A stretch of 37,331 nucleotides of DNA from contig JAQBNG010000234.1 in the NCBI GenBank assembly GCA_028288675.1, forward strand, positions 1 through 37,331, read 5' to 3'. Shown one piece after another: positions 1 to 37,331 of the stretch; positions within the stretch are counted from its first letter, which is position 1; each line of letters begins with the position of its first letter. The notes beneath the pieces are model-generated. The model searched no databases. It saw only the letters and a list, made by a program, of their open reading frames with translations, and was not told the DNA's origin. The position numbers were made by a program, and so were the translations under genes. The stretch comes from Flavisolibacter sp. GTDB taxonomy: Bacteria > Bacteroidota > Bacteroidia > Chitinophagales > Chitinophagaceae.

Positions 1-10
1 TTTTAAGTAC

Positions 11-1030
11 TTAATATGACCAAAGGTCCTGTTCATAATTAAAGATGCGCTCCTTCAAATTTTCGCCTTCTAAAAGCGCAAGAATCGGATCTTTAATCAT
101 TCCGCGGATTGTTTTATTTTGCGGGTTATCTAAAGTTGACTTGGTAATATAAGAAGCAAACATACGTGCCTCAAAAAGCTCTTCCCACGTCATACGTCCA
201 TATCCTAAGTTCTTTGGATTATATACCTCGTACTTCGCAAATGTTTTACGTAAATCGGGATAATATACCCAGAACAATACTTCAGATTGAACTGCATTTC
301 CTCTTTTAACCTCTCGCACAGGTGCCAATCCGATAATTCGCGCAATCATACGGCTTGACTCACGATCAAATACCCACTCTTCCTTTAAACGAAGTTTAGT
401 AATTGATTTGGCATCAAATGATTCGCTGGTAACAATGTATTTTAGGATTTTATTCGGATTAGTGGGATCAACTACAGCAGTGGTATCTTTTGGCCCGCCT
501 TGGGTTTTAGCTTCCATATCAACACTTGTTAAAGGTGTAGTAAAGCGGTCATCCTGGAAAGCAACAACTGAATCTTTTTTGATAGCATCTAACAAAATGT
601 TCATGAACATCTGGCTGCCATTATCATCTTCTGCTTCATAGCGAAATGTTTGATTCATTTTCTCTCTTAAGTCCAACTCTCGCCAAACTTTTTCGGAGAA
701 AAGAGCATCATCCCAACGCAAATGCTCATATGGTAACGGAGTGCGGTCATTAATAAAACTCTTATCAACAATGCCATCATTTCTTAGTGATCTTTTTACC
801 ACATTCGGACCTGCACCGGTATCTGTTTCAATAGGAACATTACCATAAGGGTTATAGCCTGAAGGTTGACTGGTATTGTTATTTTGCTGTTGCGTTTGTT
901 GATCCTGTCCGGAAGCCGGTGGCGTGGTTGCACCGCCCCTCTTTCTAGGAGTACGCTGGGCGTCGGCAGCAGTTGCAACCATAAGAAGCAACAATGAAAA
1001 CGAACAGAATTTTATAATATGGCTTTTCAT
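11..1030 (-). CDS. gldN: GldN, type IX secretion / gliding motility periplasmic ring protein
   Basis: This is the last gene of the gldKLMN operon. GldN (PorN in Porphyromonas) forms a periplasmic ring with the lipoprotein GldK under the outer membrane and links the T9SS motor to the translocon. The protein is 339 aa. A Sec signal peptide (about residues 1-24, ending in an Ala-Asp-Ala-Gln cleavage site) is followed by a Gln/Asn/Pro-rich linker and then the conserved GldN domain from about residue 75. I chose the ATG at 1030; an upstream TTG two codons earlier is in frame but less likely. Only 9 bases separate it from the gldM stop, so the two are probably translated from one transcript. The family call rests on order and on the typical GldN sequence, and is secure. 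Confidence 0.93.
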   Translation of the reverse strand: MKSHIIKFCSFSLLLLMVATAADAQRTPRKRGGATTPPASGQDQQTQQQNNNTSQPSGYNPYGNVPIETDTGAGPNVVKRSLRNDGIVDKSFINDRTPLPYEHLRWDDALFSEKVWRELDLREKMNQTFRYEAEDDNGSQMFMNILLDAIKKDSVVAFQDDRFTTPLTSVDMEAKTQGGPKDTTAVVDPTNPNKILKYIVTSESFDAKSITKLRLKEEWVFDRESSRMIARIIGLAPVREVKRGNAVQSEVLFWVYYPDLRKTFAKYEVYNPKNLGYGRMTWEELFEARMFASYITKSTLDNPQNKTIRGMIKDPILALLEGENLKERIFNYEQDLWSY

Positions 1031-1039
1031 GCTCAACCT

Positions 1040-2584
1040 TTATTTAATGTAATAAACTAATGTACCTATTTTAAACGTCCTTCCATCGGGTCCTCTTGCT
1101 CTAAGGTTGTCAATCGTCACCATTTTTCCTGGCTTTACCAAACGATTAATAATACCTTTTGCCTGAGAGTTAAAGTAAACTCCCTGGACATCTGCAGTTT
1201 CCACATCACCATCGTCTGTATCAATTGACATGCTGTAACTAATCACATCGTATTTAATATCAAACGGAAAATCTTTAATATAAGCACCAACACCTGCCTG
1301 GGCTTTAAAAGCGCCGGCGTTTACATTATCTCCCGATGCAAACCCCCCAACTGTACCGGTTGGTCCAGGAATGTTACGAACCCTGAATTTAGATGATCCG
1401 GCAACTTTACCATCAACGTTTACAGTGATAATACAATCTTCAGTTGGCGAGCCTACTTTCACATTGTATTTTCCGGCAGAGATTTTAGAGATTGATCCGC
1501 CGCCACCACTAATTAATACCTGCACTTTATCATCACCACCGCCTGAAGCTGCAATGGAAACCGGGTTATCGACCCCTATATAAAGAACATTCATTCTGTC
1601 AAGCGCTATTGAAGCATTTGACTGGCCTACTGTATATTCTACAGGGAAAGTTCTTGTTTGCTGCTTACCATCCTGGTCTAAAAACGTAACATTTACCGGA
1701 ATAGTATGTGCACCAAGTGTTCCTGCGGCTGATTTGTAAACGGCCATTCCTTTTTCATTTAAAGGAACAGTTGCACCACCTATAGTAATAGTTGGCAATG
1801 TTTTTTTACTGAAGGCACCTAAGCCGGCAGTAATTTCCAACTCTTGTCCTGGCATCAGGTATTTTGAATTTTGGCCCACGATAGCTTCAAAAGCATCGAA
1901 GATCACTTCTACTTTACCTACCTGCTCATGCAAGTGATTAACAATCCGGTTCTCTGTAGTTTTTACATCATTCTCGAACTTGCGTAAAATGGTTAACGCT
2001 GCTACTGTAGGAACCATGTGGAAATAGGCATCTTCCCAAGTTTTGCTTCCACCCTCAAGGCCACGTGGTAAACTAACATCTACCTGCATACCTTTTTCGT
2101 ACTCTGCTCTTTTTTCATCAGCAACAAGTTTCAGCATTTCAGCTCTGTAAGTAGCCATTTTTTGCTGTAACTCTTTTCCTTTTCCTTCCTTGATCATAAT
2201 GCGGGTAGGAATGTCCTGGTTATCTTCTTTATAAGTAGAGTCACCTTTTTTTGTAGCGGGATCATACCCAGCTTCTTTTTTGATAAAAGCTCTCAGGTTT
2301 TCAATATAGTTATACATATCAGCAGTAAGCTTTTGTGCCTTATCTGCTCTTGGGTACCATATTGCAGCTTTATCTTTTGTAATCGGGTCAGCCAATTTTA
2401 ATTTGAATGACTCCATTACGTTAGCCGTAGAAATATTAATTGTACTATTAGTTTTGTCAAGGCTATTGTCCACGGTTTTAAATGCATTCAGAATCTCAGC
2501 TGATACGTTAAGTGCTAACAGGGCTGTTAACACCAGGTACATCAGGTTGATCATCTTCTGCCGCGGCTCTTTAGGAAGTGCCAT
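1040..2584 (-). CDS. gldM: GldM, type IX secretion motor shaft protein
   Basis: GldM (PorM) is the periplasm-spanning part of the T9SS motor. Its single N-terminal membrane helix packs inside the GldL pentamer, and its periplasmic domains transmit rotation to the GldK/GldN ring. The protein is 514 aa, the family's usual length. A cytoplasmic start with KEPRQKMINLMYLVLTALLA is followed by one helix (about residues 11-32), a helical D1 domain, then beta-rich D2-D4 domains (for example the GGGG-containing stretch near residues 350-365). It follows gldL after 69 bases and precedes gldN by only a few bases. The N-terminal motif is strongly diagnostic. Confidence 0.95.
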   Translation of the reverse strand: MALPKEPRQKMINLMYLVLTALLALNVSAEILNAFKTVDNSLDKTNSTINISTANVMESFKLKLADPITKDKAAIWYPRADKAQKLTADMYNYIENLRAFIKKEAGYDPATKKGDSTYKEDNQDIPTRIMIKEGKGKELQQKMATYRAEMLKLVADEKRAEYEKGMQVDVSLPRGLEGGSKTWEDAYFHMVPTVAALTILRKFENDVKTTENRIVNHLHEQVGKVEVIFDAFEAIVGQNSKYLMPGQELEITAGLGAFSKKTLPTITIGGATVPLNEKGMAVYKSAAGTLGAHTIPVNVTFLDQDGKQQTRTFPVEYTVGQSNASIALDRMNVLYIGVDNPVSIAASGGGDDKVQVLISGGGGSISKISAGKYNVKVGSPTEDCIITVNVDGKVAGSSKFRVRNIPGPTGTVGGFASGDNVNAGAFKAQAGVGAYIKDFPFDIKYDVISYSMSIDTDDGDVETADVQGVYFNSQAKGIINRLVKPGKMVTIDNLRARGPDGRTFKIGTLVYYIK

Positions 2585-2653
2585 AAATTATTTTGATTTG
2601 CGTTGAAGTAATTTGTTGGTTTAATTCATTTGGATATGGAAACTCTGCTGCTA

Positions 2654-3424
2654 TTAACGGCCTTGCATAGCGCTTAACATGTTACCATAGATGCCGTTAA
2701 GCTTCGTAAGGTTGGTTGCTAATCCGCCAATTTGCTGCTGTACTTTTTTAGCATCTTCGGCACTGTCAACCATTACTTGTGAAGTCTCAGCTAATTTACC
2801 ATAGAAGCCATTCAATGCTTTCAGGTGGTTATTGCTTTCCTGCAATTCCAATTCATAAATAGTGTTCAAAGACGAAAGGTTCTTCGTTAATACCTGGATC
2901 TGGTCGTGGAAAATTCTCGCTCCATCAGAAGCTGCGTTGAAAGCACCAACAGAGTTAGCAGCACTTACGTAGGCATCTTTCACCTGTGTTAAAGCGGAGG
3001 TCACTTCTCTTGTTTTTGCTGTATAATCCCCGGTAGCGGCTACCACATCAGTGATGTCGTTCATATTTGTGATAGTAGTATTCAGCTTTTTGAACCCATC
3101 ACTCAGGCGGCTTAGATTAGCGGGAGTAATGTCCGCTTCCATTAAAGCCTTATCCATTTGGTTAAGAACTTTGCCTTGAGGTGATACAGCGTCAACTAAT
3201 ACTTCCTCAGGATGTCCATGGCCTTTTTCTGCCGGGTATATCAAATATAGAATACCATATAAAAGGAAAATAACTGCTTCTGTGGTTAACCCAATCCAAA
3301 GCCATGTTTCGGCATCGGAGGCATGGGTGATTTTACGAAGGGCGCCCCAGATTACAAGAGCGGCACCAAAAGAAACGGCTACGTCAACGTACTTACTGAT
3401 TTTAGGTGGAATAGCAACAGACAT
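2654..3424 (-). CDS. gldL: GldL, type IX secretion motor stator protein
   Basis: GldL (PorL) is the inner-membrane proton-driven stator of the T9SS/gliding motor. The 256-aa protein has two transmembrane helices (about residues 12-28 and 43-62). They are followed by a charged segment and a long helical cytoplasmic tail with repeated Asn/Leu/Gln-rich coiled-coil character. A glutamate lies in the second helix at residue 49, the position of the key protonatable glutamate in the Flavobacterium GldL motor, so the motor is expected to be functional. It sits second in the operon. The 117-base gap to gldK holds a possible RNA hairpin. Confidence 0.94.
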   Translation of the reverse strand: MSVAIPPKISKYVDVAVSFGAALVIWGALRKITHASDAETWLWIGLTTEAVIFLLYGILYLIYPAEKGHGHPEEVLVDAVSPQGKVLNQMDKALMEADITPANLSRLSDGFKKLNTTITNMNDITDVVAATGDYTAKTREVTSALTQVKDAYVSAANSVGAFNAASDGARIFHDQIQVLTKNLSSLNTIYELELQESNNHLKALNGFYGKLAETSQVMVDSAEDAKKVQQQIGGLATNLTKLNGIYGNMLSAMQGR

Positions 3425-3481
3425 AAATTACTGATTTTTAAAAGGGATTGATATTAGAGTTTAAAAATTGACAAATACAAG

Positions 3482-3510
3482 GGTAAGAGGCTGTAAACAA
3501 CCTCGTTACC
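3482..3510 (-). promoter_or_regulatory. Possible intercistronic hairpin between gldK and gldL
   Basis: GGTAAGAGG (3482-3490) pairs with CCTCGTTACC (3501-3510), leaving a one-base bulge and a 10-base loop. There is no long U-run after it on the minus strand, so it is a poor terminator. It could shape mRNA processing between gldK and gldL, but that role is inference only. Confidence 0.3.
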
Positions 3511-3541
3511 GTAAAAATTAAATGTTAGCTTGATGAATTAC

Positions 3542-4846
3542 TTATTTGCGACGGCCGCCTGTTTGTGCCGGTAAATCAATTACAGTACGGAAGCCGATAT
3601 AAGATTTAGTTGAATCCTGGTATTCGTAAGTACGGGTACCGGTTTGCAGGTAATAACCTACATCTTTCCAGCTTCCGCCACGTAATACCTTGCGCTTCAT
3701 TTTGGGAGGATCGTTGTCTTTTGCATTAAAGCGTACATCCGGGTTCATATCATGTTGAAACGTGTAAGAACCTTCGTAATAAATTGATGAGGTCCACTCA
3801 GCCACATTACCGCTCATATTGTACAAACCGTAATCGTTAGGCCAGTAAGCATCGGCACGTACAGTGTAAAAACCGCCATCTTCGGGATAGTTGCCACGGC
3901 CGGGTTTAAAGTTGGCTAGTAAACATCCTTTTTTATTTCTCAAATAATAGTTACCCCAGGGAAACATCGATTGAGAGCGACCACCACGGGCAGCATACTC
4001 CCACTGTGCTTCTGTTGGCAAACGAAAATCTGATTCCTGAACCCTGTTTTTACCTTCAAGAAAGGAATTGAGATATAAAGTTCTCCAGTTACAAAAAGCT
4101 TCTGCCATTTTCCAGTTCACACCCACCACCGGATAGTTTCCAAAAGCAGGGTGAGAGAAATAGCGCTTGGTCATCGGCTCATTATAAGAGTAAGAGAAGT
4201 CACGCATCCAAACCAAGGTATCAGGATAAACAGATACAGGGAAACGCTCTATAAACTGTGAGCGGGGCTTGCCAGCGTTTGAACGTTGCGCTGCTTCCTT
4301 TAAGTCGAAGCGCTCCAACTGGTAAACTATTTTAGTAGGATCTAATTCTTTTTTTCCACGGATACGGTCAGGTTCAGGAATAATCATGTCGTTCAGTTGC
4401 TCAACCACTTTAGGATCGCCCCACTTCACGGTTTTCATTTTTGCAAAATCAACATGCTCTGTACCGTCGGCATCAGCCTTTACGTACGGAGCACCTAATT
4501 TACGGGCCGCAACTGAATCGCGTACCCATTCTATAAACTGGCGGTATTCATTATTGGTAATCTCAGTAGCATCCATCCAAAAACCGCTGATAGAAACAGA
4601 ACGGTTACGGGCACTGAAGGCATAAGCCGGATCTTCATCGCTTGGCCCCATATGAAAGGTACCCTGGGGTATGTAAACCATACCGGGAGGTTTCGGTAAT
4701 ATATAACGGCCACCCGGAGCAACTCCATGCACCTGGCCATCATTTGGCAAAACGCCTGCCTTGTCTTTTTTTCCGATAATTCCGCAGCTTGCAAGTGATA
4801 ATGCAGAAAGGGTAATAAGTGTGTAGTAATGGTTTTTCAAAATCAT
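3542..4846 (-). CDS. gldK: GldK, type IX secretion outer-membrane-associated lipoprotein
   Basis: GldK (PorK) is the lipoprotein of the T9SS periplasmic ring, paired with GldN. I start it at the ATG at 4846, which gives 434 aa with a lipoprotein signal peptide and the lipobox Leu-Ala-Ser-Cys (Cys21). The longer reading from 4924 begins with TTG and would put extra residues before the signal peptide. The body is an FGE-sulfatase (formylglycine-generating-enzyme-like) domain from about residue 55 to the end. Diagnostic stretches include FWMDATEITNNEYRQFI, RLPTEAQWEYAARGG, NVAEWTSS and VLRGGSWKD. In GldK this fold is structural and not an enzyme. It is the first gene of the operon. Confidence 0.95.
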   Translation of the reverse strand: MILKNHYYTLITLSALSLASCGIIGKKDKAGVLPNDGQVHGVAPGGRYILPKPPGMVYIPQGTFHMGPSDEDPAYAFSARNRSVSISGFWMDATEITNNEYRQFIEWVRDSVAARKLGAPYVKADADGTEHVDFAKMKTVKWGDPKVVEQLNDMIIPEPDRIRGKKELDPTKIVYQLERFDLKEAAQRSNAGKPRSQFIERFPVSVYPDTLVWMRDFSYSYNEPMTKRYFSHPAFGNYPVVGVNWKMAEAFCNWRTLYLNSFLEGKNRVQESDFRLPTEAQWEYAARGGRSQSMFPWGNYYLRNKKGCLLANFKPGRGNYPEDGGFYTVRADAYWPNDYGLYNMSGNVAEWTSSIYYEGSYTFQHDMNPDVRFNAKDNDPPKMKRKVLRGGSWKDVGYYLQTGTRTYEYQDSTKSYIGFRTVIDLPAQTGGRRK

Positions 4847-4862
4847 ATTCTTGGGTATTGGA

Positions 4863-4896
4863 CAAATATAATTATTTGCTATGAAGGACAGGACAA
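4863..4896 (-). promoter_or_regulatory. Bacteroidota-type promoter for gldKLMN
   Basis: On the minus strand TATATTTG (4863-4870) matches the -7 consensus TAnnTTTG. A TTG (4894-4896) lies 23 bases upstream as a -33 element. The predicted transcript would start just ahead of the gldK ATG at 4846 and have a very short leader. The match is by eye only. Confidence 0.45.
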
Positions 4897-5284
4897 GGTT
4901 AAAATTATTTTTTCTCATTTCCAATAGTCGAAAAATTGTTTCGACGTAAAAACAGAAACGGACGAATATTGTGAATATTGTATTTTATTGAAATTATTCG
5001 ATCAATACTAGGCATTGCCATTTATTTAACGTGGTAACCGGTCCTGACCAACGTAGTTCTTGCAAAAAAAATTGTGGGTTTTACGTTGAACTTCTTTACC
5101 TGCATGGAGCAGATATTTTTCATTACCGCTTAAAAAGCGATAATTTGATCTATTAGGATAGAGACTTTTAAAGTTTCATGACATTCTACTGCTTAATCTT
5201 TCCCCATGCTTCTTAAAAGTAAAGGGGGCAGAAATATGAAATAATTTTCTATTGATCATTCATTATTCTATAAGGATCATCCAC

Positions 5285-5320
5285 AAAAAATCCCGTTTTT
5301 ATTATCATAAAAACGGGATT
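5285..5320 (-). terminator. Rho-independent terminator after the HemD-like gene
   Basis: A perfect 14-bp stem, AATCCCGTTTTTAT (5289-5302) with ATAAAAACGGGATT (5307-5320), has a 4-base loop. On the minus strand it is followed by a T-run. It lies 17 bases past the HemD-like stop codon, so it ends the TamA/DUF4271/HemD-like unit and separates it from gldK. Confidence 0.85.
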
Positions 5321-5336
5321 AATTATATTAAATCAA

Positions 5337-6137
5337 TTATTTTTTTTGAATAAGAGTGGCCAGGTATTTATCTAAAGCCGCTACCATAGAGGGCGTTTGT
5401 GGCTGCGGCGCCTTAATCTCTAATTTTAACCCCGATTCTTCTACTGCTTTTGACGTATTGTTTCCAAATGCCCCAATCACAGTTCCATTTTGCTTGAACT
5501 TTGGAACATTGTCAAAAAGACTTTTTACGCCGCTTGGGGTAAAGAAGCAAATGACATCATATTCATTTTGTGTAAGAATTTCCTTCACGTCATTACTGGC
5601 TGTACGATACATGAAAGCCAAAGAAAAATCACAGGTATTTGATTTTAGCCATCCTGTGATCTCACTATCCTGTTGATTTTCGGAGCAGACATACAAGAAC
5701 CTTTCGGCCCCTTTGTGTTTATTGATAACATCAAGCAGGCTTTTATTGCTGCCATCAGCACCATAAAAAACTTTGCGCTTCCGATACAAAATAAATTTTT
5801 GAAGGTAAAGGGCTACAGCTTCAGTAATGCAGAAATACTTTGTATCCTGCGAAACAGCCACTTTCATTTCTTCGCAAACCCGAAAAAAATGGTCAATTGC
5901 ATTACGGCTGGTAAGGATAACTCCCGTGTGAGCAGTAATATCAACTTTTTGTCTGCGAAAATCTTTTGCAGGAATAGCTTCTAAATGAATAAAAGGGTGA
6001 AACTCCAACTCTACGTCAAATTTTCTACCCAACTCGAAATACGGCGATTTATCGCTTTCGGGCCTCGGTTGAGTAATAAGTACTTTTTTTTTGCTTTTGG
6101 CGTCTTTAGCAGCCTTAACCCCTGTGTGTTTTACCAT
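5337..6137 (-). CDS. HemD-like protein (uroporphyrinogen-III synthase family), paralogue outside the heme operon
   Basis: The 266-aa protein has the two-lobed HemD fold signature: an N-terminal VLITQPRPE start, a TSRNAIDHFF motif near residue 80, and a C-terminal lobe with ICFFTPSGVKSLF and IGAFGNNTSKAVEESG. HemD cyclises hydroxymethylbilane to uroporphyrinogen III. A second, more ordinary HemD lies next to hemC at 15671-16372, so this copy may have another role. Its sequence resembles the strongly conserved HemD-like proteins that Bacteroidota carry outside heme clusters. I chose the ATG at 6137; the upstream in-frame start at 6164 is TTG. It follows the DUF4271 gene by 29 bases. The basic, lysine-rich N-terminus (about residues 3-18) precedes the fold. 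Family assignment is firm; enzymatic role is open. Confidence 0.85.
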   Translation of the reverse strand: MVKHTGVKAAKDAKSKKKVLITQPRPESDKSPYFELGRKFDVELEFHPFIHLEAIPAKDFRRQKVDITAHTGVILTSRNAIDHFFRVCEEMKVAVSQDTKYFCITEAVALYLQKFILYRKRKVFYGADGSNKSLLDVINKHKGAERFLYVCSENQQDSEITGWLKSNTCDFSLAFMYRTASNDVKEILTQNEYDVICFFTPSGVKSLFDNVPKFKQNGTVIGAFGNNTSKAVEESGLKLEIKAPQPQTPSMVAALDKYLATLIQKK

Positions 6138-6166
6138 GGTGCGTTTGTGGGTAACGTTTTGCAAAA

Positions 6167-7072
6167 CTAAGTTAATTCCCTTAGAAAACTGAACAACAGT
6201 TTGTTAATCAACAAGAGAGGAAGTACTTCAAAAGCAGCGAGGTAGATAAGAAAGTGAAAAAAATTAATATTAATTAATCGGTTAATTGATATAAAGGACA
6301 AGAAATAACGATAAAAAAGCAATGCCACGATTACAATTAAACTTAATGTAACTGCCGCGGCATTAAGGTTGCCTGAAGTGAATGCCAACAGCACTGAAAA
6401 GGGCAGAAGGAGAACCCCTAAGATTTTATTGTTAGAAAAAACCACAAAAATATACGTGTCTGTAGCATCGGTCATTTGAAAAACCCATCCAAAAAACTTT
6501 AGCACCAAAAATTTACCACCATAAATAACCATAATGCCAGCAGCGGAGTAAGTTACCAGCATCCAAAAGGGATATTGACCGCCTGAATGAAAATGCTCGA
6601 AGAGTAAGCTTAAAAAAATGGATATACTGATAACAAAAAAAATGTTGAAAAGCAATGAAGGCAAGGGGCTTTGCAAAAGCTGATCTTTAATTTGCCGCTG
6701 GCGGACTGTGGTTCTGAAATAAGAGCTAAAAAGATCGGACAGGTATCGGAAAAAACTGTTTTTAATAAAAGCAAAAGCAATGAGTAGAATTATAATAGAA
6801 TAGAAAATCGCTTCTTTCCCCTGCCAGGTCTTTTCTGAAATGGTATATCGTACAGGATCTCTAAAGCTAAAAAACAACCGGTTTTGGTAAAGAAAGGAAT
6901 CGGAGGTAAAAGGATGTCTTAAAACCGGCCTAATGGTATCTTTTACAGGCACAATCACTACAGCAGCAGTGTCCACCAGAACAGAATCAACTTTGGCAAG
7001 AGAGTCCGAGGCTTGTTGAGCGGCCACACTTGTGTAAAAAAAGAAAGCAGTTATAATCAGTAAATACTTCAC
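6167..7072 (-). CDS. DUF4271 integral membrane protein
   Basis: This is a membrane protein of about 301 aa matching the DUF4271 family, which is known mainly from Bacteroidota and has no established function. A signal-peptide-like N-terminus (ending Val-Ala-Ala-Gln) and a periplasmic stretch of about 70 residues are followed by about five to seven hydrophobic helices to the C-terminus. I propose the GTG at 7072 as start because it places the signal peptide directly at the N-terminus and begins 31 bases after the preceding gene. A TTG at 7081 is the alternative. Starts further upstream (up to 7237) would overlap the barrel gene by up to 134 bases. It lies between the TamA-like and HemD-like genes, apparently one transcript. 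Confidence 0.8.
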   Translation of the reverse strand: MKYLLIITAFFFYTSVAAQQASDSLAKVDSVLVDTAAVVIVPVKDTIRPVLRHPFTSDSFLYQNRLFFSFRDPVRYTISEKTWQGKEAIFYSIIILLIAFAFIKNSFFRYLSDLFSSYFRTTVRQRQIKDQLLQSPLPSLLFNIFFVISISIFLSLLFEHFHSGGQYPFWMLVTYSAAGIMVIYGGKFLVLKFFGWVFQMTDATDTYIFVVFSNNKILGVLLLPFSVLLAFTSGNLNAAAVTLSLIVIVALLFYRYFLSFISINRLININFFHFLIYLAAFEVLPLLLINKLLFSFLRELT

Positions 7073-7103
7073 GGCTTGCAAAAATAGGCGCTGCTGAACA
7101 GCA

Positions 7104-8888
7104 TCAGAAAAAAGAGACAAAACCAATATGAATTTTTGATTGACGCAGGTTAAATTCCGCATCATCACGTTTACCCACAGCGAGGGTGACATTAATAAGC
7201 CCGGCTTTGGGCTGAAAAGATAAACCTGCGCCTGCACTTATATAAGTATGATTTTGAATTTCACCTAAAGGATGTTTTCCCCAGCCGCCATCTATAAAGC
7301 CGAAGAAGGCCGAGTTTAATCCAGTAAGTAAACGAAATTCCACGGTTCCCACCCCGTATTGCGAAACAAACTGGCTTTCCTCATCAAACCCACGCAGCAA
7401 GCGATTCCCGCCAATTTGAAATAATTCATTGCGGAAGAAACTGGCGCTTTGATATATACCTGCATTTGCAGCCAGCTTTAAAGTTGTTTGCTTTCCTAAT
7501 TGATGAAAATGCGCACCAGATGCCGCAATCCTAAACTGGTAAGCACCCAGCTTTACCGTATCGTACAATTGTTCAAATTTAAAAGATGGGTTGGAGGGAT
7601 CTTTCAATTCTAATATCAGGTTGTTCTTCTTTAACCTCTTTGTACCGGCAGACGTGGTAATAAAAAGCTGGCTTCCCTTTCTCGGGTTAAAGCGGTAATC
7701 TGTGTTATTAAAATCGTATCCCACCCCAAGGTTAATAGAACTTACATCTGCCTCCTGCGGCAATTGCTTTGTCTGAATAATACTAGTGGCATTAATACCA
7801 TTTACGATAGTTTGCCGGCGTTGCAAAAAAACTGAAGCAGTTTGCTTATCGCCTAAACGATAAGTTGCCCCCAGGTTCATATTTATGTTTAAAAAAATGC
7901 TGTCCCGTTTGTACATATCCAGGGAAAAATTCACTCCGAATGCCGACTTAAAAATATAAGGCTGCTCAAAAAGCAGGTTTAGCCGTGGCGAACTCTTTTG
8001 CAGTTGCTGCCAAACAAAGCCAATTGTTTCACCGCTGCCCAAAGCATTTTTCAAAAGAACATTTGCATCTACCGTCAGCAACAATTTTCTGCTGCCTGTT
8101 GAGACTTCGGTATTCGGCAGAAAACCAATCAGCGCATTTATTTGGCTGCTACGCTTTGCTTTTAAATACAGGTTTAGGGTAGAACCGGTGGCAAGCATTG
8201 TTAAGTCTGAAGTTCTCTGCTCTTCTAGATAGGTAAGTTCAGAAAGCTTTTTACTTATGCCTTGCAGCTTTTGTTTATTATAAATGCTGCCGTTTGGCAG
8301 TTCCAGAAACTTCTGTAAAAATTCATTATTGACCTTAGCATCGCCAATTACATGCATGCTGTCGATTTTATGAACCGGACCTTTTTCAACCCGCAGTAAA
8401 GCCGTTACTTCCGCATCGTTAAATTGAATGCTATCTAAAAAAGTCTTTCCAAAGGGGTGGCCGGTTTCTTCGAGATAATCCAATATTTTTTTTTGCCACG
8501 AAGTAATGGTGGTAAAATCCATTGTTCCTTTCATAACCGGAAAGCGGATGGCTTCTAAAACCGAAGCATCACTTTCCCTTGTGCGAATGGAACCCCATTT
8601 ATATTGATCGCCTAAAAAAAGTTTAATGATGGCTTCTGTTGAATCAATAGCTACACTATCCAGCGAAGCGGTAACAAAACCTTTGCTTTTTAAAAGCGGA
8701 AGCAAGCCTGCGATATAACTGTTTGCCTCGAACCGGGAAGGAAAAGTAGCTTGCAGGGAAGCTTTTTCGAACTGCATAGAATCGGCGCCAGCCAACATAT
8801 ATTTTACAGGATACCCCTGGGCTACCGCACTGCCCCACAAGACTGTTAAAAAACAGATTACCCCAAAACTGTACTTTACCTTAGCCAT
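7104..8888 (-). CDS. BamA/TamA-family outer-membrane protein
   Basis: The 594-aa protein starts with a signal peptide (about residues 1-23, ending Ala-Val-Ala-Gln). It has an N-terminal periplasmic region with POTRA-like features (for example VHKIDSMHVIGDAKVNNEFL near residues 170-190). A C-terminal beta-barrel of the Omp85 superfamily has the typical GGNRLLRGFDEESQF segment near residues 490-505 and ends with aromatic Phe-Phe. Omp85 proteins insert or translocate proteins at the outer membrane. The shorter POTRA region suggests a TamA/FhaC-like member and not BamA itself. It starts 35 bases from the divergent hemW and is first in a unit with DUF4271 and the HemD-like gene. Confidence 0.82.
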   Translation of the reverse strand: MAKVKYSFGVICFLTVLWGSAVAQGYPVKYMLAGADSMQFEKASLQATFPSRFEANSYIAGLLPLLKSKGFVTASLDSVAIDSTEAIIKLFLGDQYKWGSIRTRESDASVLEAIRFPVMKGTMDFTTITSWQKKILDYLEETGHPFGKTFLDSIQFNDAEVTALLRVEKGPVHKIDSMHVIGDAKVNNEFLQKFLELPNGSIYNKQKLQGISKKLSELTYLEEQRTSDLTMLATGSTLNLYLKAKRSSQINALIGFLPNTEVSTGSRKLLLTVDANVLLKNALGSGETIGFVWQQLQKSSPRLNLLFEQPYIFKSAFGVNFSLDMYKRDSIFLNINMNLGATYRLGDKQTASVFLQRRQTIVNGINATSIIQTKQLPQEADVSSINLGVGYDFNNTDYRFNPRKGSQLFITTSAGTKRLKKNNLILELKDPSNPSFKFEQLYDTVKLGAYQFRIAASGAHFHQLGKQTTLKLAANAGIYQSASFFRNELFQIGGNRLLRGFDEESQFVSQYGVGTVEFRLLTGLNSAFFGFIDGGWGKHPLGEIQNHTYISAGAGLSFQPKAGLINVTLAVGKRDDAEFNLRQSKIHIGFVSFF

Positions 8889-8923
8889 TAATTAATTAAA
8901 TAAGAGAGAAAAGGATAACGAAG

Positions 8924-10045
8924 TTGGCTGGAATTTATTTGCACATACCGTTTTGTAAACAGGCTTGCACCTACTGCAACTTTCATTTTACCACATCGCT
9001 CCGGTATAAAGATGAACTGGTACTGGCATTGGCCGAAGAGATAAAAGCCGAAAAAGATTATTTGGGAGGTGAAGAAGTACGTACCATTTATTTTGGTGGG
9101 GGTACGCCAAGCCTTCTTTCTATTTCGGATTTAGGCTTTTTGATTTCTGCTTTAAGGCAACAGTTTCCACTTGCGGATGGTGCTGAAATAACGTTGGAAG
9201 CAAATCCTGACGATATAAATACCGAAAAATTACAGGGATGGAAAACAATTGGCATTACCCGTTTAAGTATTGGGGTGCAATCTTTTTTTGAAGAAGAGCT
9301 GCGCTGGATGAACAGGGCGCATAACAGCCAACAAGCAATAGGCAATTTGCAATTAGCAAGAGAAGTTTTTGAAAATATCACGATGGACCTGATTTACGGC
9401 TCTCCGCTTTTGACGGATGAAATGTGGAAGCAAAATGTAGATAAGGCCATTGGCTTAGGCATCCCTCATCTTTCCTGCTATGCACTTACGGTTGAAGAAA
9501 AAACGCCGCTTCAAAAAAGGATTGATGCACAAACCACTCCTGACATAGATAATGATAAGCAGGCAAGGCAATTTTTATTATTGATGCATTGGCTGCGGGA
9601 AGCTGGCTATGAACATTATGAAGTTTCCAATTTTGCAAAGCCGGGTTTCAGAAGCCGGCATAATTCATCCTACTGGAAAGGTGCTAAGTATTTAGGTTTA
9701 GGGCCTTCGGCACATTCGTTTAATGGAAAAGAAAGAAGGTGGAATATTGCGAATAATACCGTTTACATAAAAGGCATTAATGAGGGGAAGCCGGAACGGG
9801 AAACCGAGGTGCTTACTTCAACTCAACACCTCAACGAAACCCTTATGATTTCTTTACGCACAAGTGAAGGAATTGATTTGAATAAGATATCAACAACTTG
9901 GGGTGAAGAAGAACAATTGCGGATACAAAATGGTTTGAAGAAATATATCGGTCATGATTTAATAAGGCTGCAGAATAATCATGCTCAGCTTACTGATGAA
10001 GGCATGTTACGGGCAGATGGTATTGCAGCTGATCTCTTTGTCTGA
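8924..10045 (+). CDS. hemW: HemW, radical SAM heme chaperone
   Basis: The protein is 373 aa and starts with MAGIYLHIPFC, the usual HemW N-terminus, read from a TTG start codon at 8924. The radical-SAM cluster motif is Cys-x3-Cys-x2-Cys (Cys11, Cys15, Cys18), followed by the SAM-binding GGGTPSLL. Later landmarks are ITRLSIGVQSF, YEVSNFA and a HemN_C domain at the C-terminus. HemW is often misnamed oxygen-independent coproporphyrinogen oxidase. It lacks the extra N-terminal segment of HemN and is thought to insert heme into respiratory proteins. It is transcribed away from the barrel gene and converges with hemL. Confidence 0.92.
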   Translation: MAGIYLHIPFCKQACTYCNFHFTTSLRYKDELVLALAEEIKAEKDYLGGEEVRTIYFGGGTPSLLSISDLGFLISALRQQFPLADGAEITLEANPDDINTEKLQGWKTIGITRLSIGVQSFFEEELRWMNRAHNSQQAIGNLQLAREVFENITMDLIYGSPLLTDEMWKQNVDKAIGLGIPHLSCYALTVEEKTPLQKRIDAQTTPDIDNDKQARQFLLLMHWLREAGYEHYEVSNFAKPGFRSRHNSSYWKGAKYLGLGPSAHSFNGKERRWNIANNTVYIKGINEGKPERETEVLTSTQHLNETLMISLRTSEGIDLNKISTTWGEEEQLRIQNGLKKYIGHDLIRLQNNHAQLTDEGMLRADGIAADLFV

Positions 10046-10098
10046 ACTGGAATTTATGGGATGAGCGGGATTGGCAGGATAAAGTTTTCATCCACCAA

Positions 10099-11394
10099 TC
10101 ACAAAGCTCCAAGTTCAGTTATACTCTCCCTCGCCGCCTCAATTGTTGTATCCAAATCGTCCTTACTTAATGCATTACTCATAAACCAGCTTTCAAAAGC
10201 AGACGGCGGCAAATAAATTCCTCTATCAAGCATAGAATGAAAAAATTTGCTGAAGAAAGCATTATCAGCTGATGAAGCAGAGGCAAAATTGGTTACGGGT
10301 TCTGCACTAAAATGAACAGAGATCATACTACCCATATGGTTAATAACAAAAGGAAGGTTTGAAGCTTCCAACACCTTTTGCAAGCCATTTTTAAGATACG
10401 TTCCTTTTTGTTCCAGCTCAGTATAAATGGATGGAGTTGCTTTTAAATGAGATAGCAATGTATAACCGGCAATCATCGCCAAAGGATTACCACTAAGTGT
10501 TCCGGCCTGGTAAACGTTTCCAAGCGGCGCAATGTGTTTCATAATTTCAAGCTTACCGCCAAAAGCACCAACCGGCATACCGGCGCCAATTACTTTTCCA
10601 TAGGTCACTAGATCAGCATCAATGCCCAAACGTTCCTGTGCACCGCCCTTCGCTAACCGAAACCCTGTCATCACCTCATCAAAAATAAAAACAATGCCTT
10701 CTTCAGTACATAGTTTTCGTAAACCCTTCAGGAAACCCTGCTGTGGTAAAATACACCCCATGTTACCGGCAACTGGTTCAATAATGATAGCTGCTATCTC
10801 ACCCTTATTTTCTGCTATTAATTGTTTGACCGCCTCCAAATCATTATAAGCGGCCGTTAATGTATCCGTAGCAACACCAACTGTTACACCCGGCACGGTT
10901 TGAATATTAAGCGTAGCCATTCCACTTCCGCCCTTCACTAAAAACGAATCAGCATGACCATGATAGCAGCCTTCAAACTTGATGATCTTATTTCTACCGG
11001 TATAACCTCTTGCTAAACGAACAGCGCTCATGCAGGCTTCGGTACCGCTGCTTACCATTCTTATTAAATCAACATTGGGTACCATGCTTTTCACCAGTTC
11101 CGCCATATCAACTTCAAGTTCTGTAGGCGCACCAAAAGAAGTTGAATCCAGCACTTTTCTTTGTATCGCTTCAATCACCGGTTCAAAGGCATGACCGAGG
11201 ATCATTGGCCCCCATGAAGCTATGTAATCAATGTATTTATTTCCGTCAACATCATAGAGGTATGCGCCTTTAGCCCTCTGCATAAAAAGCGGTGTGCCAC
11301 CAACACTTTTAAAGGCACGAACGGGAGAGTTAACGCCTCCGGGAATAGAGGTTTGGGCACGATTAAAAAGTTCTTTGCTTTTGAAAATATTCAT
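10099..11394 (-). CDS. hemL: HemL, glutamate-1-semialdehyde 2,1-aminomutase
   Basis: HemL converts glutamate-1-semialdehyde into 5-aminolevulinate with PLP/PMP, the second step of the C5 heme pathway. The 431-aa protein has the class-III aminotransferase fold. The PLP-binding lysine is Lys267 in [11 protein letters not shown], the cofactor-contacting FDEVMTGFR lies around residues 238-245, and the phosphate-site SSGTEA around 115-120. The N-terminal [18 protein letters not shown] is diagnostic for HemL. It is the last gene of the heme operon and follows the Uma2 gene by 50 bases. Its substrate is made by HemA, encoded at the far end of the same cluster. Confidence 0.96.
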
Positions 11395-11444
11395 GAGAAA
11401 TGATTGAACGGAGAGTGGCTTGTTGGACTATTGATGAATTTCAG

Positions 11445-12026
11445 CTATTCGGGTCGGGGGAGCTGAACCCTGTAATAAACATCAGCAAAAGAAAGTATAT
11501 AATTAATGCTGGCAAGATGAAGCTGTTTATCAGCCAGAGCATATTTGTCGAATTTCCAAAGGCCATCAGACTGGCGACGAATTACTTCAATAGCATACTC
11601 CCTGGAATCAATCAAAATGTATTCCTGCAAAGACGGAATCTGCTGGTAATAAAAAAACTTGTAGCCCCTGTCTATCTTCTCTGTGCCTTCGCTTATCACT
11701 TCAAAAATCACAACTGGATTAAGTAAAGTATCAAAAATATCAGGCTGCATTTGAGTAGCACCGCAAACAATTGTAGCATCGGGATAAAAATAGCTTTTTG
11801 CAGTAGGTGTGGTTACCCTAAAATCAGAAGGAAAAATGTCGCAGCCCTTTCCTTTAAAGAAGGAGCCCACTTCCCGAATAAGATTGGAAACAATCTGATT
11901 GTGCTCCCTTGAAGCACCAGCCATTGCCACAATATTGCCGCCAACGTATTCATGCTTTTCCTCAGCCGCTTCTTCCTGTAAGAGGTAATCTTCAACCGAA
12001 ACATAGTTTAAAGCAGGTGATGCCAT
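11445..12026 (-). CDS. Uma2 family (DUF820) putative restriction endonuclease-like protein
   Basis: The 193-aa protein matches the Uma2/DUF820 family, which has a PD-(D/E)xK nuclease fold. The motif parts are YFYPDATIV (Asp83), FEVISEGTEKIDRGYK (Glu109 and Lys123) and the N-terminal EEKHEYVGGNIVAMAGAS. Members are numerous in cyanobacteria and Bacteroidota and have no firmly assigned physiological role. It lies between hemB and hemL on the same strand with short gaps (70 and 50 bases), which makes it a likely passenger in the operon. The final active-site region is slightly non-standard (SEGTEKIDRGYK, where family members usually have SPST...DRG.K). Confidence 0.85.
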   Translation of the reverse strand: MASPALNYVSVEDYLLQEEAAEEKHEYVGGNIVAMAGASREHNQIVSNLIREVGSFFKGKGCDIFPSDFRVTTPTAKSYFYPDATIVCGATQMQPDIFDTLLNPVVIFEVISEGTEKIDRGYKFFYYQQIPSLQEYILIDSREYAIEVIRRQSDGLWKFDKYALADKQLHLASINYILSFADVYYRVQLPRPE

Positions 12027-12096
12027 AATGTGGTTTTACAACTTCAAATTTACAATCCGTTTGTTTAACAGACATTTCATTTCTTTAAGAAATGGC

Positions 12097-13071
12097 TTAA
12101 GAAAGCAGCCTCGCTGCATCCTTTGCAAAATAGGTTGCTATTAAATCAGCCCCTGCCCTTTTAATACAAGTCAGTGTTTCTATGATGGCTTTGTCTTCAT
12201 TAATCCAACCCATTTTAGCAGCAGCTTTTATCATAGCATATTCGCCGCTGATGTTGTAAACGCTTACCGGAACATCCACCGCGTTTTTTACTTCGCGAAC
12301 AATATCAAGGTATGGCAATCCTGGTTTTACCATCACAATGTCAGCTCCTTCTTCTACGTCCATCAACGCTTCTTTTATTGCTTCAGTGCGATTGGCATAA
12401 TCCATTTGATACGTCTTTTTATCGCCAAAGCCAGGAGCAGAATCTAATGCATCGCGGAAGGGTCCATAAAAGCAGGAAGCATATTTTGCGCTATAGGCCA
12501 TGATGCCGGTTCTGGTAAAATTATTTTGCTCTAAACCGAGGCGGATAGCACCTATGCGACCATCCATCATATCGCTTGGTGCTACCATGTCGGCACCAGC
12601 TTCAGCATGGGAGATGCTCATTTTTACCAGTGCTTCTACAGTTTGGTCGTTGACGATTTCACCATCCTTTACAATACCATCGTGACCATATGATGAATAA
12701 GGATCAAGCGCCACATCAGTCATTATATACATTTCGGGAACGGCGTCTTTAATTGCTTTAATGCTGCGCTGCATCAGGCCATCTTTGTTCCATGCTTCTT
12801 TACCAGTATTGTCCTTTAAATCGTCCTTGCATTTAATAAAAAGAAGAACCGATTTTATACCTATACTCCAGAGTTCTTTCACTTCTTTTACAGTAAGGTC
12901 AATGCTCCTTCGATAATAATTAGGCATGGAAGCAATCTCTGTTAGAATGCCTTCGCCTTCATCAATAAAAAGTGGTGCAATGAAGTCGTTTGGCGTTATG
13001 ATTGTTTCTGCCACCAGGCTGCGGATGGCCGGTGAACTGCGGAGGATACGTGGACGTTGGTGTAATATCAT
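12097..13071 (-). CDS. hemB: HemB, delta-aminolevulinic acid dehydratase (porphobilinogen synthase)
   Basis: HemB condenses two 5-aminolevulinates into porphobilinogen. The 324-aa protein has both Schiff-base lysines: Lys196 in SAKYASCFYGPFRDA and Lys249 in VMVKPGLPYLD. The metal-site segment reads DVALDPYSSYGHDG, with aspartates where zinc-dependent enzymes carry three cysteines. This is therefore the magnesium/zinc-independent type. It follows the toxin gene by 3 bases and precedes the Uma2 gene, and was very likely co-transcribed from hemA originally. Confidence 0.96.
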   Translation of the reverse strand: MILHQRPRILRSSPAIRSLVAETIITPNDFIAPLFIDEGEGILTEIASMPNYYRRSIDLTVKEVKELWSIGIKSVLLFIKCKDDLKDNTGKEAWNKDGLMQRSIKAIKDAVPEMYIMTDVALDPYSSYGHDGIVKDGEIVNDQTVEALVKMSISHAEAGADMVAPSDMMDGRIGAIRLGLEQNNFTRTGIMAYSAKYASCFYGPFRDALDSAPGFGDKKTYQMDYANRTEAIKEALMDVEEGADIVMVKPGLPYLDIVREVKNAVDVPVSVYNISGEYAMIKAAAKMGWINEDKAIIETLTCIKRAGADLIATYFAKDAARLLS

Positions 13072-13074
13072 TTA

Positions 13075-13377
13075 TTAGATTCGGTTTAAAATATAATCCG
13101 GGTCTCTATAGTTATTGTGAAATGCAATAACTCTTACTTCATCTTCCTTGGTGGCAAAAATGATGGAGTAGGGAAAGTTTTTTAAAGAAAGGCTTCTGAC
13201 TATTTGGCTATCGCCAAAAAAAGAATAGTGCTGAGGATTTACGTCAAGAAAATCGAATGAAGATTCTACTAAATCTAAAAACCGTTTAGCAGTCCCAGGA
13301 CTTTTGTCAACATAATATTTCAAAGCTTCAGCAACTTCTTTTTGTGTGAGCGAGGTGATTACTAGCTTATACTTCAT
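13075..13377 (-). CDS. RelE/ParE-type toxin
   Basis: The 100-aa protein resembles RelE/ParE plasmid-stabilisation toxins: MKYKLVITSLTQKEVAEAL at the N-terminus, a helical hairpin with SPGTAKRFLDLVESS, and a C-terminal strand run with FPYSIIFATKEDEVRVIAFHN. RelE members cut mRNA on the ribosome, while ParE members poison gyrase; I cannot say which applies. Its ATG overlaps the antitoxin stop codon by 4 bases (ATGA), a classic coupled arrangement. It ends 3 bases before hemB, so toxin and heme enzyme are tightly linked. Confidence 0.82.
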   Translation of the reverse strand: MKYKLVITSLTQKEVAEALKYYVDKSPGTAKRFLDLVESSFDFLDVNPQHYSFFGDSQIVRSLSLKNFPYSIIFATKEDEVRVIAFHNNYRDPDYILNRI

Positions 13378-13604
13378 TTCAACTGTGCTTTGAGCAAAGC
13401 CAAAGATTCCTCTTTTGACAATCCCTTTTCGCCTGATGTTTCAAAATCACTCAACCTCTTTTCATACTTCGCAACATCCTCTTTTGAAACGGTATAGTTT
13501 GCGAAAGCGAGTTTCCGGGTAAATTCCACAAGTTCCCCGGCAATTTCATCATCGGCCTTCACTAAAAATTCCATCACCTCCATTTTTATTTCTGCAGTAC
13601 TCAT
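13374..13604 (-). CDS. Small antitoxin-like protein paired with the RelE/ParE toxin
   Basis: The 76-aa, acidic, mostly helical protein is encoded directly before the toxin with a 4-base overlap. No strong DNA-binding motif is obvious. The C-terminal half (for example EKGLSKEESLALLKAQL) resembles the short toxin-wrapping tails of addiction-module antitoxins in Bacteroidota. The antitoxin call depends mainly on position and size. It lies 34 bases after hemF. Confidence 0.7.
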   Translation of the reverse strand: MSTAEIKMEVMEFLVKADDEIAGELVEFTRKLAFANYTVSKEDVAKYEKRLSDFETSGEKGLSKEESLALLKAQLK

Positions 13605-13638
13605 AAAATGATTTTTTCAAATTTACAAAATAACTTTC

Positions 13639-14550
13639 CTATACCCAATCCCGCGGATGCAAACAAGCTTGTAACAATTTGTCTTCTTCGCTACCAGGCT
13701 TAGGTTGATAATTATATTCAAAACGTACGGTTGGTGGAAGGCTCATTAAAATACTTTCTGTTCGTCCGTTTGTCTTTAATCCAAACAAGGTTCCTCTGTC
13801 ATGCACCAAATTAAATTCTACGTATCGGCCCCTGCGTATTTCCTGCCAGTGTTTATGTTCAGCAGTGTAAGGCAGGTCTTTTCGCTTTTCAACAACGGGG
13901 AGATAGGCTTCTGTAAATGCATTACCGCAACTCTTACCAAGGTTAAACAAGAAGCTTACGTCCTGCTTTTCATTAGGGCGGAGATGGTCGTAAAATATAC
14001 CACCAATCCCTCTTCGTTCATTATTTCGATGAGTGTTTACAAAATAATTATCGCAGTTTTTTTTGAACTTATGATAGAACGATGCGTCGAAGCTGTCGCA
14101 TACGTTTTTATAGGTTTGATGAAAATGTTTAGCATCTTCTTCAAATAAATAGTAGGGAGTAAGATCAGTACCGCCACCAAACCAGCGGTCGATTACCTCA
14201 TCATTTTCGTTGTATAGTTCAAACATCCGGTAATTGCAATGTACTGTTGGTACAAAAGGATTAAGCGGATGAAGAACGAGTGACAAACCAGCAGCAAACC
14301 AGCTATCTCCTTCGATACCTAATCCCTTTCGCATAGCATCAGTCACATCACCAAAAACGACTGAAGTGTTTACACCACCTTTTTCAAACACAGCGCCATC
14401 AGCAATCACTCTTGTTTTACCGCCACCACCTTCCGGCCTTGCCCATGCATCTTCTAAAAACTTTGCTTTGCCATCAGCCTCTTCCAATGCGGCACAAATA
14501 CGGTTTTGCAAATCATGTATATATTCTATCCAGGATTCTTTGATGTTCAT
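13639..14550 (-). CDS. hemF: HemF, oxygen-dependent coproporphyrinogen-III oxidase
   Basis: HemF uses molecular oxygen to decarboxylate two propionates of coproporphyrinogen III to vinyl groups, giving protoporphyrinogen IX. The 303-aa protein has the usual landmarks: the conserved histidines His94 and His104 (VPTVHCNYRMFE), the signature WFGGGTDLTPYY (residues 123-134), and EDAKHFH following it. It starts 14 bases after hemE. The use of the oxygen-dependent enzyme, with no HemN in the window, suggests an aerobic lifestyle. Confidence 0.96.
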   Translation of the reverse strand: MNIKESWIEYIHDLQNRICAALEEADGKAKFLEDAWARPEGGGGKTRVIADGAVFEKGGVNTSVVFGDVTDAMRKGLGIEGDSWFAAGLSLVLHPLNPFVPTVHCNYRMFELYNENDEVIDRWFGGGTDLTPYYLFEEDAKHFHQTYKNVCDSFDASFYHKFKKNCDNYFVNTHRNNERRGIGGIFYDHLRPNEKQDVSFLFNLGKSCGNAFTEAYLPVVEKRKDLPYTAEHKHWQEIRRGRYVEFNLVHDRGTLFGLKTNGRTESILMSLPPTVRFEYNYQPKPGSEEDKLLQACLHPRDWV

Positions 14551-14564
14551 TTACCTTTTACTTA

Positions 14565-15599
14565 TTAATTCTGACGATACTCTTTCACCGCATCTACAAA
14601 CGCTTTTGCATGGTCAACAGGAACATTTGGCGTGATGCCGTGCCCAAGATTGGCTATGTAATTCCGGGTGCCAAATTCATCAATCATTTCTTTTACCCAC
14701 TGCTTTATTTGCGGAATAGGCGCCAGCAGTTTTGCAGGATCGAAGTTGCCTTGAAGTGTTATGTTATTGCCTGCCAATTCCCTTGCTTTCTGTGGCGTGA
14801 TAGTCCAATCTATACCAATGCCAGATGCGCTGCTTTTACTTAAATCTTCCAGTGCATGCCAGGTGCCCTTCGGAAATAAAATAACCGGCGCACTGCCACT
14901 TACCGCATCGGAAATCTGCAACAAATATGGCTGTGCAAAAGTTTTAAAATCCTGCGGCGACAAAGAGCCTGCCCAGCTATCAAACACCTGCACCACATCG
15001 GCGCCGGCTGCGGCTTGTGCTTTCAAATAATCAATTGTAATAGTGGTTATCTTCTGTAAAAGTGCATGTGCAAGTTCCGGTTGCGTGTAAGCGAACTGCT
15101 TTGCTTTATCCCAGGTTTTACTGCCCTTACCTTCTACCATGTAACAAAGAATTGTCCAGGGCGCACCGGCAAAACCAATCAGCGGCACACGGCCATTCAA
15201 TTCTTTTTTTGTTAACGATAAAGCATCTAATACATATTTTAAATGATGCGCAGCATCGGCTGTATTTAATGCATCAATATCTTTTTCAGATTGTATCACT
15301 TTTGGCAATGATGGCCCTTTGCCTTCTTCCATCAAAACCTCTAAACCCATTGCCTGGGGTATTACTAAAATATCAGAAAAAATGATGGCTGCATCTACGC
15401 CTACCTGGTCAATAGGTTGCAACGTAATTTGAGTGGCCAGCTCCGGTGTTTGCACACGGGTAAAGAAATCATATTTGTTACGCAGCTTAATGTAATCAGG
15501 TAAATATCTACCTGCCTGCCGCATCATCCACACCGGAGGCCGTTCTACTTTTTCTTTGCGAAGGGCCCGTAAAAGCAAATCGTTTTTTAAATCAATCAT
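14565..15599 (-). CDS. hemE: HemE, uroporphyrinogen decarboxylase
   Basis: HemE removes four acetate carboxyls from uroporphyrinogen III to give coproporphyrinogen III. The 344-aa protein has the N-terminal signature [16 protein letters not shown] with Arg27 and Arg31 in the active site, the catalytic Asp76 in [14 protein letters not shown], and the C-terminal [14 protein letters not shown]. Length and motifs are standard. It lies between hemD and hemF; the 71-base gap before it holds an inverted repeat. Confidence 0.96.
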
Positions 15600-15611
15600 G
15601 TTTTCTTTTTA

Positions 15612-15672
15612 AAACCTATGAGGTTTGCAGAATGTCTAAAGTTTAAAGGAACTAACCAAACCTTATAGATTT
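15612..15672. repeat. Imperfect inverted repeat between hemD and hemE
   Basis: AAACCTATGAGGTTT (15612-15626) and AAACCTTATAGATTT (15658-15672) are inverted copies with two mismatches, separated by 31 bases. The left arm is itself a palindrome (AAACCT-ATG-AGGTTT). The right arm overlaps the hemD stop codon. It may fold in the mRNA between the two genes. It looks like a mobile or REP-like intergenic element, but no second copy is in the window. Confidence 0.5.
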
Positions 15673-16372
15673 AGGCTTTGGCTACGTAAGCTACCGCCTG
15701 TTTTGCCAGCTCATTTTTATCCGCGGTTTGTGCAATTATAATTTTGTTATCTGCGTATTTCCTGATGGTTTCTTTTGTTGTTTTGCCTATAGCGAATAAC
15801 CGGGTTTGCTGCGGCAGCTTATTCAACTTAAAAAAGCTGTGAACCGCACTTGGACTAAAAAATAAAACCCCTTCGTACTGCCTTGTTAAGAGGTTTTGAA
15901 TTTCTGTTGTCTCATATACAATCACTTCTTCAATCTTCACTCCTTTTGACCGTAATTTCTGAGGCAATTCATCTCTGCGGATATTACCGCAAAAGAAAAC
16001 CGCATTTTCAATTTCATCATCAAGTATCTCCTGGGCCAGGCTTTCCGCATTATCGGCTGTGCCTGTAATTTGTGCAGATGGCAATTTTTCCTGTATAAGT
16101 TTTTTTGTGGTATTGCCCATGCAGTAAATGCGCCAATCAACCGCTACTTTAATTTGATTTGCCACCGCCTCCACCGCATTCATACTTGTGAATACTACGG
16201 TAAGTTTTTTTGTTGATAGTCCCTGAATTTTTTCTGTTAACAGCGGGTCAACAACAGCATTTGTTTCAATAAAAGAAAGTTCTTCAATGACAATATTCTT
16301 CGTTGCCGCTTCTTCCACAACTGCTTTGGCAAGTGGCCGTGTGGTTAACAGGTATTTCTTAGTTTTTTCCAT
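15671..16372 (-). CDS. hemD: HemD, uroporphyrinogen-III synthase
   Basis: HemD closes and inverts ring D of hydroxymethylbilane. The 233-aa protein has the weakly conserved two-lobed HemD layout: YLLTTRPLAKAVVEEA at the N-terminus, VVFTSMNAVEAVANQ near residue 60, and VLFFSPSAVHSFF plus LFAIGKTTKETIRKY in the C-terminal lobe. It starts inside the last codons of hemC (14-base overlap), so translation is probably coupled. Because of this position it is the likely pathway enzyme, unlike the paralogue at 5337-6137. Confidence 0.92.
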   Translation of the reverse strand: MEKTKKYLLTTRPLAKAVVEEAATKNIVIEELSFIETNAVVDPLLTEKIQGLSTKKLTVVFTSMNAVEAVANQIKVAVDWRIYCMGNTTKKLIQEKLPSAQITGTADNAESLAQEILDDEIENAVFFCGNIRRDELPQKLRSKGVKIEEVIVYETTEIQNLLTRQYEGVLFFSPSAVHSFFKLNKLPQQTRLFAIGKTTKETIRKYADNKIIIAQTADKNELAKQAVAYVAKA

Positions 16373-17285
16373 TTCTTATCGAAGTTATAATCTGTCCGGC
16401 CTCACTGCTTTGGAGTAACCTGTTTGCAGCAATTAAACCTAATTCTTTACTGTCTACGCTATCCATCTCTTTTTCTATGTCTATTTTCTTCTTTCCATCT
16501 ACTGAGCAAATATTTCCCTTAAAAACAACTTTGTCCTTTTTTACTTCGGCCAAAGCAGAAATCGGAGTTGAACATCCGCCCATTAACGTATGTAAAAAGT
16601 CGCGTTCAATCTTAGTACATAAAGCAGTGTCATCATCATTAAACGGCTGGCAACTTTGAAGTGGATAATCATCCCCTTCTCTGCATACAACCATTATAGC
16701 TCCTTGCGCAGGGGCCGGCAACATCCAATCTAAATCTATTGATTTTTCAGGCCGTAAATGTATTCGTTCCAAACCTGCTGCAGCGAAGATGGCTCCCTGC
16801 CAATTATGGTCTTCTACCTTACGCAAACGGGTATTTACATTACCACGCAGGTTCTCGACCTTATGAGATGGATAACGATGTAGCCATTGAGCAATTCTCC
16901 TGGTTGAACCTGTTGCGATAGTTGCTTCTGAATTAAAATCGTTGAGGAAATCAATTCCATCTTTATAAACAAAAATATCCTTGTACGATGCTCTTTTTAA
17001 TACAGCAGCTTGTTGTATCCCCTGTGCCAGTTGCGTTGGCACATCTTTCATAGAATGCACCGCGATATCAATTCTGTTATTTAATAAAGCGGCATCTAAT
17101 GTTTTAGTGAAAATACCTGTTACGTTCAGGGCATATAAGGGAGTTACAGTATCAATATCTCCCTCGCTTTTCATGTAAACTAATTCCGATGGAACACCGG
17201 CTTCCTTCAACAGGCCTTGCACCAATGTAGCCTGCCATACAGCCAACTGGCTGTCTCTTGTGCCAATGCGTAAAATTTGTGACAT
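16359..17285 (-). CDS. hemC: HemC, hydroxymethylbilane synthase (porphobilinogen deaminase)
   Basis: HemC polymerises four porphobilinogens into hydroxymethylbilane. I start it at the ATG at 17285 (308 aa, MSQILRIGTRDSQLAVWQ), because the longer reading adds 16 unconserved residues inside hemA. The dipyrromethane cofactor is attached to Cys238 in LMGGCSTPISAL. The catalytic aspartate is Asp81 in HSMKDVPT, and the substrate-binding arginines lie in GSTRRIAQW. The start codon shares one base with the hemA stop (TAATG), which indicates coupled translation. Confidence 0.96.
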   Translation of the reverse strand: MSQILRIGTRDSQLAVWQATLVQGLLKEAGVPSELVYMKSEGDIDTVTPLYALNVTGIFTKTLDAALLNNRIDIAVHSMKDVPTQLAQGIQQAAVLKRASYKDIFVYKDGIDFLNDFNSEATIATGSTRRIAQWLHRYPSHKVENLRGNVNTRLRKVEDHNWQGAIFAAAGLERIHLRPEKSIDLDWMLPAPAQGAIMVVCREGDDYPLQSCQPFNDDDTALCTKIERDFLHTLMGGCSTPISALAEVKKDKVVFKGNICSVDGKKKIDIEKEMDSVDSKELGLIAANRLLQSSEAGQIITSIRNGKN

Positions 17286-18508
17286 TAATTTTTTGCGCTT
17301 ATAAAATCGTTGAGGGCCGCAATGTACTGACAACCCTTTTGGTTCTGCACTTTCATCTTTCCTGCAGTATCGTTTAATACCCGCTGAATATGTATATCTA
17401 TTGCTTTTGGGCAGGTAGTAGTTTGTACATATTGGGGATGTCCATACAATTCTTTGAGCTTTACTTTCAGGTCTTTGAGCATTGGAACATGCTTGCGCAT
17501 TTCACTCCACTCTCCAAACTCCAGCATCATTTCAGCAATAATAGTTTTCGCTTTTGGCACTTCGGCAGTACGCTGACGCAAGGTTTCATCTTTTAGTTTT
17601 GAAAGCTGGTCAACGTTTACAAGCTGCACATTCGGCAATGCCTGTGCAGCAGCATCTACATTATAAGGAATAGAAAGGTCAATGATCAATTTTTGGCCTT
17701 TACCTTCTACATGCTCTTTTAAAATAACCGGTTGCGCAGCATTGGTTGCCACTAAAATAATATCGGCGTCAGCCACCTCTGTTTCAAGGTTATTTAAAGA
17801 AGCATATTTCAACCCTAATTCGTTGGCTAACTCCTGTGCTTTTTCTACCGAACGGTTAATAAGTGTAATATTTTTTGTGCCGAGATAATCAACCAGGTTT
17901 TTACAGGTGTTGCGACCAATTTTGCCTACGCCTAACAATAAAATCTTTTTAGATGAAGGGCTGACAACTCTATTACGGATGTATTGAACAGCGGCAAACG
18001 AAACAGAAACTGTTCCACCACTTAACTCCGTATTATTTTTGATGGCTTTGGAAGATTGCAGTACACAATTAATCAACCGCTCAGTAAAGGCTCCGACAAA
18101 GCCCTGCTCTTTGGCAAATTTCACAGCCGTTTTTAATTGTCCTACAATTTCGTAATCGCCCAGGATTTGAGAATCCAGCCCTGCGCCTACGTTGAATACA
18201 TGCTCTATTGCATCGGCCCCGATTTTAATATAAGCCGACTTTTTAAACGACTCCGCATCGCCAACAGTTTGAGAACATAACAACTCCACAAGCTGGTGAC
18301 TGCAATAAGCGAAGCCATAAATTTCGGTACGGTTGCAAGTGGAAAGAATAAAAACCTCGTTCAGGCCCTGGAGTGAAGCCTGCTGCAGGATGGCCGCATA
18401 TTGTTCATTACAAATTGCAAATTTGCCTCTTACGGAAGCATCGGATTTTTTATAGTTAATTCCGGCAACAAAGAAATTTGATATGTTCTTAAAGTGCTGT
18501 GTATTCAT
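17285..18508 (-). CDS. hemA: HemA, glutamyl-tRNA reductase
   Basis: HemA reduces glutamyl-tRNA to glutamate-1-semialdehyde with NADPH and is the committed step of the C5 pathway. The ATG at 18508 gives 407 aa; the longer reading to 18523 begins with TTG and would leave almost no leader after the putative promoter. The nucleophile is Cys58 in ILSTCNRTEIYG. An NADPH-binding Rossmann motif LLLGVGKIGRNT lies near residue 190, and a helical dimerisation domain forms the C-terminus. It is the first gene of the nine-gene minus-strand cluster. Confidence 0.96.
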   Translation of the reverse strand: MNTQHFKNISNFFVAGINYKKSDASVRGKFAICNEQYAAILQQASLQGLNEVFILSTCNRTEIYGFAYCSHQLVELLCSQTVGDAESFKKSAYIKIGADAIEHVFNVGAGLDSQILGDYEIVGQLKTAVKFAKEQGFVGAFTERLINCVLQSSKAIKNNTELSGGTVSVSFAAVQYIRNRVVSPSSKKILLLGVGKIGRNTCKNLVDYLGTKNITLINRSVEKAQELANELGLKYASLNNLETEVADADIILVATNAAQPVILKEHVEGKGQKLIIDLSIPYNVDAAAQALPNVQLVNVDQLSKLKDETLRQRTAEVPKAKTIIAEMMLEFGEWSEMRKHVPMLKDLKVKLKELYGHPQYVQTTTCPKAIDIHIQRVLNDTAGKMKVQNQKGCQYIAALNDFISAKN

Positions 18509-18534
18509 TTCAGTGTTAGTCAACTATCACGGCG

Positions 18535-18542
18535 CAAAAGTA
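18535..18542 (-). promoter_or_regulatory. Putative -7 element for hemA
   Basis: On the minus strand TACTTTTG matches TAnnTTTG and lies 27 bases before the hemA ATG. No clear TTG is seen at the -33 position. The same 8-mer serves as the -7 element proposed for the divergent hemH. Confidence 0.4.
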
Positions 18543-18666
18543 ATTTGAGGCGTAGCTGAGCACCGAAAAGGTCTGTCATTTGTGTGTCATTTGAAACGGT
18601 GATTTGCATCAGGTGTAGTAACACATGAATAAAGTGCCGCTTTTGTTGTAAGAACCGCTAAAGAAA

Positions 18667-18754
18667 CAATAAGCAATAGGCGATGGCCAATAGGCAATCT
18701 GAAGATTAAATGCAATTGATAATTTATAAACCCGCCACTGCTTATTGCTTATTG
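18667..18754. repeat. Inverted repeat with CAATAAG-type heptads between hemA and hemH
   Basis: CAATAAGCAATA (18667-18678) is perfectly inverted as TATTGCTTATTG (18743-18754), 64 bases apart. Both arms are built from short direct repeats (CAATAAG, CAATAGG; TTATTGC twice). The right arm overlaps the candidate -33 region of hemH. It is too short and irregular to be a CRISPR array. Confidence 0.5.
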
Positions 18755-18777
18755 CACATTACCCTGCCCTACTTTTG
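18745..18777 (+). promoter_or_regulatory. Bacteroidota-type promoter for hemH
   Basis: TACTTTTG (18770-18777) matches the -7 consensus TAnnTTTG. A TTG at 18745-18747 lies 22 bases upstream and fits the -33 element. The hemH ATG is at 18787, which gives a very short leader. Confidence 0.5.
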
Positions 18778-18786
18778 CTTCCTTAT

Positions 18787-19833
18787 ATGAAAAGAGCTAT
18801 TGTATTAATGAACCTCGGTTCGCCGGATAGCACGGAAGTAAAAGATGTAAAGCGCTACCTGGATGAATTTTTAATGGATGAAAGAGTGATTGACAAACCC
18901 TGGCTGTTACGGGCTTTGTTGGTAAAAGGAATTATTGTTCCTTTTCGTGCGCCAAAATCTGCAGAAGCTTATAAATCCATCTGGACAAAAGAAGGTTCCC
19001 CATTGATTGTTATCTCCAAACAATTGCGTGATGCAGTGCAAAATGAAGTGGAAGAACCGGTGGTGATTGCCATGCGTTATGGCAACCCTTCTCCCATATC
19101 AGCTTTTGATGAATTGGTAAAAAATAATCCTGATTTGGAGGAAGTGGTTGCCGTTCCTTTATACCCCCATTATGCCATGAGCTCTTATGAAACTGCCGTG
19201 GAATATGCTAAGGAGCAACATAAAAAAGGAGCTTACAATTTCAAGCTTAGTTTCATCAAACCTTTTTATAATAACGAAGATTATATTGAAGCGCTAACGG
19301 AAAGTATCCGGCCTTATGTAGCCGGCAACTACGATCAAATTTTGTTTTCATATCACGGAATACCCGAACGCCATATTTTAAAATGCGATCCTACAAAGCA
19401 ACATTGTTTAAAAGTTGATAACTGCTGTGACGTGCCTTCCGAAGCGCATGCTTATTGTTACCGCCATCAATGCTGGACCACTACCAACCTAGTAGCTGAC
19501 AAGTTGAACATACCCAAAGAAAAAAGAGGCTTTTCTTTTCAGTCACGTTTGGGAAGAGACCCCTGGCTGAAACCGTATACAGTAGTACGTTTGGAAGAAT
19601 TACCAAAAGAAGGCGTAAAAAAGTTAGTAGTTGTTTGCCCGGCGTTTGTAAGCGATTGCCTTGAAACTATTGAAGAAATGGGCGAAGAAGGACGGGAAGT
19701 ATTTTTAAAATCCGGTGGCGAAAGTTTTGAATTAGTTCCCTGTATGAACGTGCATCCGTTATGGATTGGGGCGCTAAGTAAATGGATTGGCGAATATGCG
19801 TCGGGGAAAAAGGAAATGGTTTTAGAAATGTAA
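18787..19833 (+). CDS. hemH: HemH, ferrochelatase
   Basis: HemH inserts ferrous iron into protoporphyrin IX. I start it at the ATG at 18787 (348 aa, MKRAIVLMNLGSPDS), since the 14 upstream residues are not conserved and would overlap the promoter. The catalytic histidine is His190 in FSYHGIPERH, and the acidic partner is Glu293 in SDCLETIEEMGEEG. An internal Cys-rich insert (Cys200, 207, 213, 214, 224, 229) resembles the segment that ligates a [2Fe-2S] cluster in some bacterial ferrochelatases. It is transcribed divergently from hemA and followed by hemJ. Confidence 0.96.
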   Translation: MKRAIVLMNLGSPDSTEVKDVKRYLDEFLMDERVIDKPWLLRALLVKGIIVPFRAPKSAEAYKSIWTKEGSPLIVISKQLRDAVQNEVEEPVVIAMRYGNPSPISAFDELVKNNPDLEEVVAVPLYPHYAMSSYETAVEYAKEQHKKGAYNFKLSFIKPFYNNEDYIEALTESIRPYVAGNYDQILFSYHGIPERHILKCDPTKQHCLKVDNCCDVPSEAHAYCYRHQCWTTTNLVADKLNIPKEKRGFSFQSRLGRDPWLKPYTVVRLEELPKEGVKKLVVVCPAFVSDCLETIEEMGEEGREVFLKSGGESFELVPCMNVHPLWIGALSKWIGEYASGKKEMVLEM

Positions 19834-19927
19834 AATCGCATAATATAAAAACTATCAGCTTTGGAACTTACAATGTCTATCACCTTTTACATTTTAGATT
19901 CTATATTTTAGAATTTACATTAATTCC

Positions 19928-20491
19928 ATGTACGCATATCTAAAAGCACTCCATATCATCTTCATCGTTACATGGTTTGCGGGCATGTTTTACATTGTCC
20001 GTTTATTCATTTACAATACAGAGGCAAATGAAAAAGGAGAACCCGAAAAGAGCATTTTGCAAAAGCAATTTTCTATTATGATAAAGCGGCTGTGGTTTGG
20101 TATTACCTGGCCATCAGCAATACTTACGGTTATACTTGGCCCCTGGGTTATGTTCAACGGGAATTGGAATAAAACTTTAGGCGATGAAAGTGGCCGCTGG
20201 TTGTTAATCAAGTTGTGCTTCGTGGTTTTGCTTTATGTATATCACTTTTCGCTACATGCAATCTATAAGCAACAGGCAGCAGGTATATTCAGGTATTCAT
20301 CGCAAAAGTTGCGGATATGGAATGAAGTGGCGACTATTTTTTTGGTGGCGATAGTAATGCTGGCGACAGTAAAGCAAAGTATGAGCTGGTTATGGGGATT
20401 GATTGGGCTAATAGGCTTTGCTGTTGTTTTACTGTCTGTTATCAGGATTTATAAAACGCTGCGAACCGGCAAAACTTCTCAACCATTGTAA
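19928..20491 (+). CDS. hemJ: HemJ, protoporphyrinogen IX oxidase
   Basis: HemJ is a membrane heme protein that oxidises protoporphyrinogen IX to protoporphyrin IX, the step just before HemH. The 187-aa protein has the family start YLKALHIIFIVTWFAGMFYI with the conserved His9, then RLFIY, a GITWPSAILT stretch and LRIWNEVATIFLV. It has about four to five membrane helices. It lies 94 bases after hemH, on the same strand, and supplies the step missing from the minus-strand heme genes. No HemG or HemY is in the window. Confidence 0.9.
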   Translation: MYAYLKALHIIFIVTWFAGMFYIVRLFIYNTEANEKGEPEKSILQKQFSIMIKRLWFGITWPSAILTVILGPWVMFNGNWNKTLGDESGRWLLIKLCFVVLLYVYHFSLHAIYKQQAAGIFRYSSQKLRIWNEVATIFLVAIVMLATVKQSMSWLWGLIGLIGFAVVLLSVIRIYKTLRTGKTSQPL

Positions 20492-20549
20492 GCCGCTTGC
20501 ATTGCCAGCTTTCATTTCCTATTTTGTGACTAATTTATTTATCCAAACT

Positions 20550-22037
20550 ATGGAAAGCGTAAATGCTCCTGCTGTTTCTCCCTCGCAATACCGTTCGTCT
20601 GTACTTGCCGAAACTTTTGAAACGCTAAAGGTCCGGTCTGCGCAGATGTACCTACAGGTAAAGTTTTTTGGTTACTCGCATACCATGGACGATTATGAGC
20701 AACGTAAGCTCAGGATCTTCAACCAGATCAATTTTTTCCAGGCAATAGCCGGAATTTTAATTCCCTTATTTGGAATGCTTCTTCCCGGAACGCTTCCTGC
20801 TTCTGCATGGCTGGCAACCTGCTACCCGGCAGGCGTAAGCATCGTGGTTTTAAGCCTGAACTCTTTTCGCAAATACGAGGCATCGCTTTATACCTACTTT
20901 TTTCTATACCCGCTTTGCACCTGCTTTGTGTATTTAAACGGGATCAACCCGGGGATTGATCTTTACTTTATCCTGTTTGTAATACTATCTGTTTTCTTTT
21001 TACAGGATCTTGGCTTCATGCTGTTTGCTATTGGCTTTTCCATGATGTCGTTTTTTATTCTTTCGGTAGTATTAACGCATTACACTTACGAACTGGAAAC
21101 AGGCAGCCCGGCAGTTTATCTGCTGAACAAATTTGTATCGTTGCTTTTTATATTTTATGGATTGTTCCTGGTAAAAAAAGAAGCAACCATCTACCAGTTC
21201 AACATTTTAACCAAGAAGCAAAACTTAATTGAAAAGAACATTGAAATAGAAAAACAAAAAGAAGAGATCAGTGATAAGGCTGACCTGCTTCAAAAGCAAA
21301 AAGAAGAATTAGGCGAATTAAATGCGTTTAAGAATAAATTATTTTCCATCATTTCACACGACCTTAAGTCGCCGATGTATGCACTGCGTAACCTGTTTCA
21401 AAACATGCATCAATACAATTTACCGGCTGAAGAAATTAAAGAGATGGTGCCCGATGTGCTGATAGATTTAAATTATACAACTGCATTAATGGAAAACCTT
21501 TTGCAGTGGGCCAAATCGCAAATGCAATCGGATGCTGTAAATTCGCAGGACATAAACATTTCTTTTTTAGTAACCGATGTAGTAAAGCTTTTACGCCTGC
21601 AGTCGCAAGCAAAAAAATTGTCCATCCAGGTAGAAGTGAAAGATGATGTATTTGCTTTTGCCGATAAGGATATGATTCACCTTGTGGTTCGTAATCTTTT
21701 ATCTAACGCTATCAAATTCACACCTGCGGAAGGGCATATAGAGATTGGCTTAAATGATTTTGAAGAATTTGTGGAAGTATATATTCAGGACTCAGGCCTT
21801 GGCATCAGCGAAGAAGCTTTGGATAAAATAAAGCAAAAAATATTTTACACTACCACGGGTACATCAAGTGAAACCGGTACTGGTTTGGGGCTGATGTTAT
21901 GCAACGAATTTTTGGCAAAGAATAATAGCCAGTTGCGGATAGAAAGCAATGTTGGCAAGGGAAGCATTTTCTCTTTCGCACTTCCTAAAATGGCGGCACA
22001 TCAAATAAAAGCTACAGCGGATGCCTATGACGAATAA
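20550..22037 (+). CDS. Membrane sensor histidine kinase
   Basis: The 495-aa protein (ATG at 20550) has an N-terminal membrane domain of about six helices (residues about 60-220), a coiled coil rich in Lys/Glu (about 225-260), a HisKA domain with the phosphoacceptor His270 in FSIISHDLKSPMY, and an HATPase_c domain with the N-box Asn386 in LLSNAIKF, DSGLGIS and TGTGLGL. No separate periplasmic sensor domain is obvious, so the membrane part probably senses the signal. It starts 58 bases after hemJ. No response regulator is adjacent; the orphan regulator at 33588-34295 is a possible partner but not a demonstrated one. Confidence 0.88.
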   Translation: MESVNAPAVSPSQYRSSVLAETFETLKVRSAQMYLQVKFFGYSHTMDDYEQRKLRIFNQINFFQAIAGILIPLFGMLLPGTLPASAWLATCYPAGVSIVVLSLNSFRKYEASLYTYFFLYPLCTCFVYLNGINPGIDLYFILFVILSVFFLQDLGFMLFAIGFSMMSFFILSVVLTHYTYELETGSPAVYLLNKFVSLLFIFYGLFLVKKEATIYQFNILTKKQNLIEKNIEIEKQKEEISDKADLLQKQKEELGELNAFKNKLFSIISHDLKSPMYALRNLFQNMHQYNLPAEEIKEMVPDVLIDLNYTTALMENLLQWAKSQMQSDAVNSQDINISFLVTDVVKLLRLQSQAKKLSIQVEVKDDVFAFADKDMIHLVVRNLLSNAIKFTPAEGHIEIGLNDFEEFVEVYIQDSGLGISEEALDKIKQKIFYTTTGTSSETGTGLGLMLCNEFLAKNNSQLRIESNVGKGSIFSFALPKMAAHQIKATADAYDE

Positions 22038-22041
22038 TACT

Positions 22042-22127
22042 AGTTGGCAGTTAGCAAAAAAGTTCTGGTGGGTCTACCGGCAGGCAAGAAATAATACAAT
22101 TATAGCAATAACTGCAAAACGCCAACT
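22042..22127. repeat. Inverted repeat between the convergent kinase and GYF_2 genes
   Basis: AGTTGGC (22042-22048) pairs with GCCAACT (22121-22127), and GCAGTTA (22047-22053) with TAACTGC (22109-22115). The element fills the gap between two converging genes and might stop transcription from both sides. It has no clear T-run and may be a degenerate dispersed repeat. Confidence 0.35.
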
Positions 22128-22136
22128 GTAAGCTTC

Positions 22137-22934
22137 TTACTGCATCACATAAGGGTCCTCAGAATTAGCAATTTTCTTTCCTGCAGTATAACTAAACTGC
22201 ATTTTTTTACTGACAACTTTTTGCAGGCTAACCGTTACTTTTTTACCTCTGTTTACATCAGCTATCGATTGTTCTTTACTGTCGTGTGCCGGTATGCCGT
22301 AAATGGTAATCAGTTTGGTTTTCCAAACATCACCATCCGCTTTTATGTAGGTTACTTTAGCCACAGCCTGGTCTATAGAATAATCGGAGCGGTTGTTTAC
22401 AATTACTTTCAAATCTTTGATGCCGCCTAAAAACCCGATGCCATAATTACTGTTGGTACCCGTAATAAATTTGTTCCATTTCATACGGGCTAATTTTTGT
22501 TTATCTTCTTTTGGAGCTTCCACAGCTGGCTCTTTTTTTTCAGTTGCAGCAATAAGCGGGGTGGAAGCAGCAACCGGTATAGATACTGAAGCTACCGCGG
22601 TTTCAGGAAGATTTTTACCTGCGCTTTTGCCTACGGAGTAAATAGAAATACCAGCCAGCAAGGCCGCGCAAAGCAAAACAGCAGAAGCAGCTTTTGGACG
22701 ACGATAATTAAAATCAACAGCCTTCTCCATTAGTACTGGGAGAATATCTTTTGGGCGCTTAATTTTTCGGGGAGCTACCTGTTCTTTCAGTTCACCAATT
22801 TTTTCGGCGGGAGCCCAGTTGTTTTTGCCTTCCAGTCGAATGGGAGTGTTTCGGCTAAGCCTTTGCTTTTTGAGTGTATCAATGGTAAAAGGGCCAATTT
22901 CATTACGGCCATCATGAAGATAATAAGTGCTCAT
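22137..22934 (-). CDS. Membrane protein with GYF_2 (DUF4339)-like N-terminal domain
   Basis: The 265-aa protein starts with a GYF_2/DUF4339-like domain (residues about 3-50: YYLHDGRNEIGPFTIDTLKK then WAPAEKI). A basic linker and one membrane helix (about 77-96) follow. After an Ala/Glu/Lys/Pro-rich spacer comes a C-terminal beta-rich domain (about 150-265) on the other side of the membrane. Its wording (NYGIGFLGGIKDLKVIVNNRSDY) suggests an FxLYD-like or DUF3426-like fold that I cannot assign surely. No function can be given. It converges with the histidine kinase gene. Confidence 0.65.
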   Translation of the reverse strand: MSTYYLHDGRNEIGPFTIDTLKKQRLSRNTPIRLEGKNNWAPAEKIGELKEQVAPRKIKRPKDILPVLMEKAVDFNYRRPKAASAVLLCAALLAGISIYSVGKSAGKNLPETAVASVSIPVAASTPLIAATEKKEPAVEAPKEDKQKLARMKWNKFITGTNSNYGIGFLGGIKDLKVIVNNRSDYSIDQAVAKVTYIKADGDVWKTKLITIYGIPAHDSKEQSIADVNRGKKVTVSLQKVVSKKMQFSYTAGKKIANSEDPYVMQ

Positions 22935-23083
22935 GAGGTATTAGGATTAGATAGCTAAAGTAATAGGCTGAAGGGTTTTCTGCAATAGCCGTGCGGGTTT
23001 TCTTCAAAACAATAGTAAAAACGCGTAGTAATTTTTGCTATCGTAATGTATCTGCAGCCCGGGCTTCAGCTATACAGCAATAT

Positions 23084-24304
23084 TTAGCCAGCCAATTCCT
23101 CTACTTCCTGTGCAACAGGCATTATCCTGTTTTTCTTCTTCTTTCTTGTACGGTTCCACCACATAATAGTACCGGTAATTGGAAAGCTAACGCCGGCAAG
23201 GCATACAATAAACGCAACAATTTTTGAAGGTAATCCCCAAATGCTGCCAGTATGAACAGGCTTAAAAGTAGATCGAACCCTTGCGCCCAAACTTCTGTCT
23301 TTATAAGCAAGCTTGCCTAAAAGGGCACCGGAGTACTGGTCAAGATAAATAGCATCTGTTGCAGATTCATGAGCGGCGTCCTTGCCAAGTGCTGTAATAT
23401 TTACTGCTTCCGTAGAATCTTTAGGCATCGAGATAGTATAAAATTCTACACCAGTATAAATGGTTTTAGCAATGGTTAATGCTGTATCGAAAGAAATATG
23501 TTTGCTGCTGGCGTGATAGACGGACTTCGGCGGTGCAGGCGCTTTTATTGGCGAAGATGTGACGGCATAAATACCTTTGTTAAACCACTCGAACGACCAG
23601 GCCAAACCTGTAAAAGCGAAGATGAATAAAAAGATGGCGCTGTAAAAACCAAACACCATGTGCAGGTCGTGGTTGACACGTTTCCAGTTTGCATTCCATT
23701 TAACTTTTAAACGCTTTTGTAGAATTCTTTTTGTTTTGGGCCACCATAAAACAATACCTGTTATAAGTATAAAAAGAAAGATAAAAGTGGACACACCAAC
23801 AATGTATTTGCCTACGCTTCCTTCGCCGCCTAATAGCCAACGATGCATAGCAAACACCTGGTAAAAACCTGTTTCGCGGTAGCTGTATTTTTCTAAAACT
23901 TTTCCTGTGTAAGGGTTTATAAAAATGGTAAAACCCGGCTGCCGCTGCGGAGGCTGCGGGTTGGCGTTGATAGGTTTTGATTCTTGTGCCGCCCCTTTTT
24001 GTTGTTGCTTTTTTCCTTCTTTTTTTGGAGGAAAGGCTACGCTTATTTCTGCACTTCTATCCCTTTCTGAATATAGCTTGATCCCATTCACTTTCGCACC
24101 CGGAAAGCTTTGTGTTACTTTTTTCACAAGGCTGTCAACGGAAAGTTTACCAGCGCCTGTTTCTACATAATAGCGCTTTTTATTCATGGCCATTTGCAGG
24201 TCTTTTTCAAAAACCAAAATGGCGCCCGTTAAGCAACAAAGCAATATCACTAAACCTGCAGCAAGGCTTAAATAAAGATGTATGCGACGAAAAAAAACTT
24301 TCAT
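23084..24304 (-). CDS. PepSY-associated membrane protein, putative siderophore reductase
   Basis: The 406-aa protein has the four-helix PepSY_TM layout. The first helix covers about residues 11-34 after IHLYLSLAAG. A periplasmic PepSY region with a Lys/Gln/Pro-rich loop comes next, then helices near 165-190, 212-238 and 362-385. Conserved histidines near the helix ends (in RRIHLYL, MHRWLLGG and NHDLHMVFG, for example) fit heme binding. Proteins of this kind, encoded beside TonB siderophore receptors, are thought to reduce ferric siderophores in the periplasm. It follows the receptor gene by 72 bases, so the two are probably one iron-uptake operon. Confidence 0.85.
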   Translation of the reverse strand: MKVFFRRIHLYLSLAAGLVILLCCLTGAILVFEKDLQMAMNKKRYYVETGAGKLSVDSLVKKVTQSFPGAKVNGIKLYSERDRSAEISVAFPPKKEGKKQQQKGAAQESKPINANPQPPQRQPGFTIFINPYTGKVLEKYSYRETGFYQVFAMHRWLLGGEGSVGKYIVGVSTFIFLFILITGIVLWWPKTKRILQKRLKVKWNANWKRVNHDLHMVFGFYSAIFLFIFAFTGLAWSFEWFNKGIYAVTSSPIKAPAPPKSVYHASSKHISFDTALTIAKTIYTGVEFYTISMPKDSTEAVNITALGKDAAHESATDAIYLDQYSGALLGKLAYKDRSLGARVRSTFKPVHTGSIWGLPSKIVAFIVCLAGVSFPITGTIMWWNRTRKKKKNRIMPVAQEVEELAG

Positions 24305-24376
24305 GATGTTCTTAAGATTAGCGGCTGCAAAAAGAAGCTAAACAGCTTTGTTCACGATTATTTGAAAAAATTTTAT

Positions 24377-26818
24377 TTAAAATTTATAAGATGCGGTAGC
24401 TATAAACTGCGCAGGTGCAATAGGATTGATGCTATAGTTTTCATGAACATAGTAATTGAACGTGTTGGTAAGATTTGAAACCTTAGCCAGCAGCGAAACT
24501 TTTTTATACGTATAGCCTGCCGATACATCAATGGTTGTAAAACCATCAACCGGGATAAGGCGTGAATAACCCTGCAACTGGCCAACCGTATTATTCCATC
24601 CACCAAAACGTTCGCCTATATAAAACACAGAAGCGCCTGCCTTAAAGCCTTTCAACGCCCCGGTATTAAACGTATAAAAAACGCTTCCGTTAGCGGTGTG
24701 CGCCGGATTATTCACCAGGCGTTCCCCGGTTTTAAAGCTTCCTGTGTTATCAGCCGTTTTTGTATAGCGAGTAAAGTTGTAACTATAGCCAGCCCTTATA
24801 TCAATGCTATTTAAAGGGTGTGCGGCAAGGTCTATCTCTACACCATCGCTTGTAGTTTGGCCGGTAAGCACCTTAATGTTCGAATTATTATTGGGAGTTC
24901 CATCAGCCAAAAAAGGAGCAGTTTGCGCCAGGTTATTATTTAAGATGCGATAAGCCGTGACGTTAGCGGATAATGCACCATTGAAAAGTTCATTCTTTAC
25001 ACCTATCTCGTATTGGTCAATAACAGAAGCTGTGATAGCATTGCCTTCAACATCCTGCCCTGTATTTATGTTAAACGAGTTAGCATAGCTGGCAAAGAAA
25101 GAAGTAGAAGTGGCTGGCTTATACACCAACCCAAGCCGTGGCGAGAAGGCGATATCAGTTTTTGTTTTGCCTGTAGTTTTTGCACCGGTTAAAAGATTGG
25201 TGGAATCAATGCCAGCCGTTGAAATATAGGACCACCTGAAACCGGCCAGCACATTAAATTTATCTGAAAGCTTTACCAGGTCCTGCACATAAGCGCCAAT
25301 GCGGTCAACAGGGGCTTCTCTTTTGCGAATGATAGTGACCGAGGGAATATCGGTGCGCTGCGCATATTTAGCAGGGTCTAAAATATTGATGCGGTCATAG
25401 CTACCTGCTGGCAAGCCAGCTACTGGCGGGAAACTAAAATCATTGTTGCTGGTCAGGTAGTGGTCTGCATCTATACCTGTTAGTAAAGCATGCTCCAACT
25501 TGCCAGTAGCAAACTTCCCGGTTAAGTTCACCTGGCCCGTATAGTAAGTTTCATCTGATATAATCTTACCTAAGGGCCTTATCCAATCGCCGTTAGCGGC
25601 CGCTTGTATTCTTTCAACAGAAAAATAATCTCTTTTATATAATTGGTACGATAGCGACGTATTCAGTTTCCATCCTTCATTAAAGCCATGTTTTAAAGTA
25701 GCTGTAGCTGTTGTTTGCTGTGTGGTATTATATTGCCATGATGTACCCATAAAACGGGAACGGGGCACAACGGCAATTTTGGTATTGTCCAAACTTCCTA
25801 TGCCAAAATCCGGGGTGAACCTGTGATGCAGGTAATCGCCTTCTACCAGCAATTCCGTTTTGTCGCTTATTTTAAAAAGGAACGAAGGATTAACGTAATA
25901 ACGTTTTGAGCTTACGTTATGGCGAAAGCTGTTAGCCGTTTCAAAGGTGCCGTTGATGCGGTAAGCTATGCTGGAAGAAAGCGGGCCATAAAAATCTACG
26001 CTCGGTTTGTACAGGTCATAGCTTCCAATACGCATCGAAACTTCGCCACCGCTTTTAAACTTAGGTTCTTTTGTAACCAGGTTCACGATGCCTCCCGGCG
26101 CTACCTGTCCAAACAAAATAGCAGCGCTGCCTTTTAACACTTCCACCCTTTCCAATGAACTCATTTCGGGCATAGCCCCGGAATTTATTCTTGCCCCGTT
26201 CTTAAATAAATTATTACTGCCAAAGCTGTAGCCTCTTGCCGAAAAACTTTCCTGAACATTGCCGCGTGTAGTAGAGAGATAAACCCCATTTACATTTTTA
26301 ATTACATCGCTTAAACGTAAGGCCTGCTGTTCACGAATTAATCCCTGGCCTATGATGGCGATGCTTTGCGGGAGGTCCATCGGGTCAATAGCAACTTTGC
26401 CTATAGCAACCGGCCGGTCGTTCAAACGCCTGCCTGAAGTAATAATTATTTCCGATAACTTTCTGGCATCTTCAGAGAGGGTTATTGTGATGGCGATGGA
26501 TTCATCTTTTTTTACTTCTACAATACGTTCCTGTGGCTTTAAACCTACCATAGAAACTTCCACTGTATAGGTGCCTTCCTTTAAATTCCTGACAACAAAA
26601 TTTCCATGTTCGTCGGTGATAGTTGCTTTGTTTGTTCCCTTTAGGTGCACGGTTACAAAAGCGGCCGGCTCGTTGTCAGTAGTGCTTACTGTTCCGGTAA
26701 TCATTCCGGCGGGTAAATCAATGCGGCTGGCCAGGGCCTCGTATACAAATGCAGTTTGCGCAAATCCATTCAGGCAAAAAGCCAGCAGCGATAGAGATAG
26801 TATTTTTCTCAAAACCAA
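24377..26818 (-). CDS. TonB-dependent siderophore receptor
   Basis: The 813-aa outer-membrane receptor imports ferric siderophores with energy from TonB/ExbBD. A signal peptide (to about residue 20, Gly-Phe-Ala-Gln) is followed by a CarboxypepD_reg-like domain (about 38-115). Next come the plug (about 130-245, with QSIAIIGQGLIREQ and GGIVNLVTKEP) and the beta-barrel to the C-terminal Phe. The start is TTG (26818, or 26812); no ATG lies before the signal peptide. It heads an apparent operon with the PepSY protein. Iron-dependent control by Fur would be expected but I could not pick out an operator. Confidence 0.9.
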   Translation of the reverse strand: MVLRKILSLSLLAFCLNGFAQTAFVYEALASRIDLPAGMITGTVSTTDNEPAAFVTVHLKGTNKATITDEHGNFVVRNLKEGTYTVEVSMVGLKPQERIVEVKKDESIAITITLSEDARKLSEIIITSGRRLNDRPVAIGKVAIDPMDLPQSIAIIGQGLIREQQALRLSDVIKNVNGVYLSTTRGNVQESFSARGYSFGSNNLFKNGARINSGAMPEMSSLERVEVLKGSAAILFGQVAPGGIVNLVTKEPKFKSGGEVSMRIGSYDLYKPSVDFYGPLSSSIAYRINGTFETANSFRHNVSSKRYYVNPSFLFKISDKTELLVEGDYLHHRFTPDFGIGSLDNTKIAVVPRSRFMGTSWQYNTTQQTTATATLKHGFNEGWKLNTSLSYQLYKRDYFSVERIQAAANGDWIRPLGKIISDETYYTGQVNLTGKFATGKLEHALLTGIDADHYLTSNNDFSFPPVAGLPAGSYDRINILDPAKYAQRTDIPSVTIIRKREAPVDRIGAYVQDLVKLSDKFNVLAGFRWSYISTAGIDSTNLLTGAKTTGKTKTDIAFSPRLGLVYKPATSTSFFASYANSFNINTGQDVEGNAITASVIDQYEIGVKNELFNGALSANVTAYRILNNNLAQTAPFLADGTPNNNSNIKVLTGQTTSDGVEIDLAAHPLNSIDIRAGYSYNFTRYTKTADNTGSFKTGERLVNNPAHTANGSVFYTFNTGALKGFKAGASVFYIGERFGGWNNTVGQLQGYSRLIPVDGFTTIDVSAGYTYKKVSLLAKVSNLTNTFNYYVHENYSINPIAPAQFIATASYKF

Positions 26819-26938
26819 ATATTTTCTTGCAAAGACACGGCATCAAAATTTTTGAATAGTGCCGCATCAGGAAAAATGGTTTACGGAAGAAGGAAAATGA
26901 AGTTTATAAGTAATTGCCAGATGATGAAGTCAACAAGA

Positions 26939-26961
26939 AAGCCCCACAAATTGCGGGGCTT
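26939..26961 (-). terminator. Rho-independent terminator after the kelch-like lipoprotein gene
   Basis: AAGCCCC (26939-26945) pairs with GGGGCTT (26955-26961) across a 9-base loop. On the minus strand it is followed by TTTCTTGTT. It lies 20 bases past the lipoprotein stop and separates that gene from the TonB receptor. Confidence 0.7.
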
Positions 26962-26980
26962 CAATTTTTTTAAATGGTCA

Positions 26981-28255
26981 CTATTTCTTTTCTATCACCC
27001 AGCAATCATTATTGTAATTGCCGCAGGTGATAACTAAACTATTATTATAAGCCGCTACCGCTGTAGCATGTCGGCCAATGTAACCATTAGGTGTTTCGTA
27101 TTCTTTCCATGTACCATCCGGCTTCATGTACCAGATAGATTTTATGTTGCCTTCCGTTGGATTATAACCACCAATCACCCATAATTTATTATCCCAAACA
27201 CAAACGTCTGTGTAGTTTCTTTCGCTGCCCCCAAAGTCTTTCTCCTGCTTCCATACCTTGCCATTGGCGCTGCTCCACACTTCTTTGCGAAAGTTGCCTT
27301 GTCCGTAGCCATTACCGCCACCACATACAACCCATAATTTTCCGTTGAAAGACGCCAAGGATCCGGCAAAACATTCTCCTTTTAAAAAGGGGACATTATC
27401 AGTTACCTGCTCCCAGGTTATTCCGTCATGGCTTCGCCATACATCGTTGTACCCGGCACCACCTACTATATACAAATATCCGTTATGAGCGGTGCAACCA
27501 TAATAGATCCTGTTGTCTAAGATGTTTGTAGAAAGCAGCGTCCAGTTCTCTCCATCATAGGTGCGCCATACATCAAATACACTATGCAGGTTATCGCCGC
27601 CAATAATGTAGGTGGCCCCGTTCATATTAGCGATGCCATATACATGGCGGCCATGCCACGGAGCATTGGGCAGCTTCTCCCATACAGCAAGATCGCTGCT
27701 GCTTCTATACACATCATTGTACGATTCTTCTGGAACGTTCCACCCGCCGAAACTATACAGCGACTTTCCAATTTGCGCCATGCGGCTGCCATCCCGTACA
27801 AAATCCGTAACGGCATCGCTACGCTTTGTCATTACAAATTCATCAGGGCCTGTTGTGGTAAAGTTCCATTTGTAAGTAAATAGCGAAGAGCCATTTCCTT
27901 TAGCAGTGATAGATAAAGTTGCAGTATAAGGCAGGGATGGCAATAATTCAACATCGGGAGTAAAAGACACAATACTGTCTTGTATGCTTACTGTTCCTTT
28001 TATAACTGTTTCGTTTTGAATAAGCACAATAGTAGCAGTGAATTTAGTTGTATCAATGCCTGTATTTAAAGTAGCACAAACAGCACGGTCAAACGGGCTT
28101 TCAGGCTGCGCATTTTGTGGCGAGGTAGCAATCACCTTAACAGAGAAAGGAGCTACTGCTGCCTCATCCCATTTTTTACAACTGCTGGCAAATAAAAAAA
28201 TAAAGAATAGAAAATACAGGATCGTATTTCCTCGTAAAGAGAAACGGTTTTTCAT
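26981..28255 (-). CDS. Lipoprotein with Ig-like domain and kelch-type repeats
   Basis: The 424-aa protein has a lipoprotein signal peptide with the lipobox Ala-Ser-Ser-Cys (Cys26). A Big_5/SbsA-like immunoglobulin domain follows (about 37-133, SPQNAQPESPFDRAVCATLN to YKWNFTTTGPDE). The rest is a propeller-like region of about six kelch-type repeats of roughly 45 residues, with recurring GG, W and DVW/SHDGITW elements (for example LYIVGGAGYNDVWRSHDG). It is probably exposed at the cell surface or in the periplasm and may bind glycans or proteins; no function is established. It has its own terminator and no clear operon partner. Confidence 0.8.
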   Translation of the reverse strand: MKNRFSLRGNTILYFLFFIFLFASSCKKWDEAAVAPFSVKVIATSPQNAQPESPFDRAVCATLNTGIDTTKFTATIVLIQNETVIKGTVSIQDSIVSFTPDVELLPSLPYTATLSITAKGNGSSLFTYKWNFTTTGPDEFVMTKRSDAVTDFVRDGSRMAQIGKSLYSFGGWNVPEESYNDVYRSSSDLAVWEKLPNAPWHGRHVYGIANMNGATYIIGGDNLHSVFDVWRTYDGENWTLLSTNILDNRIYYGCTAHNGYLYIVGGAGYNDVWRSHDGITWEQVTDNVPFLKGECFAGSLASFNGKLWVVCGGGNGYGQGNFRKEVWSSANGKVWKQEKDFGGSERNYTDVCVWDNKLWVIGGYNPTEGNIKSIWYMKPDGTWKEYETPNGYIGRHATAVAAYNNSLVITCGNYNNDCWVIEKK

Positions 28256-28378
28256 TAGGACGGATTTAGGATTGTTTTCGGTGGCTAAGATAGATGGCGC
28301 TTTATAAAACTCATAGCAGGCTGCACTGTTTTTAAGCCCGGTAATTAATAACCCCTATCGCAGAATTTTCGCCAGCTA

Positions 28379-28406
28379 TTGCACACTCCCCTTTTACATA
28401 CCTTTG
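28379..28406 (+). promoter_or_regulatory. Bacteroidota-type promoter for ileS
   Basis: TACCTTTG (28399-28406) matches the -7 consensus TAnnTTTG, with a TTG (28379-28381) 17 bases upstream. The ileS ATG lies at 28440, giving a leader of about 30 bases. Confidence 0.55.
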
Positions 28407-28439
28407 CCCCCATTTTTTAAACAAGTTTACAAGCCCGTT

Positions 28440-31400
28440 ATGGCCAACAGATATAAAGAATTTAAAGGACTGAATTTGCCCTCCATCGAAAAGGATGTAT
28501 TGGAGCGATGGGAAAAGGAAGCAGCCTTTCAAAAAAGTATAGAATTAAGAGAAGGCGCCGAACCTTTTGTGTTTTACGAAGGTCCGCCAAGTGCAAATGG
28601 CCTGCCTGGGATTCACCATGTAATTTCAAGAACGTTGAAAGATATGGTGTGCCGCTATAAAACTATGCAGGGTTTTAAAGTAGAACGAAAAGGCGGCTGG
28701 GATACCCACGGCCTGCCAATAGAGTTAGGTGTAGAGAAAGAACTTGGTATTACAAAAGAAGATATCGGCAAAACGATTTCGGTAGAAGACTACAATCAAA
28801 AATGCCGCGAAGCTGTACTGCGATACAAAGACAAATGGGATGACCTGACCACCAAGATGGGTTATTGGGTTGACCTGCAGCATCCTTATATTACTTTTAG
28901 AAATGAATACATCGAAACACTTTGGTGGTGTTTGAAAGAACTTTATAACAAAGGATTGCTTTATAAAAGTGTTTCTATTCAGCCGTATTCTCCGGGTGCC
29001 GGAACAGGTTTAAGTTCACATGAGCTAAACCAGCCGGGCACTTATCGCGATGTAAAGGATACGAGTATAGTGGCAATGTTTAAATTGCTTCCGACGACAG
29101 TAGTTAGCGTTTCGAAAGAGATGGTCAAAATCCCTGCTGCAGCACTTGCTAAATATGGAAAGAATACTTTCAGTAATAATTTAATTGAAATAGCCGAAAG
29201 TGCTTGGGAGAGCAAGAGCGAAGAAGCTCAAGATGTTTTTCTTCTTGCTTGGACAACGACACCTTGGACACTACCCTCGAATCTTGGCTTGACCGTTGGA
29301 CGTGACATTGAATATGTGTTAGTCAAAACGTTTAATCCATATACTCATGGGCCGCAAAATGTAATTCTTGCCAAAGCGTTATTGAAAAAGTATTTCAAAC
29401 AAGAAGAGGAGAATGCGGATTATGAAAACTATAATGAAAAATCGAAGGTTTTACCTTGGAAAATTTTGGCAGAATTTAAGGGTAAAGATTTAGAAAACTT
29501 AGAATACGAACAATTGCTTCCTTACGAAGCATCATCGCTTCAGGCCATAAAAGAAATCACACCTGATGCAAAACCGTTTCGCATTTTGCTTGGCGATTTT
29601 GTAACCACCGAAGATGGCACCGGCATTGTTCATACCTCCCCTGCCTTTGGTGCGGATGACTATCGTATCGGCAAAAAATACAACATTGGTATTTTAACTC
29701 TCGTTGACAAGCAAGGAAAATTTGTTGGTGGCCTAGGTGAGTTTTCAGGCCGTTACATAAAGGACTATAAAAATGAAGAGCATTATATAGATGTGAACGT
29801 TGACATCTCTGTAAAACTAAAAAAAGAAGGCCGTGCTTTTAAGGTAGAAAAATACGAACACAGCTACCCGCATTGTTGGCGCACCGATAAACCTGTTGTT
29901 TACTACCCGCTTGATGCCTGGTTTATTAAAACCACTGCTGTAAAAGATCGGATGGTTGAACTGAATAAAACCATTAATTGGAAACCCGCAAGCACAGGTA
30001 CCGGCCGCTTTGGCAACTGGCTGGAAAATATGGTGGATTGGAACCTAAGCCGCAGCCGTTACTGGGGTACACCACTACCCATCTGGAGAACAGAAGATGG
30101 AAAAGAAGAAATATGCATCGGTTCAATTGCCGAACTGAATGAAGAAATAAAAAAGGCAAGCCAGGTATTAGGTGGCGATGTGAATAAACATTACCTGCAT
30201 GATGGTATTTTGGATTTGCATAAACCCTATGTGGATGAAGTAGTTCTTGTTTCGGATAGCGGCAAACCCATGCACCGGGAACCTGACCTGGTTGATGTTT
30301 GGTTCGATAGTGGCGCCATGCCTTATGCGCAGTGGCACTACCCATTCGAAAACAAGGAGAAGTTTAAAGAAAATTTTCCTGCCAACTTTATTGCAGAAGG
30401 CGTTGACCAAACCCGGGGCTGGTTTTATACCCTTCATGCTTTAGGAGTGATGCTATTCGATTCGGTTGCTTATAAAACTGTTGTTTCAAATGGGCTGGTG
30501 CTGGATAAGAAGGGCGTTAAAATGAGTAAACGATTAGGGAATATTGTTGACCCCTTTAAAACCATTGAAGACTTTGGCGCCGATGCAACCCGATGGTACC
30601 TTATCACTAATGCATCTCCCTGGGATAATCTGAAGTTTGATAGTGACGGCATTAAAGAAGTGCAACGAAAATTCTTTGGTACGCTTTATAATACCTATCA
30701 GTTCTTCGCCCTTTATGCCAATGTTGATGAATTCACCTTTAAAGAAGAGTATATCGCAGTTGAAGAACGGCCTGAAATTGATCGTTGGATTCTTTCTTCC
30801 CTTCAAACCCTGATAAAAAAAGTAACTGCCGCGCTGGATGATTATGAACCTACAGTAGCCGGACGGTTGATAGAAGATTTTGTAGATGAGGGGTTGAGCA
30901 ACTGGTACGTAAGGCTTTGCCGCCGCCGGTTTTGGAGAGGGGGCTATTCTGCCGATAAAATTGCCGCCTACCAAACCTTATATGAATGTCTTGAAACCAT
31001 CGTTCGCTTAATGGCGCCTATTTCTCCCTTTTTTAGCGACGAGATCTTCATAACGCTAAATTCCGTAACAGGTAAGCATGACCAGGCTTCGGTTCATCAT
31101 ATCCTGTTTCCAACTCCCAATGAAAAGATCATTGACCAGTTACTGGAAGAAAGAATGTTAGCTGCAAAGGAAATTTCCTCTCTCATTCTTTCATTACGTA
31201 AAAAAGAAAATATTAAAGTGCGCCAGCCCTTGCAACGAGCTTTAATTCCTGTTTTTAATCTTTTGATGGAGCAGCAATTTAGAAAAGTGGAAGATTTGAT
31301 TAAAGCTGAGGTGAACATTAAAGAAATTGAATACCTCACCGATACGGAAGGCTTCATTAAAAAGAAGATGAAACCCAACTTTCCTGCCTTAGGAAAAAAG

Positions 31401-31883
31401 CTTGGTCCAAAGATGAAACTGGTATCGGAAATGCTTCAAAAATTTTCGCAACACGAAATTTCTTTATTTGAAAAAGAAGGCAGATATTCATTGCCCCTTA
31501 ACGATGAGTACGTTGAATTAACCTTAAGTGAAGTGGAAATTACCAGCGAAGATATTCCGGGATGGTCTGTAGCCAGCAAAGGTCCTTTGACCGTTGCTTT
31601 AGATATAAATATCACCCCGGAATTAGAACAGGAAGGAGCAGCCCGTGAGTTTGTGAACCGGATCCAGAAAATAAGGAAGGACAGTGGATTTGAAGTAACC
31701 GACCGGATTGACGTGAAAGTGGCTGCAAGCAATGGTATAGCAGAGTCTTTGGGTAAATATAATAGCTATATTTGCGCCGAAATTCTGGCAGATAAGCTGG
31801 AGATTACATCAACGATTGTAGGTGGCATTGAGATAGACGTTAATGACAACGCACTGAAAGTCATCGTAATAAAAAAAGGGTAA
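28440..31883 (+). CDS. ileS: Isoleucyl-tRNA synthetase (type 2-like)
   Basis: IleRS charges tRNA-Ile and edits misactivated valine. I start it at the ATG at 28440 (1147 aa), dropping 12 unconserved residues. The signature normally reading HIGH is GIHH here (Gly57-Ile58-His59-His60, in ANGLPGIHHVISR). The second motif is KMSKR (694-698). The CP1 editing domain carries FLLAWTTTPWTLPSN. The long length and C-terminal anticodon region fit the eukaryote-like IleRS2 group, which is associated with mupirocin resistance. An extra segment of about 45 residues lies before the WTTTPWT motif. The DksA-like gene follows after 7 bases. Confidence 0.96.
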   Translation: MANRYKEFKGLNLPSIEKDVLERWEKEAAFQKSIELREGAEPFVFYEGPPSANGLPGIHHVISRTLKDMVCRYKTMQGFKVERKGGWDTHGLPIELGVEKELGITKEDIGKTISVEDYNQKCREAVLRYKDKWDDLTTKMGYWVDLQHPYITFRNEYIETLWWCLKELYNKGLLYKSVSIQPYSPGAGTGLSSHELNQPGTYRDVKDTSIVAMFKLLPTTVVSVSKEMVKIPAAALAKYGKNTFSNNLIEIAESAWESKSEEAQDVFLLAWTTTPWTLPSNLGLTVGRDIEYVLVKTFNPYTHGPQNVILAKALLKKYFKQEEENADYENYNEKSKVLPWKILAEFKGKDLENLEYEQLLPYEASSLQAIKEITPDAKPFRILLGDFVTTEDGTGIVHTSPAFGADDYRIGKKYNIGILTLVDKQGKFVGGLGEFSGRYIKDYKNEEHYIDVNVDISVKLKKEGRAFKVEKYEHSYPHCWRTDKPVVYYPLDAWFIKTTAVKDRMVELNKTINWKPASTGTGRFGNWLENMVDWNLSRSRYWGTPLPIWRTEDGKEEICIGSIAELNEEIKKASQVLGGDVNKHYLHDGILDLHKPYVDEVVLVSDSGKPMHREPDLVDVWFDSGAMPYAQWHYPFENKEKFKENFPANFIAEGVDQTRGWFYTLHALGVMLFDSVAYKTVVSNGLVLDKKGVKMSKRLGNIVDPFKTIEDFGADATRWYLITNASPWDNLKFDSDGIKEVQRKFFGTLYNTYQFFALYANVDEFTFKEEYIAVEERPEIDRWILSSLQTLIKKVTAALDDYEPTVAGRLIEDFVDEGLSNWYVRLCRRRFWRGGYSADKIAAYQTLYECLETIVRLMAPISPFFSDEIFITLNSVTGKHDQASVHHILFPTPNEKIIDQLLEERMLAAKEISSLILSLRKKENIKVRQPLQRALIPVFNLLMEQQFRKVEDLIKAEVNIKEIEYLTDTEGFIKKKMKPNFPALGKKLGPKMKLVSEMLQKFSQHEISLFEKEGRYSLPLNDEYVELTLSEVEITSEDIPGWSVASKGPLTVALDINITPELEQEGAAREFVNRIQKIRKDSGFEVTDRIDVKVAASNGIAESLGKYNSYICAEILADKLEITSTIVGGIEIDVNDNALKVIVIKKG

Positions 31884-31890
31884 CAACTGT

Positions 31891-32772
31891 ATGGCGACAA
31901 AAAAGCTAGCTCCAAAAAAGGCAGCCAGGCCTGTACAAAAAGCGCCGGTTAAGCCAGCTGCTAAGGGCAAAGGCAAACCTGTTGCGTCAAAAAAAGCCGC
32001 ACCGGCTCCTAAAAAAGCGGTTGCCGTAAAAAAAGGAACTCCGGCAAAAACGCCTGCAAAGAAGGCTGCTGCAAAGGCGCCGGTCAAAACTACTAAATCG
32101 CAACCTGCAAAAGCAGTTGCAAAATCCACACCCAAAACACCTCACAAATCTATGCCCGCTACAAAAAAACAAGAGATAAAAAACACAGCTCCGGAACCGG
32201 CAAAAAAGCCGGTAGTTGCCGCTGCCACGCAGCAAACTGCAAAAACAGCTACAAAGCCTTTGGAGAGTAAGCCTGCCCCAAAAGAGCCGGCTAAACCTGC
32301 AAAAGTTGTTATCCCAAAAACAAGTACAGATAAAAAAATTAAATACGAACCGGATTTCACCCGCTCTGTATTAGACGCTCAGAAAGGAGTGGAAAGCACT
32401 CATACTATGCGATATAGTGATGGAGACTTAGGGGAATTCAGAGACCTGATCAATAAAAAGCTTGAGGTTGCCAAGAAGGAACTTGCTTACTTACAAAGCT
32501 TAATTACCCGTAAAGATGAAAGCGGCGACCTGGATGAAGGACGTTACATGACCATGGAAGATGGAAGCATGAGCATGGAAAGAGAGCAATTGAGCCAGAT
32601 GGCCAGCCGCCAGATCCAGTTCATTGATCATTTGGAAAAAGCCATTATGCGTATTGAAAACAAAACGTATGGTATTTGCAGGGTCACCGGCAAACTGATA
32701 GACAAAGCCCGCCTTCGTGCCGTGCCTCATGCTACTTTAAGCATAGAAGCCAAGCAAATGATGAATAAGTAA
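31891..32772 (+). CDS. DksA/TraR-like protein with histone-H1-like Lys/Ala/Pro-rich tail
   Basis: The 293-aa protein has two very different parts. Residues 1 to about 150 are low-complexity Lys/Ala/Pro/Thr repeats (PAKKAAAKAP type), like the basic tails of histone-H1-like bacterial proteins. Residues about 172-293 are a TraR/DksA-type domain: MRYSDGDLGEFRDLINKK, a coiled coil, then KTYGICRVTGKLIDKARL and PHATLSIEAK. Only one cysteine (Cys263) remains of the usual four-cysteine zinc finger, as in many Bacteroidota members. DksA-like proteins act in the secondary channel of RNA polymerase; the tail could bind DNA or RNA. It follows ileS by 7 bases, so the two are likely co-transcribed, and has its own terminator. 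Confidence 0.85.
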   Translation: MATKKLAPKKAARPVQKAPVKPAAKGKGKPVASKKAAPAPKKAVAVKKGTPAKTPAKKAAAKAPVKTTKSQPAKAVAKSTPKTPHKSMPATKKQEIKNTAPEPAKKPVVAAATQQTAKTATKPLESKPAPKEPAKPAKVVIPKTSTDKKIKYEPDFTRSVLDAQKGVESTHTMRYSDGDLGEFRDLINKKLEVAKKELAYLQSLITRKDESGDLDEGRYMTMEDGSMSMEREQLSQMASRQIQFIDHLEKAIMRIENKTYGICRVTGKLIDKARLRAVPHATLSIEAKQMMNK

Positions 32773-32790
32773 AAGGGTTTTATAAATTGC

Positions 32791-32819
32791 AAACCGGTCG
32801 TGTACGACCGGTTTTTTTA
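32791..32819 (+). terminator. Rho-independent terminator after the DksA-like gene
   Basis: AAACCGGTCG (32791-32800) and CGACCGGTTT (32805-32814) form a perfect 10-bp GC-rich stem with a TGTA loop, followed by a run of T. It ends the ileS/dksA-like transcript 18 bases past the stop codon. Confidence 0.88.
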
Positions 32820-32872
32820 TGGGAGATCTCTTGTCACCTGCTGAAATTGAAGAACTAAAATAGATATTACGT

Positions 32873-33346
32873 ATGACTGTAAATTTTGATTATGATAAAA
32901 AACAGGTAGTCCAGGCGTTGCGCTATCATTTTTTAAGCCGCAAGGAAATACGGCTTATGATCATCCTCGTAAACGTATTCGCACTGGTATCTGCCGTGCT
33001 TTTTTATTTAAAAAAAGTCTTGCCTTTTGCTTTTTTAGTTTCCTCTTTTTTATGGTTTGTACTGATGATCACCTTCTGGTTTATTTTGCCGGGAATCGTG
33101 TATCGGAAAGCGGCTACTTTCCGCGATCATTTCACTATGAGTTTTGAAGATAATGGCTTTAGCCTGGGCAACGAAAGAGGCTCCCGCTCCTGGGAATGGA
33201 AGGCCGTGAGCAATTACCTGGAAACACCTAATTTCTTTCACTTGTATTTTACCAGTACCTCATTTTTCCTTGTGCCTAAAATTGCATTCTCCGATGATGA
33301 GCGAAGTGAGATGAGAGATTTGCTAAGAGAGAAAGTAAAAAAATGA
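32873..33346 (+). CDS. YcxB-like membrane protein
   Basis: The 157-aa protein has two adjacent membrane helices (about residues 24-42 and 47-72) and a C-terminal YcxB-like domain. That domain contains the pattern FEDNGFSLGNERGSRSWEWKAVSNYLE and FFLVPKIAFSDDERSEMRDLL, which resembles a PH-like fold. The family has no assigned function. It starts 53 bases after the preceding terminator and has no obvious partner. Confidence 0.75.
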   Translation: MTVNFDYDKKQVVQALRYHFLSRKEIRLMIILVNVFALVSAVLFYLKKVLPFAFLVSSFLWFVLMITFWFILPGIVYRKAATFRDHFTMSFEDNGFSLGNERGSRSWEWKAVSNYLETPNFFHLYFTSTSFFLVPKIAFSDDERSEMRDLLREKVKK

Positions 33347-33486
33347 GCAGTAACTATTAGTTACCCGTGCTGGCCATTTAATGAGGTACTGCATAACAAT
33401 AAGAACGTAAAAGAGTGTCCTTCGGTTGCACTAGGATAAACTGTGCAATTGGGCTAAATAGATATTCCGTCCGCTAGGTTCATAAA

Positions 33487-33517
33487 AAAACTCAATCAGC
33501 AAGCCTAATTGAGTTTT
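33487..33517. terminator. Terminator between the YcxB-like and response-regulator genes
   Basis: AAAACTCAAT (33487-33496) pairs with ATTGAGTTTT (33508-33517) around an 11-base loop. On the minus strand it is followed by more T, so it probably ends the response-regulator transcript; it may also work for the converging YcxB-like gene. Confidence 0.6.
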
Positions 33518-33554
33518 AAAGTATTGTCGAAAAGCGAGGGTTGTGCTTCGCACT

Positions 33555-33585
33555 CCTTCTCCTTAAGGAGAAGGTTGGGATGAGG
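33555..33585. repeat. REP-like palindrome with TTGGGATGAGG tail
   Basis: CCTTCTCCTTAAGGAGAAGG (33555-33574) is a perfect 20-base palindrome followed directly by TTGGGATGAGG (33575-33585). It ends just before the response-regulator stop codon. This layout resembles the dispersed intergenic palindromes of Bacteroidota linked to REP-associated transposases. Only one copy is in the window. Confidence 0.5.
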
Positions 33586-33587
33586 TA

Positions 33588-34295
33588 TTATGCCGGTACT
33601 TCTCTTACTACCAGCCTGAACCCGTTGCCATGAATATTCACAATTTCGATATTCGTATCATCTTTCAGGTACTTACGCAGTTTGGCAATATATACGTCCA
33701 TGCTTCGTCCATTAAAATAAGTATCACTGCCCCAAATGCGCTTTAACGCCTGCTCTCTTGGTAAAAGGTCGTTCAGGTGTTCGCACAGCATTTTCAACAA
33801 TTCATTTTCTTTTGGAGAAAGCGTTTGGGTTTGACCACTATGCGACAATTCACGCAGCTTTGGATTAAAATGATATGAAGCCATATCAAATTCGCGGTTT
33901 TCCGACTCGCGGTTCAACTCCTCGTTACGTTTTAAAATAGCTTTTATTTTATGAAGCAGTACTTCGCTGTCAAATGGCTTGGTGATGTAATCATCAGCCC
34001 CAAGCTTGTAGCCCTGGATAATATCTTCCTTCATAGTTTTAGCACTTAAAAAGAAGAGGGGTACGTCGGGATTTATATCACGAATTTCTTCAGCTAACGT
34101 AAAGCCATCCATATTCGGCATCATTACATCCAGCATACATAAATCATAGCTTTCCCGCTGAAAAGCCGCAAGGCCAAGGCGGCCATCACGCTCAAGCGTT
34201 ACATCGTAATCATTTAATTCAAGATAATTCTTTAGCACACTTCCTAAGTTCGGATCGTCCTCGCATAATAATACTTTCGCTTTTTTGTCTGCCAT
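33588..34295 (-). CDS. OmpR/PhoB-family response regulator
   Basis: The 235-aa protein has a receiver domain (residues about 6-120) with the acidic pair in CEDDPNLG, the phosphoacceptor Asp56 in CMLDVMMPNMDGF and the conserved lysine in FFLSAKTMKED. The C-terminal winged-helix DNA-binding domain (about 140-232) contains LSPKENELLKMLCEH and GRSMDVYIAKLRKYL. No kinase is adjacent, so it is an orphan in this window. Its sequence resembles the RprY-like regulators common in Bacteroidota, but I do not assign a symbol. Confidence 0.93.
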   Translation of the reverse strand: MADKKAKVLLCEDDPNLGSVLKNYLELNDYDVTLERDGRLGLAAFQRESYDLCMLDVMMPNMDGFTLAEEIRDINPDVPLFFLSAKTMKEDIIQGYKLGADDYITKPFDSEVLLHKIKAILKRNEELNRESENREFDMASYHFNPKLRELSHSGQTQTLSPKENELLKMLCEHLNDLLPREQALKRIWGSDTYFNGRSMDVYIAKLRKYLKDDTNIEIVNIHGNGFRLVVREVPA

Positions 34296-34383
34296 AATAA
34301 TGGGTTTTTAATTCACATAAAATTAAATGCTTTTTTCACACCATCTTTCAACTGTTCCATTCCTGCAAAAATTGGCCCATGCG

Positions 34384-34391
34384 TATTTTTG
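34384..34391 (+). promoter_or_regulatory. Putative -7 element for the GroES-like gene
   Basis: TATTTTTG matches TAnnTTTG and lies 19 bases before the ATG at 34411. No properly spaced TTG is visible upstream. Confidence 0.35.
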
Positions 34392-34410
34392 TAGCTTATA
34401 TATACTTTAC

Positions 34411-34788
34411 ATGGCTATGCACATTACATCTGATAACCGCCTGAAGAAACTGATCATTATTGGCGACCGGTTATTGGTGCGCCCAACCCGGCCTAATGAC
34501 CGAACGCAAACCGGGCTATTTCTTCCACCCGGCGTACAGGAAAAAGAAAGGGTGCAGCAAGGGTACATTGTTAAAGCGGGACCGGGCTATGTTATACCAA
34601 TGCCTTCGGAAGACGAGCCGTGGAAAACACAGGAAGAGCAGGTTAGATACATTCCCCTGCAGGCTAAAGAAGGAGACCTGGCAATTTTTTTAATGGGAGG
34701 CGCAACTGAAATTATGTATGAAGGGGAGAAATACTTTATTGTTCCGCAAAGTGCTATACTGATGCTGGAACGAGACGAGGATTTGTAG
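34411..34788 (+). CDS. GroES-like co-chaperone family protein
   Basis: The 125-aa protein has a GroES fold signature: IIGDRLLVRPTRPNDRTQTG, a mobile-loop-like TGLFLPPGVQEKE, then GYIVKAGPGYVIP and a C-terminal EGEKYFIVPQSAILML. It is longer than typical GroES (about 95 aa) because of an insert of about 25 residues with PSEDEPWKTQEEQVRY. The loop has LFL in place of the IVL that contacts GroEL. No groEL gene is next to it, so this is probably a paralogue and not the main co-chaperonin. I start it at the ATG at 34411; the upstream extension would cover the promoter. Confidence 0.85.
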   Translation: MAMHITSDNRLKKLIIIGDRLLVRPTRPNDRTQTGLFLPPGVQEKERVQQGYIVKAGPGYVIPMPSEDEPWKTQEEQVRYIPLQAKEGDLAIFLMGGATEIMYEGEKYFIVPQSAILMLERDEDL

Positions 34789-34975
34789 AGTAACAAGTAA
34801 ACGTTTCCTGAAAGCAATATAAGTTTAGAATCTTATTATACATTGTAATAAAGGCTCAATCATACAACCTGGTCGGGCCTTTATCATCACCCACAATAAT
34901 GCTATTATCGATGCAGTGTAATGCACACAGCATCACTGGAAATCCAGCGCTGGAAAAAATACTACTTAACTCTTC

Positions 34976-35131
34976 CTATGCGGTCGGTGATTCGCCTTTT
35001 GTTGGGAATGGCGTGGGCCCTGCTCTCCTATCACCTAAATCACCACCTTCTCTTTTTTTCTTTGCTGCTCCAATAATAAAACGCACCACAAAAAAAAGGA
35101 TCACAATTAATGCTATTGCCGGAACTACCAT
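34976..35131 (-). CDS. Small single-span membrane protein (51 aa)
   Basis: This short reading frame has an ATG at 35131 and a TAG at 34976-34978. One hydrophobic helix (about residues 3-22, VPAIALIVILFFVVRFIIG) is followed at once by a basic stop-transfer run (AAKKKREGG) and a Pro/Gly-rich tail. This layout is typical of real small membrane proteins and is unlikely by chance, but I know no family for it. It lies 54 bases after the gene at 35186-35437, on the same strand. The longer opposite-strand frame here looks like a shadow. Confidence 0.55.
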   Translation of the reverse strand: MVVPAIALIVILFFVVRFIIGAAKKKREGGDLGDRRAGPTPFPTKGESPTA

Positions 35132-35185
35132 AATCTATATTTTCTATTGCGAATTCCAAAACGGTGCCATTCATGACTCATCAAT

Positions 35186-35437
35186 TTATGTTGCTTTACC
35201 TTTTCTTTCCCAATGATCTTTAATGAGGGATCCTTCCTTGTCATATTTTAAGGTTCTTGCATAACGGTCACCTTTAATGATGCCTTGCTCATTTTGTTTA
35301 CCCATAAATAACTGGACGGCATTGCCCTCTTTGTCGGTTATTAGCAACAGATCATATTTGCCATAACGCAAGGAAACATTTACAGAAGGCTCAAACTTCT
35401 TGTTGATCATTTTTAGGAGGTCGGTACCTAACGGCAT
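35186..35437 (-). CDS. Conserved hypothetical protein, small soluble
   Basis: The protein is 83 aa from the ATG at 35437; an ATG at 35491 would add 18 less protein-like residues. The composition is ordinary and soluble, with a probable helix (DLLKMINKKF) followed by beta-strands (NVSLRYGKYDLLLITDKEG, AVQLFMGKQNEQGIIKGDRY, LKYDKEGSLIKDHWERKGKA). It resembles small uncharacterised Bacteroidota proteins, but no function is known to me. It lies downstream of the M16 peptidase gene and beyond that gene's terminator. Confidence 0.6.
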   Translation of the reverse strand: MPLGTDLLKMINKKFEPSVNVSLRYGKYDLLLITDKEGNAVQLFMGKQNEQGIIKGDRYARTLKYDKEGSLIKDHWERKGKAT

Positions 35438-35502
35438 TACGTATTTGTTTTGATATGCACTGCATATTTTCTGCCAGATGCATGGCCCCATTACATCGCA
35501 AT

Positions 35503-35538
35503 AAAAAGCCCCATCTCTAAGGTTGTAGAGATGGGGCT
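35503..35538 (-). terminator. Rho-independent terminator after the M16 peptidase gene
   Basis: AGCCCCATCTCT (35507-35518) and AGAGATGGGGCT (35527-35538) form a perfect 12-bp stem (13 with the adjoining A-T pair). On the minus strand it is followed by TTTTTATTG. It lies 18 bases past the peptidase stop codon. Confidence 0.9.
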
Positions 35539-35556
35539 GAAAATTATATTTTGACT

Positions 35557-37331
35557 TTAGAAAGCCTGCTTACCGGCAAGGTTGCCATCGGCATCAAGTT
35601 CCACAATATCGTAGCCCAGCTTCTTTACACCATCCAGTATTTTTTGTTTGTCACCCACTACTAAGATGTTCAGCTTTTTAGGATCCATGTGTTTGGCTGC
35701 AAGGCTTTTCATTTCTGCAGCGGTCATGGATTGCAAAATCTTATTCTGTTGCGTTGTAAAGTTTGGTGGCAGGTTATAGTATAAAATACGGCGCATGAAA
35801 GCCGCCTTTTGTCCTATTGATTCGTAGGCCAACGCTTCACTTTGACTAATCGCTTTTTTCATGAAAGACATTTCTTCTGCTGTTGGCCCGCTCGCTACAT
35901 AATCAGAGATTTCTCTCATGATTTCCGATAAAGCGCTATCGGTAACATTGGCCCTGATGCCCGAGTTAAAAGAAAATTCTCCTCCATATTTATTGCCTGC
36001 AAAACGGCTGCCGGCGCCGTACGTCCATCCCTTTGTTTCCCGAAGGTTTTGATTCAACCTTGAGGTGAATCCCTGTCCAATTGGGTAATTCATTAAAGTA
36101 CTTTTATAATACTCGCCTGTTGCATCGTACTTCATACCGGTAGCATAACCAACCCTGAATTCTGTTTGTGCGGCCTTCGGCACATCAACCAAATACACTT
36201 TTGTTTTATCTACTGCTGGCTGTCCTTCAATCTTTGGTAATACAACTTTTTTGTTAGGCAACTTATTCAGGAAAGAAAGTTTAACTAACACCTCTGCTTC
36301 TTTAATATCTCCTGCAACTACCAGCTTTGCATCTTGCGATGTTGTATAGTTTTTATAATAGGATTTGATGTCATCCAATGTGATGTTGCCTACTGTTTGC
36401 TCGGTTCCATTTGGACTGATTCCTAAAATATGATTTGATCCATAATTGAGTTTAGCAAAAACCGCCGAAGCTACAGTTGCCGGTCTTGCTTTTGCCAATT
36501 TAAAACCTTCTAAAGCCTGTGTTTTTAAGCGGTTAAAATCTTCTTCTTTGAAAGCGGGATTGAATAAACGCTCTTGTAAAAGCGTCAGGGTTTTATCTAC
36601 ATTTTTCTTTAGCGATTGAATAGAATAGGTAACACCATCCAATCCACTGGAGATGAAAATAGAGCTTCCCAGTTTTTGTAATTCTATAGCCATTTGTTCA
36701 GCCGTATAACGCTTTGTATCCTCGTTCATCATCTGTGCAAACAAATTAGCTAAACCGGCTTTGGTTAGATCATTAGCAGATGCTAAGTGCCCTCCGGGAA
36801 TGGTTAAGCTGATAGAAACCAAGGGAATTTCCGTGTTTTCTGTTCCGATGATCTTTGTTCCTATTGGCAAATCTTTCCGCCAGAATTTAGGAACATTTAC
36901 TATAGGTGAGGCGCCTACTGCCGGAACTTTTTTTCTATCTAAGGTTTCTTTTGTTTTTACATATTTGAGGTTTGCATAACCATAGTCAGGCGCTGTGTAT
37001 GCAGAAGAATCAATCTTGAAATTATCTGCTTTAGCAATTAAGTTTTCCTTTCCTTTTGACAACACGCTTAATACTACAGCACTCTTCCCTTTAATGTATT
37101 TTGTATAAGCTGCCATCACGTCTTCTTTGGAGAAAGACGTGTACATTTTCAACAGGTCTCCAATCTTATTTGGATTACCAGTAAAGGTCTGCAATTCGGC
37201 AAGTAAACTAACCTTACCATCTACGCTTTGCAAGCCACTGATAAACCCCGATTCAATTTGTCCTTTGAACTTGGCAACATCTTCTTCTGTTGCGCCACGC
37301 TTTTCAAATGAGTCTAATGAAGCATGCAATA
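35557..37331 (-). CDS. M16 (insulinase-type) peptidase, C-terminal part
   Basis: The gene runs off the right edge, so its N-terminus is missing; about 590 residues are visible. They hold the end of the first M16 half (KGQIESGFISGLQSV and EDVMAAYTKYI) and a complete second M16 pair: an M16 domain starting near IPLVSISLTIPGGHLAS and an M16_C domain with TSQDAKLVVAGDI and GWTYGAGSRFAG. The second M16 domain lacks the zinc motif HxxEH (GGHLASANDLTKAG stands there), which is normal for the inactive half of two-domain M16 proteins. The catalytic half would lie beyond the window. The frame reaching the edge gives no reliable start. Confidence 0.9.
   Translation of the reverse strand, partial: LHASLDSFEKRGATEEDVAKFKGQIESGFISGLQSVDGKVSLLAELQTFTGNPNKIGDLLKMYTSFSKEDVMAAYTKYIKGKSAVVLSVLSKGKENLIAKADNFKIDSSAYTAPDYGYANLKYVKTKETLDRKKVPAVGASPIVNVPKFWRKDLPIGTKIIGTENTEIPLVSISLTIPGGHLASANDLTKAGLANLFAQMMNEDTKRYTAEQMAIELQKLGSSIFISSGLDGVTYSIQSLKKNVDKTLTLLQERLFNPAFKEEDFNRLKTQALEGFKLAKARPATVASAVFAKLNYGSNHILGISPNGTEQTVGNITLDDIKSYYKNYTTSQDAKLVVAGDIKEAEVLVKLSFLNKLPNKKVVLPKIEGQPAVDKTKVYLVDVPKAAQTEFRVGYATGMKYDATGEYYKSTLMNYPIGQGFTSRLNQNLRETKGWTYGAGSRFAGNKYGGEFSFNSGIRANVTDSALSEIMREISDYVASGPTAEEMSFMKKAISQSEALAYESIGQKAAFMRRILYYNLPPNFTTQQNKILQSMTAAEMKSLAAKHMDPKKLNILVVGDKQKILDGVKKLGYDIVELDADGNLAGKQAF

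Follow-up and report, generated by a model that had tools for sequence, protein, structure and literature searches.

What does it mean for a bacterium when its isoleucyl-tRNA synthetase (IleRS) carries Gly-Ile-His-His where the class I signature HIGH is expected, and should such an organism resist mupirocin? The question is raised by an ileS gene in the window (the whole stretch of 37,331 nucleotides analysed, contig JAQBNG010000234.1 of a Flavisolibacter sp., Chitinophagaceae). A first-pass annotation had read the signature at residues 57-60 as HIGH with its first and third residues exchanged, taken the enzyme for type 2 (IleRS2) and predicted intrinsic mupirocin resistance. Direct translation bears out both the numbering and the exchange: in the frame from the ATG at 28440, the DNA at 28608-28619 is gggattcaccat, with the codons GGG ATT CAC CAT for Gly-Ile-His-His, and GIHH occurs only once in the whole 1147-residue product. 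The ATG start matches those of relatives and was preferred to the TTG at 28404 at which the listed open reading frame (1159 aa) opens. NCBIfam identifies the product as an isoleucine--tRNA ligase (TIGR00392, 1020.2 bits, with the cut-off at 621.4), and it has the Pfam domains tRNA-synt_1 (class I core), Anticodon_1 (anticodon-binding domain) and, at the C-terminus, DUF5915; its features are collected in Table 1. The stretch 29022-29264 (IleRS residues 195-275, in the CP1 region) runs 32 residues beyond the median length of 150 aligned rows.

Table 1. Features of the ileS locus, in window coordinates
Feature	Position	Strand	Basis or remark
ileS, isoleucyl-tRNA synthetase type 2 (IleRS2)	28440..31883	+	1147 residues; TIGR00392, Pfam domains, tree
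Ser51, in the column of E. coli Tyr59	28590..28592	+	alignment
Gly57-Ile58-His59-His60, non-canonical class I signature replacing HIGH	28608..28619	+	direct reading; kept in relatives
HYPFE, residues 633-637, mark of eukaryote-like IleRS2	30336..30350	+	motif as given in the main text of PMC4861432
KMSKR at residues 694-698, the second class I signature, ending in Arg instead of Ser	30519..30533	+	direct reading
DUF5915, C-terminal domain, residues 951-1145	31290..31874	+	Pfam
Gene with dksA/traR zinc finger, downstream of ileS	31891..32772	+	same neighbour type in Riemerella

HYPFE, Tyr59 and NKIL are the marks that tell IleRS1 from IleRS2 according to the main text of PMC4861432, where Tyr59 of E. 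coli IleRS is a determinant of tRNA-dependent pre-transfer editing. The window protein has HYPFE, has no NKIL, and has a serine in the Tyr59 column. HYPFE is absent letter for letter from 21 of the 80 Bacteroidota loci that we compiled (the best 80 of at least 583, retrieved with patterns derived from aligned GxHH sequences and leaning towards close relatives) and from 32 of the 57 loci fetched from other relatives. The C-terminal region of IleRS2 is described as being without the zinc-binding motif of IleRS1 (PMC10485003, legend to Figure 3); the window protein ends in DUF5915 and matched no zinc-finger family of Pfam, so the IleRS2-like C-terminal layout proposed at first pass stands. For a tree we chose 60 IleRS rows from 182 IleRS frames: the window protein, 30 more from Bacteroidota, 14 from a wider draw of the phylum, four type-2 enzymes with a canonical motif, two other GxHH enzymes and nine of type 1, the type labels denoting which of two query proteins a row resembles more. 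In this quick search, run without bootstrap, with the motif columns kept in and a midpoint root for drawing, a branch with 100% SH-aLRT support split type 1 from type 2 (nine IleRS1 among the 60 rows) and left the window protein on the IleRS2 side, where it adjoins a relative of its own genus (G004) within a group holding Niastella, Puia and Sediminibacterium. Three long-branch rows were flagged, the window protein not among them, and one row from a metagenome-assembled genome titled Chitinophaga pinensis (L147) fell outside the Chitinophagaceae group, beside Mucilaginibacter. The first-pass annotation had staked its type assignment on a tree of this kind, and the placement among IleRS1 that would have told against it did not occur. 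The window protein shows none of the IleRS1 characters HXGH, Tyr59 and tree position, and with HYPFE and the lack of Tyr59 and NKIL in agreement with the tree, we class it by sequence as an IleRS2.

Two further active-site positions accompany the signature. Among aligned rows with more than 1100 bits against the window protein, serine occupies the Tyr59 column in 150 of 150, a set in which that protein itself appears three times; it is a third state of the Tyr59 position and suggests that tRNA-dependent pre-transfer editing would be weak or lacking. The second signature reads KMSKR in 75 of the 80 Bacteroidota loci (best 80 of at least 583) and KMSKS in the other five. KMSKR is not bound to GxHH: it occurs as well in the HHGH copy of Pseudoalteromonas on pTML1, and of the 18 distant GxHH rows 15 read KMSKS and three KMSKT.

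The spread of GxHH within the family, a point on which the first-pass annotation had sought clarity, extends to every sampled genome in which an IleRS is visible. Among 147 Chitinophagaceae genomes, each at least 90% complete, the G/AXHH pattern was matched in 145, and the two others (G068 and G096) also had no IleRS at E<=1e-60; the reversed pattern, used as a control, gave one match among those listed (G138). The assignment of these genomes to Chitinophagaceae follows from the named relatives that fall into their clade of the tree. The pattern ANGxxHxGH, used in the search for IleRS1 and shared by MetRS, was matched in 142 of the 147. The match in the genome of the window is MetRS, the 12 loci of this pattern that we opened (L062-L073, four from the family search and eight from a second search) include no IleRS, and in the four genomes with two matches each (G008, G018, G023 and G065) the extra ones lie in chance frames of 34-96 codons. 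We see no sign of an IleRS1 elsewhere in the family by this pattern, which would not detect an IleRS1 whose flanking residues differ. One genome (G132) holds, besides a full ileS on C1, a second, short GIHH IleRS-like frame of 205 codons (L092) on a 5.6-kb contig (C10), matching the first 77 residues; this could be a broken IleRS copy.

Beyond the family, GxHH was read in all 80 Bacteroidota loci (77 GIHH and three GVHH; best 80 of at least 583), and the 137 loci fetched from relatives, comprising these 80 and the 57 others, gave 134 GIHH and three GVHH. In a draw of 296 genomes from the phylum a strict pattern was matched in 192; it missed some groups that have Thr-Val-Asn-Gly for Thr-/Ser-Ala-Asn-Gly before the same motif, and with Ala or Val allowed before Asn all 296 were matched, these being pattern matches and not all confirmed IleRS. 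The backward control of the relaxed pattern gave one match among those listed, in the genome of the window itself; one genome (G315) matched the relaxed pattern yet had no IleRS by protein search at E<=1e-60, and an extra pattern match in another (L093 in G148) is not an IleRS. The claim for Bacteroidota rests on the 80 loci and not on this draw, because most genomes of the draw have an IleRS only about 50% identical. The 18 distant IleRS from the draw that we read have GIHH (11), GVHH (six) or GLHH (one). GIHH is also found in an Acetoanaerobium (a Clostridia record, L203), so GxHH reaches beyond the sampled Bacteroidota. An IMG/VR contig (L094) holds a near full-length GIHH IleRS2 (query residues 17-1131, 41% identical); this may be a misfiled bacterial contig. 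GxHH is shared across the family and by every Bacteroidota IleRS that we read, and so does not mark this organism out; since the motif is found throughout the sampled relatives, this strain inherited it and did not evolve it as an adaptation of its own.

These distributions bear on two ways in which the motif might mislead. That an ordinary HIGH enzyme only looks like GIHH through an error of sequencing or frame has a negligible probability and nothing in its favour, because across the 137 loci the codons of the motif differ by synonymous changes (four Gly codons, and both His codons at each His) while the residues hold, which refutes an error and sets GIHH far from chance, and because GxHH recurs in every one of the best 80 of at least 583 Bacteroidota loci. 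The gene might instead be an acquired, mobile, MupA-like resistance copy beside another, housekeeping IleRS, much as staphylococci carry IleRS2 genes on plasmids. We regard this as very improbable. Protein and family searches of the genome (4.74 Mb, completeness 99.82%) gave a single IleRS above the family cut-off, and a second IleRS was rejected, as the four further IleRS-family matches, all far below the cut-off, are ValRS (in two pieces, at the end of contig C4 and the start of C143), LeuRS (C219) and MetRS (C209). The plasmid-type copies that we read have other signatures, HTGH in MupA and HAGH in the copy from a Sutcliffiella plasmid, neither of them GxHH, and the window protein scores only 787.4 bits for MupA and 771.1 bits for MupB against a curated cut-off of 1900 bits. 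It groups in the tree with its own family and the relative of the same genus, and the gene downstream of ileS bears a dksA/traR zinc finger as does its counterpart in Riemerella. The ileS gene of the window thus serves housekeeping and is no mobile extra copy.

A side observation concerns additional domains in synthetase genes and other genes. The LeuRS frame of the same genome, outside the window (L098, G000:C219:7957-9426), holds an in-frame DUF559 domain (PF04480, E 2.5e-30, with a weak match, below the cut-off, to a restriction-endonuclease-like family) after the first catalytic part and extends to the end of its contig. The ends of the insert are short inverted repeats in the DNA (CCTCACCCCCGACCCC... 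and ...GGGGTCGGGGGATGAGG), the left end being translated as LTPDPSPRGEG. Of the 18 genomes of the genus, four, this one included, have a LeuRS match that spans the insert, and in the remaining 14 the best match ends short of it. In the LeuRS of G592 the DUF559 domain separates the catalytic part from the editing domain. For G586, one of the four, the search reports a stop where the match begins, ahead of the open frame containing DUF559. We fetched ten other DUF559 places from relatives, most of them picked for a long open frame. All seven that were scanned with Pfam share their frame with a host domain (L210, L221-L223 and L225-L228 being these and a LeuRS from a relative): DUF559 is internal to, or between parts of, a DEAD helicase, a tryptophan dioxygenase, an M23 peptidase and GcpE, at the C-terminus of a uroporphyrinogen decarboxylase, at the N-terminus of an amino-acid kinase, and with a methionine synthase, where the frame crosses a run of 11 N and is unsure. 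By their flanks, two more (L220 and L224) look like additional instances of the dioxygenase and the peptidase case; one (L229) has no evident host. From these positions DUF559 looks like a mobile element landing in frame in coding genes; in the literature searched, the word occurs in the text of papers and never in a title or abstract. The window IleRS has no DUF559 insert, and none of the linker words searched occurs in the window. Another domain, PBECR1 (a Barnase/EndoU/colicin-like nuclease), stands in frame in the IleRS of two genomes of different genera (L188 in G051 and L189 in G044), at residues about 585-697 and in the same loop as window residues 549-592. There were no other PBECR1 matches at E<=1e-5 in the 147 family genomes, none in IleRS among 178 genomes of a draw from the class, in a search in which no control matched, and none in the window IleRS.

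What the signature does is known from related enzymes. The best match of the window protein in the PDB is 8c8w (823.5 bits), followed by 8c8v (815.5) and 8c8u (814.6); these are the GVHH mutant (8c8w) and the wild type (8c8v and 8c8u) of Priestia megaterium IleRS2 (PMC10485003), and the alignment with 8c8w pairs pgihh with pgvhh. Brkic et al. (2023, PMC10485003) described the G/AXHH swap and the millimolar mupirocin Ki that goes with it, with kinetics and structures; this is what the first-pass annotation had referred to as extreme resistance of GxHH enzymes. By the main text and Table 1 of that paper, G/AXHH occurs in 86 of 379 IleRS, every one of type 2; the wild-type ALHH IleRS2 of Deinococcus radiodurans has a mupirocin Ki of 6.6 mM, which drops 823-fold, to 8.1 uM, when ALHH is changed to HVGH; and conversion to GVHH takes the Ki of canonical IleRS2 from 0.20 to 35 uM in T. 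thermophilus and from 1.08 to 460 uM in P. megaterium. Canonical IleRS2 were measured there as less mupirocin-sensitive than IleRS1, for which the P. megaterium enzyme has a Ki of 0.29 nM. Both GVHH conversions cut activity (up to 10-fold in kcat or KM), and the swap in a type 1 IleRS abolishes activity. The IleRS2 of S. griseus, which bears the same non-canonical motif (PMC10485003), has a Ki of 10 mM (PMC4861432).

The mechanism given in PMC10485003 turns on the position of the signature in type 2 enzymes. The IleRS2 motif is displaced from the adenine, leaving room for a histidine at the third position; because of this displacement, the third-position His of GxHH fits beside the adenine and stands in for the first His of HIGH, its imidazole taking over that role with a nitrogen at the equivalent place. 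In models this His also clashes with mupirocin, and Ki rises to the millimolar range. That the window protein works in the same way is inferred from its having the same motif and type. The motif alone does not fix how large the effect is, because the engineered GVHH enzymes reach only 35 and 460 uM. According to the main text of PMC4861432, the IleRS2 of the mupirocin producer P. fluorescens likewise has a millimolar Ki, so there may be routes to a high Ki besides GxHH; that text also reports that an EG pair is not conserved in S. griseus IleRS2 and proposes that its loss adds to resistance. The window protein retains the pair (E653-G654), which calls for caution. Having KMSKR rather than KMSKS could alter the loop important for mupirocin binding.

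With GxHH in the sole type 2 IleRS and the published effect of the motif, the organism is expected to be intrinsically and highly mupirocin-resistant, a well-founded prediction by analogy with the enzymes measured; since no second IleRS stands above the cut-off, the predicted-resistant enzyme would be the only target of mupirocin. We hold with high confidence that this is the housekeeping, sole IleRS of a Chitinophagaceae bacterium, of type 2, naturally GIHH and expected to confer such resistance. The GIHH swap itself is real, was correctly interpreted at first pass, and is already explained by published work. Titles and abstract openings in the literature yielded nothing on mupirocin MICs for Bacteroidota.

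Why the motif arose is a different question from what it does now. GIHH may have been fixed in an ancestor for catalytic or structural reasons unrelated to mupirocin, with resistance as a by-product, a reading to which we give slightly less than an even chance and which is compatible with the expectation of resistance above. GxHH occurs in lineages from gut, soil, marine and freshwater settings (by record names); in Bacteroidota it goes with Ser in the Tyr59 column and mostly with KMSKR; and the ileS on plasmid pTML1 of Pseudoalteromonas sp. SANK 73390, which we take to be a thiomarinol producer, has HHGH. Against a by-product origin stands the loss of activity in both laboratory GVHH conversions noted above, by which the swap is not obviously useful on its own. 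For the phylum as a whole we lean, with some reserve, towards GxHH IleRS2 being the ancestral and sole IleRS of essentially all Bacteroidota, fixed together with Ser at Tyr59 and mostly KMSKR, so that the phylum would be hyper-resistant as a block and probably reliant on CP1 editing, the swap being ancient and not a recent response to the drug. Such fixation would be at most a modest extension of known work: the word "bacteroid" is absent from the main texts of PMC10485003 and PMC4861432, though the tree of 379 may contain the phylum, and no title in the literature searched concerns the IleRS type across Bacteroidota.

GxHH in the only IleRS of a genome is a one-motif check by which sequence alone would foretell mupirocin resistance. 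Should this hold across Bacteroidota, a "mupirocin-resistance gene" label on ileS would there denote the normal inherited state and not acquired resistance. It also opens to test whether the swap arose as a response to the drug or predates it and had some other cause.

Set beside known systems, the window protein shares its function and class I core with the IleRS1 of E. coli and others. It differs from them in its signature (HXGH in all nine type 1 references read) and in falling on the other side of the tree; E. coli IleRS1 has a Tyr59-type residue and NKIL and lacks HYPFE, the opposite of what is seen here. The canonical IleRS2, such as staphylococcal MupA and the pTML1 copy of Pseudoalteromonas, are of type 2 like the window protein, but all four that we read have an HXGH motif (HTGH in MupA, HHGH in the pTML1 copy, HAGH or HIGH in the others) where it has GIHH, and the two natural ones in Table 1 of PMC10485003 have Ki values of 0.20 and 1.08 uM. 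Closest are the G/AXHH IleRS2 (ALHH of D. radiodurans, the S. griseus enzyme, and the GVHH mutant in 8C8W), in which Gly or Ala, a hydrophobic residue, His and His stand for HXGH; GIHH at residues 57-60 follows that pattern, so that enzyme type and the exchange of first and third residues are shared, and the window protein differs from the enzymes of Brkic et al. (2023) in its Bacteroidota lineage, its KMSKR and the Ser in its Tyr59 column.
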